Origin: Bacteroidota bacterium
GTDB taxonomy: Bacteria > Bacteroidota > Ignavibacteria > Ignavibacteriales > Ignavibacteriaceae
DNA length: 64,000 bases
NCBI GenBank assembly: GCA_021777835.1
Contig: JAJYDC010000002.1
Location: 62,001-126,000 of the forward strand
Reading direction: 5' to 3'
Under the pieces are notes generated by a model. It ran no database searches. It had not been told where the DNA came from and saw nothing but the letters and a program-made list of their open reading frames with translations. Made by a program: the position numbers and the translations under genes. Of the stretch, positions 1-64,000 are shown one piece after another (positions within the stretch are counted from its first letter, which is position 1; each line of letters opens with the position of its first letter).

Positions 1-2
1 TT

Positions 3-341
3 GAAAACCTCAAAGCTCTTGAAGAACGCTGGTCGGGTAAATATTCTTTGGCACTAAAATCTTGGAGACAAAACTGGGATAACTTAGCAACTTTCTTCAA
101 GTACCCGGAAGAAATAAGGACTATTATTTATACTACAAATGCTGTTGAATCTGTTCACCGACAGTTTAGAAAAGTTACAAAAACCAGGTCACTTTTCCCT
201 AATGATGATGCTCTTAAAAAAATGCTATATTTAGCATATAGAGATTTATCAAAAAGGTGGACTATGCCTATTAGAAATTGGGCAATTGTTCTTTCTAATT
301 TTTCTATTATTTTTGATGAAAGGCTAGAGCCTTTCTTATGA
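3..341 (+). CDS. IS256-family (mutator-type) transposase, C-terminal part, 5' end outside window
   Basis: The reading frame is open from the first bases of the window and ends at a stop at 339-341, so this is the tail of a gene that starts upstream. The segment TTNAVESVHRQFRKVTKT matches the conserved C-terminal block of IS256/mutator transposases (usual form TTNAIESLNRxxRKVTK), which carries the last acidic residue (E) of the DDE catalytic triad. The following 'FPNDDALKKMLYLAY' stretch also fits this family. Whether the element is intact cannot be judged because the N-terminal two thirds lie outside. I could not identify a terminal inverted repeat downstream with confidence. Confidence 0.85.
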   Translation, partial: ENLKALEERWSGKYSLALKSWRQNWDNLATFFKYPEEIRTIIYTTNAVESVHRQFRKVTKTRSLFPNDDALKKMLYLAYRDLSKRWTMPIRNWAIVLSNFSIIFDERLEPFL

Positions 342-408
342 TGCTTAATTGCCGTTTACACAAATTATTTTACAGTCTCTTTTTTATCGCAATTTTATTT
401 CGCCGATC

Positions 409-450
409 ATTTCTTTTTTCGATCAGATTATTTACTCTCAAAAAAGAAAT
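409..450. repeat. 11-bp inverted repeat downstream of the transposase
   Basis: ATTTCTTTTTT at 409-419 is the exact reverse complement of AAAAAAGAAAT at 440-450, with 20 nt between. It could be a weak transcription-stop hairpin or part of the insertion-sequence end, but low complexity makes chance pairing possible. Confidence 0.35.
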
Positions 451-515
451 TTGGTTTTTTAAGGACTGACTAAGTACATTCTATACCACTTGAGGTGAAC
501 TGTGCTCATTTAATT

Positions 516-548
516 TTGTTTACTAAATGGACATTTTATTTAGTACAA
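516..548. repeat. Inverted repeat just upstream of the T9SS cargo gene
   Basis: TACTAAAT at 521-528 and ATTTAGTA at 538-545 form a perfect 8-bp inverted repeat with a 9-nt loop. The arms can be extended through one bulged base (TTG before, CAA after). It ends about 28 bp before the ATG at 574, so it would lie in or next to the 5' leader. It may be an operator or leader hairpin. No known binding site is recognised. Confidence 0.3.
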
Positions 549-573
549 TTCGAAAATATTTAGAGGGGCTGTT

Positions 574-1491
574 ATGATGAAAAAATCAATATTATTTCTA
601 TTCTTTATATTACTCAGTAATACATTTTATCCTCAGACTAAGTGGCTTATAGAAAAGGATTCAATGAATATTGCTATTCTTATATCAGATTATCAGACTT
701 ATCAATTTGAAGAAGGAGACTTGTCTTATTATGCAGCAAATGATTCAATAGTAAATAAAATCCCTGTGGAAAGTGAATATGTACCTCCAGTGGATTATGG
801 AAGTATAAGTTTTCTTGCAGATAAAAATAAGGACTCAATTTTTTCTGCCGGAATAGAATGGCAAGGGCAGGGACAAATTACATTCCCAAAATATTTTCAA
901 CCCGCAGATTCCTTCTCAGTTCAACAAACAAACATCCAGGCGCCATTATCAACTGAATATTATTATAATTCTATCCCTATGATTGATAGTTCGAGTTATA
1001 AGATGAAAGCTGATTCAGCATGGGGGGCTGTAAAAAGTCTGGATATAGTCAATGAATTTGCAAAATATCCATATAGAATCGGCATGTATTTATATACACC
1101 CGGGGAAGGTGTACAAACGCAAAATGGAATTAGTAACACAGTCGGCGCCAAATGGATTATATTTCTATATTATGACAATTCCTCAATAAACGGAATTGAC
1201 AATGCTAAAAGTATTCCTGGTAAGTTTCAATTAATGCAAAACTATCCGAATCCATTTAATCCAACTACAATAATCGAATATCAACTTCCTCAAAAAGAAA
1301 TAGTCACATTAAAAGTTTATGATATGCTTGGAAGAGAAATAAAGTCTTTCATAAGTGAAATGTCACAAAATCCCGGTATGCACAAAATAATATTTGACGG
1401 AAGAAACTTGTCGAGCGGAGTTTATTTTTACAAATTAACCTTAAAAGGGAATCCTTTAACTTTGATCAACAAAATGATATTGCTTAAATAA
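574..1491 (+). CDS. Secreted protein with T9SS type A sorting domain, otherwise uncharacterised
   Basis: This 305-residue protein has a clear signal peptide (residues 1 to about 21: KK followed by a run of I, L and F, ending near YPQ), so it is exported by Sec. The last 85 or so residues form a FlgD-like Ig fold/T9SS type A sorting domain: LMQNYPNPFNPTTIIEYQLP, then a LKVYDMLGREI strand and a SSGVYFYKL strand. Such domains direct cargo through the type IX secretion system, whose PorU and PorV are encoded a few kilobases downstream. The central 200 residues are not recognised. A ribosome-binding site AGAGGGG lies 5 nt before the first ATG and 8 nt before a second ATG at 577, so either start is possible. 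It stands alone between a transposase remnant and a tRNA gene. Confidence 0.85.
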   Translation: MMKKSILFLFFILLSNTFYPQTKWLIEKDSMNIAILISDYQTYQFEEGDLSYYAANDSIVNKIPVESEYVPPVDYGSISFLADKNKDSIFSAGIEWQGQGQITFPKYFQPADSFSVQQTNIQAPLSTEYYYNSIPMIDSSSYKMKADSAWGAVKSLDIVNEFAKYPYRIGMYLYTPGEGVQTQNGISNTVGAKWIIFLYYDNSSINGIDNAKSIPGKFQLMQNYPNPFNPTTIIEYQLPQKEIVTLKVYDMLGREIKSFISEMSQNPGMHKIIFDGRNLSSGVYFYKLTLKGNPLTLINKMILLK

Positions 1492-1814
1492 AGAAGAATA
1501 TTTAGTCTCAGTAGAAAGAGCTCTTGGATATATTTTTAAACAGGATTATAAAGTGATAAAGTTATAATATATCTATTGCTTTTGTGGGAGGGAGATTTGA
1601 GAGAATGCTACGGTATTGGATGTAAGCAATTGCCTAAAAGAATGATCTTTATTTTATCATAATTAATTTCTTACTTTTAGCAATTGATTATAAATGGTAA
1701 AATTGATATTGGCGGAAGAGAAAATGAAGATATGAGCGCCACATTGCTCTGATTAAGTTTGGAATTCTGTAATTGTTGATATATTTTTAAAGGAATTTTA
1801 TTTAATAATATATA
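1492..1814. other. Intergenic region before tRNA-Glu
   Basis: About 320 bp without a credible gene. It holds an imperfect inverted repeat (CAATTGCCTAAAAG at 1627-1640 against CTTTTAGCAATTG at 1674-1686) and two copies of GATATATTTTTAAA (1527-1540 and 1778-1791). The second copy lies 24 bp upstream of the tRNA and may belong to its promoter. No coding signal was seen on either strand. The minus-strand reading frame over the tRNA is the antisense artefact commonly seen at tRNA genes. Confidence 0.5.
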
Positions 1815-1891
1815 GGCGCGTTCGTCTAGTGGCTTAGGACGCCGCCCTCTCAAGGCGGAGACCACGGGTTCGAATCCCGTACGCGCTACCA
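1815..1891 (+). tRNA. tRNA-Glu (anticodon CTC)
   Basis: A full cloverleaf can be drawn. The acceptor stem is GGCGCGT with ACGCGCT (one G-U pair at the end); the D arm is GTCT/GGAC. The anticodon stem is CCGCC/GGCGG around the loop CTCTCAA, giving anticodon CTC for the Glu codon GAG. The T arm is ACGGG-TTCGAAT-CCCGT. The discriminator base is A and the CCA end is encoded at 1889-1891. This is a single tRNA with no second tRNA nearby. Confidence 0.95.
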
Positions 1892-2110
1892 TTAAGTCCA
1901 CTCCGAGTGCTTATCAGAATATTTATTTATGTTGCAACAGGTGAATGATAAGAACATTATTCTTTTCAAAAAGATTTATTGATTGTAATAAAAATAAATG
2001 GTGAATCACTTGACTAATTAACCAAGTCTGATTTTGCTCGATATTTAAATTAAAACAAAAAAAGAGTGATTTAATTTTAGTATAAAATTCTTTATTCGTA
2101 ATTTTATTAT

Positions 2111-2455
2111 ATGAAAAGATTTGAGAAACATATTTTTGTTTGTGAAAACAAGAGACCGGATGGTCACCCGAGAGGATGTTGTTTAGATAAAGGCAGCGCA
2201 GAGGTAAGAGAGAAATTTAAGAAGAGATTGAAGGAATTAGGTCTTAATTCAGAAATAAGAGCAAATGTCTCAGGGTGTCTTGATGCATGCGAGTTTGGTA
2301 TAACTGTCCTCGTGTATCCAGAGCAAATTTGGTATGGAGGAGTAACCGTAAACGATGTTGAAGAGATTATTCAAAGTCACATTATAAATAATATACCTGT
2401 TGACAGATTAGTAATTAAAGATAAGAAATTCCACAAAGATGAGATCAAAGTCTAA
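2111..2455 (+). CDS. Thioredoxin-like [2Fe-2S] ferredoxin
   Basis: A 114-residue protein of the thioredoxin-like [2Fe-2S] ferredoxin family, which carries electrons in the cytoplasm. Cysteines at 11, 23, 24, 56 and 60 give the family pattern C-x11/12-C ... C-x3-C (SGCLDACEFG), enough to bind one [2Fe-2S] cluster. The C-terminal IWYGGVTVNDVEEII segment is also typical. There is no signal peptide. The gene overlaps the start of endonuclease III by 17 bp, so the two are translationally linked. The redox partner cannot be inferred from sequence. Confidence in family is high and in exact role low. Confidence 0.85.
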   Translation: MKRFEKHIFVCENKRPDGHPRGCCLDKGSAEVREKFKKRLKELGLNSEIRANVSGCLDACEFGITVLVYPEQIWYGGVTVNDVEEIIQSHIINNIPVDRLVIKDKKFHKDEIKV

Positions 2456-3086
2456 ATCCGAGCACGTTAAGAAAATCTTCGCTATTCTTAAAAAGGAATA
2501 CCCATCAGTTAAACCCGCATTGAATTATTCCAATCCTTTTCAGCTTTTGGTAGCTACTATCTTATCTGCACAATGCACTGATGCAAGGGTAAATATTGTG
2601 GGTGAGACTTTATTTAAGAAATATAAAACTCCGGCAGATTTTCTTAAAGTAACAAATGAAGAATTAGAAAATGATATTCATTCCACGGGCTTTTACCATC
2701 AAAAGGCAAAGAGCATAAAGGAGAGTTCTAAAGTCCTAATCGAAAAATACAAAGGGAAAGTACCTGCAGATTTTAATGCATTAGTTGGACTTCCGGGAGT
2801 AGGAAGAAAGACAGCGTCAGTAGTTGCAGGTAATGCTTTTGGTATTCCCGCAGTAGCGGTAGATACACATGTTAAAAGACTATCTAATTTATTAGGATTT
2901 ATTCAGTCTAATAATCCTGATGCAATAGAAATGAAGATAAAGGAAATACTGCCCGAAAGTGATTGGACAAACTCTTCTCATTACCTTGCATCACACGGAA
3001 GGAAAATATGCATAGCAAGGAAGCCTCATTGTCTTCAATGCTGCCTTGCTGACGAATGCCCAAGTTTTAATCCTGAATTCAAATAA
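2439..3086 (+). CDS. nth: Endonuclease III, DNA glycosylase/AP lyase
   Basis: Base-excision-repair enzyme that removes oxidised pyrimidines and nicks the abasic site. The 215-residue length is normal. The helix-hairpin-helix LVGLPGVGRKTASVVAG contains the catalytic Lys124, and the catalytic Asp142 lies in VDTHVKRL. The C-terminal [4Fe-4S] loop has C191-x6-C198-x2-C201-x5-C207, with an additional Cys202. The start overlaps the upstream ferredoxin gene by 17 bp. It is followed after 17 bp by an HD-domain gene on the same strand, so all four genes from 2111 to 4122 probably form one operon. Confidence 0.95.
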   Translation: MRSKSKSEHVKKIFAILKKEYPSVKPALNYSNPFQLLVATILSAQCTDARVNIVGETLFKKYKTPADFLKVTNEELENDIHSTGFYHQKAKSIKESSKVLIEKYKGKVPADFNALVGLPGVGRKTASVVAGNAFGIPAVAVDTHVKRLSNLLGFIQSNNPDAIEMKIKEILPESDWTNSSHYLASHGRKICIARKPHCLQCCLADECPSFNPEFK

Positions 3087-3103
3087 TATGTATAGAGGAA
3101 ATT

Positions 3104-3670
3104 ATGGAAGATCATTCAAGAGATAGAGAATATTGTCTGAACTTACTTAAGGAATTTACGAAATCGGATTCTTTGCTTAAGCATGCTTACGCAGTAGAAA
3201 CTTGTGTAAAAGCATACGCTAATAAGTATAATGAAGATGAAGTGTATTGGGGAAATGTAGCATTACTTCACGATTTTGACTACGAAGCTTTTCCGACTGC
3301 GGAGGAGCATCCATTTAAGGGGTCAGAGATTCTTAAAGAAAAAGGCTTTGATGATAATTTCAGGAATACAATTCTATCTCATGCAAATTATTCCGGCGTA
3401 CCTCGAGATACTCTATTAGCTAAAGCCCTTTTTGCTTGCGACGAACTTGCCGGCTTTATTACTGCGGTTACATATGTCCGTCCTAATAAAACAGTTGAAG
3501 AAGTAGAAGTAAAGTCAATTCGAAAGAAAATGAAAGATAAAGCATTTGCGAGAAGTGTTAACAGGGAAGACATTATTAACGGAGCTGAGGCCTTAGGAAT
3601 TCAGTTGGATGAACATATCGAATTTTGTATCAATGCAATGAAATTAAATAAAGAGGAATTGGGTCTATAA
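3104..3670 (+). CDS. HD-domain metal-dependent hydrolase
   Basis: A 188-residue single-domain HD-superfamily protein, predicted cytoplasmic. The metal-binding set is visible: His27 (KHAYAVE), His56-Asp57 (LLHDFDYE), His93 (LSHANY) and Asp113 (ACDELAGF). This resembles the 'HDIG domain' hydrolases often annotated in Bacteroidota and Firmicutes, whose substrate is unknown. There is no sensor or second catalytic domain. It ends in TAATG, sharing one base with the next gene, which indicates translational coupling to the peroxiredoxin. Substrate cannot be assigned from sequence. Confidence 0.8.
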   Translation: MEDHSRDREYCLNLLKEFTKSDSLLKHAYAVETCVKAYANKYNEDEVYWGNVALLHDFDYEAFPTAEEHPFKGSEILKEKGFDDNFRNTILSHANYSGVPRDTLLAKALFACDELAGFITAVTYVRPNKTVEEVEVKSIRKKMKDKAFARSVNREDIINGAEALGIQLDEHIEFCINAMKLNKEELGL

Positions 3671-4122
3671 TGGCAGAGAAAACTGTAAGCGACTTTACCT
3701 TACTAGATCAAAATGGGAATGAATTTAATCTATATAAGAATCTTGGAAACAATCAAAAGGTACTATTAGTCTTTTATCCAAGAGACAGCTCTCTCGTTTG
3801 TACAAAGCAGCTTAAAGATTATACAGTAAAGAAGGATTTATTTCATAAGAATAATCTAACGGTTGTAGGTGTGAATATTGGTAATAGAAAGTCTCATAGT
3901 GATTTCTGTAATAAAAGCGGAATTGATTTTCCATTACTTGTCGATGAAGATAAGACAGTAAGCAGGCAGTTTGACGCACTTAATTTCTTAGGTGCAAACA
4001 AAAGGAAGCTTGTATTAATAGCACCTTCAAAAGCAATTCTATTAGATAAAAATATTCCGATGATAACATATCTTAATACAGATGAAATCCTTAATTTGCT
4101 GATAAAAGAAAAAATCTTATAA
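3670..4122 (+). CDS. Peroxiredoxin, Bcp/AhpC-TSA type
   Basis: A 150-residue thiol peroxidase with a thioredoxin fold. The active-site block YPRDSSLVCTKQ has the peroxidatic Cys44 in the family pattern P-x3-S/T-x2-C. A second cysteine (Cys80) is a possible resolving residue. The order of strands (VLLVFYPRD, LTVVGVNIG, FPLLVDED) matches Bcp-like peroxiredoxins. There is no signal peptide, so it should reduce peroxides in the cytoplasm. The start codon overlaps the stop of the HD-domain gene by one base. It is the last gene of its operon. Confidence 0.88.
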   Translation: MAEKTVSDFTLLDQNGNEFNLYKNLGNNQKVLLVFYPRDSSLVCTKQLKDYTVKKDLFHKNNLTVVGVNIGNRKSHSDFCNKSGIDFPLLVDEDKTVSRQFDALNFLGANKRKLVLIAPSKAILLDKNIPMITYLNTDEILNLLIKEKIL

Positions 4123-4208
4123 AATATCATTAGATTCTACTAAAATTTTTACATTAGAGCTTAATTTATAATTTTTCCAGATGACTTGACATTGTACATA
4201 GAGCTTAG

Positions 4209-4230
4209 CTAAATTTCGTATAAAATTTAG
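4209..4230. repeat. 8-bp inverted repeat in the porU upstream region
   Basis: CTAAATTT (4209-4216) and AAATTTAG (4223-4230) pair perfectly around a 6-nt spacer. It is AT-only apart from the ends, so it may be an operator half-site pair or simply chance in AT-rich DNA. Confidence 0.25.
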
Positions 4231-4267
4231 GAGTATTAATAAAGATTTTTGCTACAATGGTAAATAG

Positions 4268-4297
4268 AAGCGCAATAAATGCGGCTTGAGTTTTTTT
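4268..4297 (+). terminator. Terminator-like hairpin with T7 tract, immediately before porU
   Basis: AAGCGCA (4268-4274) pairs with TGCGGCTT (4280-4287) around ATAAA, with one bulged G, followed three bases later by seven T. This is the form of a rho-independent terminator. It would end the 2111-4122 operon, but it lies only 22 bp before the porU ATG. A porU transcript starting upstream would therefore have to read through it, so an attenuator role is possible. Confidence 0.5.
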
Positions 4298-4319
4298 AAT
4301 TACAGAAATACTTTTTTAA

Positions 4320-7300
4320 ATGAATAGCAAAATCTCAGTAATACTTCTTTTGATGTTTGCGTTACCTGTGTTTCCTCAGAGCAGCTTCAAAGTACTATCA
4401 TCAGATTTCAAATCTATGGTAGTGGAATATACTCCAAGTTATTCAGACACATCTATTATTACAATCAATAATCAAAAATATATCAAAGTAAGTGTAAGTG
4501 ACGGGTTTGTTACTAAGCCCGAGCAGTGGGGTGTGCCGTCAGTTCCAGAGGTCAATCTCAACGTGGGAGTTCCTGCAGAAGTTGGAAACACTGTACAGAT
4601 TATTTCAAGCACATTTAAGACTTTAACTGGGAACATAGCTCCGAAGCCTAAATTTTATAAAAAGGGTAATCTAAATAATTATGAATATCAGATTTCAAAT
4701 GATTACTATAATTATAAACCTATTCAGGATATAATATCTTTTGGCAAATATGGAATAATGAGAGGAATACCAGTACAATGCTTTACACTTTATCCAGTTA
4801 TTTTTTATCCTTCCAGTAATACAATAAGACTTTATACTAAAATTATATTTCAGATTAATTATTCTAATCAACAGGCTCTCGCAAGTAAACCAGCCGGAAA
4901 TTTCTTAAATGGCGTCTTAATAAATTTCAATGTTGCGAAGTTTTGGATTAAGCCTAAACCAGCTTACCATATGGCTAAGGGTACCTTTAACAGTGTACTT
5001 TCAACGGGAACCTGGTACAGGTTTGAAACGCCCACTGAGGGTATTTATAAAATTACTAAAGCGATGCTTCCTACATTTGGAATAGATCCAAACACAGTTG
5101 ACCCCAGAACTATAAAGATTTACAACAATGGAGGTAAAGCATTACCAGAAAATTTTAACACTCCGCGTCCTTCAGACCTCCAAGAGAATGCCATATTATA
5201 TGTGGGGCAGGATAATGGAAAATTTAATGACGGAGATTATATTTTATTTTACGGGAGAGGTACAGATTTTTGGGACTATGATACGTCATCTAAGTCCATT
5301 ATAAGATATCATCACCCATATTCGAATAAAAATTATTATTGGATAACATCAGGGGGAGCAAACGGTAAACGTATGCAATTTCAGCAAAGTCTGAGTGCAT
5401 CTAATTATTATACTCAAACATCAACGAAAGCTTTCAAAGATTTACAGCAGGATAAAATAAATATCGGCAAGACAGGAAGAGAGTATATGGGTGACAACTT
5501 TACCTCATCTATAACATCAAGGACATATATAAATAAATTAGACGGGCGAATTGATAATACACCAATAAACTATATAGTAAGTTTTGTGAATTCTTCACAG
5601 GAAACAGTGGGACTCGAAGTTGATGATAACTCTACTAAAATAATAAATCAAAGCTTGAGTGGGTGGGGAAGCTATGAATATTCTTACGGCATACCTTATA
5701 CTTTTAACGGGACATATAGCGGTATAATGCCGGGTAATCAAAGTGCACTGAAATTTATTTTTACTCCAACAACTCCAAACTCACTGGGTTATCTTTATTA
5801 CTTTGAAATTTATTATCAGGAAATGCTTCAAGCAGTAAACGATAATCTCCTATTCTTTTCAAAAGACACATCCTCGATAATTCAATATAATCTATCGGGT
5901 TTTTCATCAAGTAATATCCAGGTATTTAACGTCACCGATTATTCAAATGTAAAAATAATTTCGAATGATGAAATAAGCGGAGGTGACTGCAGTTTCCAAG
6001 CGCAGGAAACATCCGGTCATGTTTCAAAATACTTCGCAGTCGGGAGCGGTAATTATGCAACTCCTATAAATCCATTACAAATATCGAATTCAAATATTCA
6101 TTCTATACAACCCGGAGCTAAATTTATAATTATTACTGATAAGACATTTGCAGACGCTGCTCAAAGACTTCAAAACTACAGGGAGAACCAGGCGCCTGTA
6201 AAAATTTCAACTGATGTAGTTTACATGGATCAGATTTATAATGAATTTTCATGCGGAATGGTTGACCCTACAGCGCTAAGAGATTTCATTAAATACGCGT
6301 ATGACAACTGGCAGATAAAACCGCAGTACGTATTATTCTTTGGTAAAGGTGATTATGACTGCAAAGACGTTGAAGGTTTCCATCAGAACTATGTCCCTAC
6401 TTTTGAAAGCGTAGAATCATTTGACCAAATTTATTCTTACAACACAGACGATTATTTTACAGAAGTAGACGGTAATGATCAGATTGTTGATCTAGCTTAC
6501 GGCAGAATAACGGTTACTGATGCTACAGATGCAAACAATATAGTCAGTAAAATTATTCAATATGAAACCGGAAGCGATAAAGGGTCCTGGCGGAATTTAA
6601 TTACGCTTGTGTCAGACGATGGCTGGGCGGACGCTGATTACGAAGGTCCTGAGCATACTGCGCCAAATGAATTACTTGCTAACACAATAATTCCACCTTC
6701 ATTTGATTTGCAGAAATTATACATGGCTGCTTATCCAGTAGTTCTGACAAGTGTAGGGAGAACAATACCGGATGGAAATAAAGCAATTGATAATGCAATT
6801 AATAACGGAACATTGATTCTCAATTATGTCGGGCACGGAAATGATCAGCAATGGGCGCATGAATATATATTTGTAGAAAGCACAGACTTTCCACTTCTTC
6901 ATAATAAAGATTATTTTTTCTTAACGGCGGCTACCTGCGACTTTGGATATTATGATCGACCAAACATTCAAAGCGCCGCCGAGGCGCTTCTACTTATGCC
7001 AAACGCAGGAGCAATCGGAACATTCTCATCGTCAAGGGCAGTTTATTCTTATGATAATCATCAATTAATGTATCAATTATTTACCAACTTGCTTCTAACT
7101 CCAAGAGATTCTTCTCATTTGCCAATTACTGTCGGAAAGGCAGTCTTTATGACAAAACAAACATATAACGATGTAAACTCTCAAAAGTATGAAATCCTTG
7201 GAGACCCAACACTTCGACTTTTAATTCCAGAATATAATGCAACCATAGACTCAATTGATGGGCAGAACTTAACGACAAATGTTCAAATAAAAGCATTAAG

Positions 7301-8294
7301 CCATGTTCAGATAAATGGTGAAGTCAGAAAACCTGATAATTCTCCGTGGACCAATTTTAATGGGCAAGGAATCCTGACAATGTATGATTCTCAGCGCAAA
7401 GTACTTCTTGCTTCAATTGGCAATTATCCTGAAATAGTTCAGGGCGGAGTAATATTCAATGGTGCAGTTTCGGTTACAAATGGTAAATTCTCCGCAAATT
7501 TTGTGGTGCCTAAAGATATATCTTACGAAAATCAAAACGGTAAAGTGCTTTTGTATTTCTATAATAGTACAAGCGACGGTATTGGTTTTACTAAGAATAT
7601 TATTGTAGGCGGTACCGATACAACTGCAGTAAATAATAATATCGGTCCCAGCATTCAAATCTTTTTTGACGATACAACTTATACAAATGCAGAATTAGTT
7701 AATCCGAATTCAACTTTAATTGTGAAACTTTCAGATAATAACGGATTGAACACAACCGGAACGGGAGTAGGACATAAGCTTGAAGGTATATTGAATGGTC
7801 AGGTAAATAATCCAATTGATTTCACAAATTATTTTACTGGTGATCTTAATGCAGGCGGGCGCTCAGGCGAAATAAATTATAAACTGAATAACCTTGACCC
7901 AGGAAATTACAAGCTTCAAGTTTCTGCATGGGATGTATTTAACAATTACTCAACAAAAACGACCAATTTCACGGTAGTAAACGGTCAAGGGCTACAGATA
8001 CAGGATGTTTATAATTATCCCGACCCATTTTCCGGAAGTACTAGCTTCACATTCCAACAAAATCTTAGCCAGCCGCTGGATGTAACAATTAGGGTTTATA
8101 CTGTAGCGGGAAGGTTAATACGACAAATTAAAGATAATTATGTTAACGATAAATTTGTGAAAATATTCTGGGATGGAAGAGATCAAAACGGAGATGTTCT
8201 TGCAAACGGAACCTATTTTTATAAAATATTAGTTAAGACAGTAGATGGAAGTTATTCGAAAAGTGTTTTAGGCAAGATGGCAATAATTAGATAG
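4320..8294 (+). CDS. porU: Type IX secretion system sortase PorU (C25 gingipain-like)
   Basis: A 1324-residue protein with an N-terminal signal peptide (ends near VFPQS). PorU is the cell-surface sortase of the T9SS: it removes cargo C-terminal sorting domains and attaches cargo to the surface. The central peptidase C25 domain spans roughly residues 600-970. Its catalytic dyad is visible as His839 in NYVGHGNDQQW and Cys873 in TAATCDFGYYD. The C-terminus (about 1240-1324) has its own NYPDPFSG...VYTVAGRLIR FlgD-like sorting domain, as known for PorU. The start follows an AT-rich stretch without a Shine-Dalgarno sequence. The signal peptide fits this ATG and no later one. porV is next on the same strand, as in other T9SS bacteria. 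Confidence 0.93.
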   Translation: MNSKISVILLLMFALPVFPQSSFKVLSSDFKSMVVEYTPSYSDTSIITINNQKYIKVSVSDGFVTKPEQWGVPSVPEVNLNVGVPAEVGNTVQIISSTFKTLTGNIAPKPKFYKKGNLNNYEYQISNDYYNYKPIQDIISFGKYGIMRGIPVQCFTLYPVIFYPSSNTIRLYTKIIFQINYSNQQALASKPAGNFLNGVLINFNVAKFWIKPKPAYHMAKGTFNSVLSTGTWYRFETPTEGIYKITKAMLPTFGIDPNTVDPRTIKIYNNGGKALPENFNTPRPSDLQENAILYVGQDNGKFNDGDYILFYGRGTDFWDYDTSSKSIIRYHHPYSNKNYYWITSGGANGKRMQFQQSLSASNYYTQTSTKAFKDLQQDKINIGKTGREYMGDNFTSSITSRTYINKLDGRIDNTPINYIVSFVNSSQETVGLEVDDNSTKIINQSLSGWGSYEYSYGIPYTFNGTYSGIMPGNQSALKFIFTPTTPNSLGYLYYFEIYYQEMLQAVNDNLLFFSKDTSSIIQYNLSGFSSSNIQVFNVTDYSNVKIISNDEISGGDCSFQAQETSGHVSKYFAVGSGNYATPINPLQISNSNIHSIQPGAKFIIITDKTFADAAQRLQNYRENQAPVKISTDVVYMDQIYNEFSCGMVDPTALRDFIKYAYDNWQIKPQYVLFFGKGDYDCKDVEGFHQNYVPTFESVESFDQIYSYNTDDYFTEVDGNDQIVDLAYGRITVTDATDANNIVSKIIQYETGSDKGSWRNLITLVSDDGWADADYEGPEHTAPNELLANTIIPPSFDLQKLYMAAYPVVLTSVGRTIPDGNKAIDNAINNGTLILNYVGHGNDQQWAHEYIFVESTDFPLLHNKDYFFLTAATCDFGYYDRPNIQSAAEALLLMPNAGAIGTFSSSRAVYSYDNHQLMYQLFTNLLLTPRDSSHLPITVGKAVFMTKQTYNDVNSQKYEILGDPTLRLLIPEYNATIDSIDGQNLTTNVQIKALSHVQINGEVRKPDNSPWTNFNGQGILTMYDSQRKVLLASIGNYPEIVQGGVIFNGAVSVTNGKFSANFVVPKDISYENQNGKVLLYFYNSTSDGIGFTKNIIVGGTDTTAVNNNIGPSIQIFFDDTTYTNAELVNPNSTLIVKLSDNNGLNTTGTGVGHKLEGILNGQVNNPIDFTNYFTGDLNAGGRSGEINYKLNNLDPGNYKLQVSAWDVFNNYSTKTTNFTVVNGQGLQIQDVYNYPDPFSGSTSFTFQQNLSQPLDVTIRVYTVAGRLIRQIKDNYVNDKFVKIFWDGRDQNGDVLANGTYFYKILVKTVDGSYSKSVLGKMAIIR

Positions 8295-8394
8295 TGCTAA
8301 TAAAAATGAGTGCTATAATTTTTATTTATTTATACACGAGCAAAAAATTTAATTTAACATACAAAAGAAAATATATTAACGGAGGAATAGTTTT

Positions 8395-9567
8395 ATGAAA
8401 ATGATTCTCAGGCTGTTGTTGGTCGGCATGTTATTCTTAATACTGCCAAGAACACTGTTCGCGCAAGAGACCACTGCCGTACCATTTTTGTTAGTGGCTC
8501 CAGATTCAAGGGCAGGCGCAATGGGCGAGTCAGGTGCCGGTTTAGCTGACAACTCTGCTGCAATTTATTGGAATCCTGCAGGCATTGGCTTTATAAAAAG
8601 CAATGAAGTAAGCATTACACATAGTAACTGGTTACCTCAATTTAATTTAGATATTTTTTATGACTACCTAACTTATATGCAATACATGCCGGATATTAAT
8701 GGAAGTTTAACGGCAAGTCTTACATACATGAATTACGGACAATTTATAAGGACCGGTCCGGATTCGCCTACACCAATAGGAACATTTACTTCGTTTGATG
8801 CAGCAATGACAGTAGGATATGCAACGAGGCTTTCGAGTGATTGGGGATTAGGAGTTAATTTTAGATTAATTTACAGCAGGCTTTCAGATCAGCCTACTGC
8901 TTCAGAGCAAGGTCGCGGAGTTGCTACTTCGGTGAGTTTTGATGTCGGAGGAATGTGGAGACCGGCAAAATTAATTATTCCTTTCACAAATACTGATATC
9001 GGAGGAAAATTAAGTATAGGGTTGAATCTAAGTAATCTCGGTCCTAAGATGTATTATATTGATCGTGCTCAAGCTGATCCTATTCCTACAAACTTTAGAT
9101 TAGGATTTGCATACGAATTATTTAAGGATGAATATAACTCATTAGTATACACGGTGGATTTCAACAAGCTATTAGTCAGTCAAATCATGAATCCTGACAG
9201 TACAGTTACAACCCGTCAATTTTATCAAGCTATATTCTCCTCTTGGACTGATAGATCTATAAGCAGTGAATTTCAAACAATTCAAACGTCGACAGGAATT
9301 GAGTATTGGTATGGTAAGCCAGGCGATTTCTTATTTGCTATAAGAGCCGGTTTCTTCTATGAAGATCCAAGTAATGGAAATCGTAAGTTTATCACATTCG
9401 GTGCGGGAATTAGATATGACATTTATGGATTCGACTTCAGTTACATATCAACTTCAGTATTCCCCGGAGGAGATACTTCACCACTGGCAAATACTTTAAG
9501 GTTTACACTTTCTGTAGGGTGGGGGGGATCAGCAACTACATACAGAGGAATTCCTAGAGGTATCTAA
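8395..9567 (+). CDS. porV: Type IX secretion system outer-membrane shuttle protein PorV (LptO)
   Basis: A 390-residue outer-membrane beta-barrel of the FadL-like PorV/PorQ family. After the signal peptide (ends FAQE) comes the diagnostic N-terminal block VAPDSRAGAMGESGAGLADN...IYWNPAGIGF. The rest alternates aromatic and polar residues as in a barrel. PorV binds the C-terminal sorting domain of cargo leaving the translocon and delivers it to PorU, encoded directly upstream (100 bp gap). A strong ribosome-binding site, ACGGAGGAA, precedes the ATG. The stop lies 6 bp before the next gene, so the M6-like protein is co-transcribed. Confidence 0.93.
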   Translation: MKMILRLLLVGMLFLILPRTLFAQETTAVPFLLVAPDSRAGAMGESGAGLADNSAAIYWNPAGIGFIKSNEVSITHSNWLPQFNLDIFYDYLTYMQYMPDINGSLTASLTYMNYGQFIRTGPDSPTPIGTFTSFDAAMTVGYATRLSSDWGLGVNFRLIYSRLSDQPTASEQGRGVATSVSFDVGGMWRPAKLIIPFTNTDIGGKLSIGLNLSNLGPKMYYIDRAQADPIPTNFRLGFAYELFKDEYNSLVYTVDFNKLLVSQIMNPDSTVTTRQFYQAIFSSWTDRSISSEFQTIQTSTGIEYWYGKPGDFLFAIRAGFFYEDPSNGNRKFITFGAGIRYDIYGFDFSYISTSVFPGGDTSPLANTLRFTLSVGWGGSATTYRGIPRGI

Positions 9568-9573
9568 TAGTTT

Positions 9574-12500
9574 ATGCTTAAAAAAATATTCTTCCTTCTC
9601 ACATTAATTTTAAGTTTGGGCAACATTTCTGCCCAAACTTTTAAAGGTAATCTTAATCCTTTCCCAGAAAAAAATGCGATTAAAATTACAGATGTACCAG
9701 ATACATTAAATATACTTGCAGTAATGGTTGAGTTCCATCCGGATAAGGATGCAGCAACATCCGGTAACGGACAGTTCGGAACAATCTATTCTCAGGATTA
9801 TGGGAATACTATACTTGACCCTTTGCCGCACGATATAAATTATTTTGATGCCCATCTCGAATTCGTTAAAAATTACTTCGAGAAGGTATCAAATGGGAAA
9901 TTAGTTATAAAATACACGGTCCTTCCGAATATAATTACGGTCTCCGGTGTAATGAAAAATTATTCTCCGCAACTTAATTCAGATGATTTTACTCCGCTTG
10001 CAAATCTTTCAAAAGAAGTCTGGTCAGATGCAGATTCGATGTATCCAGGATTTGATTTTGGGAAATATCAGCTATTTACAATTTTCCATGCGGGCGTAGG
10101 GCGTGATTTAACATTGCCAGGAAGCTTAGGAACCGAAAGAGACTTACCTTCAATTTATCTAAGCACAAAAGCTCTTCAGAATTATTTTGGCAGTAATTTC
10201 AACGGCTTCCCAGTGGATAATAACACCTTTTTAATAAAGAATAGTCTAATAATGCCTGAAACAGAGAGCAGAGAAGAATCAACTTTAAGCGGAAACGTTT
10301 TATTCCAAGTAACTATTAATGGTTTACTAGCTGCCAGTGTAGGAAGTTATCTTGGTCTGCCCGATTTATTTGATACAAAAACAGGACTAAGTGCAATAGG
10401 AAGATTCGGTTTAATGGATGGGCAATCAATTTTTGCATATAGCGGAGCATTTCCACCGGAACCATCTGCCTGGGAGAAGATATATTTAGGATGGACAACA
10501 CCTGTTACAATAAATCCCGGAGACTATAAAATAAATTTAGCAACTCAAGTGTCTGCATTGCAGAATGACACAACAATACTTAAGGTGCCGATAAGTTCAA
10601 CTGAATATTTCCTTTTAGAAAATCGTCAGCGAGATGCAGACCATGACGGCGCAAAGATTACTTATGACCTAGGAGGAAAGAGTTATACAAAAACATTTTA
10701 TCATGATACCACAACCTTTATGAATTCTGAAACAGATTCACTTATCGGAGTTGTTACGGACGTTGATGAATTCGATTGGGCATTACCCGGGCAGATAGAC
10801 GATACTTCAAATTTCGGCGGAGGGATTTTAATTTGGCATATAGATGACAATGTGATTAACTCCAATCTTGCTTTAAACAATGTAAATGCAGATCCAAATC
10901 ACCGTGGAGTAAATTTGATGGAGGCTAGCGGAATTCCTCAGATAGGTCAAACATTTACAGACCTTTTAGGAAATACTATAATCGGTGAAGGCTCTTACCA
11001 GGATTATTGGTATGCTAATAATTCCGCGTACTTTTATAGAAATATTTTTTCGAAAGACTCACGCCCCAACAGTAATACAAACGCCGGGGCTAATAGCTTA
11101 ATAACTATTTCAAATTTTTCCGCTTCATCTGACAAAATGAGTTTCAATATTACTTATGGTGATTCTTTAATTAAGCCAATTTTTTCAAAACAATTGAACC
11201 TTTCATCCGGTCCGGATAACCTTAATGTTATTGCAAAGGACGGAGGGCTAAATTTTAATCTGGTTTCTTCAGGAACTTTGAATATTGTTGACAGCATAGG
11301 AAACATTGAAAAAACTATTCCGAATTTTTCATCTTACAAGACTGCATCAATTAATTTGAACGGTGTAGAATATATTTTCGGAACAAAGGATTCTTTACTG
11401 AATGTATATATGGATGATGGAACAAACACATATCTCGGGTCAGTTAATGTCGGAGACCTTGTTGCCAGTTCTCCAGTAATTTTTCAACCAAGTTCCGGTA
11501 ACAAAGGAATTTTAGTCGGCACTTCTTATGGTAATTTGGAAATATTTTCTCTCGGCTCCTTACCAGATAATAATCCAGCATTAGTATCGATAGACAGCAG
11601 TGGACGAGGATTTATTTCGGCTTCTCAAATTTGTACTAACAATTATTTTTGTGCCTTTGGCGGAAAATTCATAGGTACTAGTACTGCTAATTATCCATCA
11701 AATGCTCCGACCTATATAATATATGATAATAACGGTAAATCATATTTAGGTAAGGCAGGCAGATTAATTCAATTAGCCTTAACAAAGGATGCAAATGCTA
11801 ATGAAACTGAAATTGCGCTGTTAACGGGGAATGTATTTGATATTGTGAGCAATGGAAAATTAATCAATGAATTTCACATTACTTCAAGCGATTCAATTAA
11901 GTCTTTTGCACTAGCAGATCTAAAGCAAGACGGCGGAAATTACATTGTATTTACGAATGGAAATGAAATAGACGCAGTTAATATGCAGGGTTCTAGTGCC
12001 GATAATTTCCCGTTTGTTGATCCTCAAGGAATAGGGTTTACAGGTTCTCCTGTTACTGCTGATTTTTTCGGAGACGGCAAATCCGAAATTATAGCAACAA
12101 CAACAGACGGCAGAATATTTGCAGTTGACGGTGGTACGGGGAAAGTCGTTCCAGGATTTCCTATCTCTGACGGATCTCAGTCAGCGTCTACTGAAGCATT
12201 GTTTGTTGAGAACGGAAAGCTTTCAATAGCAGCAATTAATCAGCAGAATAATTTTTCTGCTTGGAGCATAGGTGCAGATGCAGGCAAAACATTTTGGTCT
12301 GAAGAAAATGGAAACAGTCTAAATACCTCCTTTACCGGCACTGCTCAAAATGAAAACTATGTAAATCAATTTTTCCCTTCAAACCGGGCTTATAATTATC
12401 CAAATCCCGTATACGGGAATGAAACGAAGATAAGATATTATGTTTCAGAAGATTCGCAAATCGACATTAAGATTTTTGACATTGCAGGAGATTATGTCGC

Positions 12501-12654
12501 TGATTTAAAAAGTAATGCACGAGGCGGATTTGATAACGAAACTACCTGGAATGTAAGCAATATTCAAAGCGGAGTTTATCTTGCTCATATTCAAGCTACC
12601 GGTGCAAGCGGAAAAACCGAAAGTAACATTATCAAAATTGCTGTAGTTAAGTAA
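9574..12654 (+). CDS. M6-like (immune-inhibitor A-type) secreted protein lacking the zinc motif, with T9SS sorting domain
   Basis: A 1026-residue secreted protein with a signal peptide (ends SAQTF). The first 430 or so residues follow the layout of M6-type metalloprotease domains. The active-site helix is recognisable but substituted: residues 250-267 read GLLAASVGSYLGLPDLFD where active members have AHExGHxLGLPDLYD. The two zinc histidines and the catalytic glutamate are replaced by Ala254, Ser258 and Ser255. The following FGLMDG motif and EPSAWEKIYLGW are kept. The middle (about 560-900) resembles a beta-propeller of FG-GAP/VCBS type (VTADFFGDGKSEIIATTTDG). The end is a NYPNPVYG...IKIFDIAGDYV...SGVYLAHI sorting domain. 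It is probably a non-proteolytic surface protein, co-transcribed with porV. Confidence 0.8.
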   Translation: MLKKIFFLLTLILSLGNISAQTFKGNLNPFPEKNAIKITDVPDTLNILAVMVEFHPDKDAATSGNGQFGTIYSQDYGNTILDPLPHDINYFDAHLEFVKNYFEKVSNGKLVIKYTVLPNIITVSGVMKNYSPQLNSDDFTPLANLSKEVWSDADSMYPGFDFGKYQLFTIFHAGVGRDLTLPGSLGTERDLPSIYLSTKALQNYFGSNFNGFPVDNNTFLIKNSLIMPETESREESTLSGNVLFQVTINGLLAASVGSYLGLPDLFDTKTGLSAIGRFGLMDGQSIFAYSGAFPPEPSAWEKIYLGWTTPVTINPGDYKINLATQVSALQNDTTILKVPISSTEYFLLENRQRDADHDGAKITYDLGGKSYTKTFYHDTTTFMNSETDSLIGVVTDVDEFDWALPGQIDDTSNFGGGILIWHIDDNVINSNLALNNVNADPNHRGVNLMEASGIPQIGQTFTDLLGNTIIGEGSYQDYWYANNSAYFYRNIFSKDSRPNSNTNAGANSLITISNFSASSDKMSFNITYGDSLIKPIFSKQLNLSSGPDNLNVIAKDGGLNFNLVSSGTLNIVDSIGNIEKTIPNFSSYKTASINLNGVEYIFGTKDSLLNVYMDDGTNTYLGSVNVGDLVASSPVIFQPSSGNKGILVGTSYGNLEIFSLGSLPDNNPALVSIDSSGRGFISASQICTNNYFCAFGGKFIGTSTANYPSNAPTYIIYDNNGKSYLGKAGRLIQLALTKDANANETEIALLTGNVFDIVSNGKLINEFHITSSDSIKSFALADLKQDGGNYIVFTNGNEIDAVNMQGSSADNFPFVDPQGIGFTGSPVTADFFGDGKSEIIATTTDGRIFAVDGGTGKVVPGFPISDGSQSASTEALFVENGKLSIAAINQQNNFSAWSIGADAGKTFWSEENGNSLNTSFTGTAQNENYVNQFFPSNRAYNYPNPVYGNETKIRYYVSEDSQIDIKIFDIAGDYVADLKSNARGGFDNETTWNVSNIQSGVYLAHIQATGASGKTESNIIKIAVVK

Positions 12655-12712
12655 AAACAATATGCGGAATAAATTTTGATATTATCCATTTCAACAAATA
12701 AGATTTTTATTT

Positions 12713-15700
12713 ATGTCTAAAATTCTTTTAGCCGTTGCTGCGTTTTTTCTAATCCAAACAGCAGCCTTTGCACAGTTTACTGATTTCCATCCTGAATTGA
12801 AGTGGTACACAATCAAAGGGAAATATTGTGAAGTTCACTTTCACAGCGGTGCGGAAAGGACAGCGCGAGTTGTAGCAAAAATTGCAGATGAAGTAATCCC
12901 TGTGTTGGAATCTCTTTATGACTACAAGCCCGGCACAATTCATTATGTTATTAAAGACATAGATGATTACTCAAACGGAGCAACATACTTTTTTGACAAT
13001 AAAATTGAAATCTGGACAAGTGCGTTAGACTTTGATTTACGAGGAGCACATAATTGGCTGAGAAATGTTATTTCACATGAAACAACTCATATGGTCCAAA
13101 TTCAATCAGCGCTAAAGGCTCCACGCACGGTACCCGCATTCTTTTTACAAGTTCTTAATTATCAAGATGAGCGCAGACCGGATATTTTATACGGATATCC
13201 CAATGTAATTGCGTCATATCCTATTGCAGCAATTAATGTCCCTTCATGGTTTGCAGAAGGAACGGCACAGTATATGAGAAAAGAATTCAACTATGATAAT
13301 TGGGATACGCACCGCGATATGGTCTTGAGATGCTATGCGCTTGACGGAAATATGTTAACCTGGAATCAGATGGGAGTATTCGATAAGACAAGTTTAGGCA
13401 ATGAGTCAGTTTACAATTCAGGTTTTGCATTGACCAGGTATATTTCTCAGAAATATGGCGAAGATAAGCTTGAAAAAATTAGCCGCGCATTAGGGAAGCT
13501 TGGTGTTTTTACAATTGACGCAGCTTTCAAAGACGTACTTGGGAAAGACGGGAATCAAATTTACGATGAATGGCGAAGCTTTGTAACTAAAAGTTATAAA
13601 GAGCGAATGAAAAAGGTACTTGCGGATTCTGTAGAGGGGAAGATCATATCAGGCGTTGGATTCGGAAATTTCTATCCAGTATACTCACCGGACGGTTCGA
13701 AGTTCATATATATATCAAATAAAAACAATGATTATTTCGGGATAGCCGGGATTTATTTATATGATCTTAAAACCAACAAAGAGAAAGAAATTGTTCCAGG
13801 TGTAAATTCTACAATAAGCTGGGTGAATGGTAAAAATGAAATCATATATTCAAAACTAAGCGATAACAATCCTGACTGGTATAATGTTCATGATTTGTAC
13901 TCATATAATATTGATAAGGATAAACAAACGAGATTAACGCACGATTTGAGAGCCAATCAACCCTGCGTTTCACATGACGGCAAGAAAATAGTTTTCTTAT
14001 TTGAAAAAGATGGGACAACAAACCTTGCCACAGTAGATATCAACGGAAAAAATTATGAACAACTCACTACTTTTAAAAACGGTGAGCAGGTTTATGATCC
14101 AAAATACTCACCGGATGATAAGTCAATAATTTTTGATTACTCTTACGCTAATAACAGAAGCATAGCCAGAATTGATTCAGACGGTAAGAATTTTACTTTT
14201 GTAGTTAAAACGAATCATGATAATAGGAACCCAGTTTATGATAAAGATGGGGATTTGATCTTTTGTTCAGATTCAACAGGGATATTTAATTTATATTCAT
14301 ACAACTTTAAGAGCGGCATTCAGAAGCAATTAACTAATGTTATAGGCGGAGCCTTTATGCCGGCGATTGATGATAGCGGAAATATCTTATATTCAGGTTA
14401 TACTTCAACGGGGTTTAAAATATTCAGAATAACCCCGGCTGAAGAAGAGAAAGTTATAAAAGGCGATAGTTATGAATGGATAAATGATCCTCCTTTAGAT
14501 AAAGATAAACCAAAAGGCGATTTGGCTAAGTTTGATATGGCAAGGTTGATACACTACAATGATTATAATGTGCCGAATTATAAGAAAGAAGACTATACAG
14601 GTACTTTCACCAAGCTATCTTTTTATCCATTTATTAGGTTTGACAATTATAATACGACAAATAATTTCTTTGAAAAGATTAAGCCTGGAGTTTATGTATC
14701 TTCAACCGATATGCTGAATCGTTATTCCTTATTTGCAGGAGCCGACATAAATTCAAGACTTGAACGCGATTTATTTTTTATATTCAACTATAGAAATAAA
14801 ATTCCGCTACTTTTTGATTTAGGAATCAAACCGGAATTAGCGCTTGAAGTATATAACATAAGCAGGGATGCAAACTCAAGTATAGGTTTTACACCGGACA
14901 CAGTAGGAAACACAGTTAACTACTCGTATACTGTGCCCGCTGATGTTTCATATAATTTATTTGAATTTGACGTAGCAGCATCACAAAGAATATTTACGCG
15001 TCAACAAAACTTAGAATTGAGATTTATCTTTAGCAGTTACTCAGCAAATCTAGGAAGTTTTATTTTACCTGATCAGACACTTTACCCGGCAACATCAGAT
15101 AATTATCTGATAGGACGTAATATTCAGTTAAAATACACGCTTAATGCAATTGAGCCCACTGTCGATGAAGAAATTAACCCAATCGGAGCTCAAGTAGATT
15201 TTACATATAATTATGAATTTAATAAGTTTAACTCAGACGGCAGCTATACTGTAAGTAATGGATTTTTGCAAGATGTATATAACAATTATGATTTTAACAG
15301 ACTAGAGCTTAATTCCAAGCTTCATTTCAAATTATGGGGAGAAAATACATTAACAACAAAATTCCGATTTGGAGCTATACTGGGGAAAACTGTTCCTGAC
15401 TTTTTTGATTATTTCCTAGGCGGCATGATTGGTATGAAATCTTACCCTTTTTATGCTGTGAGCGGGAATAAAGTTGGTTGGTTTAATCTTGCATATCGAT
15501 TCCCGGTATTTAAGAATATAGATACTCGTGTAGGTCACCTTTATATAGATAAAATATTTATGTCGGTGTATGGTGATATAGGAAATGCCTGGAATGCGAA
15601 TGCCACAAACTTTAAGGACTTTAAAAGAGGAGTTGGCGCAGAAATTAGAATTCACATGAATTCTTACTATGTATTTCCTACAGATCTCTTTTTTGATGCT

Positions 15701-15805
15701 TCATACGGATTTGACAAATTTACCAGGAACGTGCGCGGGGATTTAGTTTCATACGGTAAACAGTGGCTCTTTTACGGGGGCCTTTTATTCGGCTTTGATA
15801 TTTAG
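12713..15805 (+). CDS. Surface gluzincin-type peptidase with PD40 beta-propeller and C-terminal Omp85-like barrel
   Basis: A 1030-residue exported protein; the signal peptide ends AAFAQF. Residues 30-300 are a peptidase-MA-like domain with an intact zinc motif H122-E-T-T-H126 and a downstream Glu182 (WFAEGTAQY) as third ligand. Residues 310-590 hold about five PD40/TolB-like repeats of the form YSPDGSKFIYIS...IYLYDLKT. Residues 630-1030 look like a 16-strand outer-membrane barrel; GGMIGMKSYPFYA near the end recalls the LRGY region of Omp85 surface antigens. The barrel would hold the protease and propeller at the outer membrane. Substrate is unknown. It lies 58 bp after the M6-like gene. Domain identities are from pattern recognition. 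Confidence 0.72.
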   Translation: MSKILLAVAAFFLIQTAAFAQFTDFHPELKWYTIKGKYCEVHFHSGAERTARVVAKIADEVIPVLESLYDYKPGTIHYVIKDIDDYSNGATYFFDNKIEIWTSALDFDLRGAHNWLRNVISHETTHMVQIQSALKAPRTVPAFFLQVLNYQDERRPDILYGYPNVIASYPIAAINVPSWFAEGTAQYMRKEFNYDNWDTHRDMVLRCYALDGNMLTWNQMGVFDKTSLGNESVYNSGFALTRYISQKYGEDKLEKISRALGKLGVFTIDAAFKDVLGKDGNQIYDEWRSFVTKSYKERMKKVLADSVEGKIISGVGFGNFYPVYSPDGSKFIYISNKNNDYFGIAGIYLYDLKTNKEKEIVPGVNSTISWVNGKNEIIYSKLSDNNPDWYNVHDLYSYNIDKDKQTRLTHDLRANQPCVSHDGKKIVFLFEKDGTTNLATVDINGKNYEQLTTFKNGEQVYDPKYSPDDKSIIFDYSYANNRSIARIDSDGKNFTFVVKTNHDNRNPVYDKDGDLIFCSDSTGIFNLYSYNFKSGIQKQLTNVIGGAFMPAIDDSGNILYSGYTSTGFKIFRITPAEEEKVIKGDSYEWINDPPLDKDKPKGDLAKFDMARLIHYNDYNVPNYKKEDYTGTFTKLSFYPFIRFDNYNTTNNFFEKIKPGVYVSSTDMLNRYSLFAGADINSRLERDLFFIFNYRNKIPLLFDLGIKPELALEVYNISRDANSSIGFTPDTVGNTVNYSYTVPADVSYNLFEFDVAASQRIFTRQQNLELRFIFSSYSANLGSFILPDQTLYPATSDNYLIGRNIQLKYTLNAIEPTVDEEINPIGAQVDFTYNYEFNKFNSDGSYTVSNGFLQDVYNNYDFNRLELNSKLHFKLWGENTLTTKFRFGAILGKTVPDFFDYFLGGMIGMKSYPFYAVSGNKVGWFNLAYRFPVFKNIDTRVGHLYIDKIFMSVYGDIGNAWNANATNFKDFKRGVGAEIRIHMNSYYVFPTDLFFDASYGFDKFTRNVRGDLVSYGKQWLFYGGLLFGFDI

Positions 15806-15856
15806 ATTCTTTTGGGATTAATTTTTAATAATCTTTTTTGCAGTTAAGGAAAGAAA

Positions 15857-16786
15857 ATGAATCATATTAAAATTAAGATTTTTCTATTATCAGTAATGAT
15901 AGTTTTTTCTTTGAAAGTCAGTTATGCACAAAATGAAAAAGTAGTTCCATTAAGCGGAAATTTACTTCTCGATGCTAATAATATTTCAAATTATTCTCCA
16001 GCCGAAAGGACTAATTTTATAAATTATAATATAAAAGAAAAAAAATCTCGTGTTCTTGCTGGAGTTCTTTCTGGTATTTTGCCAGGTGCGGGAGAATTTT
16101 ACGCGGGTAGTTATGTAAAAGCCGGAATATTATTTACTATTGAAGCGGCTGCTATAGCGACAGCTTTTATATATACACGTAAAGGTGATAATCAAACAGT
16201 TTCATTCCAAAATTATGCTAATCAAGATTGGAGCATAGCGAAATATGCAGCATGGACTATGCAGCATGTTAATGACATAAGCCCAGGCGGAAATATTGAC
16301 CCCAAAAATTATAAAATATTTGGAAATAATGTTGATGGAACCACATTAGGTGCAAATACAAATTGGAGTCAATACAATGGATTAGTTAATAGAAGCGAAT
16401 TAAATAGACTAGAAACTGACTTAGGAGATGGATACTCCCATCAACTTCCAGCAGCGGGCGAGCAGCAATATTATGAACTCATAGGAAAATATCCGCAATA
16501 CAGTCATGGCTGGTCAACGGCAAATTTTGCAGATACTGATTTTCATACATTAACGCAGCAATTTCTATTGTACTCGCATGCTCGAGGATTAGCAAATAGC
16601 TATTATACTACAGGATCAACCGCAATAATAGTCGTATATGTAAATCATTTTTTAAGTATTTTTGATGCGATTTGGAGTGTAGATAATTATAACAGGTCAC
16701 TTACAATGAATTTTAGGGTTCAAAACGGAAACTTAGCTGATAAGATAGATTTAGTTCCAACGATTAACTTTTCTTATAATTTTTAG
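15857..16786 (+). CDS. Exported DUF5683-like protein of unknown function
   Basis: A 309-residue protein with a signal peptide (ends VSYAQN). Residues 65-105 (LAGVLSGILPGAGEFYAGSY, then a hydrophobic AGILFTIEAAAIATAFIY) resemble the DUF5683/'LPGxGQxYxGxYxKA' membrane motif. A second hydrophobic segment lies near residues 250-270. The remainder is polar and rich in N, Y and S. Function is unknown. It is the last gene of the porU-porV block, followed 18 bp later by a strong terminator. An RBS-like AAGGAAAG precedes the start. Confidence 0.6.
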   Translation: MNHIKIKIFLLSVMIVFSLKVSYAQNEKVVPLSGNLLLDANNISNYSPAERTNFINYNIKEKKSRVLAGVLSGILPGAGEFYAGSYVKAGILFTIEAAAIATAFIYTRKGDNQTVSFQNYANQDWSIAKYAAWTMQHVNDISPGGNIDPKNYKIFGNNVDGTTLGANTNWSQYNGLVNRSELNRLETDLGDGYSHQLPAAGEQQYYELIGKYPQYSHGWSTANFADTDFHTLTQQFLLYSHARGLANSYYTTGSTAIIVVYVNHFLSIFDAIWSVDNYNRSLTMNFRVQNGNLADKIDLVPTINFSYNF

Positions 16787-16804
16787 TACCGTTTTCAAAT
16801 ACTT

Positions 16805-16852
16805 AAAGCGATATTGCCAAAATTATAGGCAATATCGCTTTTTGTTTTTTAT
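16805..16852 (+). terminator. Rho-independent terminator closing the T9SS block
   Basis: A perfect 14-bp stem, AAAGCGATATTGCC (16805-16818) with GGCAATATCGCTTT (16828-16841), a 9-nt loop AAAATTATA and a T-rich tail (TTTGTTTTTT). It sits 18 bp after the stop of the preceding gene and before der. This is the clearest terminator in the window. Confidence 0.92.
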
Positions 16853-16858
16853 TAAGGT

Positions 16859-16866
16859 TATATTTG
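16859..16866 (+). promoter_or_regulatory. Possible -7 promoter element for der
   Basis: TATATTTG matches the Bacteroidota -7 element TAnnTTTG and lies 24 bp before the der ATG, just after a strong terminator, where a promoter is needed. The nearest upstream TTTG (16841-16844) is only 14 bp away instead of the usual 17-23, so the match is partial. Confidence 0.3.
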
Positions 16867-16890
16867 TATTAAGGAAAAAATGATTTACAT

Positions 16891-18204
16891 ATGAAAACAC
16901 CATTAGTAGTTATAGTTGGAAGACCAAATGTCGGCAAATCGACATTATTTAACCGTTTAGTAGGTAAACGAGACGCCATTGTCCATGACAAGAGCGGTGT
17001 AACTCGAGATAGAAATTATGGCAGTGCAGATTGGGCCGGCAAAGAATTTCAAATAATTGACACGGGAGGATACGTTCCAAATTCAAAGGACTTATTTGAA
17101 ACAGCAATCAGAGAACAAGTTGAAATTGCCATTTCAGAAGCAGATGTCATTTTGTTTATCGTCGATGTCCGAACAGGGGTTAACTCTGTAGATATTGAAA
17201 TAGCCGAAATGCTACGAAGATCGAATAAGAATTTTTTGTTGATTGTAAATAAAGTAGATTCTGAAGGATTTGAATCTTCAGTCGCAGATTTTTACAGATT
17301 AGGAATAAAAAAGGTTTATTCTATTTCAGCATTAGCCGGGAGAAAACTTGGAGATATGCTTGATGACCTGACAGAAAGTTTTTTACCTGTAGATGCTGAC
17401 AAGCCTGAAGATGGAAGATTAAAGATTGTAATAGTGGGTAGACCGAACGTCGGAAAATCTTCTTTAACAAATGCATTACTTGGGCATGACCGAAGTATAG
17501 TCACTGATGTGCCTGGAACTACTCGGGACAGCATTGATTCGGTATTAAAATACTATGGTCAAGAAATAGTTTTGATTGATACAGCAGGATTGAGAAAGAA
17601 GAAAAGGATTGATGAAAGCGTTGAATTTTTTTCAACAATAAGAACATTGAAAACTATTGGCGAAAGCGATGTGGTTGTCCTGATGATAGACGCGCAAACC
17701 GGATTAGAGAAACAAGATCAGAAAATTATAGATGAAGCGGTCCGGTGGAGGAAGGGCTTAATTATTGCTGTAAATAAATGGGACTTAATTGAAAAGGATA
17801 ATAGCTCTACTAAACTTTATGAAGAAGAAATTCGTGATAAAATAGGTTCGATTGATTATGCCCCTGTAATTTTTATTTCTGCTCTTACCAAGCAAAGGAT
17901 TTTTAAGCTAATTGATTTGTGCTTAAGTGTTAACGATGAAAGAAAAAAGAAAATTCCGACAAAACTTCTAAATGATACATTGCTCTCAGAAATTGAACGT
18001 GTACCTCCTCCGGCTACCGGAACAGGCAAGGAAGTTAAAATAAAATATATTACACAGGTTGGTGATCATTATCCAGTTTTCCTATTCTTCTCTAATTATC
18101 CTAAGAATATTCCGGAGCATTATAGGAGATTTTTGGAAAAACTAATTAGGAAAAATTTCGGATTTATAGGCGTTCCAATGACACTAAGCTTTAAGAATAA
18201 GTAG
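16891..18204 (+). CDS. der: Ribosome-assembly GTPase Der (EngA)
   Basis: A 437-residue tandem GTPase needed for 50S ribosomal subunit assembly. Both G domains are complete. Domain 1 has GRPNVGKS at residues 10-17, DTGG and NKVD; domain 2 has GRPNVGKS at 183-190, DTAGLRKKKR and NKWD. The C-terminal KH-like domain runs from about 350 to the end (IKYITQVGDHYPVFLFFSN). The length is normal. It is first in a run of same-strand housekeeping genes, after a strong terminator, so a promoter should lie at 16850-16885. upp follows after 8 bp. Confidence 0.97.
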   Translation: MKTPLVVIVGRPNVGKSTLFNRLVGKRDAIVHDKSGVTRDRNYGSADWAGKEFQIIDTGGYVPNSKDLFETAIREQVEIAISEADVILFIVDVRTGVNSVDIEIAEMLRRSNKNFLLIVNKVDSEGFESSVADFYRLGIKKVYSISALAGRKLGDMLDDLTESFLPVDADKPEDGRLKIVIVGRPNVGKSSLTNALLGHDRSIVTDVPGTTRDSIDSVLKYYGQEIVLIDTAGLRKKKRIDESVEFFSTIRTLKTIGESDVVVLMIDAQTGLEKQDQKIIDEAVRWRKGLIIAVNKWDLIEKDNSSTKLYEEEIRDKIGSIDYAPVIFISALTKQRIFKLIDLCLSVNDERKKKIPTKLLNDTLLSEIERVPPPATGTGKEVKIKYITQVGDHYPVFLFFSNYPKNIPEHYRRFLEKLIRKNFGFIGVPMTLSFKNK

Positions 18205-18212
18205 GGGCTTTT

Positions 18213-18851
18213 ATGACGACGCAGTATCCCAATTTCTTTCTAGTTGATCATCCTCTAATAAAAAGAGATATGACGGTCTTAAGAGATCACCTAACACCAC
18301 CGGAAATTTTTAGAGAGGCAGTAAAAAGAATCTCACATATTTTAGCGGTTGAAATTTCAAAGAACTTAAATACGGCCGAATATGAAGTTGAAACTCCGCT
18401 TGAAAAAACAATAGGGTATAAAATTATTGACGAGGTAGTCCTTGTTCCTGTATTACGCGCAGGATTGGGGATGATGACGGGCTTTCTTGAAATAATAACA
18501 GATGCTAAGGTAGGGCATATAGGGCTGCAGAGAGATGAGACTACCTTAAAACCAGTTGAATATTATTATAAGACTCCTAAAAATATTAATACTGCAAAAG
18601 TTGTTCTTGTTGACCCGATGCTTGCTACCGGCGGAAGTGCTACAGAAGCGTTAAACTATCTAAAGAAAAGAGGAGCTAAAAATTTGATGTTTGTTTGCCT
18701 TGTTGCAGCACCTGAAGGTATTAAAAAATTAAATGCGCATCACCCTGATGTGCAGATTATTGGTGCAGCATTGGACCGAGGACTCAATAATAAAGGCTAT
18801 ATCCTACCCGGGTTAGGTGATGCAGGGGATAGAACTTTTGGTACATTGTAA
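18213..18851 (+). CDS. upp: Uracil phosphoribosyltransferase
   Basis: Salvage enzyme making UMP from uracil and PRPP in the cytoplasm. The 212-residue length is normal. The PRPP-binding signature is VVLVDPMLATGGSATEAL. The uracil-binding C-terminus ends with YILPGLGDAGDRTFGTL, which is the usual Upp ending. The ribosome-binding site is AGGGGC, 8 bp after der. The coding region ends inside the start region of the following TPR gene. Confidence 0.96.
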   Translation: MTTQYPNFFLVDHPLIKRDMTVLRDHLTPPEIFREAVKRISHILAVEISKNLNTAEYEVETPLEKTIGYKIIDEVVLVPVLRAGLGMMTGFLEIITDAKVGHIGLQRDETTLKPVEYYYKTPKNINTAKVVLVDPMLATGGSATEALNYLKKRGAKNLMFVCLVAAPEGIKKLNAHHPDVQIIGAALDRGLNNKGYILPGLGDAGDRTFGTL

Positions 18852-19860
18852 AATTATTATAATTCCCATTTTACTTTTTTTATTTTCTCCATTAATGTTT
18901 TCTCAATCTTATCCTGATTCCACAGTTAACAATTTGCTTAATAGCGGAATTGGGGAAATAACTAATCAGGATTATGACAGCGCGTCAAATTATTTCAGAC
19001 AATTAGACTCAAAGTACCCTAATCTGCCTTTGGGGAAAATATATTTAGCTGCAGCTGATATTGCAAAGTCTTATGACCTGGGAGAGAGATTCAATTCAGA
19101 TTTTATAAATGCAAATCTTAATGCTGCAAAGGAACTTTCAAAAGAACTTGTAGAAAAGGACGGCAACAATATTTGGTATAACTATTTTTTAGCTCTATCA
19201 AATGGATATTCAGCATACTTTAGTGCTATAAATAAAAGCTGGCTAGCAGCTTTCAGTGAAGGTCTAAGCGCTAAATCTGATTTCGAAAAGTGCTTGAAAT
19301 TAGATCCTAAATTTTATGATGCATATAGTGCTATAGGTGCCTATAAATATTGGAAGAGCCGAAAGACAGAATTTTTAGAATGGTTACCCTTTGTAAAGGA
19401 TGAAGAGCAATCAGGTATAAATTTACTGCAAATTGCAATTGCTCATGCTTCATATAACACAAACGTCGCAATTAGTTCACTCATATGGATTTATATAGAC
19501 CGTAAGGAATATAATAATGCTGTTAAACTTGCTCAGGCAGCATTAAAGCAATTCCCGGATAATAGGTTTTTTTTATGGGGGCTAGCAAGAGCTTATGAGA
19601 ACATTAACAAAGATACATCCATAAAAATTTATTTGAAGGTCTTGAACTCTTATATGATGATACCGAATCAAAATCACTATCAAGAAATAATACTTAAACA
19701 TATAATAGCTCAGCTTTATCAAAAAAATGGAGATAGTCAGAAAGCATTGGCATTTTGTAACAATATACTATCCATAAAAGATCTTTCCTCAAGAGTAAGT
19801 AAAGAGTTATCCAGCCGATTAGAAAGGGTAAGAAAATTAAGGGATGAGCTGGTTCATTGA
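18838..19860 (+). CDS. Exported TPR-repeat protein, function unknown
   Basis: A roughly 340-residue protein with an N-terminal signal peptide (KIIIIPILLFLFSP...MFSQS) and helical TPR-like repeats (for example YNNAVKLAQAALKQFPDN followed by FLWGLARAYENINK). It is likely periplasmic, in protein-protein contacts. The start needs care. The frame is open from a GTG at 18817 and ATG at 18820 inside upp, but the TTG at 18838 is preceded by AGGGGAT at a good distance and gives a signal peptide of normal shape, so I prefer it. That start overlaps upp by 14 bp. No enzymatic motif was seen. Confidence 0.7.
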   Translation: MVHCKIIIIPILLFLFSPLMFSQSYPDSTVNNLLNSGIGEITNQDYDSASNYFRQLDSKYPNLPLGKIYLAAADIAKSYDLGERFNSDFINANLNAAKELSKELVEKDGNNIWYNYFLALSNGYSAYFSAINKSWLAAFSEGLSAKSDFEKCLKLDPKFYDAYSAIGAYKYWKSRKTEFLEWLPFVKDEEQSGINLLQIAIAHASYNTNVAISSLIWIYIDRKEYNNAVKLAQAALKQFPDNRFFLWGLARAYENINKDTSIKIYLKVLNSYMMIPNQNHYQEIILKHIIAQLYQKNGDSQKALAFCNNILSIKDLSSRVSKELSSRLERVRKLRDELVH

Positions 19861-19932
19861 CTATTCTGGTGACTTTTACTAATCATTAAAATCAATTAAA
19901 TTAAGATCAATTTTTAACAATATTTACTCTCG

Positions 19933-22101
19933 ATGAGTTTAGATAATCCTAAATATAAAAAGATGCTTGATGATCTTTTATATGAATGCAATCAACATTT
20001 AGCAGATGTTAATGAAGCATTAATTACTAAAGCATTTGAATTTTCTTTAGAGGCGCATAAAAATGATTTGCGCGCGTCGGGAGAGCCATATTTTAGCCAT
20101 CCTTATGAAGTTGCCCTTATTGTTTCAAGTGAAATACCATTAGATGACGTAACAGTAGTATGCGCTCTACTTCATGATGTAGTTGAAGATACCGATTTCA
20201 ACCTAGAACTGATGATTAAAGAATTCGGAAGGGAAGTTGCAGAAATTGTCGATGGTGTCACAAAAATTAGCGGAATATTTAAGGGTCAGGAAATCACTCA
20301 AGCAGAAAATTATAGAAAACTATTACTTTCAATGGTTAAAGACGTTAGAGTAATTCTAGTAAAATTTGCTGATCGGCTTCATAATATGAGAACCTTAGAG
20401 TTTGTTAATCCTGATAAGCAAAGAAGAATTGCACAAGAAACTATTGAAATTTATGCGCCATTTGCAAATAGATTTGGGCTAGGTCAAGTAAAATGGGAAT
20501 TAGAAGATCTTTCATTTAAGTATTTAAACCGTGAAGCCTATGAGGAAATAGCGAGGAAGATAAAAAGCAAGAGGAAGGAAAGAGAATCGTATATTAAAAA
20601 ATTTAGCGAACCGATAATCCTTAAATTAAATGAATATAATTTAAAATATGAGATTAACGGCAGGCCTAAACATCTATACAGCATATACAGGAAAATGGTT
20701 AAACGTAATAAACCTTTTGAAGAAATTTATGACCTTTTTGCGATTAGAATAATTTTAAATACTGAAAATTCAAATGACTGCTATACTACTTTAGGAATTG
20801 TCAATCAAATGTATTTGCCCGTTCCCGATAGATTTAAGGATTATATATCCATACCTAAAACAAACAATTATCAATCAATACACACAACCGTGATTGGGCC
20901 CGAGGGCAGGTTAGTAGAAGTTCAAATAAGAACAATAAAGATGCACGAGGTATCAGAAAGAGGAGTGGCGGCCCACTGGCGTTATAAAGAAAACAAAGCT
21001 GCTTCGGATAAAGAACTTGAAAATTGGGTAAACTGGATTCGGGACATCTTTGAGAATGCATCAAAAGAGGATGCAAGGAAAGAATTATTAGAAAGTTTTA
21101 AACTTAATCTTTATCAAGATGAGATATATGTTTTTACACCAAAGGGTGATCTTAGAAGATTACCAGTTTCATCAACTCCGGTAGATTTTGCATTTGAAAT
21201 TCATTCCAAGGTTGGATACCACTGCATAGGAGCAAAGGTTAACGGTAAGATTGTTCCGCTTGATACAGTACTTCACAGTGGCGATCAAGTTGATATAATT
21301 ACTTCAAAGAATCAACATCCAAATAAGAACTGGATAAAATTTGCTGCAACTCATAAGGCGAAAACTGCGATAAGGAAGTGGCTAAATAAGGAGGAAGAAG
21401 ATGTTATTGATGCCGGAAAAGAGATTTGGGATAAGAAAGTTAAGAAACTAAAATTGTCTTTTACGCCTACAGATGTAGCTAAGCTAACACTTAACTTAAA
21501 ATACGAAACGCCTAAACTATTTTTTAAGGCAATAGGGCAGAATAAGGTTAATCTTGAAGAAATACTAACTGCTACAAAAGAGAAAGAAGAGAAAAAAGAA
21601 AAGATATTAGGATTTGATAATTTTGCAAATATTGCTAGGACAGATATTGGCGGTGTTTTAGTTGACGGTAAGAATTCCGGTATACTTTATTCTTATGCAA
21701 AATGCTGCAACCCTATTCCCGGTGATCCTGTAATTGGGTTTATTACAGTAGGGGAGGGGATAAAAATTCATCGTAAGACATGCACTAATCTTTTAAGAAT
21801 TTCCGAAAAAGACACGAGCAAATTGGTACCGGTTCAGTGGCCAGAAGCTGAGGATTCCTTGTTTGTTGCTGGATTGAGAGTTATGGGAGAAGATTCTCCA
21901 GGCACTCTTAATGAAATATCACATTCAATAGTTTCTTATCAAAATACTAATATCAAATCTATAAACATCAACACAAGTGATTCTACATTTGAAGGAAGCG
22001 TAACAATTTATGTTCATAATCTTGATCATCTTTCAAGAATTGTCGATCGCTTGAGAAAAATGAAAGGGGTTTACTCGGTTGAAAGATTTGAGAGTTCATA
22101 A
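19933..22101 (+). CDS. Bifunctional (p)ppGpp synthetase/hydrolase, Rel/SpoT family
   Basis: A 722-residue stringent-response enzyme of full length. The HD hydrolase domain is intact (His56, H81-D82 in ALLHDVVEDTDF), so it can degrade (p)ppGpp. The synthetase domain has GRPKHLYSIYRKM, YDLFAIRIIL and FKDYISIPKTNNYQSIHTTV, so it should also make it. A TGS domain follows at about 390-450 (IYVFTPKGDLRRLPVSSTPV), then a helical/zinc-finger-like region with a CCNPIPGD motif, and a C-terminal ACT domain. It is the only Rel/Spo enzyme in the window. It is followed directly by ruvX. Confidence 0.95.
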   Translation: MSLDNPKYKKMLDDLLYECNQHLADVNEALITKAFEFSLEAHKNDLRASGEPYFSHPYEVALIVSSEIPLDDVTVVCALLHDVVEDTDFNLELMIKEFGREVAEIVDGVTKISGIFKGQEITQAENYRKLLLSMVKDVRVILVKFADRLHNMRTLEFVNPDKQRRIAQETIEIYAPFANRFGLGQVKWELEDLSFKYLNREAYEEIARKIKSKRKERESYIKKFSEPIILKLNEYNLKYEINGRPKHLYSIYRKMVKRNKPFEEIYDLFAIRIILNTENSNDCYTTLGIVNQMYLPVPDRFKDYISIPKTNNYQSIHTTVIGPEGRLVEVQIRTIKMHEVSERGVAAHWRYKENKAASDKELENWVNWIRDIFENASKEDARKELLESFKLNLYQDEIYVFTPKGDLRRLPVSSTPVDFAFEIHSKVGYHCIGAKVNGKIVPLDTVLHSGDQVDIITSKNQHPNKNWIKFAATHKAKTAIRKWLNKEEEDVIDAGKEIWDKKVKKLKLSFTPTDVAKLTLNLKYETPKLFFKAIGQNKVNLEEILTATKEKEEKKEKILGFDNFANIARTDIGGVLVDGKNSGILYSYAKCCNPIPGDPVIGFITVGEGIKIHRKTCTNLLRISEKDTSKLVPVQWPEAEDSLFVAGLRVMGEDSPGTLNEISHSIVSYQNTNIKSININTSDSTFEGSVTIYVHNLDHLSRIVDRLRKMKGVYSVERFESS

Positions 22102-22104
22102 TTG

Positions 22105-22536
22105 ATGTCTGATAATAATCTAAATCACAGAATTATGGCGATTGATTATGGCAAAATTAGAATTGGTATTGCTTTAACTGATCCATTAATTACTTTTGCT
22201 TACCCATTCAAAACACTATTGAATGACAAAAATTTCTGGAATGAATTGACTTCAATTGTTGAAGAGAAAAATGTAATTAAAATTATTCTTGGTTTGCCGT
22301 TGAAGGAAAACGGCGAGGAGTATGAATTAACAGCGACGGTCTTGAAATTCAAAGAAGAAGTCGAAAAGAGGACAAAGGCTGAGGTGCTTTTAAGAGACGA
22401 GAGATATACCTCGTCAATTGCTTCTGAGATGATAAATTCGAGTGTGACTAAAAGATCGAAGCGAAGGGATAAATCTTTAATTGATCAAAGTGCAGCTGCA
22501 ATAATCTTGCAGGATTATCTAAGCGAGAGCAAATAA
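22105..22536 (+). CDS. ruvX: Putative pre-16S rRNA nuclease/Holliday junction resolvase RuvX (YqgF)
   Basis: A 143-residue RNase H-like nuclease of the YqgF family, involved in 16S rRNA 5'-end maturation. It has the N-terminal MAIDYGKIRIGIALTDP motif, LGLPLKENGEE in the middle and RDERYTSS plus SLIDQSAAAIILQDYL near the end, which supply the conserved acidic residues. The ATG at 22105 is taken as the start. An overlapping TTG at 22102 directly abuts the stop of the Rel/Spo gene, and the ATG at 22135 is another possibility because the conserved domain begins there. Confidence 0.9.
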   Translation: MSDNNLNHRIMAIDYGKIRIGIALTDPLITFAYPFKTLLNDKNFWNELTSIVEEKNVIKIILGLPLKENGEEYELTATVLKFKEEVEKRTKAEVLLRDERYTSSIASEMINSSVTKRSKRRDKSLIDQSAAAIILQDYLSESK

Positions 22537-22562
22537 GTAAAAATTTCATTTATATTTAGGCA

Positions 22563-23477
22563 ATGAAAAAGAACATATACGTAATAATTGTAGCTTTTAT
22601 TTTCTCAATTATATTGTGGGTTTCAATTTCCTTGTCTAACGATTATTATGCAACAATAGAAGTACCTGTAAAGCTTGTTGATTTCCCTCACGGGTTTTCA
22701 ACAGGTTCTAGAATACCGCGTATGATTTCTATAAAACTAAAAGGTAAGGGCTGGAAATTGGTATCCATTTATTTGTCAGGAGAATCAAATTTTATAGTCC
22801 CTGTTGGTTATGAAACAGGCAAAAGAAATATAAATCTTTATAATTATATTTCTGAAAACACATGGCTTTCAACTGAAGATGAGGTAGTTAACATAGCACC
22901 TGACACTATTTCTTTTTTTATTGAAAGAGCTTTTGCAAAGAAACTTAAAATTGTACCGAAACTAAATATTAACTTTCAAAAAGATTATGGTTTAGCATCG
23001 AGAGTTATTTTATCACCTGATTCTACTCTTGTCTACGGACCTTTTAGCTATTTGAATAAATTAGACTCGGTTGAAACTGAGATAGTTTCGATTGAAAATC
23101 TTCAGGCGAAAGTTGCTAAAAAGGTCAGCCTTGTAAGAATTCCAGGGATGAGATTTCAAGATAACTCAGTGAATATTTCACTGGATGTACAAAAGATTGT
23201 CGAGAAAAATTTTAATAATGTCCCCGTTAAAGTTATTGACGCACCAATGGATAGGGAAGTTGTTTTATTTCCTAACCAAATAAGTATTAGTTTGCGAGGC
23301 GGAGTTGATATACTTGGCAGAATTGATTCTACTCAACTAGCAGCATACGTTAATTACCGTGATATTGTAGCGGATTCTTTGGGGAGTGTTATTCCGGAAG
23401 TAATAATTCCGGAGAATAGTTCTCTTATTTTTACTAATCCGGAAAGACTTAAATATATTATTAAAAAATTTAATTAA
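22563..23477 (+). CDS. YbbR-domain protein, CdaR-like
   Basis: A 304-residue protein with one N-terminal membrane anchor (residues 5-25, IYVIIVAFIFSIILWVSISL) and two to three extracytoplasmic YbbR-like repeats (PVKLVDFPHGFSTGSR, later NVPVKVIDAPMDREVVLFPN). In Firmicutes such proteins (CdaR) modulate the diadenylate cyclase CdaA and so the c-di-AMP level. No cdaA is in the window, so that role is only inferred. It lies in a tight operon between ruvX and tmk. Confidence 0.75.
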   Translation: MKKNIYVIIVAFIFSIILWVSISLSNDYYATIEVPVKLVDFPHGFSTGSRIPRMISIKLKGKGWKLVSIYLSGESNFIVPVGYETGKRNINLYNYISENTWLSTEDEVVNIAPDTISFFIERAFAKKLKIVPKLNINFQKDYGLASRVILSPDSTLVYGPFSYLNKLDSVETEIVSIENLQAKVAKKVSLVRIPGMRFQDNSVNISLDVQKIVEKNFNNVPVKVIDAPMDREVVLFPNQISISLRGGVDILGRIDSTQLAAYVNYRDIVADSLGSVIPEVIIPENSSLIFTNPERLKYIIKKFN

Positions 23478-23504
23478 ATTCACCTATTAAAACTTTAAGG
23501 TAAA

Positions 23505-24131
23505 ATGTTTATTACATTTGAAGGAATAGATTTCAGCGGTAAGTCCACGCAAGTAAAGTTACTTAGGAAGTATCTCAATAATAAAAATAAAAAAGTTAAA
23601 ATAATTCGCGAACCTGGAGGAACTAAAATCTCAGAACTTGTGCGAACTATATTGCTTAATAAAGCGCACAACAAGATGACAATTGAGACTGAGATCTTTC
23701 TTTTCTCAGCTTCACGTTCTCAACTTGTCAGGCAGAAAATACGTCCTTATCTAGAGCAAGGGATATATGTGATTTCTGATCGCTTTCATGACTCCACTAC
23801 TGCCTATCAAGGATTCGGCAGAGGGATACCAATAGAAGCCGTAAAAAGTATAAACCGTTTAGCAATTGGAGACACAATTCCTGACTTGACTTTTTTTATT
23901 GACATTCCTGTAGAAGAGGCAGAAAGACGCAAGAAAAAAAAGGGGAAGTCGCGTTTGGATAGAATTGAAATGTCAGAAAATAATTTTTATCAACGTGTTC
24001 GTTCCGGTTACATGCATTTAGCCGAAAAAGAAAAAAGATTTAAGGTTATAAACGGTACCTTAAGAATAAATGAAATACATGACCAAATCATTGATGAAAT
24101 TGAATTATATGAGAGCAAGGAGTCTTTATGA
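23505..24131 (+). CDS. tmk: Thymidylate kinase
   Basis: Phosphorylates dTMP to dTDP for DNA synthesis. The 208-residue length is usual. The P-loop is GIDFSGKST (residues 7-15); the REPGGTKISE segment binds dTMP; the DR motif is DRFHDSTTAYQGFGRGI; the lid region contains RKKKKGKSRLDRIE. The last four bases form ATGA, overlapping the start of the S41 peptidase gene, which indicates translational coupling. Confidence 0.95.
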   Translation: MFITFEGIDFSGKSTQVKLLRKYLNNKNKKVKIIREPGGTKISELVRTILLNKAHNKMTIETEIFLFSASRSQLVRQKIRPYLEQGIYVISDRFHDSTTAYQGFGRGIPIEAVKSINRLAIGDTIPDLTFFIDIPVEEAERRKKKKGKSRLDRIEMSENNFYQRVRSGYMHLAEKEKRFKVINGTLRINEIHDQIIDEIELYESKESL

Positions 24132-25783
24132 TTTTTTCGAAATTTAAGAAAGTATTAATAGCAGCTTTTATAATTTTTGTTTTTGCCGGATTCTTTGAAG
24201 GTAAAGATGATGTTTATTACCAAATAGCAAAAAATATTGACCTCTTTGGCAAGGTATATAAGGAGGTAACATTTAATTATGTTGATAAGATAAACCCTGA
24301 AGAATTCATGAGAGCCGGAATTAAAGGAATGCTAAGCGCACTAGATCCTTATACTATTTTTATAGATGGAAGTAATAAACAAGATTTCGATCTTATAACT
24401 AATGGAAAATATGGAGGAGTCGGAATTTCAATAGGAATAAGAGGAGACAGAGTTACGGTAGTTGATGTCCTTGAAGGTTATTCAGCTCAAAAACAAGGTG
24501 TTAGAGTAGGTGATGATTTAATAGAAGTAGCAGGGCGAAAGATTACGCCAGAAAACGTGAATGAAATTTCTTCTCTCGTAAAAGGTCAACCGGGAACAAT
24601 TGTTAATGTAAAGGTTCTAAGAGATGAGGAAAAGGATACATTAAGCTTTAATCTTGTTCGCGAAGAAGTAATGGTGAAAAGTGTTGCTTATGCCGGATTC
24701 TACCCAGAAAATAGTAATAATGTTTATTTAAGACTGACAAACTTCAGCAAATCGGCAAGTGATGAAGTTCTTACTGCGCTTAAGGAATTAAGTGCAAAGA
24801 AAGAAATAAAATCAGTTGTGCTTGATTTAAGGGGTAATCCGGGAGGACTGTTGGATGTTGCGGTGGATATTTGTGAAATGTTCTTACCTAAGAATGATTT
24901 AGTAGTTTCTACTAAAGGTAGAGATGAATCTAGCAAGCACAGCTATTATTCTGTACACGAACCATTATTAGCGAATGCAGATTTAGTTGTTTTAATTGAC
25001 GATGGTTCTGCATCGGCATCTGAAATTGTTGCGGGTGCAATCCAAGATCATGATAGAGGCGTCATCCTCGGTACAAAATCTTTTGGAAAAGGTTTAGTTC
25101 AGACTATCACTCCGCTTGATGATAAAACCTCTTTGAAAATTACAACAGCTAGATATTATACTCCTAGCGGAAGGTGTATACAGAAAATTGATTATGCAAG
25201 CCATAATAAAGCAGTCTCAGAAATTGATACAATATTTAAGTCTACATATTACACTGATCATAAACGATTGGTTTATTCTGCAGGCGGAATTACTCCAGAT
25301 TCTACAGTCCCATATGAAATTGCTGGAAATATTACAAGAGATCTTTTGGCAAAAGGTCTTTTCTTTCAGTTTGCAGATCATTATTATTATGCAAATAGGA
25401 AGGCCGATTTTAAATCCTTGAATGACGATCAAATATTTGATGCCTTCAAGAAATATTTGGAGGAACAAAAATATACATATAAGTCTCCAACTGAGAGTCA
25501 GGTAAATCAATTACTTGCTGAAATAAAAACGAAGAATATTGATAAAAGTATATATGAAAATTTAGAGAAAGTAAAGCTTCAATTTGAAAAACTAGGTGAT
25601 AGAGATTTGAGTATTTATAAAAAGGAAATAATTGAAGAACTAAAAATTGAATTGGCTACAAGATATATTGGCAACAACGGAGCAGTGCGAGAAATGCTAT
25701 CTGATGATGTACAATTCCAAACTGCACTGAAAATATTATCAAATAAAAATTTATATGATAAAATTTTAGCGATTAAAAATTAA
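24128..25783 (+). CDS. C-terminal processing peptidase, S41 family (CtpA-like)
   Basis: A 551-residue periplasmic protease with one N-terminal hydrophobic segment (residues 8-25) as signal or anchor. A PDZ domain spans about 95-175 (GGVGISIGIRGDRVTVVDVL). The S41 catalytic core follows, with GSASASEIVAG (catalytic Ser, probably Ser296) and GTKSFGKGLVQT (catalytic Lys321), so the Ser-Lys dyad is intact. A helical C-terminal extension of about 130 residues completes it. It degrades or trims proteins from their C-termini in the cell envelope. The start overlaps tmk by 4 bp. Confidence 0.93.
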   Translation: MIFSKFKKVLIAAFIIFVFAGFFEGKDDVYYQIAKNIDLFGKVYKEVTFNYVDKINPEEFMRAGIKGMLSALDPYTIFIDGSNKQDFDLITNGKYGGVGISIGIRGDRVTVVDVLEGYSAQKQGVRVGDDLIEVAGRKITPENVNEISSLVKGQPGTIVNVKVLRDEEKDTLSFNLVREEVMVKSVAYAGFYPENSNNVYLRLTNFSKSASDEVLTALKELSAKKEIKSVVLDLRGNPGGLLDVAVDICEMFLPKNDLVVSTKGRDESSKHSYYSVHEPLLANADLVVLIDDGSASASEIVAGAIQDHDRGVILGTKSFGKGLVQTITPLDDKTSLKITTARYYTPSGRCIQKIDYASHNKAVSEIDTIFKSTYYTDHKRLVYSAGGITPDSTVPYEIAGNITRDLLAKGLFFQFADHYYYANRKADFKSLNDDQIFDAFKKYLEEQKYTYKSPTESQVNQLLAEIKTKNIDKSIYENLEKVKLQFEKLGDRDLSIYKKEIIEELKIELATRYIGNNGAVREMLSDDVQFQTALKILSNKNLYDKILAIKN

Positions 25784-25798
25784 TTTGGTGTATCATAG

Positions 25799-27238
25799 TT
25801 GAATAATCAGTTAAAAGAAAAAATAAAAAGTATTGTAGGTTCGAAAAATTACTTTGATTCTGTAGAAGATAAGCTTAGCTATTCTTATGACGCAACGGCT
25901 ATATATAATCAAATGCCCGAGGCGGTTGTTTTCCCTGATAATGAAGAGCAAATTTCAAAAATCCTCAAGCTTGCCAATGAAGAATTATTTAATATAGTCC
26001 CACGAGGCTCCGGAACAGGATTAAGTGGTGGATCTATCCCGGTAGAGAATTCTCTAGTAATTGTAATGGCCCGTTGGAATAATATTATAGAAATCGACTG
26101 CAAAAACCTTACTGCCACTGTTCAGCCAGGAGTTATAACAGGGCAATTACAAAGAGAGGTTGAAAAGCTAGGTTTATTCTATCCTCCCGATCCCGGAAGT
26201 TTGAATGTATGTACTATTGGCGGCAACGTTGCTAATAATGCAGGTGGTTTGCGCGGATTAAAATATGGAGTAACGAAAAATTATGTACTAGGTACAGAAA
26301 TGATATTGCCTAACGGGGAATTATTGAAAACAGGAGGGAAAAACTATAAAGATACTGCTGGCTATAACCTAAGGGATTTTATAATAGGTAGTGAAGGCAC
26401 TCTTGGAGTAATAACAAAGGTTTTGCTTAAACTTATTCCGATGCCGTCTAAATTTATTACACTAATAGCTTATTTTGATAAACTATCAGATAGCGCAAGA
26501 GCAGTAGCAGATATCATTTTCGCGCATATAACGCCCAGCATGCTTGAATTTTTAGATAATACAACGATCAACTGTGTAGAAGATTTTACGAAGATTGGAT
26601 TACCAAGGAATGTAGACGCAATATTATTAATAGAAGTTGACGGTAGGGGGAGTTCAGTGGATGAAGATGCCGAGACAATAAAGAATATTTTGAAAAAAGA
26701 TGGAGCTTCATATGTGCATTCTGCTGAGACTAATAGTGAAGCTTTCAAATTAAAATCTGCCAGAAGAAGCGCATTTAGTGCGTTGGCAAGAAAACGACCT
26801 ACGACAATTTTGGAAGATGCTACAGTTCCTCGAAGTGAATTACCGATTATGATTGAAAAAATTACAGAAGCTTCAAAGAAGTTCGATGTTACTTTCGGAA
26901 ACTTTGGACACGCCGGTGACGGTAATCTACATCCAACCTGTCTGACTGACGAAAGGGACAAAACCGAAATAATAAAAGCGTTAAAAGCTTTCGATTTTAT
27001 TTTTAATGAAGCTATAAAATTGGGAGGTACTATAACAGGTGAGCACGGAACAGGATTATCGAAAAAGGAATTTTTAGAACAAGCAGTCGGAATTCCCGCG
27101 CTTGATATGATGAAGAAAATCAAACAGTCAATTGATGAGAATAATATTCTAAATCCGGGAAAAATATTTACTATGAGTCCGCGCTGCGAAGGTGCTCTTC
27201 CTGAAAGAAGAGAACAAATAAAAGACTTTGTATATTAA
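25799..27238 (+). CDS. FAD-linked oxidase, glycolate/D-lactate dehydrogenase subunit GlcD-like
   Basis: A 479-residue FAD-binding type 4 oxidoreductase. The FAD motifs are VPRGSGTGLSGGSIP near residue 62, YPPDPGS, and IGGNVANNAGGLRGLKYGVT. The C-terminal FAD-oxidase domain has FGNFGHAGDGNLHP and GEHGTGLSKKEFL with the catalytic histidines. It oxidises a 2-hydroxy acid such as glycolate or D-lactate. The next gene is the iron-sulfur subunit, so electrons probably go on to the quinone pool. The start is TTG; no ATG gives a full-length N-terminus. There is no separate GlcE-like gene here. Confidence 0.88.
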   Translation: MNNQLKEKIKSIVGSKNYFDSVEDKLSYSYDATAIYNQMPEAVVFPDNEEQISKILKLANEELFNIVPRGSGTGLSGGSIPVENSLVIVMARWNNIIEIDCKNLTATVQPGVITGQLQREVEKLGLFYPPDPGSLNVCTIGGNVANNAGGLRGLKYGVTKNYVLGTEMILPNGELLKTGGKNYKDTAGYNLRDFIIGSEGTLGVITKVLLKLIPMPSKFITLIAYFDKLSDSARAVADIIFAHITPSMLEFLDNTTINCVEDFTKIGLPRNVDAILLIEVDGRGSSVDEDAETIKNILKKDGASYVHSAETNSEAFKLKSARRSAFSALARKRPTTILEDATVPRSELPIMIEKITEASKKFDVTFGNFGHAGDGNLHPTCLTDERDKTEIIKALKAFDFIFNEAIKLGGTITGEHGTGLSKKEFLEQAVGIPALDMMKKIKQSIDENNILNPGKIFTMSPRCEGALPERREQIKDFVY

Positions 27239-27252
27239 GAATTATTTAATTA

Positions 27253-28554
27253 ATGCAGAATATAAATTCTAAAGACCTGTTGCTCTCAGTATTACCAAGC
27301 GATGATGTTTTGTCTCAGTGTATACATTGTGGAATGTGTCTGGCTACCTGTCCTACATATGAAATGACCAAGCTTGAGCGATCCTCCCCCAGAGGCAGAA
27401 TTAAAATGATAAAGTCCGTGGCTAGCGGTGAAATGGAAATATCGAAAATTTTTGCCGAAGAAATGGATTTCTGTCTGGATTGTCAAGCATGTGAGACTGC
27501 CTGCCCTGCTGGCGTAAAATATGGCTCTATAGTTGAAGCTGCCAGAGTAGTTGTGGAAAAATCCGGTTATGGTAAACCCTTAGGCAGATCAATAAAATAT
27601 TTGGCTTTAAAAATAATAATACCAAATAAGTTTTTGTTGAAAGTAGCCGCGCGGTTGCTGAGGCTTTATCAAAGGTCGGGATTACAGAAATTTTTACACA
27701 AATCAGGGATTTTCAAGCGCTTAGCACCTAAGCTTTCTGAAATTGACTTACTATCTCCTACTGTTTCTACTAGATTCAGCGACAATCATTTCCAAGAGAG
27801 TTATCCATCTTCGATATCTTCAAAATGTAAGACAGCTTTTCTAACCGGGTGTTTGATGAATGTTATGTTTGACGAAATTAATAGTGATACTGTGGATGTC
27901 CTAAAAATGCTGAATTGTGATATCATTATTCCGAATGAACAAGTCTGCTGCGGCTCGCTTAATGAACACAACGGAGACTTTGATACGGCAAGGAAGCTAG
28001 CGAAAAAGAATATCGATGTTTTTGGAAAATATGATTTTGATTTTCTAATTACAAACTCGTCAGGCTGTGGTGCATTTATGAAAGAATATGGTCATATATT
28101 GAAAAATGACCCTGAATATTCAGAGAAGGCTAAAATATTTTCTACTAAAGTAAAAGACATTATGGAATTTCTTGCTGATATTGGCATTGAGCAGAAATTC
28201 AAAAGCTTAAACGATTCGGTCACTTATCACGACGCATGTCATCTGGTTCATACACAAAAGATATATACTGAGCCTAGAAAGGTCCTGCAATCTATTCCGG
28301 AAATATCCTTTACCGAGCTTGAAGAATCAGCATGGTGCTGCGGCAGTGCCGGCATTTACAACATTACTCATTATGATGACTCGATGAAGATTCTTGAAAG
28401 AAAGATGAATAATATCAGGAAGTCGAATTCAAGAATTGTTTTAGCAGGTAATCCAGGCTGCATAGCGCAGCTAAAATACGGAGCGAAAAAGTTTAAAGTT
28501 GATGTTGAAGTAATGCACCCGATTAGTTTTGTAAAGAAATCTTTAAACCAATAA
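27253..28554 (+). CDS. Iron-sulfur subunit of glycolate/D-lactate dehydrogenase, GlcF-like
   Basis: A 433-residue protein with two N-terminal [4Fe-4S] ferredoxin motifs (C23-x2-C26-x2-C29-x3-C33 and C74-x2-C77-x2-C80-x3-C84), then two CCG domains (EQVCCGSLNEHNGD and SAWCCGSAGIYN) typical of GlcF, LutA and HdrD proteins. It would accept electrons from the FAD subunit encoded 14 bp upstream and pass them to a membrane acceptor. The substrate (glycolate or D-lactate) cannot be told from sequence. Confidence 0.88.
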   Translation: MQNINSKDLLLSVLPSDDVLSQCIHCGMCLATCPTYEMTKLERSSPRGRIKMIKSVASGEMEISKIFAEEMDFCLDCQACETACPAGVKYGSIVEAARVVVEKSGYGKPLGRSIKYLALKIIIPNKFLLKVAARLLRLYQRSGLQKFLHKSGIFKRLAPKLSEIDLLSPTVSTRFSDNHFQESYPSSISSKCKTAFLTGCLMNVMFDEINSDTVDVLKMLNCDIIIPNEQVCCGSLNEHNGDFDTARKLAKKNIDVFGKYDFDFLITNSSGCGAFMKEYGHILKNDPEYSEKAKIFSTKVKDIMEFLADIGIEQKFKSLNDSVTYHDACHLVHTQKIYTEPRKVLQSIPEISFTELEESAWCCGSAGIYNITHYDDSMKILERKMNNIRKSNSRIVLAGNPGCIAQLKYGAKKFKVDVEVMHPISFVKKSLNQ

Positions 28555-28649
28555 AGGCTAGATTACATTAAAAAAAGTTTTTATATCTCACATTCCAGAA
28601 CCATATTCCATTCTATATATAGTTTTGACTCACGCTGACCATTTTAAAA

Positions 28650-28661
28650 TGATACGTATCA
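28650..28661. promoter_or_regulatory. 12-bp perfect palindrome TGATACGTATCA, candidate operator
   Basis: The palindrome contains the TGAT-N4-ATCA core shared by FNR/CRP-family sites (full consensus TTGAT-N4-ATCAA; here the outer bases are A and C). It lies 102 bp upstream of the -33 element of the predicted promoter. Control of an aerobic respiratory operon by an FNR-like regulator would be sensible, but this is an inference from 12 bp. Confidence 0.3.
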
Positions 28662-28762
28662 CTTTGACTATGTTATTATTTAAATAAATTTTCAATACAG
28701 AAAAAATGAATTTGGGAGTAAGCTTAAAAGGAAAACTAACACAATTTAAATTACCCTTGCCT

Positions 28763-28793
28763 TTTGTTTTGTAAGTATAAATTTTTAAGTTTG
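28763..28793 (+). promoter_or_regulatory. Bacteroidota-type promoter for the ACIII/oxidase operon
   Basis: TTTG at 28763-28766 and TAAGTTTG at 28786-28793 are separated by exactly 19 bp. This equals the Bacteroidota primary-sigma consensus TTTG-N19-TAnnTTTG. Transcription would start near 28800, giving a leader of about 178 nt before actA. It is the only complete consensus match I found in the intergenic regions I checked. Confidence 0.55.
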
Positions 28794-28977
28794 CGTCAAC
28801 ATTTTTTAGATTCGTTACAAAAATAATATTATAATAAAGTTTCGCGGAAAAAAATTCCGTGTAATAATAATTAATTAAGTTTATTAATGGTGAGGAAATT
28901 TTCCTGCCTCATTCTAAATTAATTTATTTTAATTATTTTATATTCTTTTATCTATATGAAAATGGTGAAAGCTTAAG

Positions 28978-29547
28978 ATGAAAAAATCTTTACTTGATTA
29001 TATCCTTCGAGTTCGTCTACCAATTACTCTTTTTATTATAATTGCTTCTTTTACCGTTACTTATTTTGCAACGCGGGCAGAAAGAGATAACGTTGGATAT
29101 AGTCCTGTCCAGCCGATAAATTTTTCTCATAAGCTTCATGCCGGCGAAATGAAAATCGATTGTCAATATTGCCATACCGGAGTAGAATTATCGCGTCACG
29201 CAATGGTACCTCCTCCTCACACTTGTATGAATTGCCACAGTATTGCTAAAAAGGATTCCCCTGAGATTAAAAAGTTAACTGCATATTATATGGAACAAAA
29301 ACCTATACCATGGGTAAGGGTTCATAAAGTCCCAGATTTTGTTTATTTCAATCATAGCGTTCATGTTAATATGGGTATTAAATGCGAAAGTTGTCATGGC
29401 GATGTAGCACAAATGGACAGAATCGTACAAGTTCATTCATTTGCTATGTCGGCATGTTTGAATTGTCATAGAAACGCAAAAGAAAAACTGCCTTATCTAA
29501 AAAATATTAAAAATGGACCCGAAAACTGTTATGCTTGTCATCGCTAG
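28978..29547 (+). CDS. actA: Alternative complex III subunit A, pentaheme cytochrome c
   Basis: A 189-residue periplasmic multiheme cytochrome with an N-terminal membrane helix (about 13-32). Five CxxCH heme c sites are present at residues 62-66, 83-87, 136-140, 160-164 and 184-188, the number known for ActA of Rhodothermus marinus. Extra histidines (for example HKLH, HSVHV) can be distal ligands. In ACIII, the quinol:cytochrome c oxidoreductase that replaces the bc1 complex, ActA takes part in electron transfer on the periplasmic side. It is the first gene of a run to 43947. Confidence 0.95.
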   Translation: MKKSLLDYILRVRLPITLFIIIASFTVTYFATRAERDNVGYSPVQPINFSHKLHAGEMKIDCQYCHTGVELSRHAMVPPPHTCMNCHSIAKKDSPEIKKLTAYYMEQKPIPWVRVHKVPDFVYFNHSVHVNMGIKCESCHGDVAQMDRIVQVHSFAMSACLNCHRNAKEKLPYLKNIKNGPENCYACHR

Positions 29548-29564
29548 AAGGTAAAGGAGTAAAA

Positions 29565-29780
29565 ATGAATATTCAAAAATTATTTGTAAAAAAGCTTGAG
29601 CGGAAAGACTTCTTTATTTCCGCTGGGGTAGGCTTGGTGGGATTATTCGTAATGAGAATGTTCCCCTTCAATTTGCTGTTAAATCGTAAACATAAATCCA
29701 AAGAAAAGCCTCTTAGAGCAACAGTTAGAATCAATCCGCTTGCAATTAGCCGGAATAAATTAGGTGATAATAATGGCTGA
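29565..29780 (+). CDS. Small membrane protein between actA and actB
   Basis: A 71-residue protein with one predicted membrane helix (about residues 18-40, ISAGVGLVGLFVMRMFPFNLLL), then a basic linker and RATVRINPLAISR. The frame opens earlier (TTG at 29535), but AAAGGAG lies 6 nt before the ATG at 29565, which decides the start. Its end overlaps actB by 8 bp (ATGGCTGA). Its fixed position inside the operon suggests an accessory subunit or assembly helper of ACIII. No known family is recognised. Confidence 0.7.
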   Translation: MNIQKLFVKKLERKDFFISAGVGLVGLFVMRMFPFNLLLNRKHKSKEKPLRATVRINPLAISRNKLGDNNG

Positions 29781-32700
29781 AAATCTAGATAATCAAAATA
29801 ATAACGAGCAACCAAAAGAATCAGACTCAAATTATTGGCAGAGTTTTAAGGAATTATACAAAGATATTTCATTTACTGAAGCTAAAAAATTGGAATTCCA
29901 AAAAGGAGTTGAAGACGAATTTGATGTAGATAAATTACCCGCCGTATCAAGAAGGAAATTCTTAGCTTTAGTTAGTGCTTCGGCTGCATTAGCAGCTGCG
30001 GGATGTTCGGATTATAACGGGAATGGTAAAATCATACCGTACAACACTAAACCAGAAGAGATTACCTTAGGTAAGCCTAATTACTATGCCTCAACTTATG
30101 TTGATAATGGATTGGACTATGGTATTCTGATAAAGACACGAGAAGGCAGGCCCATAAAAGTTGATGGCAATCCAGACCATCCGGTTAGTAAAGGTAAGAC
30201 CTCAGCAAAAGCTCAATCGGCAATTTTAGGGCTATATGACCCTGAGAGATTGCAGCAGCCTTTAAGGAAAACGACTTCCGGAAATTTTATGAAATCGACA
30301 TGGCAACATGTTGATCAAGAAATTTCAAAGTCTTTGTCAAATATAGGGGGAAAAGAAATTTCTATTATATCAAGTAAAATCATTTCTCCAACCACATTAA
30401 AAGTTATACAGGACTTCCAGCAGAAATATTCAGGGGCTAAGCTTTATTCGTATCAAATATTTAATGAAGAAATTAAAAATTCTGCATGGAAGAAATGTTA
30501 TGGTTCAGGATTATTCCCGTCAATAAAATGGAATGAAGCAAAAATAATTCTCGCTCTAGAATCCGATTTTTTAGGTACTGATGGTAATAAGGTGGAATCT
30601 TCCAGAATGTTCGCTGAAGGAAGAAATACAAGCGACCTTGATAATTTTAATAGGTTGTATTCTATCGAAGGCAATCTTTCGTTGACGGGTCTAAATGCTG
30701 ACTATAGAATGAGGCTGCGCCCCGATTTACAGTTCGAATTTGTAATGTCGCTTGTCCACGAAATTTCTAAGCAAGGCATCAGTGTCGGAGTTGATCCTTC
30801 TATTCTTAATCAATACAATCTTTATGATTTCGCTCAAAAAAATTCTTTGTATGGAAATGTGCTTCAATTATTAGTTGGAGATCTTATTAAAAACAAAGGG
30901 GCTGCTATTATCTATGCCGGTAGATCATTACCTGAAAATGTTCAGGTGGCAGTTAACTTACTAAATGAGGCACTCGGCAATACAAAGTTGTATACACAAG
31001 ATACTATAGAGCTACCGAATTCTTCACTTAGTAGTACTTCAGATTGGGAAAATTTAGTCCAATCTATGAACAACGGAGAAATCGGTGCTATAATAAATTT
31101 TGATACTAACCCTGTTTATCATCTTCCATCTGATTTAGGATTTGTCGAGGCAGTTAAAAAAGTTCCGTTAATCGTATCTTTAACGGAAAGCGAAAATGAA
31201 TCGTCTGAGCTTGCTCATTATGTGCTTCCAATAAGCCACCCATTTGAATCTTGGGGCGATGCGCAAACCCGCTTAGGGTATTATTCAATGCAGCAGCCTG
31301 TAATTTCACCTTTGTTTTATACGAGACAAAAGGAAGAAGTTCTTCTGGCTTGGATAAGTGGAAATTATAAAGAAAATATTTATCATGATTATTTAATGAA
31401 TTATTGGCAATCCACAATTTACCCTACATTAAATGAAATGCTGGACTTTAATCGCTTTTGGCTCGGTGCACTTCAAAGAGGAGTAGTAAATACCGGGAAT
31501 ATTCCAAAATCTGTAGGCAATTTTAATAAAGAAGTTTTAGTTATTTTAAATCAAAATCAGAGTAATATTTCTGGATATGCAGTATTCTTAAAAGAAGGAT
31601 ATGCTACCGGTGATGGTAAATATGCGAATAATGGTTGGCTTCAAGAACTACCTCACCCGGTTACAAAAGTCACATGGGATAATTACGCATCTATTTCGGT
31701 AGCAACAGCTAAGCAGATGAATGTTGAAGAAAAGGATATAATAGAAATTACTTTAGATGATAGAAAATTAAAGATACCGGTTGTTATTCAGCCTGGCTCT
31801 GCAGATAATACAATCACAATCGAACTTGGATATGGAAGAAGTAAATGCGGAGTGGTTGGGCAGGGAGTAGGTTTTAATGCAAATGTACTAATGTCTAAAA
31901 GCAGTGCATTTGGTCCATGGATATACACTTCAGCCTCAATTAGGAAAACAGGTGATACTTATGATATAGTCTCGACTATGGAGCATCATCCAATTGACGA
32001 TCCACTTGTGTCGGGTGTAGTTAAGGAAAGAAAAATCATACTTGAAGGCACAGTCTCTGATTACAAAAAGAATCCTAAATTTATTCAAGAACAAAGGTCG
32101 ATGGATACTGCGACCTTATATAATCGGCTAGATTTCCCAGGTGTAAAATGGGGTATGTCGATTGACCTTAACAAATGCACGGGTTGCGGTGAATGCGTAA
32201 TATCATGTAACGCTGAGAACAACATACCGGTAGTTGGAAAAGATCAAGTAAAGGTAAGCAGGGAAATGCAATGGATGAGAATTGACCGTTATTATTCCGG
32301 CAGTGCGGAGGATCCAAAAGTTAGTCTAGAACCTATGCTTTGCCAACAGTGCGACCATGCCCCCTGCGAGAATGTTTGTCCGGTTGCTGCAACGAATCAT
32401 AGCAATGACGGATTGAACCAAATGGTATATAACCGCTGCGTAGGGACAAGATATTGTTCGAATAACTGTCCTTACAAAGTAAGACGATTTAATTTCTTCA
32501 ACTTTAAGGATCATTTTCGGGACGGGTACCAGGAAAGCAATTTATTTGATTTAGTTTATAATCCTGAAGTAACAGTTCGCTCGCGTGGAGTTATGGAAAA
32601 ATGCACATTTTGTATCCAAAGAATTATGGAGGCAAGAGAAGATGCAATAAGGGACCACAAGCCGCTTAAGGGTTCCGATGTTGTAACTGCCTGCCAGGAA

Positions 32701-32868
32701 GCATGCGGAACAAGTGCAATAAATTTCGGAGATATGAATGACGATAAATCTGAATTTTACAAGTTCAGGAACCACGAATTAGGTTACTACGTTTTAGAAA
32801 ATCTAAATGTCAGACCAAACGTGACTTATCTCGCAAAATTAAGAAATACTCATTCGGAGGAAGCATAA
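29773..32868 (+). CDS. actB: Alternative complex III subunit B, molybdopterin-oxidoreductase-like iron-sulfur protein
   Basis: A 1031-residue protein with a Tat-type motif (SRRKFLAL, Arg60-Arg61) and a lipobox-like AAAGC ending at Cys78, about 58 residues in from the start. Residues 90-740 resemble the molybdopterin-oxidoreductase fold, which in ActB carries no cofactor. The C-terminal ferredoxin-like part has four cysteine clusters: C802-C805-C808-C812, C857-C860-C865-C869, C889-C895-C899 and C944-C947 with later cysteines. This fits the three [4Fe-4S] and one [3Fe-4S] of ACIII. The ATG at 29773 is chosen for the AGGTG site 6 nt upstream; a GTG at 29764 is in frame. Confidence 0.93.
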   Translation: MAENLDNQNNNEQPKESDSNYWQSFKELYKDISFTEAKKLEFQKGVEDEFDVDKLPAVSRRKFLALVSASAALAAAGCSDYNGNGKIIPYNTKPEEITLGKPNYYASTYVDNGLDYGILIKTREGRPIKVDGNPDHPVSKGKTSAKAQSAILGLYDPERLQQPLRKTTSGNFMKSTWQHVDQEISKSLSNIGGKEISIISSKIISPTTLKVIQDFQQKYSGAKLYSYQIFNEEIKNSAWKKCYGSGLFPSIKWNEAKIILALESDFLGTDGNKVESSRMFAEGRNTSDLDNFNRLYSIEGNLSLTGLNADYRMRLRPDLQFEFVMSLVHEISKQGISVGVDPSILNQYNLYDFAQKNSLYGNVLQLLVGDLIKNKGAAIIYAGRSLPENVQVAVNLLNEALGNTKLYTQDTIELPNSSLSSTSDWENLVQSMNNGEIGAIINFDTNPVYHLPSDLGFVEAVKKVPLIVSLTESENESSELAHYVLPISHPFESWGDAQTRLGYYSMQQPVISPLFYTRQKEEVLLAWISGNYKENIYHDYLMNYWQSTIYPTLNEMLDFNRFWLGALQRGVVNTGNIPKSVGNFNKEVLVILNQNQSNISGYAVFLKEGYATGDGKYANNGWLQELPHPVTKVTWDNYASISVATAKQMNVEEKDIIEITLDDRKLKIPVVIQPGSADNTITIELGYGRSKCGVVGQGVGFNANVLMSKSSAFGPWIYTSASIRKTGDTYDIVSTMEHHPIDDPLVSGVVKERKIILEGTVSDYKKNPKFIQEQRSMDTATLYNRLDFPGVKWGMSIDLNKCTGCGECVISCNAENNIPVVGKDQVKVSREMQWMRIDRYYSGSAEDPKVSLEPMLCQQCDHAPCENVCPVAATNHSNDGLNQMVYNRCVGTRYCSNNCPYKVRRFNFFNFKDHFRDGYQESNLFDLVYNPEVTVRSRGVMEKCTFCIQRIMEAREDAIRDHKPLKGSDVVTACQEACGTSAINFGDMNDDKSEFYKFRNHELGYYVLENLNVRPNVTYLAKLRNTHSEEA

Positions 32869-34245
32869 TTGAATATTGACTATACTAAAGAGTTGGCTCT
32901 TGTCGAAGGCAATCCCCGTTTAGCGGATATAGACGAGATAATTACTAGACCTTTAACTCAGCCGCCTACTAGAAAATATTATATTGCACTTTCTATTAGC
33001 AGCACGGCATTGCTAATAGGTGCATATTCATTGTGGCTAACATTATATTACGGAATTGGAATGTGGGGAAACAACATCCCCGTAGGCTGGGCATTTGATA
33101 TAACAAACTTTGTGTTTTGGATCGGAATAGGTCATGCTGGAACTCTAATTTCTGCTATCCTATTTTTACTAAGGCAAAGATGGAGAACTGGTATTGCCAG
33201 ATTTGCGGAGGGAATGACAATATTCGCTGTTATGACTGCAGGTATATTCCCCGTAATACACACGGGCAGGCCATGGCTAGCTGGATATTTAATACCTTAC
33301 CCTAACCAGCATTTATTGTGGCCTAACTTTGTTTCTCCGCTTTTGTGGGACGTATTTGCCGTATCAACTTATTTTACGGTTTCATTAATGTTTTGGTACA
33401 TGGGGCTAATTCCGGACTTTGCTATTCTAAGGGATCAAACCGTAAATAAAATTAAGAAAACCATTTATTCGTTTTTCAGCTTAGGTTGGCGACATTCAAA
33501 TCGTCACTGGCGTCATTATGAAAAAACATATATGATAATGGCTGGACTTGCAACTCCGCTTGTACTTTCTGTTCATACAATAGTAAGTTTTGACTTTGCT
33601 GTCTCTCTTATTCCTGGGTGGCATACAACTATTTTCCCACCTTATTTTGTGGCAGGCGCTATATACTCCGGCTTCGCAATGGTTATGACGGTTTTGATTT
33701 TAGTAAGGAAAGTTTTTGATATGGAAAATATCATTACTTTAAATCATCTTGAGAGGATGGCAAAAGTAATGCTATTAACCGGATCGCTTGTAGCATATTC
33801 GTATTTGATGGAATTTTTTATAGCCTGGTATAGTCAAATACCGGCTGAACAATATGATTTCTGGGCAAGGGTTGTAGGGCCTTATCGATGGGCTTGGTAT
33901 TTTATGATAAGCTGCAATGCTCTTATTCCTCAGCTGATCTGGTTTAAGAAAATTAGGCGCTCGGTTACTGTACTTTTTATTATCTCAATTTGTGCAAACA
34001 TAGGGATGTGGTTTGAGCGTTTTGTCATTATAGTTCAGTCTCTCAGCAGAGATTATCTGCCATCAAGTTGGCACATGTTCACCCCCACTCTTGTAGATTT
34101 TGGAGTACTTACCGGGAGCTTTGGACTATTTTTTACATTAGTTTTACTTTTCGCAAAAACAATGCCGGTGATTTCAATAGTAGAAACAAAATCTGTACTG
34201 GAAGGGGCTCAACCTACCGTTCATGGAGGCAGTGATCATGAGTGA
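32869..34245 (+). CDS. actC: Alternative complex III subunit C, NrfD-like quinol-binding membrane protein
   Basis: A 458-residue polytopic membrane protein of the NrfD/PsrC family with about 10 helices. It forms the quinol site of ACIII. The N-terminus EGNPRLADIDEIITRPL is typical of ActC. The start is TTG, directly after the actB stop, and is supported by GGAGG 8 nt upstream; no ATG is nearby. Its end overlaps the following gene by 8 bp (ATGAGTGA). Confidence 0.93.
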   Translation: MNIDYTKELALVEGNPRLADIDEIITRPLTQPPTRKYYIALSISSTALLIGAYSLWLTLYYGIGMWGNNIPVGWAFDITNFVFWIGIGHAGTLISAILFLLRQRWRTGIARFAEGMTIFAVMTAGIFPVIHTGRPWLAGYLIPYPNQHLLWPNFVSPLLWDVFAVSTYFTVSLMFWYMGLIPDFAILRDQTVNKIKKTIYSFFSLGWRHSNRHWRHYEKTYMIMAGLATPLVLSVHTIVSFDFAVSLIPGWHTTIFPPYFVAGAIYSGFAMVMTVLILVRKVFDMENIITLNHLERMAKVMLLTGSLVAYSYLMEFFIAWYSQIPAEQYDFWARVVGPYRWAWYFMISCNALIPQLIWFKKIRRSVTVLFIISICANIGMWFERFVIIVQSLSRDYLPSSWHMFTPTLVDFGVLTGSFGLFFTLVLLFAKTMPVISIVETKSVLEGAQPTVHGGSDHE

Positions 34246-35413
34246 AAATAAAAATTTGAATTCTGTTGCCGCACTTTTTGATACTCCAAATAAGATTATT
34301 AATGCGGCAAAAAAAGTTAAAGAAGCTGGCTACACAAAGTTTGATGTCAATACACCTTATCCAGTTCATGGAATGGATAAAGCGATGGGATTGGGGCAAT
34401 CTAAAATTGGATATGTGACATTATTTTTTGGCTTTGCAGGCGCCATCTTTATTTTTCTTTTTATGGGCTGGACTATGGCGATAAATTATCCTTATATAGT
34501 CGGCGGGAAGCCATTATTTCCCTTTCAGGCGTTTATTCCTATTACGTTTGAAGTAACTGTACTTTGTGGTTCGATAGCAACGGTAGTGGGTATGCTTGCA
34601 GTGTTTTTCAATTTACCGTTTCTAAACCATCCTATACACGACTCTAATTATATAAAAGAAGTATCTATTGATAAATTTGGTGTCGTCATCGAGGCTCAAG
34701 ATCCAATATTTGAGAGAGATAAAGTAACCGAATTTCTAAAGAGTTTGGGCGGAGAGAAAATTGAATATATAAATGAGCCTGAAAAGGAAGAATTCAAAAT
34801 ATTACAGCCGAAATTCATTTTGTTTCTTGTTGTAGTAGCCGCATTAACATCATTCGGTACTTTTATTACATTGAATAAGCTGATGTACGTTGTGCCTTTC
34901 AATTGGATGGATAATCAGAGAAAATCGAATCCTCAATCTGAAACTAATTTTTTCTATGACGGTTATGCAATGAGAACCCCAGTTGTTGGTACTGTTGCAA
35001 AGGAATTTATGCCATATCCTTATCAAGGTCAAGCACAGCCTGAAGTACCTCTTGCCAATCCAACACTACCGACAGAACAATTGTTAAAAATGGGTCAGGA
35101 AAAGTTTTTAACATTCTGTAGTCCATGCCACGGAAATTATGCCCAAGGTGTTAGCAGATTAAAAGGGCAGTTCCCACCCGGTCCTACTTTGCATTCTGCA
35201 AAAATTATCGGTTACAGCGATGGAATGATTTACAATATTATAACGAACGGGCAAAATGCGATGCCATCCTATGCTTATCAAATACCTCGTGAGCAAAGGT
35301 GGGCGATAATTGATTATATCAGAGTTTTACAGAGAGCTCAAAATCCTAATCCATCTGATTTCCAAGCAATTAAAGAGTTAAATAAGGAGTCTGGAAAAAA
35401 TGCCGTCAACTGA
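34238..35413 (+). CDS. Fused alternative complex III subunits D and E (DUF3341 membrane protein plus monoheme cytochrome c)
   Basis: A 391-residue fusion. Residues 1-185 are ActD (DUF3341): a cytoplasmic start (SVAALFDTPNKIINAAKKVK), two membrane helices (about 65-90 and 105-132), and the usual cytoplasmic tail FGVVIEAQDPIFERDKV. A third helix follows (about 193-213), then an ActE-like heme domain with C294-S-P-C297-H298 and the downstream MPSYAYQIP methionine ligand region. The third helix is what would place the heme domain in the periplasm. No lipobox remains. The ATG at 34238 is chosen because GGAGG lies 8 nt before it; an in-frame ATG at 34223 lacks such a site. The end overlaps actF by 14 bp. 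In Rhodothermus ActD and ActE are separate. Confidence 0.9.
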   Translation: MSENKNLNSVAALFDTPNKIINAAKKVKEAGYTKFDVNTPYPVHGMDKAMGLGQSKIGYVTLFFGFAGAIFIFLFMGWTMAINYPYIVGGKPLFPFQAFIPITFEVTVLCGSIATVVGMLAVFFNLPFLNHPIHDSNYIKEVSIDKFGVVIEAQDPIFERDKVTEFLKSLGGEKIEYINEPEKEEFKILQPKFILFLVVVAALTSFGTFITLNKLMYVVPFNWMDNQRKSNPQSETNFFYDGYAMRTPVVGTVAKEFMPYPYQGQAQPEVPLANPTLPTEQLLKMGQEKFLTFCSPCHGNYAQGVSRLKGQFPPGPTLHSAKIIGYSDGMIYNIITNGQNAMPSYAYQIPREQRWAIIDYIRVLQRAQNPNPSDFQAIKELNKESGKNAVN

Positions 35414-36590
35414 AGTTGGATATGTAAGAAGAGAATTACCTGAAAAATTAAAAACAATTGGATTATCTCTATTTGCTGTTGGTACCGGTTTGGGTATTAT
35501 CGGATTTTTAATTAACCCGGAACGTACATCATTGAGTTACCTAGTTACATTTATGTTTTTAGTCAGTATAGGAATTGGCTCGTTATTTTTAGTAGCTCTT
35601 GAATATGCAGTCGGTGCTGATTGGAGTACGCCGTTTCGTAGAATAAGTGAATTTTTAGCGGCAGTTATACCATTTCTACTTATTCTAGTTATTCCACTTT
35701 TACTGAACATGAGAAATATATTTCCATGGACGCACAAAAGCATAGTTAATAGCTCGGAATTGTTAAAAGGCAAGACTGCTTATCTTAATATTCCATTCTT
35801 CATAATACGATCTCTTGGAATCTTTATAATATGGTGGGTTTTCTATTATTTTATAATACGAAATTCGAGGAAGCAAGACTCAAGTAAGGATCAACTTCTC
35901 ACAAAAAAGAATGTAAATATATCTTCGGGCTTTATCCCAGTTTTTGGACTTTCAATAACTGCAATTGCATTTGATTGGATGATGAGCCTTGAGCCCAATT
36001 GGTTCTCGACAATTTTTGGAGTTTATTATTTTTCAGGAACCGTGTGGTGTGCATTAGCTGCCCTTACACTTATAGTCATTTTACTAAATGAGAGAGGATA
36101 TCTTCATAGAAAAATAGACTCAGAGCATTACTATACGCTTGGTCTATTAATGTTCGCCTTTACCGTATTTTGGGCATACATTGCTTTTTCCCAGTATTTA
36201 TTAATTTGGTATGCTGACCTTCCCGATGAAACGATATGGTTTATGCACCGGTGGATCGGTCCGTGGAAAATTGTTTCATTGGCAATTGTCTTTACTCATT
36301 TCATTTTTCCGTTTTTCTATCTATTGTCGTATAAAGTTAAAATGCAGGCAAAGAAATTGAAGTTTATTGCAATTTGGATTTTATGTGCTCATCTGCTTGA
36401 TCTTTATTGGCTGGTGATGCCTGGTATGCCCTCAAACGGTTACCAATATTATTTTAGTTGGACTGATTTAGTTTTTCCTATAGCGGGAGTCGGTTTGCTA
36501 ATATTAATTTTCAAATATTTAAGCCAGAAATATAATCTTCTGCCAATTGGAGATCCAAAGCTTCAGAGAGGTTTAGATTTTCATTTATAG
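35400..36590 (+). CDS. actF: Alternative complex III subunit F, NrfD-like membrane protein
   Basis: A 396-residue polytopic membrane protein with about 10 helices, distantly related to NrfD and paired with ActC in ACIII. It contains W-rich loops typical of ActF (TIFGVYYFSGTVW, FSQYLLIWYADLPDET, FMHRWIGPWK). It overlaps the ActD-ActE fusion gene by 14 bp and follows the usual actA-B-C-D-E-F order. The AAGGAGTC site in front of the ATG gives a good start. Confidence 0.92.
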   Translation: MPSTEVGYVRRELPEKLKTIGLSLFAVGTGLGIIGFLINPERTSLSYLVTFMFLVSIGIGSLFLVALEYAVGADWSTPFRRISEFLAAVIPFLLILVIPLLLNMRNIFPWTHKSIVNSSELLKGKTAYLNIPFFIIRSLGIFIIWWVFYYFIIRNSRKQDSSKDQLLTKKNVNISSGFIPVFGLSITAIAFDWMMSLEPNWFSTIFGVYYFSGTVWCALAALTLIVILLNERGYLHRKIDSEHYYTLGLLMFAFTVFWAYIAFSQYLLIWYADLPDETIWFMHRWIGPWKIVSLAIVFTHFIFPFFYLLSYKVKMQAKKLKFIAIWILCAHLLDLYWLVMPGMPSNGYQYYFSWTDLVFPIAGVGLLILIFKYLSQKYNLLPIGDPKLQRGLDFHL

Positions 36591-36614
36591 GATGAAAAGA
36601 TCAAAAGGAAATTT

Positions 36615-37541
36615 ATGAATAGTATTGAAAAATTAATTCAGGAAATAAAAAAGGATATTAAAGAGAATCCCTCAAAATTATTTGGATTTCTCTATCCGTA
36701 TATTCTAGTTGTTGGATTGGGAGTTGGGGTATTCTATCTATACAATATAAATAAGGTAGAAGAACAAACGATTCCACCTGCAGTTCCATCTTCAAATCAA
36801 GCTGAAGACTTACCACTGATTTTGCCAAGCGAATCTATGAGTAGTGATATAAGTTCATTAACAACGCCTACGGATGATTTAGTTAATAAAGGTAAGACTT
36901 TATTCAATGCTTCATGCGCTGCATGCCACGGAGCAGATGGAAAGGGAGACGGAGCTGCTGCAGCTGCTTTAACGCCAAAGCCAAGGAATTTTACTAGTAA
37001 TGAAGGGTGGATAAACGGCCCAAAACTATCAGGTATATACAAGACACTATCAGAAGGAATACCGGGAAGTGCAATGGTCGCATTCGATAATCTTTCTCCT
37101 GCTGATAAATTTGCATTAGCTCACTATATTAGAAAAACATTTGTGCCTGATGCGCCTCAGGTTACTCCGGATGAAATATCAGCAATGGTTCAAACTTTCC
37201 ATTTAGGGGAGAATCAAAAAAATCCTGGTCAAATACCAATTAAAGATGCTATGCAGTTGGTAATTAATGATAATCAAGCCCGTTATGAAAATATATTGTC
37301 TACTCTAAATAATATTTCAAAGGATTCTCAACCTGGTGCACAAATTTTTAATCGAGTTACTAATAATAAAATTGAAGCACTTACAACATTAAGCGCTACC
37401 AATGATTGGCATAAAAGCGAACAGACATTTGTAGATATCATTGTAAATAATATAAATCAAGACGGCTTTAACGGAAAAGTTTATGATATGTCAAAGGCCG
37501 ATTGGAATACATTTTATTCATATATGAATAAATATTTCTGA
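36615..37541 (+). CDS. Membrane-anchored monoheme cytochrome c with unknown C-terminal domain
   Basis: A 308-residue protein. A membrane helix at about 24-44 is followed by a polar linker and a class I cytochrome c domain (about 88-175), with heme site C101-A-A-C104-H105 (ASCAACHGADGKGDG). The remaining 130 residues have no recognised motif and no second heme site. Lying between actF and the SCO gene, it probably shuttles electrons between ACIII and the oxidase. Its stop overlaps the next start by one base (TGATG). Confidence 0.8.
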   Translation: MNSIEKLIQEIKKDIKENPSKLFGFLYPYILVVGLGVGVFYLYNINKVEEQTIPPAVPSSNQAEDLPLILPSESMSSDISSLTTPTDDLVNKGKTLFNASCAACHGADGKGDGAAAAALTPKPRNFTSNEGWINGPKLSGIYKTLSEGIPGSAMVAFDNLSPADKFALAHYIRKTFVPDAPQVTPDEISAMVQTFHLGENQKNPGQIPIKDAMQLVINDNQARYENILSTLNNISKDSQPGAQIFNRVTNNKIEALTTLSATNDWHKSEQTFVDIIVNNINQDGFNGKVYDMSKADWNTFYSYMNKYF

Positions 37542-38374
37542 TGGTTGAATACATGAAAAAGTTCATAATTACAATAATTATTTTCGTCTCATTTACAGGG
37601 ATTAATAGGGTATTCGCCGGTAGTGAAAATGAAAAAGTTGGCATTGTAAAAAACCTTGGTAAAACTATTCCTATGAATCTAAGTTTTTATGATTCAGATG
37701 GGAAGAAGGTTTTGCTGAAAGATCTAATAACTAAACCAACAGTTATTGATTTTGCGTACTATAAATGCACAGGAATTTGTACCCCGCTAATGACAGAAGT
37801 AGCTGATGCTGTCGGGAAAACCGATTTAGAGCCTGGTAAAGATTATAATTTGTTGACCATTAGTATTAGTCCTGAAGAAACTCCTTTTGATGCAGCAAAT
37901 AAGAAGTTCCAAATAATGGATTTGGTGGGAAAGAAGATTCCTTCTTCATCATGGCGATTTTTAACCGGTGATAGATTAGATGTGAAAACTTTGACAGATG
38001 CTGCAGGGTTCCATTTTGAAAAGCAAGGTAATACTTATTTGCATACCGGGGTCATCATTTTTGTTTCGCCTGCAGGAAAAATTTGTAGATACCTGGAGCC
38101 AGGTTATGACGAACAGGGCAATTTTAGGATACTTCCTTTAGATTTTAAGATGGCCATAATGGATGCCGCAAGAGGGCAGGCAGTTCCAGTAGTAGATGAA
38201 GTCTTAAGATTTTGTTTTAGCCTTCAGCCGAAGAACAAATCGCTCGTAATATCATTATTCATTATGATCGGTGTTTTCATGATCTTGCTTGTAAGTGCGT
38301 TCGTAATTTTTGTCCTTTTGAGACCAAAGAGGAATAACTCAATTAAAGTAAAAAACAAAGTTGTGCATAATTAA
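37541..38374 (+). CDS. SCO1/SenC-family copper chaperone for CuA assembly
   Basis: A 277-residue thioredoxin-fold protein that loads copper into the CuA centre of oxidase subunit II. The copper site is visible: C76-T-G-I-C80 (CxxxC) and the distal His in YLHTGVIIFVSP. An N-terminal signal/anchor (residues 6-27) is present, and a C-terminal membrane helix (about 230-257, SLFIMIGVFMILLVSAFVIF) gives an extra anchor. The ATG at 37553 could also be the start. It lies directly before cox1, which fits its role. Confidence 0.9.
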   Translation: MVEYMKKFIITIIIFVSFTGINRVFAGSENEKVGIVKNLGKTIPMNLSFYDSDGKKVLLKDLITKPTVIDFAYYKCTGICTPLMTEVADAVGKTDLEPGKDYNLLTISISPEETPFDAANKKFQIMDLVGKKIPSSSWRFLTGDRLDVKTLTDAAGFHFEKQGNTYLHTGVIIFVSPAGKICRYLEPGYDEQGNFRILPLDFKMAIMDAARGQAVPVVDEVLRFCFSLQPKNKSLVISLFIMIGVFMILLVSAFVIFVLLRPKRNNSIKVKNKVVHN

Positions 38375-38423
38375 TTAAAGATTAGTAATTACCAAGAAGT
38401 GGATTTTTAACAAGGAAGAATTT

Positions 38424-40088
38424 ATGTCAAACAGTTCTGTTGCGTTAGATGGTAAAGGTAAGCTGCCGAGCTATCTAATAGACCAAGGAAAGCGAAAAGG
38501 TTTATTAGCCTGGCTGCTTTCTACCGATCATAAGAGAATTGCAATTCTTTATATGATTGGAGTCTTAAGCTTTTTTGCAGTCGGTGTATCGCTTGGATTT
38601 ATAATAAGGCTTGAACTGCTGACTCCTCAGGGAACGATAATAGATGCGCAGGCGTATAATGAAATATTCACGCTGCACGGCGTGATAATGATATTTATTG
38701 TTGTAATACCTGCAATACCTGCAATATTTGGGAATTTCTTTCTACCCATAATGATTGGAGCAAAAGACGTTGCATTTCCAAGGTTGAATTTGTTATCCTG
38801 GTATTTATATATCATTGGCGGCACGATGATTCTGCTTTCAATGGTATTACCTGGTGGAGCTGCAGATACGGGCTGGACTTTCTACATACCTTATAGTGTT
38901 AGAACCGGGACTAATATGATATTCACTTTATCAGCTGTTTTCATATTAGGTTTTTCATCCATATTAACAGGTATGAATTTTCTTACTACCATTCATAGAC
39001 TGCGAGCCCCGGGAATGGGTTGGTTTAAGATGCCTCTTTTCACATGGTCTCTTTATGCTACTGGTTGGATTCAACTACTAGCAACTCCAATTGTGGGGAT
39101 TACATTGCTACTTGTCATTATTGAAAGAGTTTTTGGCGTAGGACTTTTTGATCCTACTCTTGGCGGTGATCCAATGCTTTTCCAACATATGTTCTGGATG
39201 TATTCGCATCCGGCGGTTTATATTATAATAGTTCCTGCGATGGGTGTCATATCTGAAATTATACCTGTCTTTGCGCATCGCACAATATTTGGATATAAAT
39301 TTATTGCATACTCGAGTATAGCCATCGCTGTGTTTGGATCGATGGTTTGGGCGCATCATATGTTCGCTGTTGGATTGAGTAATAATGCAGAGTTTATTTT
39401 TTCTTTGCTTACCTTTCTAGTTGCTATTCCAAGCGCTATTAAAGTATTTAACTGGACTGCGACTCTCTACAAAGGCTCTATAGAGTTAGAAGCACCCATG
39501 CTTTATGCTCTTGCGTTTATATTCTTATTCTCGATTGGAGGCCTTACAGGTATAATACAGGGTGCGTTAAACGTAGATATATATTTGACGGATACATACT
39601 TTATTGTTGGACATATACATTATGTTATCTTTGGCGGAACTGGTATGGCACTGTTTGCTGCTTTACACTATTGGTTACCAAAGATGTTTGGACGAATGTA
39701 CAATAAGAAGGTTGCTAAAGTAGCCTTCTGGCATATATTTGTTGGATTTAATATCCTCTATTTCCCTTTTCTAATTATGGGTTGGTTGGGGATGCCAAGG
39801 AGGTCATATCATTACTTGCCGAAATTTCAGATTTATCACATAATTGCAACTGTCGGATCATGGATATTAGTAGCAGGTTTGTTAATTATGTTTATCAATC
39901 TGCTTAGGTCTTTGCGCACGGGTGAAATTGTTACAGAAAATAATATATGGGGCGGAGAATCATTAGAATGGAAAGTTCAAACTCCTCCAATAACAGAGAA
40001 TTTTGAGGAGATCCCAGAAGTTACAGCTGCACCTTATGAATATAAGGATAATGACGAACCAGTTTTAGAGAAGGAGGAAGTAAATTGA
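38424..40088 (+). CDS. Cytochrome c oxidase subunit I, A2 (YS) type
   Basis: A 554-residue heme-copper oxidase catalytic subunit with 12 or more helices. Heme and CuB ligands are visible in FTLHGVIM, H262 of YSHPAVY, VWAHHMFAVG and GHIHYVIFG. Tyr266 should form the His-Tyr cross-link. The D-channel Glu of A1 enzymes is replaced: the block reads Y260-S261-H-P-A-V-Y, the tyrosine-serine pair that marks the A2 subfamily, as in Rhodothermus caa3. The entry Asp is kept (GAKDVAFPR), as is the K-channel Lys (AIPSAIKVFNW). The last four bases overlap cox3. Confidence 0.95.
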   Translation: MSNSSVALDGKGKLPSYLIDQGKRKGLLAWLLSTDHKRIAILYMIGVLSFFAVGVSLGFIIRLELLTPQGTIIDAQAYNEIFTLHGVIMIFIVVIPAIPAIFGNFFLPIMIGAKDVAFPRLNLLSWYLYIIGGTMILLSMVLPGGAADTGWTFYIPYSVRTGTNMIFTLSAVFILGFSSILTGMNFLTTIHRLRAPGMGWFKMPLFTWSLYATGWIQLLATPIVGITLLLVIIERVFGVGLFDPTLGGDPMLFQHMFWMYSHPAVYIIIVPAMGVISEIIPVFAHRTIFGYKFIAYSSIAIAVFGSMVWAHHMFAVGLSNNAEFIFSLLTFLVAIPSAIKVFNWTATLYKGSIELEAPMLYALAFIFLFSIGGLTGIIQGALNVDIYLTDTYFIVGHIHYVIFGGTGMALFAALHYWLPKMFGRMYNKKVAKVAFWHIFVGFNILYFPFLIMGWLGMPRRSYHYLPKFQIYHIIATVGSWILVAGLLIMFINLLRSLRTGEIVTENNIWGGESLEWKVQTPPITENFEEIPEVTAAPYEYKDNDEPVLEKEEVN

Positions 40089-40705
40089 CCACTGAAAATG
40101 AAGTAGTTGTTCATGCGCATCGAGATGATGTTGGTGCTAGAATGGGAATGTGGCTTTTCCTTTTATCCGAGTTTTTATTGTTTGGCGGGTTATTCTTAAT
40201 GTATTCTATATACAGATTTAATCATCAGCATGATTTTCATATTGCGGCGGAGGGAATGAATATCTTCTTAGGTACAGCAAACACACTTATTCTTTTGACA
40301 AGTAGTTTAACGATGGCATTGGCAATTACAGCAATGCAAAAAGGGAATAAGATACTTTCTCTTGTACTTCAGATAGTAACATTCTTATTTGGTTTAGCGT
40401 TTCTAGTTAACAAATTTTTTGAATGGAGAGCGGAATTTAGAGAAGGAAATTATCCGGGTTCGCCACTTCTTACAGCAAAGCCATCCGGACAAATTCTATA
40501 TTATGGACTTTACTATACTATGGTAGGTCTACATGGGGTACACGTTATTGTCGGTATGACTATTATCGCCTTTATGATCCGCTTTACAATAAAAGGGATT
40601 ATAAATAAAGACGATTATGTTAAATTGGAGAATGCTGGATTATATTGGCATCTAGTTGATATAATTTGGATATTCTTATTCCCACTATTCTATCTTATCA
40701 CTTGA
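40085..40705 (+). CDS. Cytochrome c oxidase subunit III
   Basis: A 206-residue membrane protein with about five helices, the usual short bacterial form of subunit III. Typical segments are MGMWLFLLSEFLLFGGLF, LLTSSLTMALAI, TMVGLHGVHVIVGM and GLYWHLVDIIWIFLFPLFYL. The start codon is TTG, overlapping the cox1 stop (TTGA). It is secured by AGGAGG 7 nt upstream. Subunit III stabilises the catalytic core. Confidence 0.93.
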   Translation: MTTENEVVVHAHRDDVGARMGMWLFLLSEFLLFGGLFLMYSIYRFNHQHDFHIAAEGMNIFLGTANTLILLTSSLTMALAITAMQKGNKILSLVLQIVTFLFGLAFLVNKFFEWRAEFREGNYPGSPLLTAKPSGQILYYGLYYTMVGLHGVHVIVGMTIIAFMIRFTIKGIINKDDYVKLENAGLYWHLVDIIWIFLFPLFYLIT

Positions 40706-40716
40706 GGTAAATATAA

Positions 40717-41013
40717 ATGGATGATAATAAAACTTCTCATATAAAACATACTCCGGGATACGGAATTTATATATTAGTCTGGCTTGCGCTTGTTACTTTA
40801 ACTGCTTTAACGGCGACTGTTGCCGGGATAAGTTTTGGTAAGTTTAGCATAGCCGTAGCTCTAGTTATTGCGATGATTAAATCATATTTGGTTCTATCTG
40901 AATTCATGCATCTAAAATTCGAGATGAAGGCATTCAGAATATTTGTGTTAGTAGCGATTCTATTCTTTTTATTGCTGATTGTGCTTTTATTTCAGAATTA
41001 TTCTTACTATTAA
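40717..41013 (+). CDS. Cytochrome c oxidase subunit IV
   Basis: A 98-residue protein with three predicted helices (YGIYILVWLALVTLTALTATV, FSIAVALVIAMIKSYLVL and IFVLVAILFFLLLIVLLF). It is of the bacterial subunit IV/CtaF (Cox4-like) family. The MIKSYLVLSEFMHLKFE motif is characteristic. It lies 11 bp after cox3 and 9 bp before cox2. It is a small stabilising subunit without cofactor. Confidence 0.9.
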   Translation: MDDNKTSHIKHTPGYGIYILVWLALVTLTALTATVAGISFGKFSIAVALVIAMIKSYLVLSEFMHLKFEMKAFRIFVLVAILFFLLLIVLLFQNYSYY

Positions 41014-41022
41014 GGTGAAAAA

Positions 41023-41667
41023 ATGTTTGCAGATGCTTCAAACTTTGTTCAATCTGTCGATAATACTTTTATATTTATAGTAGCAATTTGTGTCTTCTTC
41101 CTTGTATTAATTACAACGTTAATGATTGTATTTGTAGTCAAATACAGTAGAAAGAAGAACAAAAAGGCTGTAAACATTCATGGAAGTGTTCCGTTAGAAA
41201 TTGCATGGACAGTGATACCTACGCTACTGGTACTAGTGATGTTTTATTTTGGATGGGAAGGGTATGTTAAAATGCAAGATGCACCTCCTAATTCGATGAT
41301 TATTAAGGTTACTGCTCAGATGTGGAGTTGGAAATTCGAATATCCAAACGGTGTTAAATCGGATACTCTTTATGTCCCTATAAACCAACCGGTTAAAGTG
41401 TTACTTCATTCTATGGATGTTGACCATTCTTTTTATGTGCCCGCGTTTAGAATTAAGAAAGATGTAATCCCTAATTATAAAAATACTGCATGGTTTAGAC
41501 CGGAGCAGTTAGGTAAATTTGATATAATGTGTGCGGTTTATTGCGGACTTCGTCATTCTTATATGTACAGTGCGGTAGTTGTTATGAAGCCAAATGATTT
41601 CAAGAAGTGGCTTGATAAGCAAGAAGAAGGCAAGTCTGATGTAGATACTACCTCGAGTAAAATGTAA
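41023..41667 (+). CDS. Cytochrome c oxidase subunit II, CuA-containing, without heme c domain
   Basis: A 214-residue protein with two helices (about 12-36 and 62-80) and a periplasmic cupredoxin domain. The CuA site has C170-A-V-Y-C174-G-L-R-H178-S-Y-M181 and an upstream His in DVDHSFYVPAF. The usual Glu between the cysteines is Val here. The protein ends after the CuA domain, so there is no CxxCH heme domain, unlike the caa3 enzyme of Rhodothermus to which subunit I is most alike. Separate cytochromes in the same operon may supply electrons. Confidence 0.93.
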   Translation: MFADASNFVQSVDNTFIFIVAICVFFLVLITTLMIVFVVKYSRKKNKKAVNIHGSVPLEIAWTVIPTLLVLVMFYFGWEGYVKMQDAPPNSMIIKVTAQMWSWKFEYPNGVKSDTLYVPINQPVKVLLHSMDVDHSFYVPAFRIKKDVIPNYKNTAWFRPEQLGKFDIMCAVYCGLRHSYMYSAVVVMKPNDFKKWLDKQEEGKSDVDTTSSKM

Positions 41668-41668
41668 T

Positions 41669-42583
41669 ATGTCGACAGTCGCATTGAAAAATATTGCAGG
41701 TAAATCTTTTAGAGCTTTGATAAAGGATAAATTAAATATTGTCATTGAACTTACTAAGTTTAGAATTACTACGTTTGTAACTCTTACCACTGTATTCGGT
41801 TTTATATGTGCGACGGGGAAAATTACGAGTTCGATTATTGCGCCTTTAATTGGTGTGCTACTGCTATCTTCAGGATCAGCTGTAGTGAATCACTTCCAGG
41901 AAAGGGATACTGACGCGTTAATGGACAGGACGAAGAATCGCCCCATTCCATCCGGAAGAATATCGGCTGGAAACGCTTTAATAATTTCATTAGTACTAAT
42001 AATATCCGGCTCAGCAATATTATTCTTTGAGGTTGGGGCTACAGCTTTCTTTTTAGGTTTGTTAAATTTGTTATGGTACAATGGGATTTACACACCATTG
42101 AAGCGGGTGTATGCATTAGCGATTATCCCAGGATCATTGGTCGGTGCTATTCCTCCTATGATCGGGTGGGTAGCCGGAGGCGGTCATTTATTAGATTGGC
42201 AAATAATTATATTGTCTTTTTTCTTCTTTATATGGCAGATACCTCACTTTTGGCTTTTGCTTTTGGTTTTGGGTAAGGATTATGAACAAGCAGGGTTTCC
42301 GACACTAACAAAGATATTCAATAACCATCAGCTTGCAAAAATTACTTTTATTTGGATACTGGCGACTGCTGTAACAAGTTTTCTTATTCCATTTTTTGGA
42401 ATAGTTAAGAGTCCGGTAATTCAATTTACTTTACTACTGCCGGGACTATGGCTTGCAGTTAATTCATTCAAGCTGCTTAACGAAACTAAAGGAAGATATA
42501 TGTTCCGCTCAGCATTTATGAATATAAATATATTCGCTGTAATTGTAGTTATAATATTATCTTTTGACAAACTTTTTATTTAA
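41669..42583 (+). CDS. ctaB: Protoheme IX farnesyltransferase (heme O synthase)
   Basis: A 304-residue membrane prenyltransferase of the UbiA family that adds a farnesyl group to heme b, the first step to heme A for the oxidase. The Asp-rich motif is NHFQERDTDALMDRTKNRPI. The second conserved loop includes YTPLKRVYALAIIPGSLVGAIPP, and nine or so helices are predicted. It starts 1 bp after cox2. A heme A synthase gene (ctaA) is not visible in the window, so it must lie elsewhere. Confidence 0.95.
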   Translation: MSTVALKNIAGKSFRALIKDKLNIVIELTKFRITTFVTLTTVFGFICATGKITSSIIAPLIGVLLLSSGSAVVNHFQERDTDALMDRTKNRPIPSGRISAGNALIISLVLIISGSAILFFEVGATAFFLGLLNLLWYNGIYTPLKRVYALAIIPGSLVGAIPPMIGWVAGGGHLLDWQIIILSFFFFIWQIPHFWLLLLVLGKDYEQAGFPTLTKIFNNHQLAKITFIWILATAVTSFLIPFFGIVKSPVIQFTLLLPGLWLAVNSFKLLNETKGRYMFRSAFMNINIFAVIVVIILSFDKLFI

Positions 42584-42603
42584 TGAAATTAGTGAGAACT
42601 TAA

Positions 42604-43947
42604 ATGAACTTTCTTGATAAGTTAATAATTCCTCTTTCGCCAAAGCACATTATGCTGCTTCATTATATGCTAATGTTGATATTCTCCTTATTTATTCCCT
42701 TTATAAGCATTTTACTGAGCGGAACTTTTTTCTCGGTTTATTTTAAGAACAGAGGAGTTAAGGAAAATGATTCTAATAAGCTTCGGCTCTCAAAGGATTT
42801 GATGGAAGTTGTTACTATTAATAAAAGTATGGGGATTGTATTAGGTGTATTGACACTGTTAACTTCAATATTGATATATATGCAATTATTAAGTCCAGGA
42901 CAATCACAGGCGATTTCATATCTTATTGCTTCATTTTTACTATTTATTATAGGCCTAGTTTTAATTTACACTTATTTTTACTCACTAAAATTTTCACAGG
43001 TGTTTGAGGCTATTAAGAGTTTCAAATCTGATGACAAGGTAATAGAAAACGAGATTTCGGAACTGCAATCAGGAAGTCGTCACTTAAGTACAACATCCGG
43101 TAAATTTGGGTTCTTCTTTCTGTTTGTATCTGTATGGTTCTTTATTGCAGGTTCTACTCTTCCAATTTACCCAGATTCATTCAGCGCGGGAAGTATTTTA
43201 TCGGTACTCTTTTCATGGCTAGTAGTATCAAGATTTATCCAAATCATCTTTATTTCCGGAGCTTTTACAGGTGCGACATTACTTTTTGCTTTCTTCTATT
43301 GGGACGGTGGCAGAAAGTTTAATTCAGAAGAATATAAAAGTATGGTTAGGAGTTTCAGTATAAGGCTGACGTTTACTTCGATTATAATACTACCTATATT
43401 CTTGCTGATTAATTTAGTAACACTTCCTAGTGATTCGCTGTCAGCGGCTGTATTCTTTTATTCTAGCGCAGCGTTGGTATTAATATTCTTGGCTTATCAT
43501 TATCTGTATGTTATGATAAGGAATCAAAATATTAAGTATAGTTTACACATTTTCGTAACTGTTATTGTAGTAATAGTTGCTATAGTAATAAAGGATCAGT
43601 TAGCTTTAACTAATGCAAATGAAATGCAGACAGTTGTAATGGGTGCAAAATACGAAGAGGTAATGCAGAAATTAACGGGTGCAAATAAGGCTCCTAAGAT
43701 TAGCGGAGAAGATATTTACAAGAATATCTGCTCATCATGTCACAGTTTTGATCATAAAGTAGTAGGACCTCCATATAAGCAGACTCTTCCTAAGTATAAG
43801 GGAAATGTTGATAAACTAGTTGCATTTATATTGCATCCAACTCAAAACAATCCTGGTTATCCTCCGATGCCAAATCCTGGATTGAACCCTGCTCAAGCTA
43901 AGGCAGTAGCAACTTATATACTTAGCGAAGTAAAGAAGTACGAATAA
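42604..43947 (+). CDS. Polytopic membrane protein with C-terminal cytochrome c domain, unrecognised
   Basis: A 447-residue protein with about eight membrane helices (first at 15-45, LLHYMLMLIFSLFIPFISIL; last near 317-335). It ends in a class I cytochrome c domain of some 90 residues, with heme site C376-S-S-C379-H380 and the methionine region YPPMPNPGLNP. Histidines in the membrane part (LLHY, AYHYLY) could bind a b heme, but this is speculation. I do not recognise the membrane domain. Its place at the end of the ACIII/oxidase operon suggests an electron carrier or accessory unit for the oxidase, whose subunit II lacks a heme domain. Confidence 0.8.
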   Translation: MNFLDKLIIPLSPKHIMLLHYMLMLIFSLFIPFISILLSGTFFSVYFKNRGVKENDSNKLRLSKDLMEVVTINKSMGIVLGVLTLLTSILIYMQLLSPGQSQAISYLIASFLLFIIGLVLIYTYFYSLKFSQVFEAIKSFKSDDKVIENEISELQSGSRHLSTTSGKFGFFFLFVSVWFFIAGSTLPIYPDSFSAGSILSVLFSWLVVSRFIQIIFISGAFTGATLLFAFFYWDGGRKFNSEEYKSMVRSFSIRLTFTSIIILPIFLLINLVTLPSDSLSAAVFFYSSAALVLIFLAYHYLYVMIRNQNIKYSLHIFVTVIVVIVAIVIKDQLALTNANEMQTVVMGAKYEEVMQKLTGANKAPKISGEDIYKNICSSCHSFDHKVVGPPYKQTLPKYKGNVDKLVAFILHPTQNNPGYPPMPNPGLNPAQAKAVATYILSEVKKYE

Positions 43948-43961
43948 AAGTATTTTGTATC

Positions 43962-43992
43962 CGGCTCATTTATAGTAAATATTAATGAGCCG
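43962..43992 (+). terminator. Hairpin at the end of the respiratory operon
   Basis: CGGCTCATT (43962-43970) pairs perfectly with AATGAGCCG (43984-43992) across a 13-nt AT-rich loop, 14 bp after the last stop codon. There is no T tract afterwards, so it is either an inefficient terminator or a 3'-end stabilising structure. Confidence 0.5.
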
Positions 43993-44236
43993 AGTGTACT
44001 TCCTATCCTCTAATTACTAACCCTCATATTCTCATTGTTTTTCTAGTAACTCTTTAGATTTCTCAGGTATTCAGCTTGAGGTTATAATGAGGTATATATG
44101 TAATAAGCTAAATAGTTATATATAAGGTAGTTAGGGTTGTCAGGTAAAGTATTATTGATTGTCTTATATGGCTTTAACTATATGGTACCTTTATCTTAGT
44201 GGTGTAGGGGGAAGGTAGGTGCAATAGGCGGAGGAG

Positions 44237-44302
44237 GACGTTTTCAGGACGATTTCACAACGTTTACAAGACGTATTCATGACGTTTTCAGAACGTTGTC
44301 AG
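44237..44302. repeat. Six tandem copies of an 11-bp repeat (consensus GACGTTTTCAG)
   Basis: Units start at 44237, 44248, 44259, 44270, 44281 and 44292 with no gaps. Units 1 and 5 are identical. The others differ at one to three positions, and ACG (positions 2-4) and CA (9-10) are invariant. The period of 11 is not a multiple of three, and it equals about one turn of DNA. It lies between convergent genes, so it is not in a promoter. Function is unknown. Confidence 0.85.
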
Positions 44303-44542
44303 AATTTGTTTTTGAATTGAGTTGGTCTGGATGAATTATCTATGATTATGATAATAGAATAGATAATCGATGAAATGAACTAATACTTGCTAGGATCAAA
44401 TATAATAATTTGAATATTTTTAATCAATATTTTGATAGTGAAGTTCTGTTTATATTAAGGCAATGACAGTGGATTTGATTAAATATTTTATCTTTTTTAG
44501 TCTGCTAAAAGCGATTATTAGATAGGAATTTGATTAAAATGG

Positions 44543-44576
44543 AGATAGAATGCAATTTATGAATTGCATTCTATCT
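44543..44576 (-). terminator. 15-bp perfect inverted repeat, terminator of the minus-strand M24 gene
   Basis: AGATAGAATGCAATT (44543-44557) and AATTGCATTCTATCT (44562-44576) pair perfectly with a 4-nt TATG loop. It is 42 bp downstream of the M24 peptidase stop codon on the minus strand. The T run after it on that strand is short (CCATTTTAAT), so termination efficiency is uncertain. Being symmetric, it could act in both directions. Confidence 0.6.
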
Positions 44577-44618
44577 ATGGTATTTATATAAAAGCATTTA
44601 AGGAATTAATAGTTCCTA

Positions 44619-45809
44619 TTAACTTAAAATCGGCAATACGAATTTTTGTATATCATTTCCGGTAGCCATTACTTTCCCATCCGGGGTAATATAGACATCA
44701 ATCTCACTTCTAACTCCAAACTCCGGCAGATAGATACCCGGTTCAATAGAGAATGAAGTTGAAGGTAATAGAAGGCGTTCGTCTTTGGTTTCATAATTAT
44801 CCATATGGGCGCCGCTTCCGTGTAAATCGGTAGTAATTGAGTGACCTGTTCTATGGAAGAAGTATTCTCCATATCCAGCTTTAGAAATAACATTTCTTGC
44901 AGCATCATCAACTTCAAATCCACGGACTTCTTTATGATCAGCAAACCTATATGAAACAAAACTAAGAGCTTCGTCTCTTGCTTTAGCAACGATATTAAAA
45001 ATATTTGAATACTTTTCAGGAACTGTAGTGCCGGCATAACCGACCCATGTTATATCAGCCCAAACTGAGTCGGTATTTTTTGTTTTAGCCCAAAGGTCAA
45101 TCAAGACAAAATCATTCTTATGGATTGGTTTGAAGATTTCAGGTGTAGGAGCATAATGCGGATTAGCGCTGTTTTCATTTACACCAACGATCGGAGGTGA
45201 ATCTGTGTAATAGTTTCGCTTATCAAATTCATTCATTATGAATTGCTGTACATCATATTCAGTTAACTCTAAACCGGACAATAGCTGTGTTTTTATAAAA
45301 TCAAATGCGCTTCTAACAATTTTAGTAATTTCTAATGCAACAGGTTTGTTGTCGTTAAATTGTTCTTGCGACCAAACAGCTGCAAACATTGAAATTAAAT
45401 CGGCGCTGCTTTTTACTTCTACGCCATAGGATTTTATTAACTCAATTGTTCCTGCATCTACTTTAGCGACGTAAGGTATAGCATTAAGCGGAGAATATTC
45501 CATAGCAACTGATTTAACATTTTTTAGAATATTTTTGAGATGATTAGTAAGAGAGGAGTGGTTAGAATACTTTAATTTTTCTCCGGGTAAGTGGTCTAAG
45601 AATCCGGCTTCAATTGCATTTACAATTTTTTTCGGTTCACCGTCTTTTGGAATAAAATAGAAAAATCGTCTAGTAAGATGGCTTTCTTTAGGAAGGTTCA
45701 AAATATTTAGAGCCAAATCATTTGAACCGCGGAAGTCAAAAAAGAGCCATCCATCAAAGCCCATGTTTTTAATTATTCCTTGAATTTTATTTAAGTCAAA
45801 GCTGCTCAT
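44619..45809 (-). CDS. M24-family metallopeptidase (Xaa-Pro dipeptidase/aminopeptidase P-like)
   Basis: A 396-residue pita-bread-fold peptidase. The five metal ligands are all present: Asp238 (LIDLWAK), Asp252 (WADITWVG), His323 (HRTGHSI), Glu356 (SIEPGIYLP) and Glu369 (VRSEIDVYI). The N-terminal 150 residues form the creatinase-like domain. There is no signal peptide, so it acts in the cytoplasm on proline-containing peptides. It lies 32 bp downstream of the histidine kinase gene on the same strand and is probably co-transcribed with it. Confidence 0.9.
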   Translation of the reverse strand: MSSFDLNKIQGIIKNMGFDGWLFFDFRGSNDLALNILNLPKESHLTRRFFYFIPKDGEPKKIVNAIEAGFLDHLPGEKLKYSNHSSLTNHLKNILKNVKSVAMEYSPLNAIPYVAKVDAGTIELIKSYGVEVKSSADLISMFAAVWSQEQFNDNKPVALEITKIVRSAFDFIKTQLLSGLELTEYDVQQFIMNEFDKRNYYTDSPPIVGVNENSANPHYAPTPEIFKPIHKNDFVLIDLWAKTKNTDSVWADITWVGYAGTTVPEKYSNIFNIVAKARDEALSFVSYRFADHKEVRGFEVDDAARNVISKAGYGEYFFHRTGHSITTDLHGSGAHMDNYETKDERLLLPSTSFSIEPGIYLPEFGVRSEIDVYITPDGKVMATGNDIQKFVLPILS

Positions 45810-45841
45810 TATATCCTCAATAGTGGTTAAGAAAATTTAAT

Positions 45842-46927
45842 TTAGATATCAAATAGAATAGAAACCTTTGTTCCCTCGCCTAAAGCGCTTTCCAATCGAA
45901 AAGTGCCTCTGTGGAGTTCTGCTATTTTTTTTGCAATAATTAGACCTAGACCCGAGCCTTGCTGCTCCAATTTAGATCTATTAAATTGCATATATGCACC
46001 AATAGACGCAATTTGATCAATAGTCATCCCAATTCCATTATCCGAAACTTCTATCATAACGCTTGAATCATTTGACAAAAGATTAACATTAACTACATTA
46101 CCTTTAGAGGAGAACTTAAACGAGTTGTCAACGATTTCAAAAATCATTTTCTTAAGAAATTCTTCCGACATTCTGATGGCTGAGTTTTGGATTTCAATTG
46201 AAATGTCATCTTCACGTGAGTAATTCTGAGCAATTTTTTTTGCAGCGGTGCTAATAGCTTCGGCAGGATTAAGGAAATAAGAATTTCTTAGGTCAGTTAT
46301 TTTTGATTGGTCTTTTTCAATTATTTCAAGTTGGGCAAATGTTACAAAATTCTCAGTAAGTTTTTTAAGGCGATTAGCATCTTTCCTAATATATCCAAGC
46401 ATTTCGAGTATTTCATCTTTTGACAGATTATTTAGGTCTTTAATTAGGATGTCAGAGAAACCCAATATGCCGTTTAGGGGGGTAAAAAATTCATGCGGAA
46501 GCAAAAATGAAATACTTCCTCTAAGTTGGTCTAATTTTTCGTCAGATTTCTTTTTAATAGTATCAAACTTAGAAATTGCAAGATTGAATATTTTTACCAG
46601 CTCTCTAGATTGGAATGGTTTTCGAATGAAATAATCAAGCTGTGAAGTCTGATAATTCTCAAGCTTAGGTGAATCTTTTTCCAATAAAAAGATGAAGGGA
46701 ACGGTTGAAAGGAATGAGTCTCCGCGCCAGGATGAAGAATTTACGTTAAATTCATCCTGGAACAATTTATTATTACATATAACAACGTCAGGTAATTTCC
46801 TTAGAGCCATGGAATAGCCATTAACTCCCGACTCTGCAAAATCAAAAGAATTGCTTTCATTGTTCAATGCCTTGACAATTTGAATAACTGTCGGCTTATC
46901 ATTTTCTATTAGTAAAATGTTTTTCAT
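45842..46927 (-). CDS. Soluble histidine kinase with degenerate N-terminal receiver domain
   Basis: A 361-residue protein with no membrane helix. Residues 1-120 have the receiver fold (ILLIEND start, conserved Lys103 in RKPF), but the phosphoacceptor position reads V-V-I-C-N52-N, so the Asp is missing. HisKA follows with His145 in LPHEFFTPLNGIL, then a HATPase domain with the N box (VDNSFKFS), G1 (DNGIGM) and G2 (GSGLGL) intact. The kinase should be active, whereas the receiver probably senses or binds without phosphorylation. The cognate regulator is not adjacent. It is transcribed divergently from glucan phosphorylase. Confidence 0.85.
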   Translation of the reverse strand: MKNILLIENDKPTVIQIVKALNNESNSFDFAESGVNGYSMALRKLPDVVICNNKLFQDEFNVNSSSWRGDSFLSTVPFIFLLEKDSPKLENYQTSQLDYFIRKPFQSRELVKIFNLAISKFDTIKKKSDEKLDQLRGSISFLLPHEFFTPLNGILGFSDILIKDLNNLSKDEILEMLGYIRKDANRLKKLTENFVTFAQLEIIEKDQSKITDLRNSYFLNPAEAISTAAKKIAQNYSREDDISIEIQNSAIRMSEEFLKKMIFEIVDNSFKFSSKGNVVNVNLLSNDSSVMIEVSDNGIGMTIDQIASIGAYMQFNRSKLEQQGSGLGLIIAKKIAELHRGTFRLESALGEGTKVSILFDI

Positions 46928-47104
46928 AATTGTAAAATAATTAGGTCTTTATAATAAATAAAAAAAATCATTTAAAAAACATGGGTGGGTTAAAAAACAC
47001 CATTCATTTTGGGGTAAAATTATTTTATGCTAAAATATACTTTCATTATATTGCAAGGGCGAATTCGAATAGTTATAAAAAAGTTTCACAAAGTCGGAGA
47101 TTGA

Positions 47105-49675
47105 ATGATTAAATTTCTTGGCGCTTATAATGTAGTTCCATCGTTACCTGAAAATTTAGAAAAGTTAAGAGATATAGCGTATAATATACATTGGAGTTGG
47201 AATCCTGATTCAAGGGAATTATTCCGAAGGCTCGACAGAGAACTTTGGGATGAAACGAATCATAATCCTGTGATGATATTAGGAAAGATCAGTCAGGAAA
47301 GGCTTGAAGAGATGTCGCATGATGACGGGTTCATAGCTCATCTTCAGAGAGTACACAATAAATTAAATGAATATTTAACTGAGAAAACCTGGTTTCAAAA
47401 GAAGTATAATTTTGATGACGAGTTTAACATAGTCTATTTTTCAGCTGAATTCGGCTTAACGGAATGTCTTCAGACATATTCAGGCGGATTAGGAGTGTTG
47501 GCAGGAGATCATTTAAAGGCTTCAAGCGATTTAGGGATCCCTTTAATAGGAATGGGATTACTGTATAAAGAAGGGTACTTCCAGCAATATCTTAATGCTG
47601 ATGGATGGCAGCATGAAAGATATGAAATAAATGACTTTGATAATCTTCCTATGAAGCTTGTTCTAAATGAAAAGAGCGAGCCATTGACGCTTTCAGTTTT
47701 TTTAGCGGACAGGGAAGTTTTTTTTCAAGTTTGGAAAATTCAAGTCGGCAGGATATCGCTTTATTTGCTAGATACCAATGTTCAGAAAAATAATGAAGTA
47801 GACAGGAAAATAATTCAAACATTATACGGCGGTAACGTTGAGACAAGGATACAACAAGAAATAATATTGGGTATAGGCGGAATCAGGACAATACATGCGT
47901 TAGGGATTAATCCAGCTATTTGTCACATGAATGAAGGGCATTCTGCATTTCTTTCATTAGAAAGGATTAAATATGCAGTTCAAAGCCTAGGTTTAAGCTT
48001 TGAAGAAGCAAAAGAGATGGGATATCACTCAAATGTTTTTACCACACATACCCCAGTACCAGCCGGAATCGATGTATTCTCGAATGAATTAGTAGAGAAA
48101 TACTTTGGCTCATATTATAGGAATGAGTTAAAAATAACTGATAAAGAATTTTATTCTTTAGGTTCAATTTATAAAACAAACGGATCGAGTGTATTCAATA
48201 TGGCTCACCTTGCGATGAATACTGCAGGTTACATTAATGGGGTCAGCAAACTTCACGGAGAAGTCTCGAAAAGAATGTGGTCATCCGGGTATAAAAATGT
48301 GCCGTTTAACGAAATACCGATTGGTTATATAACGAACGGAGTTCATATAAGGTCGCACATTTCGAGAGAAATGGAAGATTTGCTGCTTCAATACATTGGT
48401 GAGAATTGGGTAACAAATCCGGCGTCTACGAATCTTTGGGACAGGATTGATAAAATTCCTGACGAAGAACTTTGGAGAACTCACGAGCGAAGGCGAGAAC
48501 GGCTAGTTGCATTTGCAAGGCGTAGATTGATGAAGCAGATAAAGTCACGCGGCGGCAGCCAGGAAGAGCTAGCGATTGCCTCAGAAATACTTGATCCTTC
48601 AGCTTTAACGATTGGGTTTGCTAGAAGATTTGCTACATACAAGAGAGCGACATTAATCTTCAAAGACATTGAAAGACTTGCAGATATAGTAAATAACAAG
48701 CAGCACCCCGTTCAATTTATTATTGCAGGCAAAGCTCATCCAAAAGACGATGAAGGAAAGAGATTTATACAAGAGATTTACCAGATTGCAAAAGAGGAAA
48801 GATTTAGGAGAAAATTCGTTTTCATAGAGAATTATGATATGAATGTTGCTCATTATTTAGTTGAAGGCTGTGATGTATGGATGAACAATCCAAGGCGTCC
48901 GCTTGAAGCAAGCGGGACTTCGGGTATGAAGGTAATAGCAAACGGAGGATTGAACTTTAGTGTTTTAGACGGATGGTGGGATGAAGGATTTGACCCTGAA
49001 GTCGGATGGAAAATCGGTAATGGAGAAGATTATACAGATCCGGATTACCAGGATGAAGTAGAATCGCGACTTTTGTACAATACCCTTGAGTCAAGCATAG
49101 TTCCATTGTTCTATGCTAGAGGAGAAGATGATCTTCCGAGGAGATGGATATTAAAAGTAAAAAATTCAATGAAAAAACTTGGACCCGTATTTAATACTCA
49201 TAGAATGGTAGAGGAGTATTTCGACAAGTATTACAGGCCTTCATTTGAGATAAGGAAGCAGCTTTCACAATCGCAGTGGCTTAAATGCAAAGAATTGACG
49301 TCCTGGAAAGCAAAAGTAAAAGAAAGCTGGAGTTCGGTAAAAGTTGTTAATGTGAAGACAAGTGAAAATTCAAAACGTATTTTTGTTGGTGAGAGATTCC
49401 CGGTTGAAGTAGAAATTGATTTAGGAACTTTAACTCACGAAGATGTAGTTGTACAAATATACTATGGTCCAATGGAGGATAACGATAATCCTCAGAATAA
49501 TTCGACGGTAATTATGAACGCTGATCCTAAAAAAACAAAATCCGGTCTTACGAAATTTACAGGAAGGATAGTTTGTAAAGAAAGCGGGCATCAAGGATAC
49601 ACTATCAGAATTCTGCCAAAGAATGATTTGCTAATAAACCCATTTGAACTAGATGTAGTATATTGGGCAAGCTAA
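47105..49675 (+). CDS. Alpha-glucan phosphorylase (glycogen phosphorylase family)
   Basis: An 856-residue enzyme that releases glucose 1-phosphate from glycogen or maltodextrins. The N-terminal 110 residues match DUF3417 (NIHWSWNPDSRELFRRLD), which marks the bacterial/archaeal GlgP type. The catalytic core contains HMNEGHSAFLSLE, GFARRFATYKRA and EASGTSGMKVIANGG with the PLP lysine. It is a cytoplasmic PLP enzyme. It stands divergent from the histidine kinase gene with about 180 bp between, and the unknown gene at 49718 follows. Confidence 0.93.
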   Translation: MIKFLGAYNVVPSLPENLEKLRDIAYNIHWSWNPDSRELFRRLDRELWDETNHNPVMILGKISQERLEEMSHDDGFIAHLQRVHNKLNEYLTEKTWFQKKYNFDDEFNIVYFSAEFGLTECLQTYSGGLGVLAGDHLKASSDLGIPLIGMGLLYKEGYFQQYLNADGWQHERYEINDFDNLPMKLVLNEKSEPLTLSVFLADREVFFQVWKIQVGRISLYLLDTNVQKNNEVDRKIIQTLYGGNVETRIQQEIILGIGGIRTIHALGINPAICHMNEGHSAFLSLERIKYAVQSLGLSFEEAKEMGYHSNVFTTHTPVPAGIDVFSNELVEKYFGSYYRNELKITDKEFYSLGSIYKTNGSSVFNMAHLAMNTAGYINGVSKLHGEVSKRMWSSGYKNVPFNEIPIGYITNGVHIRSHISREMEDLLLQYIGENWVTNPASTNLWDRIDKIPDEELWRTHERRRERLVAFARRRLMKQIKSRGGSQEELAIASEILDPSALTIGFARRFATYKRATLIFKDIERLADIVNNKQHPVQFIIAGKAHPKDDEGKRFIQEIYQIAKEERFRRKFVFIENYDMNVAHYLVEGCDVWMNNPRRPLEASGTSGMKVIANGGLNFSVLDGWWDEGFDPEVGWKIGNGEDYTDPDYQDEVESRLLYNTLESSIVPLFYARGEDDLPRRWILKVKNSMKKLGPVFNTHRMVEEYFDKYYRPSFEIRKQLSQSQWLKCKELTSWKAKVKESWSSVKVVNVKTSENSKRIFVGERFPVEVEIDLGTLTHEDVVVQIYYGPMEDNDNPQNNSTVIMNADPKKTKSGLTKFTGRIVCKESGHQGYTIRILPKNDLLINPFELDVVYWAS

Positions 49676-49717
49676 TAAAAAGGAAAATAAATAAGAATAT
49701 TAATACTATCTTAGTTT

Positions 49718-50788
49718 ATGCTTTTAGAAACGCTGGATGTTAAAAAAAACGACGTTGTGATATATTCTCAAAATATTTTTGATCTCGAAAAGAATTTCAA
49801 AATTATTTATAAGGATGATCGTGAAAAACGGATAAAAGATATTGACTACGCTGGTGTCTGTGACTTTGTAAATGAATATAATCCGAAGAATCTTATAGTT
49901 TACAGATTACTTACTAATATCAAGAATTTTGAGATATATCTTTCAAAATATGGGTACATAGTTAATATCAATAGCTCGCAAGAATTGATATATTTTGACC
50001 CTGTATTTGCAATCAAAGAACTTGAGGATTACAGTGAAGCGGTTAATCATTATGATTTGAGGTTTCGGATTCAGCAAGTCGGACTTACAACTCTGAACAG
50101 GGAAGGCAATCGTCCTAATTATGCTGAGATTTACAGTATTGATTTAGAAGCTTCAGAAGCAAAGTTTCAGAATGATAAGACTTTTGTTGAAGCTATATTT
50201 TTTTCTCCTAATAAGAAACAGGGGTTGAAAAATACTATCGAGAGCAGGGCTAACGCTAAAAGTGAAGCGGGTAAATCATTAAGAGAAACTAAAGAAAATG
50301 CTGATCTTAAGAAACTCACAAGCGGGAATCATGAGAAGGGCACTGAAATAAAATCTGAGTCATCAAAAGAAGTTTTCAAGCAAAAAAACTTAGAAGAAGT
50401 GAAAGGCACTGAGAGTAATATTGGCAGTCATGATATTGCCGAGGATAAAAATTTTGACTATAGACAAATAAATAAAATAAAATTCAAGTCTTCTCAGATT
50501 CAGCCAGAATTTGTTAAACAGAGGGGAGCCGATGACGTGCGATTATCAAAAAATAATAAGGCGGATATTCTTAAATCATTGAAAGATACTGATGATAAAG
50601 AAAATACGTTCGGCAAATTTTTGAAGAGTAAGCAAAAAGTTACACAAAATAGTAAAGTTTCATCGTCAACAGCAGAAATCGAACCTAGAAGTGAATTGAT
50701 TGATTTATTTAAGTCTTCAACGTCGATGGATAAAATCTTCAAAAGGAAAGAAAATCGTCAAATAGTGTTAAAGCTTGATGACAAGTAA
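49718..50788 (+). CDS. Uncharacterised protein with charged low-complexity C-terminal half
   Basis: A 356-residue protein I do not recognise. Residues 1-165 look globular (VVIYSQNIFDLEKNFKIIY, then NLIVYRLLTNIKNFEIYL). From about 165 to the end it is rich in K, E, S, N and D and predicted disordered (segments such as RETKENADLKKLTSGN), with a short basic end KRKENRQIVLKLDD. There is no signal peptide, membrane helix or known motif. It lies 42 bp after glucan phosphorylase and 140 bp before def, so it may be co-transcribed with the phosphorylase. Confidence 0.65.
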   Translation: MLLETLDVKKNDVVIYSQNIFDLEKNFKIIYKDDREKRIKDIDYAGVCDFVNEYNPKNLIVYRLLTNIKNFEIYLSKYGYIVNINSSQELIYFDPVFAIKELEDYSEAVNHYDLRFRIQQVGLTTLNREGNRPNYAEIYSIDLEASEAKFQNDKTFVEAIFFSPNKKQGLKNTIESRANAKSEAGKSLRETKENADLKKLTSGNHEKGTEIKSESSKEVFKQKNLEEVKGTESNIGSHDIAEDKNFDYRQINKIKFKSSQIQPEFVKQRGADDVRLSKNNKADILKSLKDTDDKENTFGKFLKSKQKVTQNSKVSSSTAEIEPRSELIDLFKSSTSMDKIFKRKENRQIVLKLDDK

Positions 50789-50928
50789 AACAGTGGACTA
50801 AACTATATCACGTCAATTTTCTGATTCATTTTTCAATCTTTCTTATTCTATTCATTTTAATTATTTTTATAACTAAATTAAAAACTTATTCACCGCAACG
50901 AATTCATTAGAAACAATTAGGAGTTTTG

Positions 50929-51495
50929 ATGGCACTTTTACCAATTACATTAATCGGCGATAAGATTTTACGACGAAAAGCAGCATTAGTAAAAGAGGTC
51001 GATTTTAAAACAGTCGAACTTATTAAAGATATGTTTGAAACGATGAGGAACGCAAACGGAATTGGTTTGGCGGCAAACCAAGTCGGTGCTGATAAGTCTA
51101 TTTTCATAATTGATATATCAGTAATTGAAGGTCATGAAGAAATAAAACCAATCGTATTTATAAATCCTAAAATTACATATCGCTCGGAAAATAAAGTTTT
51201 TATAGAGGAAGGGTGTCTAAGTATTCCGGATATCCATGCCGAAGTGGAAAGATCAGATGCAATAAAAATCGATTTCATGGATACAGACTTAAAAGCTCAA
51301 ACACTTGAAGCTAAGGAATTACTTGCCCGAGTCATACAGCACGAATATGATCATTTGCAAGGTGTTTTGTTTACTGATTTAATTAGCGATGAGATGAAGA
51401 AGAAATTGAAAAGGGAACTAACAAAAATCAAAAAGAGGGATATAGCTTTTAACTATCCTGTAACCGAGCATGCCGATTATCAGATGCAATTATAA
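50929..51495 (+). CDS. def: Peptide deformylase
   Basis: A 188-residue metalloenzyme that removes the formyl group from new proteins. All three motifs are intact: GIGLAANQVG, EEGCLSIP (metal Cys) and QHEYDHLQG (two metal His and the catalytic Glu). The start is taken as the ATG at 50929, preceded by TAGGAG at 5 nt; a TTG at 50926 is in frame. fmt, for the reverse modification of initiator tRNA, follows 12 bp later as in many bacteria. Confidence 0.96.
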   Translation: MALLPITLIGDKILRRKAALVKEVDFKTVELIKDMFETMRNANGIGLAANQVGADKSIFIIDISVIEGHEEIKPIVFINPKITYRSENKVFIEEGCLSIPDIHAEVERSDAIKIDFMDTDLKAQTLEAKELLARVIQHEYDHLQGVLFTDLISDEMKKKLKRELTKIKKRDIAFNYPVTEHADYQMQL

Positions 51496-51507
51496 GCAAC
51501 TTGCATT

Positions 51508-52410
51508 ATGAATATAGTTTTCATGGGAACCCCAGATTTTGCGATACCTTCTCTAAGAATATTAATAGAAAATGATCATAATATTTCAGCTGTCGTTACT
51601 ACACCGGATAAAGAAAGAGGGCGCGGGCAAAAGGTAACATTTACTGCAGTTAAAGAATTCGCAATTCAAAGAGACATTCCGATTTTGCAGCCTTTGAAAT
51701 TAAAAGAAGAAGGATTTATCAGACAACTTAAAAGTATAAAAGCCGATCTTTTTGTGGTTGTAGCATTTAGAATTTTACCGTATGAAGTTTTCTCAATTCC
51801 AAGTAAAGGAACTTTTAATCTTCACGGTTCACTACTTCCAAGATACAGGGGAGCAGCTCCGATTCAATGGTCTTTGATAAACGGCGATAATGAAACCGGG
51901 GTGACTACATTTTTTCTTGATGAAAAGGTAGATACAGGCAAAATTATTCTGCAGGAAAAAATTAAGATTGAAGGAGATGATGATTTTGGTATTCTTCATG
52001 ACAGGATGAGCGAACTGGGCGCAGAAGTTGTTTTAGAAACAGTTAAACGAATTGAAAGTGGAAATGTAGAGTTGAAAAAGCAAGATGATTCACTTGCATC
52101 ACCGGCACCAAAGATTACTAAGGAGATTGCAGAAATTAACTGGAATTTATCAGCAATTAGGATTCATAACTTAGTAAGAGGGCTTTCACCTTATCCTGCA
52201 GCTTTTTTTTATCATAATGGGAAACTAATCAAAGTATTTAAAACTAAAATTAGTAATGAAGGGGAATTAATGCCGGGTTCAATTAGAGAAATAAACGGAA
52301 GATTGATTATCGGGTGTGATAATTCCTCATTAGAAATTCTTGAGCTTCAACTAGAAGGAAAGAAAAGACTTAGGACTGAAGAATTTCTAAGAGGATTTAG
52401 ATTTTCGTAA
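51508..52410 (+). CDS. fmt: Methionyl-tRNA formyltransferase
   Basis: A 300-residue enzyme that formylates initiator Met-tRNA using 10-formyl-tetrahydrofolate. The N-terminal VFMGTPDFAIPSL and the catalytic region FNLHGSLLPRYRGAAPIQW (Asn, His) with VDTGKI (Asp) are intact. The C-terminal OB-fold domain starts at about residue 205 (RIHNLVRGLSPYPAAFF). It is slightly shorter than the E. coli enzyme but complete. It is coupled to def. Confidence 0.96.
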   Translation: MNIVFMGTPDFAIPSLRILIENDHNISAVVTTPDKERGRGQKVTFTAVKEFAIQRDIPILQPLKLKEEGFIRQLKSIKADLFVVVAFRILPYEVFSIPSKGTFNLHGSLLPRYRGAAPIQWSLINGDNETGVTTFFLDEKVDTGKIILQEKIKIEGDDDFGILHDRMSELGAEVVLETVKRIESGNVELKKQDDSLASPAPKITKEIAEINWNLSAIRIHNLVRGLSPYPAAFFYHNGKLIKVFKTKISNEGELMPGSIREINGRLIIGCDNSSLEILELQLEGKKRLRTEEFLRGFRFS

Positions 52411-52734
52411 AACCATTCATATCACTTTTTTTATTATAATTTTATAACATAATATTATTATATCGATAAAACAAAATAAGAAAAACAGGACTTATAACCT
52501 TTCTTACTTATTCAACAAGTCGAGTATATCTATCCCCAGGTAACTTAAAATTTCAAAGGTCACAATGAATATATAAGCTTATGGAAAAATGATTTTTTTT
52601 GTAAATAAGATTTGTAAATTACATTATAAAATTATTTCTTCTTTCATTTAGCGGATAGACTTATCTTTTTTACTATTAGATTGATTGCAAATTGGAATGC
52701 AAATAATGCAAATATGAATAATTAAGGATGTTTA
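52411..52734. other. 324-bp AT-rich intergenic region before the transsulfuration cluster
   Basis: No gene was found. The only pattern is three direct copies of TGCAAAT just before the downstream start. I looked for a SAM- or S-box-like riboswitch because sulfur genes follow, but recognised no such structure. Confidence 0.5.
52686..52713 (+). promoter_or_regulatory. Three direct repeats of TGCAAAT upstream of the cystathionine beta-synthase gene
   Basis: TGCAAAT occurs at 52686-52692, 52698-52704 and 52707-52713, with spacings of 12 and 9 bp, ending 21 bp before the ATG at 52735. This could be an operator for a sulfur or methionine regulator, but no named consensus is matched and chance in AT-rich DNA is possible. 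Confidence 0.3.
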
Positions 52735-54102
52735 ATGAACTATAAAAACAACATATTAGAAGCTATTGGAAATACCCCTCTCGTTAGGTTGAATAAATTG
52801 AATAAAGGGTTAAAGCCGCAGATATTCGCTAAGCTTGAATCTGTAAACCCGGGCGGCAGTGTAAAGGACAGGATTGGCGTTTCAATGCTTGAAGATGCAG
52901 AACGCAGCGGGAAAATAAAGCCTGGAGGCACAGTTATAGAAGCAACGAGCGGGAACACGGGTATTGGTTTAGCTCTAGCATGTGCAGTCAAAGGTTATAA
53001 ATCTATATTTGTTGTTACTGATAAAGTTAGTTCGGAAAAAATAAACTATTTAAAAGCACTTGGAGGAGATGTAATTGTTGTCTCTAATGCTGTTGGTCAT
53101 GATCATCCGGATTATTACATTACAGTTGCAAGAAAAATAAATGACGAGACACCCAACTCTATTTTTATGTATCAGTACTCAAATCCTGCTAACCCAGAAA
53201 TTCATTATAAAACCACAGGACCGGAAATATGGGAACAAACCGACGGTAAGATAACACACTTTGTTGCGGGAATTGGAACTGGCGGAACGATTAGCGGAGT
53301 AGGAAGATATTTAAAGGAAAAGAATCCGAAAATACAGATTATCGGAGCTGATCCTAACGGGTCGATCCTGCGGGAGTTTAAGGAGAGGGGAAGTATTGGC
53401 AAGGGTAATCCTTATCTTGTAGAAGGCATTGGTCAAGATTGTCTGCCTAAGAATGTTCAATTCGAATATATTGATAGAATATACAATATTAACGATAAGG
53501 AATCATTCAATTTTGCAAGAATGCTTTCGAGAGAAGAGGGGATTTTTTGCGGAGGCAGCACCGGCACTATTTTGGGGATTACGCTTGAGGTTGCAAAAGA
53601 TCTAGATGAAAATGCAGTAATAGTTTTTGTGGTTTGCGATACTGGCGAAAGGTACCTCACAAAATTCCATAGTGACGAATGGCTTAAAGAGAAAAGGTTA
53701 TTACCAACTGAGATAAGGACACTAAAAGACATTTCAGTTGCAAAAAGGAATGGGAAAAATGTCGAGCTTGTTTCTTTACACGCTAAGGACAAAGTTAAAG
53801 ATGCTGTAGAAGTATTAAATACAAAGGGATTTTCGCAACTTCCGGTTATTGATGATGGTCAAGCTGTAGGAAGCATACGTGAGGCGAAGTTGATGTCAAA
53901 TCTTTTAGGTAATCACAGCCTTCTTGATGATGAAGTAGAAACTATAATGGAGCCTAGTTTTCCGACCTTAGATGAGAGAACAGAATTGAATATAGTAAAA
54001 AAATACTTAAGTGATTCACCTGCTGTGCTTGTTACAGAATATGGCAGAATCAAGGATATAATTACTAGATACGATATACTTGAGTATGCAAATTTTTCTT
54101 GA
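52735..54102 (+). CDS. Cystathionine beta-synthase with C-terminal CBS domain pair
   Basis: A 455-residue PLP enzyme (fold type II) that condenses serine and homocysteine to cystathionine; it could also act as a cysteine synthase. The PLP lysine is Lys44 in [20 protein letters not shown] lies at residues 71-76 and [10 protein letters not shown] near 180. From about residue 335 to the end there are two CBS domains ([20 protein letters not shown] and [20 protein letters not shown]), which commonly bind S-adenosylmethionine or adenosine nucleotides. There is no N-terminal heme-binding region, unlike the mammalian enzyme. The gene for gamma-type enzymes follows. Confidence 0.92.
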
Positions 54103-54163
54103 AGTGAATCAAATTCCGGGAATAACAATTTGCTAAAAAATACAAAATAAAGGAAAAATATTT

Positions 54164-55297
54164 ATGGGATTTTCGACAGATGCAATTCATGCAGGACAAA
54201 AACCTGATCCTGTAACAGGCGCAGTAATCACTCCTATTTATCAAACTTCGACGTATGCACAAGAAGAGCTTGGGAAGAACAAGGGATATGAATACGGAAG
54301 GACACATAACCTGACACGCCAAGCATTGGAGGCTAATATTGCAGCACTTGAAAAAGGCAAATACGGAATTGCGTTTGGTTCCGGGCTTGCTGCAACACAT
54401 GCTTTAATGAGTCTTGTAAAATCAGGCGATCACGTTGTAATTTCAAATAATGTTTACGGCGGCACTTATCGTTTGTTTGAGTTAGTAATGAAGGACTACG
54501 GGATAACTTTTTCGTGGGTAGATACTAGTAACCTCAAAAATATTGAATCGGCAATTAAGGCTAATACAAAATTAGTTTATCTCGAAACGCCAACTAATCC
54601 AATGCTGAACTTAACTGATCTAGCAGGAGCGGCTGAAATTTGTAAAAGACATAATTTAATTTCAATAGTTGATAACACCTTCATGAGTCCTTATTTCCAA
54701 AATCCGCTTACACTTGGATGTGAAATTGTTTTGCACAGTACTACAAAGTATATCAATGGTCATAGCGATGTAATCGGCGGTATAATTGTAACAAGCAGCG
54801 ATAAAATTCACGAGAGAATAAGATACATTCAAAATGCAGCAGGCGGAGTGCCTTCTCCGTTTGACTGTTGGCTGATTCTGCGATCAACGAAGACACTAGC
54901 CGTTAGAATGGAGAGGCATAATAAAAATGCTATTGAACTTGCAAATTTTTTAGTTGACTCCAAAATAGCAAAGAAGGTATATTACCCGGGGCTAAAAGAT
55001 CACCCTCAACATGAACTTGCAAAAAAACAGATGCGCGGTTTTGGCGGGATGATTTCTGTTGATTTTGGAGATATAGAAAAAGCAAAAAAGATACTTAAGA
55101 ATGTTAAGATATTTACTTTAGGAGAAAGTTTAGGCGGAGTTGAAAGTTTAATTAGTCATCCTGCAAGTATGACACATGCATCGGTTCCAAAGAAAGAGAG
55201 AGATGAAATGGGATTGACCGAAAGTCTAGTCCGCTTATCTGTAGGTATTGAAGACATTGAAGATCTGATAAAGGATATAAGAGATGCTTTGAAATAA
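54164..55297 (+). CDS. Cystathionine gamma-lyase/gamma-synthase
   Basis: A 377-residue PLP enzyme (fold type I, Cys/Met metabolism family). The PLP lysine is Lys195 in HSTTKYINGHSDVIGG. The N-terminus FSTDAIHAGQKPDPVTGAVI and the YETPTNP-type motif (VYLETPTNPML) are standard. Following cystathionine beta-synthase, it is more likely a gamma-lyase, giving a methionine-to-cysteine transsulfuration route, but gamma-synthase cannot be excluded. It is 61 bp after the preceding gene. Confidence 0.88.
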   Translation: MGFSTDAIHAGQKPDPVTGAVITPIYQTSTYAQEELGKNKGYEYGRTHNLTRQALEANIAALEKGKYGIAFGSGLAATHALMSLVKSGDHVVISNNVYGGTYRLFELVMKDYGITFSWVDTSNLKNIESAIKANTKLVYLETPTNPMLNLTDLAGAAEICKRHNLISIVDNTFMSPYFQNPLTLGCEIVLHSTTKYINGHSDVIGGIIVTSSDKIHERIRYIQNAAGGVPSPFDCWLILRSTKTLAVRMERHNKNAIELANFLVDSKIAKKVYYPGLKDHPQHELAKKQMRGFGGMISVDFGDIEKAKKILKNVKIFTLGESLGGVESLISHPASMTHASVPKKERDEMGLTESLVRLSVGIEDIEDLIKDIRDALK

Positions 55298-55479
55298 GCA
55301 GAATATAGAATCACTCCGGACGGTTGTTAGAGTGCAAAGTGAAAGCACGAGAATATTAATTAAAAATTAAATAAATAAGCTTAGATAGCTAGTCCAGGTT
55401 ACGAAAAGCTCATTTTTATTGACTCAGAATCTGTTTAAATTTACATAAATAATTTATTAACAATTTCCGGGGATTTAAA

Positions 55480-56808
55480 ATGAGCAAGGATTTAAAAAGT
55501 CCAGAGCAAGTCGACTCCGTTGATGATACAAAATATTCAATGGATACGCATTTAATTTACGGAAAAAATCTCACCAAGAAGTGGGATTATTCACATCACG
55601 TACTGCCCCCGATATCATCTTCTGTAATTTACCGGCTCGATTCTGTAGAGCGTGGAGCAGAAGGATTTCATGAGTTTGCTAATTCTCCAGTTGCCGGAGA
55701 AGATGCAATGCCGATATACATATATGATCGTTTGGGTGAGCCAAATAAAGATATTCTTGAAGAAAATTTGGCATATGTTGAAAAAGGCGAAATGGCAGTT
55801 ACATTTGCAACAGGCATGGGTGCAATTTCGAGTATTTTAGGAATGCTGACCAAGACCGGTGATGAAATAATTGCACACAAGACACTTTACGGATGTACTT
55901 ATTCTTTATTAACAAACTGGTATCCGAGATATAATATTAAGACAAATTTTATTGATCTTACCAATGTTGAAAATATCAGGAATGCGGTTACAGAAAAATC
56001 CAGGATAATATTTTTTGAGTCACCTGCTAATCCAAATCTTGACATAATTGACATTAGCGGAATTAGAAAAATTGCAGACGAGATTAATGAAAACAGAAGC
56101 GAAGCAGAACGAATCAAAATAATTGTCGATAATACATTTGCTACTCCATATTGCCAGAGACCTATTGAGCTTGGTGCAAACTTTACAGTTGACTCATTAA
56201 CCAAAGGAATAGGCGGCTTTGGTACTGACATGGGCGGTGTTGTAATAGGCAAAAAAAAATATCACGACATGCTATTACTATACAGGAAAGATTTTGGTGC
56301 GGTTTTAAATAACAAGAGTGCATGGACAGTTAACACATACGGTCTTCCAACTTTGCATCTAAGAATACAAAGGCAAATGGAATCTGCTATGAAGATTGCG
56401 GAATTTTTATCTACGCATCCTCAAATTAAATTTGTAAATTATCCAGGACTTCCTGCAAATAAATATTATGAAGTTGCAAGAAAACAGATGCGGGACTTTA
56501 ACGGGAATTTTGCGCCAGGAAGTTTAATTTATTTCGAATTGAAAGGATCAACTCCAGAAGAAAGCAAAGAATTCGGCAGGAGATTTATGAATTACGCAGC
56601 CAAGAATACATATACAATGACCTTAGCAGTAAGCCTTGGTCATACAAGGACGCTTATTGAACACCCGGCATCAATGACGCATTCCATGGTCCCCTTGGAT
56701 AAATTACTTGAATTCGGAATAGATCCAGGCGGTATCCGGCTTGCTATTGGGCTTGAGAATGTAAATGATATCTTATCTGATTTAAGAGATTGTCTTAAAG
56801 CTATCTGA
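55480..56808 (+). CDS. Cys/Met-metabolism PLP enzyme, gamma-synthase/lyase family, second copy
   Basis: A 442-residue member of the same fold type I family, longer and divergent from the gene upstream. The PLP lysine is Lys242 in DSLTKGIGGFGTDMGG. An N-terminal extension of about 35 residues and insertions (ENRSEAERIKIIVDNTF) set it apart. Conserved blocks are FESPANPNLD and SLGHTRTLIEHPASMTH. It may be a methionine gamma-lyase or an O-acyl-homoserine sulfhydrylase-type enzyme; sequence alone does not decide. It is 182 bp after the previous gene. Confidence 0.8.
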   Translation: MSKDLKSPEQVDSVDDTKYSMDTHLIYGKNLTKKWDYSHHVLPPISSSVIYRLDSVERGAEGFHEFANSPVAGEDAMPIYIYDRLGEPNKDILEENLAYVEKGEMAVTFATGMGAISSILGMLTKTGDEIIAHKTLYGCTYSLLTNWYPRYNIKTNFIDLTNVENIRNAVTEKSRIIFFESPANPNLDIIDISGIRKIADEINENRSEAERIKIIVDNTFATPYCQRPIELGANFTVDSLTKGIGGFGTDMGGVVIGKKKYHDMLLLYRKDFGAVLNNKSAWTVNTYGLPTLHLRIQRQMESAMKIAEFLSTHPQIKFVNYPGLPANKYYEVARKQMRDFNGNFAPGSLIYFELKGSTPEESKEFGRRFMNYAAKNTYTMTLAVSLGHTRTLIEHPASMTHSMVPLDKLLEFGIDPGGIRLAIGLENVNDILSDLRDCLKAI

Positions 56809-56826
56809 AATAGAGAAAGGACCCTC

Positions 56827-57669
56827 ATGGCAAAAAAGGTATTGATAGTTTTTGTTATTTCCATTTTAATTTCTATCCGCGGTTTTGCACAGGTAAGCGG
56901 CAGTCCAAAAGATTCGATTGATATAACCGTAATCGATTCATACGTAACGCCGGAAATACCTCATACTTTTTTACTTTCATTTTTTACAAGCGTAAACTGT
57001 AAATCTAAAGTAGTAATAGACGGTAAATATACATACGCAGTTTCTGATATTCTTACGGAAAACCATAACGTAAAAATCGATTTAACTAATCTTCATTTTA
57101 GGAAGAAGGAGATTCCTTTTTATATTATAGTTGACGATTCATCAGGTAATATTTCTAAGAGTACAATAAATACATTTGATTTGCCCGGGGATATAAGAAT
57201 TGATGAAGGGGATTCGAATTTTTTATTACTTTGTTTATTCGGAGCGACTGTTTTTGCCTTGCCTGCGCCGGTATACGTAACAGGTCCCGGCGGAAATTAT
57301 TTTAGTCTCACAAAGGAAATTCCTATAATATCATTTAGATCAAAGAATTTTATTTATCCAGCAGGTTATTTCTCAGCCGAATATTCATACGTATTTAAAG
57401 CGTCAAGCAAAAACTTTTTAAGAATAGGATATAAAGAATTATTTGAAACCCCTGTATTCCAATATATTTCTCCAGGTGTAGATGGATTTACTGACTTCAG
57501 AGGATTCAACGGAATCAGTGCTGAAGTATCTCTCGGATTATTTAGGATGTTAAATACTTTCACACTTTACACCCGGTATAGGTATAATTTCAAACCCGGT
57601 GAGGGAGGCAGTCAGTTCAGCGAAATTTCTATTGGGCTTTACTCGAGTTTCTTTTCAGTATATTTTTAA
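56827..57669 (+). CDS. Exported, probably outer-membrane-associated protein of unknown function
   Basis: A 280-residue protein with a signal peptide (residues 1 to about 22, ends GFAQV). The first half is polar with beta-strand character (HTFLLSFFTSVNCKSKVVID). The second half has alternating amphipathic strands (AEYSYVF, NFLRIGYKELFE, LYTRYRYNF) and ends with SVYF, a terminal Phe typical of outer-membrane barrels. No known family is recognised. It starts 18 bp after the PLP enzyme gene and may be read from the same transcript. Confidence 0.6.
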   Translation: MAKKVLIVFVISILISIRGFAQVSGSPKDSIDITVIDSYVTPEIPHTFLLSFFTSVNCKSKVVIDGKYTYAVSDILTENHNVKIDLTNLHFRKKEIPFYIIVDDSSGNISKSTINTFDLPGDIRIDEGDSNFLLLCLFGATVFALPAPVYVTGPGGNYFSLTKEIPIISFRSKNFIYPAGYFSAEYSYVFKASSKNFLRIGYKELFETPVFQYISPGVDGFTDFRGFNGISAEVSLGLFRMLNTFTLYTRYRYNFKPGEGGSQFSEISIGLYSSFFSVYF

Positions 57670-57984
57670 TTCATGACTGAAATTTAATTGAATGATACTT
57701 AGAAATATCTCTCTTAAAAGATCCTGCTTTAATGGAGAATTATTATATATGGAGCAGGGATCATAATTTGCCGGGAAAGATATTGATATACTTAATACTG
57801 AGTTATAATTTTTATCAATAGCCTACCGATAAAAAAATAAATATAATCGTTCTGACAGTTTATGATGATTTAATTGAAGATTTATTTTTGCCATTAAAAG
57901 GAAATAGATCTTATTTTTAATCATTAATCAATAGGCGTATTTTAAAGTACAATAGTATAAGATAATAATGAGCTGGAATAATTA
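57670..57984. other. 315-bp intergenic region before xseA
   Basis: It contains one inverted repeat (57720-57762) and AT-rich sequence that must include the xseA promoter. No complete TTTG-N19-TAnnTTTG match was seen. No gene on either strand has support. Confidence 0.45.
57720..57762. repeat. Inverted repeat with one bulge, possible terminator
   Basis: GATCCTGCT (57720-57728) pairs with AGCAGGGATC (57753-57762) with one extra G. The loop is 24 nt and AT-rich. It lies 50 bp after the preceding stop codon but has no T tract. Confidence 0.35.
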
Positions 57985-59169
57985 ATGAATGCACAGTCGG
58001 GAATATTAACTGTCTCGGAATTGACGAGACAGATCAAGCAAACACTTGAAGAAGAATTCTCATTAATTACCGTGCAGGGAGAGATTTCAAATTTCAAGGC
58101 GCATGTATCCGGCCATTGGTATTTCAATTTAAAGGACTCAGAGGCAATAATTTCGTGTACAATGTGGAAGGGATATAACAATTATGTTTTTTTCACGCCA
58201 CAGGATGGGATGAAGATTAATGTTACGGGTAGAATTACGGTATATCCGCCAAGGGGAAACTATCAATTTGATGTCCGCTCGATGAAACCAGCAGGTGTTG
58301 GTGAACTTCAATCAGCATTTGAAATGTTGAAGCAAAAGTTATTTAATGAGGGATTGTTTGATGAGAGATATAAGAAGCCTATTCCATCAATACCACATAG
58401 GATAGGAATAGTGACTGCGATAGACGGTGCAGCATTTAGGGACATGGTTAGCATTGCAAGAAGAAGATTCCCATTGGTAGAATTAGTAATAGCACCTACA
58501 AGAGTTCAAGGAATAGGCTCAGCTGAAGGTATTGCAGAGAGTATAAGTATATTGAATCAGAAAGATGATATAAATGTTATTATAGTAGCAAGGGGAGGGG
58601 GATCGATTGAGGACCTATGGGCGTTTAATGAAGAGGTGGTAGCGCGCTCAATTTTTAAATCAAAGATTCCAATTATTTCAGGAGTTGGGCATGAGATTGA
58701 TTACACAATAGCAGATTTTGTAGCGGACGTACGAGCAGCAACACCATCTGCAGCAATGGAAATTGCAACACCCAACAAGTCAGAATACTTTGCCTTTATT
58801 AATGATTTTTCATATAATTCAATTCAAAACATAAATAATTTATTATATAATAAGAAAAATAAGATTTTAAAAAGCATTGAGTCTTACGGATTTAAAATGC
58901 CACTAGATCTCCTCCGAAGGAAATCACAACAGGTTGATGGAATTGTTTTTAAGATGTCTTCAAATTTTGACAAACAATTTCTTAGGTTGAAGAATAAACT
59001 TTCGCTTCTCTCTAAATCTTTAGAATCGCATGATGTACAAAAAATCTTAAAAAGGGGCTTTGTTTTAGTTGAACAGGATTCTAAATTGATTACCAGATCT
59101 TCCAAGTTTATTAAAGGAAAAGAGACTTTGCTTGAATTCTATGATGGTAAAGTGAATCTTAAGTCTTAA
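57985..59169 (+). CDS. xseA: Exodeoxyribonuclease VII large subunit
   Basis: A 394-residue subunit of the single-strand-specific nuclease. The N-terminal OB-fold has LITVQGEISNFKAHVSGHWYF. The catalytic domain includes RIGIVTAIDGAAFRDM, ARGGGSIEDLWAFNEE and SGVGHEIDYTIADFVADVRA. A helical C-terminal part follows. It is somewhat shorter than the E. coli protein but has all conserved blocks. The small subunit is encoded 43 bp downstream. Confidence 0.95.
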   Translation: MNAQSGILTVSELTRQIKQTLEEEFSLITVQGEISNFKAHVSGHWYFNLKDSEAIISCTMWKGYNNYVFFTPQDGMKINVTGRITVYPPRGNYQFDVRSMKPAGVGELQSAFEMLKQKLFNEGLFDERYKKPIPSIPHRIGIVTAIDGAAFRDMVSIARRRFPLVELVIAPTRVQGIGSAEGIAESISILNQKDDINVIIVARGGGSIEDLWAFNEEVVARSIFKSKIPIISGVGHEIDYTIADFVADVRAATPSAAMEIATPNKSEYFAFINDFSYNSIQNINNLLYNKKNKILKSIESYGFKMPLDLLRRKSQQVDGIVFKMSSNFDKQFLRLKNKLSLLSKSLESHDVQKILKRGFVLVEQDSKLITRSSKFIKGKETLLEFYDGKVNLKS

Positions 59170-59212
59170 TTAACATATTGATTCAAAAAATAATACTTTA
59201 TAACAAAGGAAA

Positions 59213-59452
59213 ATGGCAAAGAAAACTACCAAGGATACATTTGAGAATAAGCTTCTAAGGCTTGAGGAAATAGCGCAACTATTAGAGGGAGATGAGGTAG
59301 GATTGGAAGATGCGATTACTCTATACCAGGAGGGAATCGAACTTTCGAGAAATTGTATTACAACACTAAAGGACGCTGAATTAAGGATTACTCAACTTAA
59401 AAAGAATCTTGACACTTTAACGAAAGAAGAAGAGAAGTTTATTGAAGAATAG
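59213..59452 (+). CDS. xseB: Exodeoxyribonuclease VII small subunit
   Basis: A 79-residue helical protein with the family pattern FENKLLRLEEIAQLLEGDEVGLEDAITLYQEGIELS. It forms the complex with XseA. The length is normal. It lies between xseA and dxs, an arrangement seen in many bacteria. Confidence 0.93.
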   Translation: MAKKTTKDTFENKLLRLEEIAQLLEGDEVGLEDAITLYQEGIELSRNCITTLKDAELRITQLKKNLDTLTKEEEKFIEE

Positions 59453-59471
59453 AAAGGCAGAAATCATTTAG

Positions 59472-61388
59472 ATGGTTGATTCAGAAAAGTATAAAATTTT
59501 ATCTAAAGTAAATTTACCTGAGGACATTCGTAAGTTCGATTTAGCCGAACTCAAATTGCTATGCACGGACATACGTGAATATTTGATAGATACTATATCT
59601 GAAATCGGAGGTCACTTCGGTGGCGGATTAGGGACAGTAGAACTTACTGTAGCTATTCATAAAGTATTTAACACTCCGAATGATCTAGTAGTATGGGATA
59701 CAGGGCATCAAGCCTATCCGCACAAGATTCTTACCGGAAGAAAAGAAGAGCTAAAACATATAAGAAGGCTTAATGGTATAAGCGGTTTTCTTAAAAGATC
59801 TGAAAGTATTTATGATACATTCGGAGCCGGGCATGCATCTACGTCAATTTCAGCAGCATTAGGAATGGCAATTGCAAGAGATTTGAAAAATGAAAAGAAA
59901 AAGGTGGTTGCAATTATAGGTGACGGTGCAATGACCGGAGGGATAGCTTACGAAGCAATGAACAATTCAGGCTTTGCAAAAGCAAGTCTAATAGTTGTCT
60001 TAAACGATAATCACATGTCGATTGCGCCAAATGTTTGGCAAATTTCAAATTATTTTACTGAAATGATAGTCCACCCAGATTACAATAAATTAAAGGGACA
60101 AATTTGGGATTTGACCGGCAAACTGGATCACTTCGGCGACAGGTTAAGAAAGATTGCAGTAAGATTAGAAAATGGAATAAAGGCTGTAGTAACACCGGGG
60201 ATGTTATTTGAGGCGCTTGGGTTTAGATATTTCGGTCCTATTAGCGGGCATAATGTTCATCAGCTAGTTAAGATATTTGAGCAGGTCAAAGATATGAATG
60301 GACCAATTCTTGTCCATATCTTTACTGAAAAGGGAAAAGGGTATAAACCTGCAGAAGGTCATGTTCAGAAGCTGCATGCTGCAACTCCTTTTGATAAATT
60401 GACAGGTAAATCGCTAAGCAAATCAAGCTCGCTTCCTTCATACACATCTATTTTCGGTAATGCATTAGTTGAAATAGTAAAAGAAAATTCAAATGTAGTA
60501 GGTATTACAGCTGCAATGCCTGATGGGACAGGATTAGACATCCTTCAAAACAACTTCCCTAAAAATTATTTTGATGTTGGTATAGCTGAGGAGCATGGTG
60601 TTACATTCGCAGCCGGATTAGCTACTCAAGGGATAATTCCAGTTGTTGCAATCTATTCAACATTTCTGCAGAGAGCAATAGATCAAATTATTCATGATGT
60701 AAGTATTCAGAACCTTCACGTAGTATTTGTTTTAGACCGGGCTGGACTTGTAGGCGCTGACGGTCCAACACATCATGGTGTTTTCGATTTGACTTATTTG
60801 AGAATGATACCCGGAATGGTTGTAATGGCTCCAAAAGATGAGTCTGAACTTCGTGACATGATATACACTGCAGTTAAGTACAGTGACGGACCTATTGCGA
60901 TTCGTTATCCACGTGGTAGCGCACTTGGAGTAAAAATGAAAGCCGGATTTGAGCAACTTGAGATCGGCAAAGGAGAAATTCTTCGTGAAGGAAATGACGT
61001 TGCTCTCATAGCGATTGGATCAATGGTTGATTATTCATTGAAAGCTGCTGCTATCATGGAAAATGAAGGTGTAAGCTGCAAAGTTATCAATATGCGTTTT
61101 GTAAAACCTCTTGATTATCAGCTACTGGATGACATTGCAAGATCACATTCAAAGATTATTACACTTGAAGAAAATGCATTAGCCGGTGGATTTGGAAGCG
61201 GGATATTGGAGTACTTTTCAGAAAAAAAATATAAGAACGATATATTTAGAATCGGACTTCCTGATCAGTTTGTGGAGCACGGCACTCAGCAGGAGCTTCA
61301 CCATTTGTTAGAAATTGATCCTGAGGGCATAGCAAGCAAGATAAAATTATTCTGTATGCAAGGTGCAAATCATGAGGTGAATGAATGA
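59472..61388 (+). CDS. dxs: 1-deoxy-D-xylulose-5-phosphate synthase
   Basis: A 638-residue thiamin-diphosphate enzyme, first step of the MEP isoprenoid pathway (pyruvate plus glyceraldehyde 3-phosphate). TPP binding is shown by GDGAMTGGIAYEAMNN. SEIGGHFGGGLGTVELT is at the N-terminus. The pyrimidine domain has DVGIAEEHGVTFAAGLA and DRAGLVGADGPTHHG. The C-terminal transketolase domain is present. Its last four bases overlap the next start (ATGA). Confidence 0.96.
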   Translation: MVDSEKYKILSKVNLPEDIRKFDLAELKLLCTDIREYLIDTISEIGGHFGGGLGTVELTVAIHKVFNTPNDLVVWDTGHQAYPHKILTGRKEELKHIRRLNGISGFLKRSESIYDTFGAGHASTSISAALGMAIARDLKNEKKKVVAIIGDGAMTGGIAYEAMNNSGFAKASLIVVLNDNHMSIAPNVWQISNYFTEMIVHPDYNKLKGQIWDLTGKLDHFGDRLRKIAVRLENGIKAVVTPGMLFEALGFRYFGPISGHNVHQLVKIFEQVKDMNGPILVHIFTEKGKGYKPAEGHVQKLHAATPFDKLTGKSLSKSSSLPSYTSIFGNALVEIVKENSNVVGITAAMPDGTGLDILQNNFPKNYFDVGIAEEHGVTFAAGLATQGIIPVVAIYSTFLQRAIDQIIHDVSIQNLHVVFVLDRAGLVGADGPTHHGVFDLTYLRMIPGMVVMAPKDESELRDMIYTAVKYSDGPIAIRYPRGSALGVKMKAGFEQLEIGKGEILREGNDVALIAIGSMVDYSLKAAAIMENEGVSCKVINMRFVKPLDYQLLDDIARSHSKIITLEENALAGGFGSGILEYFSEKKYKNDIFRIGLPDQFVEHGTQQELHHLLEIDPEGIASKIKLFCMQGANHEVNE

Positions 61389-62395
61389 CGGAAAATACAA
61401 AGATCGCAGTTATAGGTCTTGGGGGTATAGCGCAACTAGTACACTTGCCTAATCTTGCAAAATTAGAAAAGGTCACTGTAACTGCAGTAGCAGAAATAAA
61501 TAAGAACCGGTTAAACACTATTGGAGATAAATTTAATATTCCTGAAAGGTATAAAGATCATACTGAATTACTTGCTAAGAGTGATGCTGAAGCTGTAATA
61601 GTTGCAACCCCTACAAGTTTACATAAAGATGTCTCTATTGCATGCTTAAAAGCAGGCAAACATGTACTTGTTGAAAAGCCATTAGCAAGAACATTCCAGG
61701 AAGCAAAACTAATTACTGAGGCTGCTAAGAAATACAACCGGAAAATTATGGTTGGTATGAATTTAAGATACAGGCCAGACGCAATGATATTAAAAAGTAT
61801 CCTTAGTGCCGGTGAAATAGGACAGCCATTTTATGTAAAGTGCGGCTGGATTAGAAGAAGAAGCAGCGACGAAAAATGGTTTACGAGAAAAATTGATTCA
61901 GGTGGCGGAGTTATAATTGATTTGACAATACTTTTGCTTGATCTTGCGCTATGGGCTTTAGGATTTCCCCAGGTTGATACTGTGTCAACGCAAAGTTTCT
62001 ATCAGAACACAAAGGAAGTTGAAGATACTTCAATAAGCTTGTTGAGATGTAAAAACTCTTCGGTTATAAGCATCGAATCTAGCTGGTCATTATCTGTAGA
62101 AAAGGATCAATTTTATTTTGAAGTATTCGGAACTAACGGTAGTTCTTCACTTAATCCATTCAGGATATACAAAAAAATCGATGAGCAAATGATTGACCTT
62201 ACGCCTTCTCAGTCCGACAATGCGATTATTTTGTTGAGAAAATCATACATGAATGAACTAAAAAGTTTTATTGGAGCAGTAAAAGGACTTAATCCTGTAT
62301 TCTCATCAGCGGATGAATCACTTTCAAGGATGAAAATTATTGAAGCGATGTATAAATCTTCTTCGCTTAAGAAAGAAATAAAGTTGAGCCTATGA
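61385..62395 (+). CDS. Gfo/Idh/MocA-family NAD(P)-dependent oxidoreductase
   Basis: A 336-residue sugar-dehydrogenase-like protein. The N-terminal Rossmann fold has VIGLGGIAQLVHLPNLAKL. The conserved EKPLA motif (HVLVEKPLARTFQEAK) and the second-domain GWIRRRSSDEKWF...GGGVIIDL follow. The substrate is unknown. It is coupled by 4-bp overlaps both to dxs upstream and to the response regulator downstream. Confidence 0.85.
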   Translation: MTENTKIAVIGLGGIAQLVHLPNLAKLEKVTVTAVAEINKNRLNTIGDKFNIPERYKDHTELLAKSDAEAVIVATPTSLHKDVSIACLKAGKHVLVEKPLARTFQEAKLITEAAKKYNRKIMVGMNLRYRPDAMILKSILSAGEIGQPFYVKCGWIRRRSSDEKWFTRKIDSGGGVIIDLTILLLDLALWALGFPQVDTVSTQSFYQNTKEVEDTSISLLRCKNSSVISIESSWSLSVEKDQFYFEVFGTNGSSSLNPFRIYKKIDEQMIDLTPSQSDNAIILLRKSYMNELKSFIGAVKGLNPVFSSADESLSRMKIIEAMYKSSSLKKEIKLSL

Positions 62396-63078
62396 AAAAT
62401 AAAATACTCTTAGTTGATGACGAGCGAGATATAGTAGAGTTTTTGCAGTACAATTTAATTCATGAAGGTTTTGATGTTGTTATCGCTTATGACGGTAAGG
62501 AAGCGCTAAGTAAAATTTCAAGTAAGCCTGATCTTATTATTCTTGATATTATGATGCCAGTCCTAGACGGATATGAAGTATGCCGAAGAATCCGCGATAC
62601 AAAAGGTTTTGAGAATACACCGATAATATTTTTGACAGCTAAAGCAGGAGAGTATGATGAAATTCTTGGACTTGAATTAGGGGCTAGTGATTATATACAA
62701 AAACCGATTTCGCCGAAGAAACTAATTGCCAGGGTAAACTCTAATTTAAGAAAGAGCGATGATAAAGGTGACGCTGCCAAAGCTAAGATTGAAATAGGGC
62801 CTTTAGTAATTGACCGCGAACAGTATATCGTTTATATAAATGGAAAAGAAAAGATATTCCCACGTAAAGAGTTTGAACTGTTGTATTATTTAGCAAATAA
62901 TCCAGGGAAGGTATTTAGCCGAGATGCTTTATTGAAGGACGTATGGGGTACAGATGTATTTGTTGTTGATAGAACTGTAGATGTTCACATTAGGAAAATT
63001 AGAGAGAAATTAGATAAGAATTTCGATCTTATAGAAACAATTAAAGGTGTTGGGTATCGTTTTAAGAACTTTGAATAA
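62392..63078 (+). CDS. Response regulator, OmpR/PhoB family
   Basis: A 228-residue two-component regulator. The receiver domain has Asp10, the phosphoacceptor Asp52 (IILDIMMP), Thr82 and Lys104 (IQKPISP). The C-terminal winged helix includes FPRKEFELLYYLANNPGKVF and RTVDVHIRKIREKL. It most resembles PhoB. The start overlaps the oxidoreductase gene by 4 bp (ATGA), and the kinase gene overlaps its end, so the two form one unit. Confidence 0.93.
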   Translation: MKNKILLVDDERDIVEFLQYNLIHEGFDVVIAYDGKEALSKISSKPDLIILDIMMPVLDGYEVCRRIRDTKGFENTPIIFLTAKAGEYDEILGLELGASDYIQKPISPKKLIARVNSNLRKSDDKGDAAKAKIEIGPLVIDREQYIVYINGKEKIFPRKEFELLYYLANNPGKVFSRDALLKDVWGTDVFVVDRTVDVHIRKIREKLDKNFDLIETIKGVGYRFKNFE

Positions 63079-64000
63079 TATTACTTCAAATCTTATATCT
63101 GCCCGTATATTCCTGCCGGAATTTATATTGCTGGATACTATTGTTGCCATATCATTATCTGTTTTCATCAGTGACAAGTCTTCATTATTTACCGTAATTA
63201 TATTAATAATAATTGCTAGCCTTGTGCTTATATATTTTATTGGAAGCAAGAGAAGAAAAGAACTTGAGGAAATTAAAGGTATTATTAATAGTATTAGAAC
63301 CAATAAAATAGCCGACCCTAATGAAATAAGATTAAGTAAGAACCTATCCGGACTTCAGGAAGTCATTAAGAAGATGTTTGAAAAGACGAAAGGAGATATT
63401 GAATATCTTCAGCGACTTGAGAGGATTAGGACGGAGTTTCTCGCGAATGTATCACATGAACTACGTACACCTATTTTTGCTATTCAAGGTTATATCGAGA
63501 CACTTCTTAATGGTGCAATAAATGATAATAATGTTAATATAAATTTCTTGGAGAAAGCAAACAATCATACACTTAATCTTAATAACCTTTTGAACGATCT
63601 TATAGATATTTCAATGATTGAATCGGGCGAAATGAAAATGAGTTTTAGATACTTCAATATAAATGAATATCTTAAGGGTATTGTGCAGGACCTAATGCCA
63701 ATGGCTGAGGAGAAGAATATTAAACTCATATATCATCAGGTTAATGACAGACTACAGCTTTTTGGAGATAAGAATAAATTAAGGCAGGCATTGGTTAATT
63801 TGATTCAAAATGCAATTAAATATACTGAAACGGGGCAAGTAGAAGTCTTTGTTGAAGATGAGCCCAAATATGCAAGGATAATTGTGAAAGACTCCGGATT
63901 TGGAATTGCAGAGGAGGATTTGAGCAGAATTTTCGAAAGGTTTTATCGAGTTGACAAGGCAAGATCAAGGGCAGTAGGCGGCACAGGTCTTGGATTAGCT
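63071..64000 (+). CDS. Sensor histidine kinase, PhoR-like, 3' end cut by the window
   Basis: The frame is open for 310 codons to the end of the window. Two membrane helices (about residues 14-31 and 37-57) are separated by a very short loop. The HisKA domain has His129 in ANVSHELRTPIFAIQGY. The HATPase domain is visible with NLIQNAIKYTETG, DSGFGIAEED and the start of G2 (GGTGLGLA) at the edge. The start is uncertain: TTG at 63071 overlaps the regulator stop by 8 bp, and GTG 63047 or TTG 63050 are in frame; none has a strong ribosome-binding site. Paired with the regulator upstream it is a probable PhoR-type phosphate or envelope sensor. Confidence 0.85.
   Translation, partial: MNNITSNLISARIFLPEFILLDTIVAISLSVFISDKSSLFTVIILIIIASLVLIYFIGSKRRKELEEIKGIINSIRTNKIADPNEIRLSKNLSGLQEVIKKMFEKTKGDIEYLQRLERIRTEFLANVSHELRTPIFAIQGYIETLLNGAINDNNVNINFLEKANNHTLNLNNLLNDLIDISMIESGEMKMSFRYFNINEYLKGIVQDLMPMAEEKNIKLIYHQVNDRLQLFGDKNKLRQALVNLIQNAIKYTETGQVEVFVEDEPKYARIIVKDSGFGIAEEDLSRIFERFYRVDKARSRAVGGTGLGLA

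What the first reader, a model, noticed from the sequence alone, without database searches (positions are those of the whole stretch)
44237..44302. Six gapless 11-bp tandem repeats between convergent genes
The units follow GACGTTTTCAG with invariant ACG and CA, 11 bp being close to one helical turn, so a protein could bind one face repeatedly. The location between convergent genes argues against promoter control, and the period argues against coding. Iteron-like binding array, chromosome-structure site or remnant minisatellite are all possible. It is flanked by hairpins in a 670-bp island with a purine-rich stretch.
Basis: seen in the sequence. Interest (0 to 1): 0.6.

Follow-up and report, generated by a model that had tools for sequence, protein, structure and literature searches.

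The report
Dispersed 11-bp arrays paired with DUF6266-like genes
The short repeat is one of sixteen scattered copies of the same DNA array in this genome, and arrays of this kind often sit in front of genes of one uncharacterised protein family in related bacteria, with repeat sequences that differ between gene lineages, which suggests an undescribed protein-and-binding-site system.

Summary
In detail: six gapless 11-bp units at 44237-44302, the strongest period-11 array in the window. It is not isolated. The genome (Ignavibacteria-like) holds 16 intergenic arrays of this unit, RACGTWTTCAN, and 17 of a second, AGTGYATTCAG; reversed-pattern controls give 0. One array of the first family lies just upstream of a 237-aa gene distantly related to Pfam DUF6266. 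Of 65 non-redundant upstream regions of such genes (11 genera), 48 carry an 11-bp array beyond all shuffles (43 of 60 without the five seeds), against 2-7 at other periods tested. In one clade close proteins share the unit; distant ones do not. Gene-less copies of a gene's unit recur elsewhere in several genomes, and in G001 one solo copy is visibly a decayed gene-bearing cassette. Best reading: the window array is a gene-less copy from such a gene-array system, probably a multi-site operator for the DUF6266-like protein. The genomic linkage is shown; binding, fold and function are inferred (both structure models failed). The convergent location is the exception, 1 of 16. No paper in the held library names DUF6266.

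The parts
44237..44302 (+). core array: six 11-bp units, consensus RACGTWTTCAN
   Evidence: same unit at 15 other genome places
44190..44236 (+). G-rich lead-in (46% G); its last units GTAGGTGCAAT and AGGCGGAGGAG are in 11-bp phase with the array, as in the 13 main G000 arrays taken together
44303..44332 (+). T-rich tail after the array (AATTTGTTTTTGAATTGAG...); other G000 tails are alike in composition, and in G007 tails of one family are conserved in sequence
43962..43992 (+). hairpin after the upstream gene, probably its terminator
   Evidence: inverted repeat I9 (92% complementary); terminator role inferred
44543..44576 (-). hairpin with perfect 15-bp arms, probably the terminator of the downstream convergent gene
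   Evidence: inverted repeat I2; terminator role inferred
42604..43947 (+). flanking gene, 447 aa, with a cytochrome c550-like C-terminal domain
   Evidence: NF045773 24.1 bits, below its cut-off
44619..45809 (-). flanking gene, 396 aa, Xaa-Pro-aminopeptidase-like
   Evidence: NF007310 69.3 bits, below its cut-off

Best explanation
The window array is a gene-less (solo) copy from a two-part system. One part is a small gene of a DUF6266-like family with a strongly basic N-terminus. The other is a tandem array of 11-bp units, mostly 60-250 bp upstream of that gene. Units differ between gene lineages, and solo arrays of a gene's unit are scattered between other genes of the same genome. Mechanism proposed: the protein binds the array cooperatively, one subunit per helical turn on one DNA face; at its own promoter this regulates the gene, and solo arrays are further binding places in trans (titration, local regulation or DNA organisation). 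Shown here: the arrays, the gene association, the lineage pattern in one large clade, solo copies, one decayed cassette. Inferred: binding, autoregulation, the role of solos. For the window the partner is G000:C61:8531-9217.
For: 16 arrays of this unit in the genome, control 0. The C61 copy lies just upstream of the DUF6266-like gene, and so do arrays at four relatives: G001:C14, G188:C3, G188:C38, G307:C85. Extension: 48 of 65 non-redundant upstreams of such genes exceed all 60 shuffles at lag 11, 43 of 60 without these five seeds, versus 7, 3, 2, 2, 3, 4 of 65 at lags 8, 9, 10, 12, 13, 14. Control ORFs: 7 of 223 exceed; two are DUF6266-like genes and three are divergent neighbours sharing such an array, leaving 2. 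Proteins at least 55% identical share the unit (mean 9.0 of 11, 21 pairs), under 30% identical 5.1-5.3; permutation 0 of 500. Solo arrays of a gene's unit: G256:C80 for the unit of G256:C15; G397 and G329; 13 places in G007 and 2 in G001. The second G000 unit is abundant in 3 of 13 genus genomes, G000, G007 and G011; in the 52-row tree the clade {G000:C42, G011:C78, G007:C74}, support 100/99, comes from those three, and G007:C74 carries that unit upstream. L153 in G001 is a decayed cassette: 76% over 387 bp to gene-bearing L155, reaching 145 bp into the gene. N-terminal 70 residues have pI 9.5-11.8 in 29 of 29 proteins measured.
Against: No binding or expression data. The only library matches are weak: DUF6266 below cut-off in one of five proteins, a PADLOC candidate PDC-M02B at E 0.007 in one of three, PHROGs of unknown function at E 0.019 and 0.43 in one of three, no PDB sequence; none names a DNA-binding domain. 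Both structure models failed (mean pLDDT 50.0 and 30.5). 17 of 65 genes show no significant array, among them G000:C42. G002 has three arrays and G003 one array-like hit, but no gene was found in either (G002 89% complete). Arrays at orthologous places are no more alike (30, 30, 30 of 33) than others (mean 28.4), and gapped alignment finds 73-77% identity in parts of those intergenic regions outside the array too, so constraint on single places is not shown. The 21 close pairs come from one clade; pairs at 40-55% identity (4) average 5.25. In one search the ACG and AGTG label classes (3 rows each) do not cluster beyond shuffles.
Confidence: 0.55

Rival explanations
1. REPtron-like or MITE-like mobile elements: the array is the recognition part of a small non-autonomous element, and the DUF6266-like protein (or an unknown transposase) multiplies it. 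Solo arrays are deletion derivatives.
For: In G007 five AGGCTTGTT-type copies at different places share about 155 bp with sharp edges by eye, and terminal inverted repeats GTGCCATTTTTGTCAC..., both ends within one mismatch in L345 and L347. L153 is a truncated gene cassette. The window locus is about 580 bp longer than in FK3.bin26. TnpA-REP with its nearby and genome-wide REPs is a precedent (PMC8266576, passages).
Against: No transposase family among the library matches. Column conservation of the 13 main G000 copies fades within about 45 bp upstream and 20 bp downstream of the array. That TIR was not found at the other loci scanned in G000 and G007. Target-site duplications were not tested.
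Confidence: 0.2
2. Neutral fossils: solo arrays are inert leftovers of duplicated gene cassettes whose genes were lost; only gene-linked arrays matter.
For: Decayed cassette L153; absence at the window locus in FK3.bin26; orthologous arrays no more alike than others, and flanks partly as well conserved.
Against: At three orthologous places the last 33 bp of the array match 30/33, while ungapped flanks match 10/55 to 36/66 (the ungapped comparison understates flanks with indels). Of 35 solo arrays checked, none gave a gene remnant by protein profile (best E 0.31; only the gene-bearing C61 locus hit), but the same test also missed L153, so it is insensitive.
Confidence: 0.13
3. Operators of a conventional regulator encoded elsewhere, such as an OmpR/PhoB-type response regulator or a SARP, which also use 11-bp-spaced direct repeats; DUF6266-like genes would be just one regulated target.
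For: 11-bp direct repeats are used by SARPs (PMC10936776, passages) and, recalled, by PhoB/PhoP-type regulators.
Against: Different paralogues of one genome carry different upstream units, e.g. among ten G155 and seven G188 upstreams seen, and close proteins share units; one regulator elsewhere would not explain this. Genes beside the 16 arrays show no common theme by eye.
Confidence: 0.08
4. RNA-level element or intrinsically curved DNA: the array acts as a repeated protein site in a transcript, or through phased T-tracts.
For: The ACGTTTTCA unit has T-tracts in helical phase; some arrays could lie in the 5' leader of the gene.
Against: Other units have no A/T tracts (AGTGCATTCAG, AGGCTTGTTAG), so the period is kept and the tract is not. 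Orientation to neighbouring genes is mixed. In four arrays of G397 and G329 the units face one inverted unit across 11 bp, as in dimeric DNA sites.
Confidence: 0.04

Closest known systems
REPtron (TnpA-REP/RAYT gene with REP/REPIN sequences)
   Same: A gene with cognate repeats beside it and further copies genome-wide; repeat and protein groups co-evolve (PMC8266576, passages).
   Different: REPs are palindromes processed by an HUH/Y1-type enzyme (partly recalled); here the repeats are non-palindromic 11-bp tandem units, no transposase family was found for the protein, and genomes hold up to 40 matches to the gene profile.
ParR/parC of type II plasmid partition (plasmid R1)
   Same: Direct repeats upstream of the operon; R1 ParR needs at least two 11-bp repeats (PMC9426499, passages).
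   Different: Chromosomal and dispersed; no ribbon-helix-helix Pfam match; a canonical DUF6266 query had no match in the plasmid collection.
SARP and PhoB/PhoP-type direct-repeat operators
   Same: Tandem direct repeats at an 11-bp period (SARP: PMC10936776, passages; PhoB/PhoP recalled).
   Different: Arrays of up to 7 core units in G000, not at a fixed place relative to genes; the linked protein has no such Pfam domain.
Pfam DUF6266 (PF19781)
   Same: Similar length and N-terminal motif; several canonical DUF6266 genes also have 10- or 11-bp repeats upstream.
   Different: The ignavibacterial proteins fall below the family cut-off (13.8 vs 23.4 bits in one of five, no hit in four), so they are called DUF6266-like.

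Membership tests
REPtron | gene beside cognate repeats plus genome-wide copies | tested here: met
REPtron | HUH/Y1 transposase-type protein | tested here: not met
   Pfam scan of five proteins gives only a weak DUF6266 match in one; no sequence match in PDB chains; a very remote relation is not excluded because the fold is unknown
REPtron | palindromic hairpin repeat | tested here: not met
   units are direct, non-palindromic 11-mers
MITE | terminal inverted repeats | tested here: inconclusive
   found in one G007 family (both ends within one mismatch in two of five copies); that TIR was absent from the window locus and other G000 loci scanned, other TIRs there were not sought systematically
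MITE | target-site duplication | not tested
   no clean pair of filled and empty sites was aligned
ParMRC partition | short direct repeats (11 bp in R1) upstream of the gene | tested here: met
ParMRC partition | ribbon-helix-helix ParR | tested here: not met
   no such Pfam match in five proteins; fold itself unknown
ParMRC partition | ParM ATPase beside it | not tested
   neighbouring ORFs were only read by eye
DUF6266 (PF19781) | score above Pfam gathering cut-off | tested here: not met
   13.8 bits vs 23.4 for L027; no hit for the other four; 0 matches in G000 at E 1e-5
DUF6266 (PF19781) | upstream 10-11-bp array also in canonical members | tested here: inconclusive
   12 of 13 upstreams examined (L330 begins at the gene): period 11 is the single best lag in 5 (L333, L335, L337, L338, L339), period 10 in L336 and weakly L332, a 10/11 tie in L329, nothing clear in L327, L328, L331, L334; no shuffle test
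Neutral minisatellite | locus-specific unit unrelated to other loci | tested here: not met
   same unit at 16 places, control 0
OmpR/PhoB or SARP operator | cognate winged-helix regulator linked to the array | tested here: not met
   the linked gene has no such Pfam domain; a regulator encoded elsewhere was not tested

The most novel reading that the evidence does not exclude
A bacterial family of sequence-specific DNA-binding proteins that diversifies paralogue by paralogue together with private 11-bp tandem arrays, and seeds solo copies of those arrays through the chromosome: a gene-repeat system with no known transposase, no palindromic repeat and an unseen fold, present in the class of the window and in at least one other group of the phylum.
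Probability: 0.35. Interest if true: 0.85.

Novelty: new variant of a known kind. Interest (0 to 1): 0.72.

Why it matters
It gives a testable partner and a likely role (DNA binding) to a protein family of unknown function, with up to 40 profile matches per genome. Because gene lineages come with their own readable 11-bp unit, many protein-target pairs could be read straight from genomes, which would make the recognition code of a new DNA-binding family directly testable. It would also be a second gene-plus-dispersed-repeat design beside REP/RAYT.

Tried and rejected
Coding repeat: rejected, since the period is not a multiple of three and the 16 arrays lie between the main ORFs. Rfam: nothing at the array at gathering scores. 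Convergent-gene (3'-end) element: rejected, 1 of 16. Curved DNA by phased T-tracts: rejected because other units lack tracts. Phage or plasmid origin: a canonical DUF6266 query gave no match in 50,697 phage or 72,556 plasmid records; in IMG/VR the DUF6266-like profile found no relative and the canonical profile one contig, L340, where it lies beside ORFs that look holin-, lysozyme- and recombinase-like by eye. Structure: single-sequence AlphaFold2 on L340 and L056 failed, so no fold search was run. Integron link: two G012 arrays on near-duplicate contigs lie within 1 kb of an ORF that looks integron-integrase-like by eye; not followed. Gene remnants beside solos: none by protein profile, a test that also missed L153. 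Orthologous arrays being more alike than others: not so. Literature: DUF6266, 0 papers; '11-bp' + 'tandem repeats' + 'intergenic' + 'Ignavibacteri', 0 papers; 11-bp repeat phrases, 22 papers, listing only, none on this family by title; two broader searches (116 papers of which 10 listed, and 1 paper) showed nothing relevant in their listings. REPIN/RAYT search: listing only. PMC8266576, PMC9426499 and PMC10936776: passages only.

Full report
OBSERVATION. The array is as described: six gapless 11-bp units at 44237-44302 with ACG and CA invariant. Its lag-11 identity, 41/55, exceeds all 1000 Markov shuffles of the 671-bp island (mean 24.6, maximum 37) and is the highest at that lag in the window. 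The upstream G-rich stretch is part of the pattern: degenerate units such as GTAGGTGCAAT and AGGCGGAGGAG continue the 11-bp phase, and comparable lead-in units precede the other main G000 arrays.

ONE OF SIXTEEN. Pattern searches of the window's own genome (G000, 3.64 Mb, 95 contigs) find the same unit at 16 places on 13 contigs; the reversed-pattern control finds 0. By my reading of the ORFs, setting aside small ones of 71-80 aa, 8 lie between divergent genes, 7 between co-directional genes and 1, the window's, between convergent genes. In 40 relatives the pattern was met in four, all of the genus: G001, G002, G008 and G012. A sequence-only model gave matches at E up to 1 in all 13 genus genomes, most of them weak outside those five, and led to a second unit, AGTGYATTCAG, with 17 places in G000, control 0. 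A generic pattern (G-NN-TTCA at period 11) over 294 genomes of the class matched 10: G000 70 hits, G007 61, G184 54, G001 11, G307 8, G188 7, and G004, G155, G256 and G301 one or two each; the reversed control hit eight genomes, at most twice, so the last four are near noise. The class is inferred from named relatives of the glycogen phosphorylase gene, which are Ignavibacteria or 'Bacteroidetes' MAGs.

THE PARTNER GENE. Five arrays in four genera proved to lie about 40-210 bp upstream of the start of one gene family, in the same relative orientation: G000:C61, G001:C14, G188:C3, G188:C38, G307:C85 (G000 and G001 are one genus, so three genera strictly). The proteins (227-237 aa) share an N-terminal G-K-x-G-N...R-P motif. 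Pfam gives only a sub-threshold DUF6266 match in one of five. A profile of the five found the family in 20 of 52 genomes, 11 genera, with 2 matches in G000 and up to 40. I took upstream regions of 70 genes: 30 loci given by the tool as best, 40 picked by me from the listing without sight of their upstreams. After dropping one unlocated, one short, one misplaced and two duplicates, 65 remained. At lag 11, 48 exceed all 60 shuffles (43 of 60 without the five seeds); at lags 8, 9, 10, 12, 13 and 14 only 7, 3, 2, 2, 3 and 4 do. Of 223 control ORF upstreams 7 exceed; two are DUF6266-like genes missed by my filter and three are divergent neighbours sharing the same intergenic array, leaving 2. 17 of 65 genes show no significant array, among them G000:C42.

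UNITS AND LINEAGE. Among 19 genes with full proteins and clear arrays, pairs at least 55% identical share 9.0 of 11 unit positions on average (21 pairs, one clade); 4 pairs at 40-55% share 5.25; 39 pairs at 30-40% share 6.2 (4 of them at least 9); 107 pairs under 30% share 5.1-5.3; permutation for pairs over 40%: 0 of 500. On a 52-row tree (two rows are one gene fetched twice) the AGRCTTGTT class clusters (9 changes, shuffled mean 12.6, as low in 3 of 500) and all labels together need 20 changes against 27.8 shuffled, 0 of 200 as low; the ACG and AGTG classes, three rows each, do not cluster by that test. G000:C42, G011:C78 and G007:C74 form a clade (100/99); G007:C74 carries the AGTGYATTCAG-type unit upstream, and these genomes are the three of 13 in which that unit is abundant (45, 32 and 99 hits; G001 7, G004 3, the other eight 0). 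Not every gene match of the genus is in the tree, so 'only these three' is not proved. The two G000 paralogues thus plausibly pair with the two G000 array families.

SOLO COPIES IN TRANS. The unit of G256:C15 occurs in G256 only at that gene and at C80, which has no such gene; seven other genomes gave one two-mismatch hit. The AGRCTTGTT unit, up to two mismatches, was met in 12 of 20 genomes, at genes and elsewhere, e.g. 13 non-gene places in G007 and 2 in G001; of six genomes without the gene five had none and one had one hit; the reversed control hit four genomes once each, and three genomes with the gene (G000, G033, G188) had none. In one genus of another family of the phylum, the unit ATCAAAGACGT of a canonical DUF6266 gene occurs beside an intact gene and at C33 in G329, beside a broken gene copy and at C1:2855957-2856031 in G397, and in none of eight other genomes, one of them a congener.

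ORIGIN AND TURNOVER. Solo copy L153 in G001 aligns with gene-bearing L155 at 76% over 387 bp, including 145 bp of gene start, now broken; its orthologue L162 keeps array and upstream part only. Three array places are shared by G001 and G008. The shared arrays are not more alike than unrelated ones (30/33 each vs mean 28.4), and gapped alignment finds similar identity in parts of the flanks, so constraint on single places is not shown. At the window locus the relative FK3.bin26 (83-91% identity in the neighbouring proteins) has about 90 bp and no array. In G007 one family consists of repeated modules of about 155 bp with terminal inverted repeats, so some copies may be mobile.

MECHANISM. I judge the array to be a multi-site operator for the DUF6266-like protein: one helical turn per unit, a basic N-terminus in 29 of 29 proteins measured (pI 9.5-11.8), position upstream of the gene, and lineage-linked units. 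Binding was not tested and the fold is unknown. The main rival is a REP/RAYT-like or MITE-like mobile design; neutral fossils come next.

COMPARISON. It works like ParR/parC (11-bp repeats in plasmid R1; PMC9426499, passages), SARP operators (PMC10936776, passages) and REPtrons (PMC8266576, passages), but defining features of each (transposase-type enzyme, palindrome, ribbon-helix-helix, linked winged-helix regulator) were not met at the level of Pfam and sequence. No paper in the held library mentions DUF6266.

Noticed in passing
window 24884-25142 (-): Rfam match to Rp_sR47 (Rickettsia sRNA47), 74.2 bits over a gathering score of 60, in an Ignavibacteria-like genome; perhaps a widespread RNA under a narrow name.
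   Followed up: no
G000 at 17 places, e.g. in L216, L220-L225, L255, L256; one on the window's contig just outside it, G000:C67:56721: A second dispersed 11-bp family, AGTGYATTCAG, with similar anatomy.
   Followed up: partly
L344-L348 (G007): Repeated modules of about 155 bp with terminal inverted repeats GTGCCATTTTTGTCAC..., carrying AGGCTTGTT arrays followed by a purine-rich stretch.
   Followed up: partly
L200 (G007:C30:28288-28462): A long AGTGNATTCAG array of about 16 units, the longest I saw.
   Followed up: no
L377, L380, L383, L378 (G397, G329): Arrays of ATCAAAGACGT face one inverted unit across an 11-bp spacer in all four places read, at genes and in solos: a dyad that suggests dimeric binding.
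   Followed up: partly
L164 and L166 (G012): Array within 1 kb of an ORF that looks like an integron integrase by eye, on two near-duplicate contigs.
   Followed up: no
L340 (IMG/VR contig): Canonical DUF6266 gene with two 11-bp units upstream, beside ORFs that look holin-like, lysozyme-like and tyrosine-recombinase-like by eye.
   Followed up: no
G155 and G256: 40 and 22 matches to the DUF6266-like profile (some fragments), an extreme expansion; the upstreams seen carry different units.
   Followed up: partly
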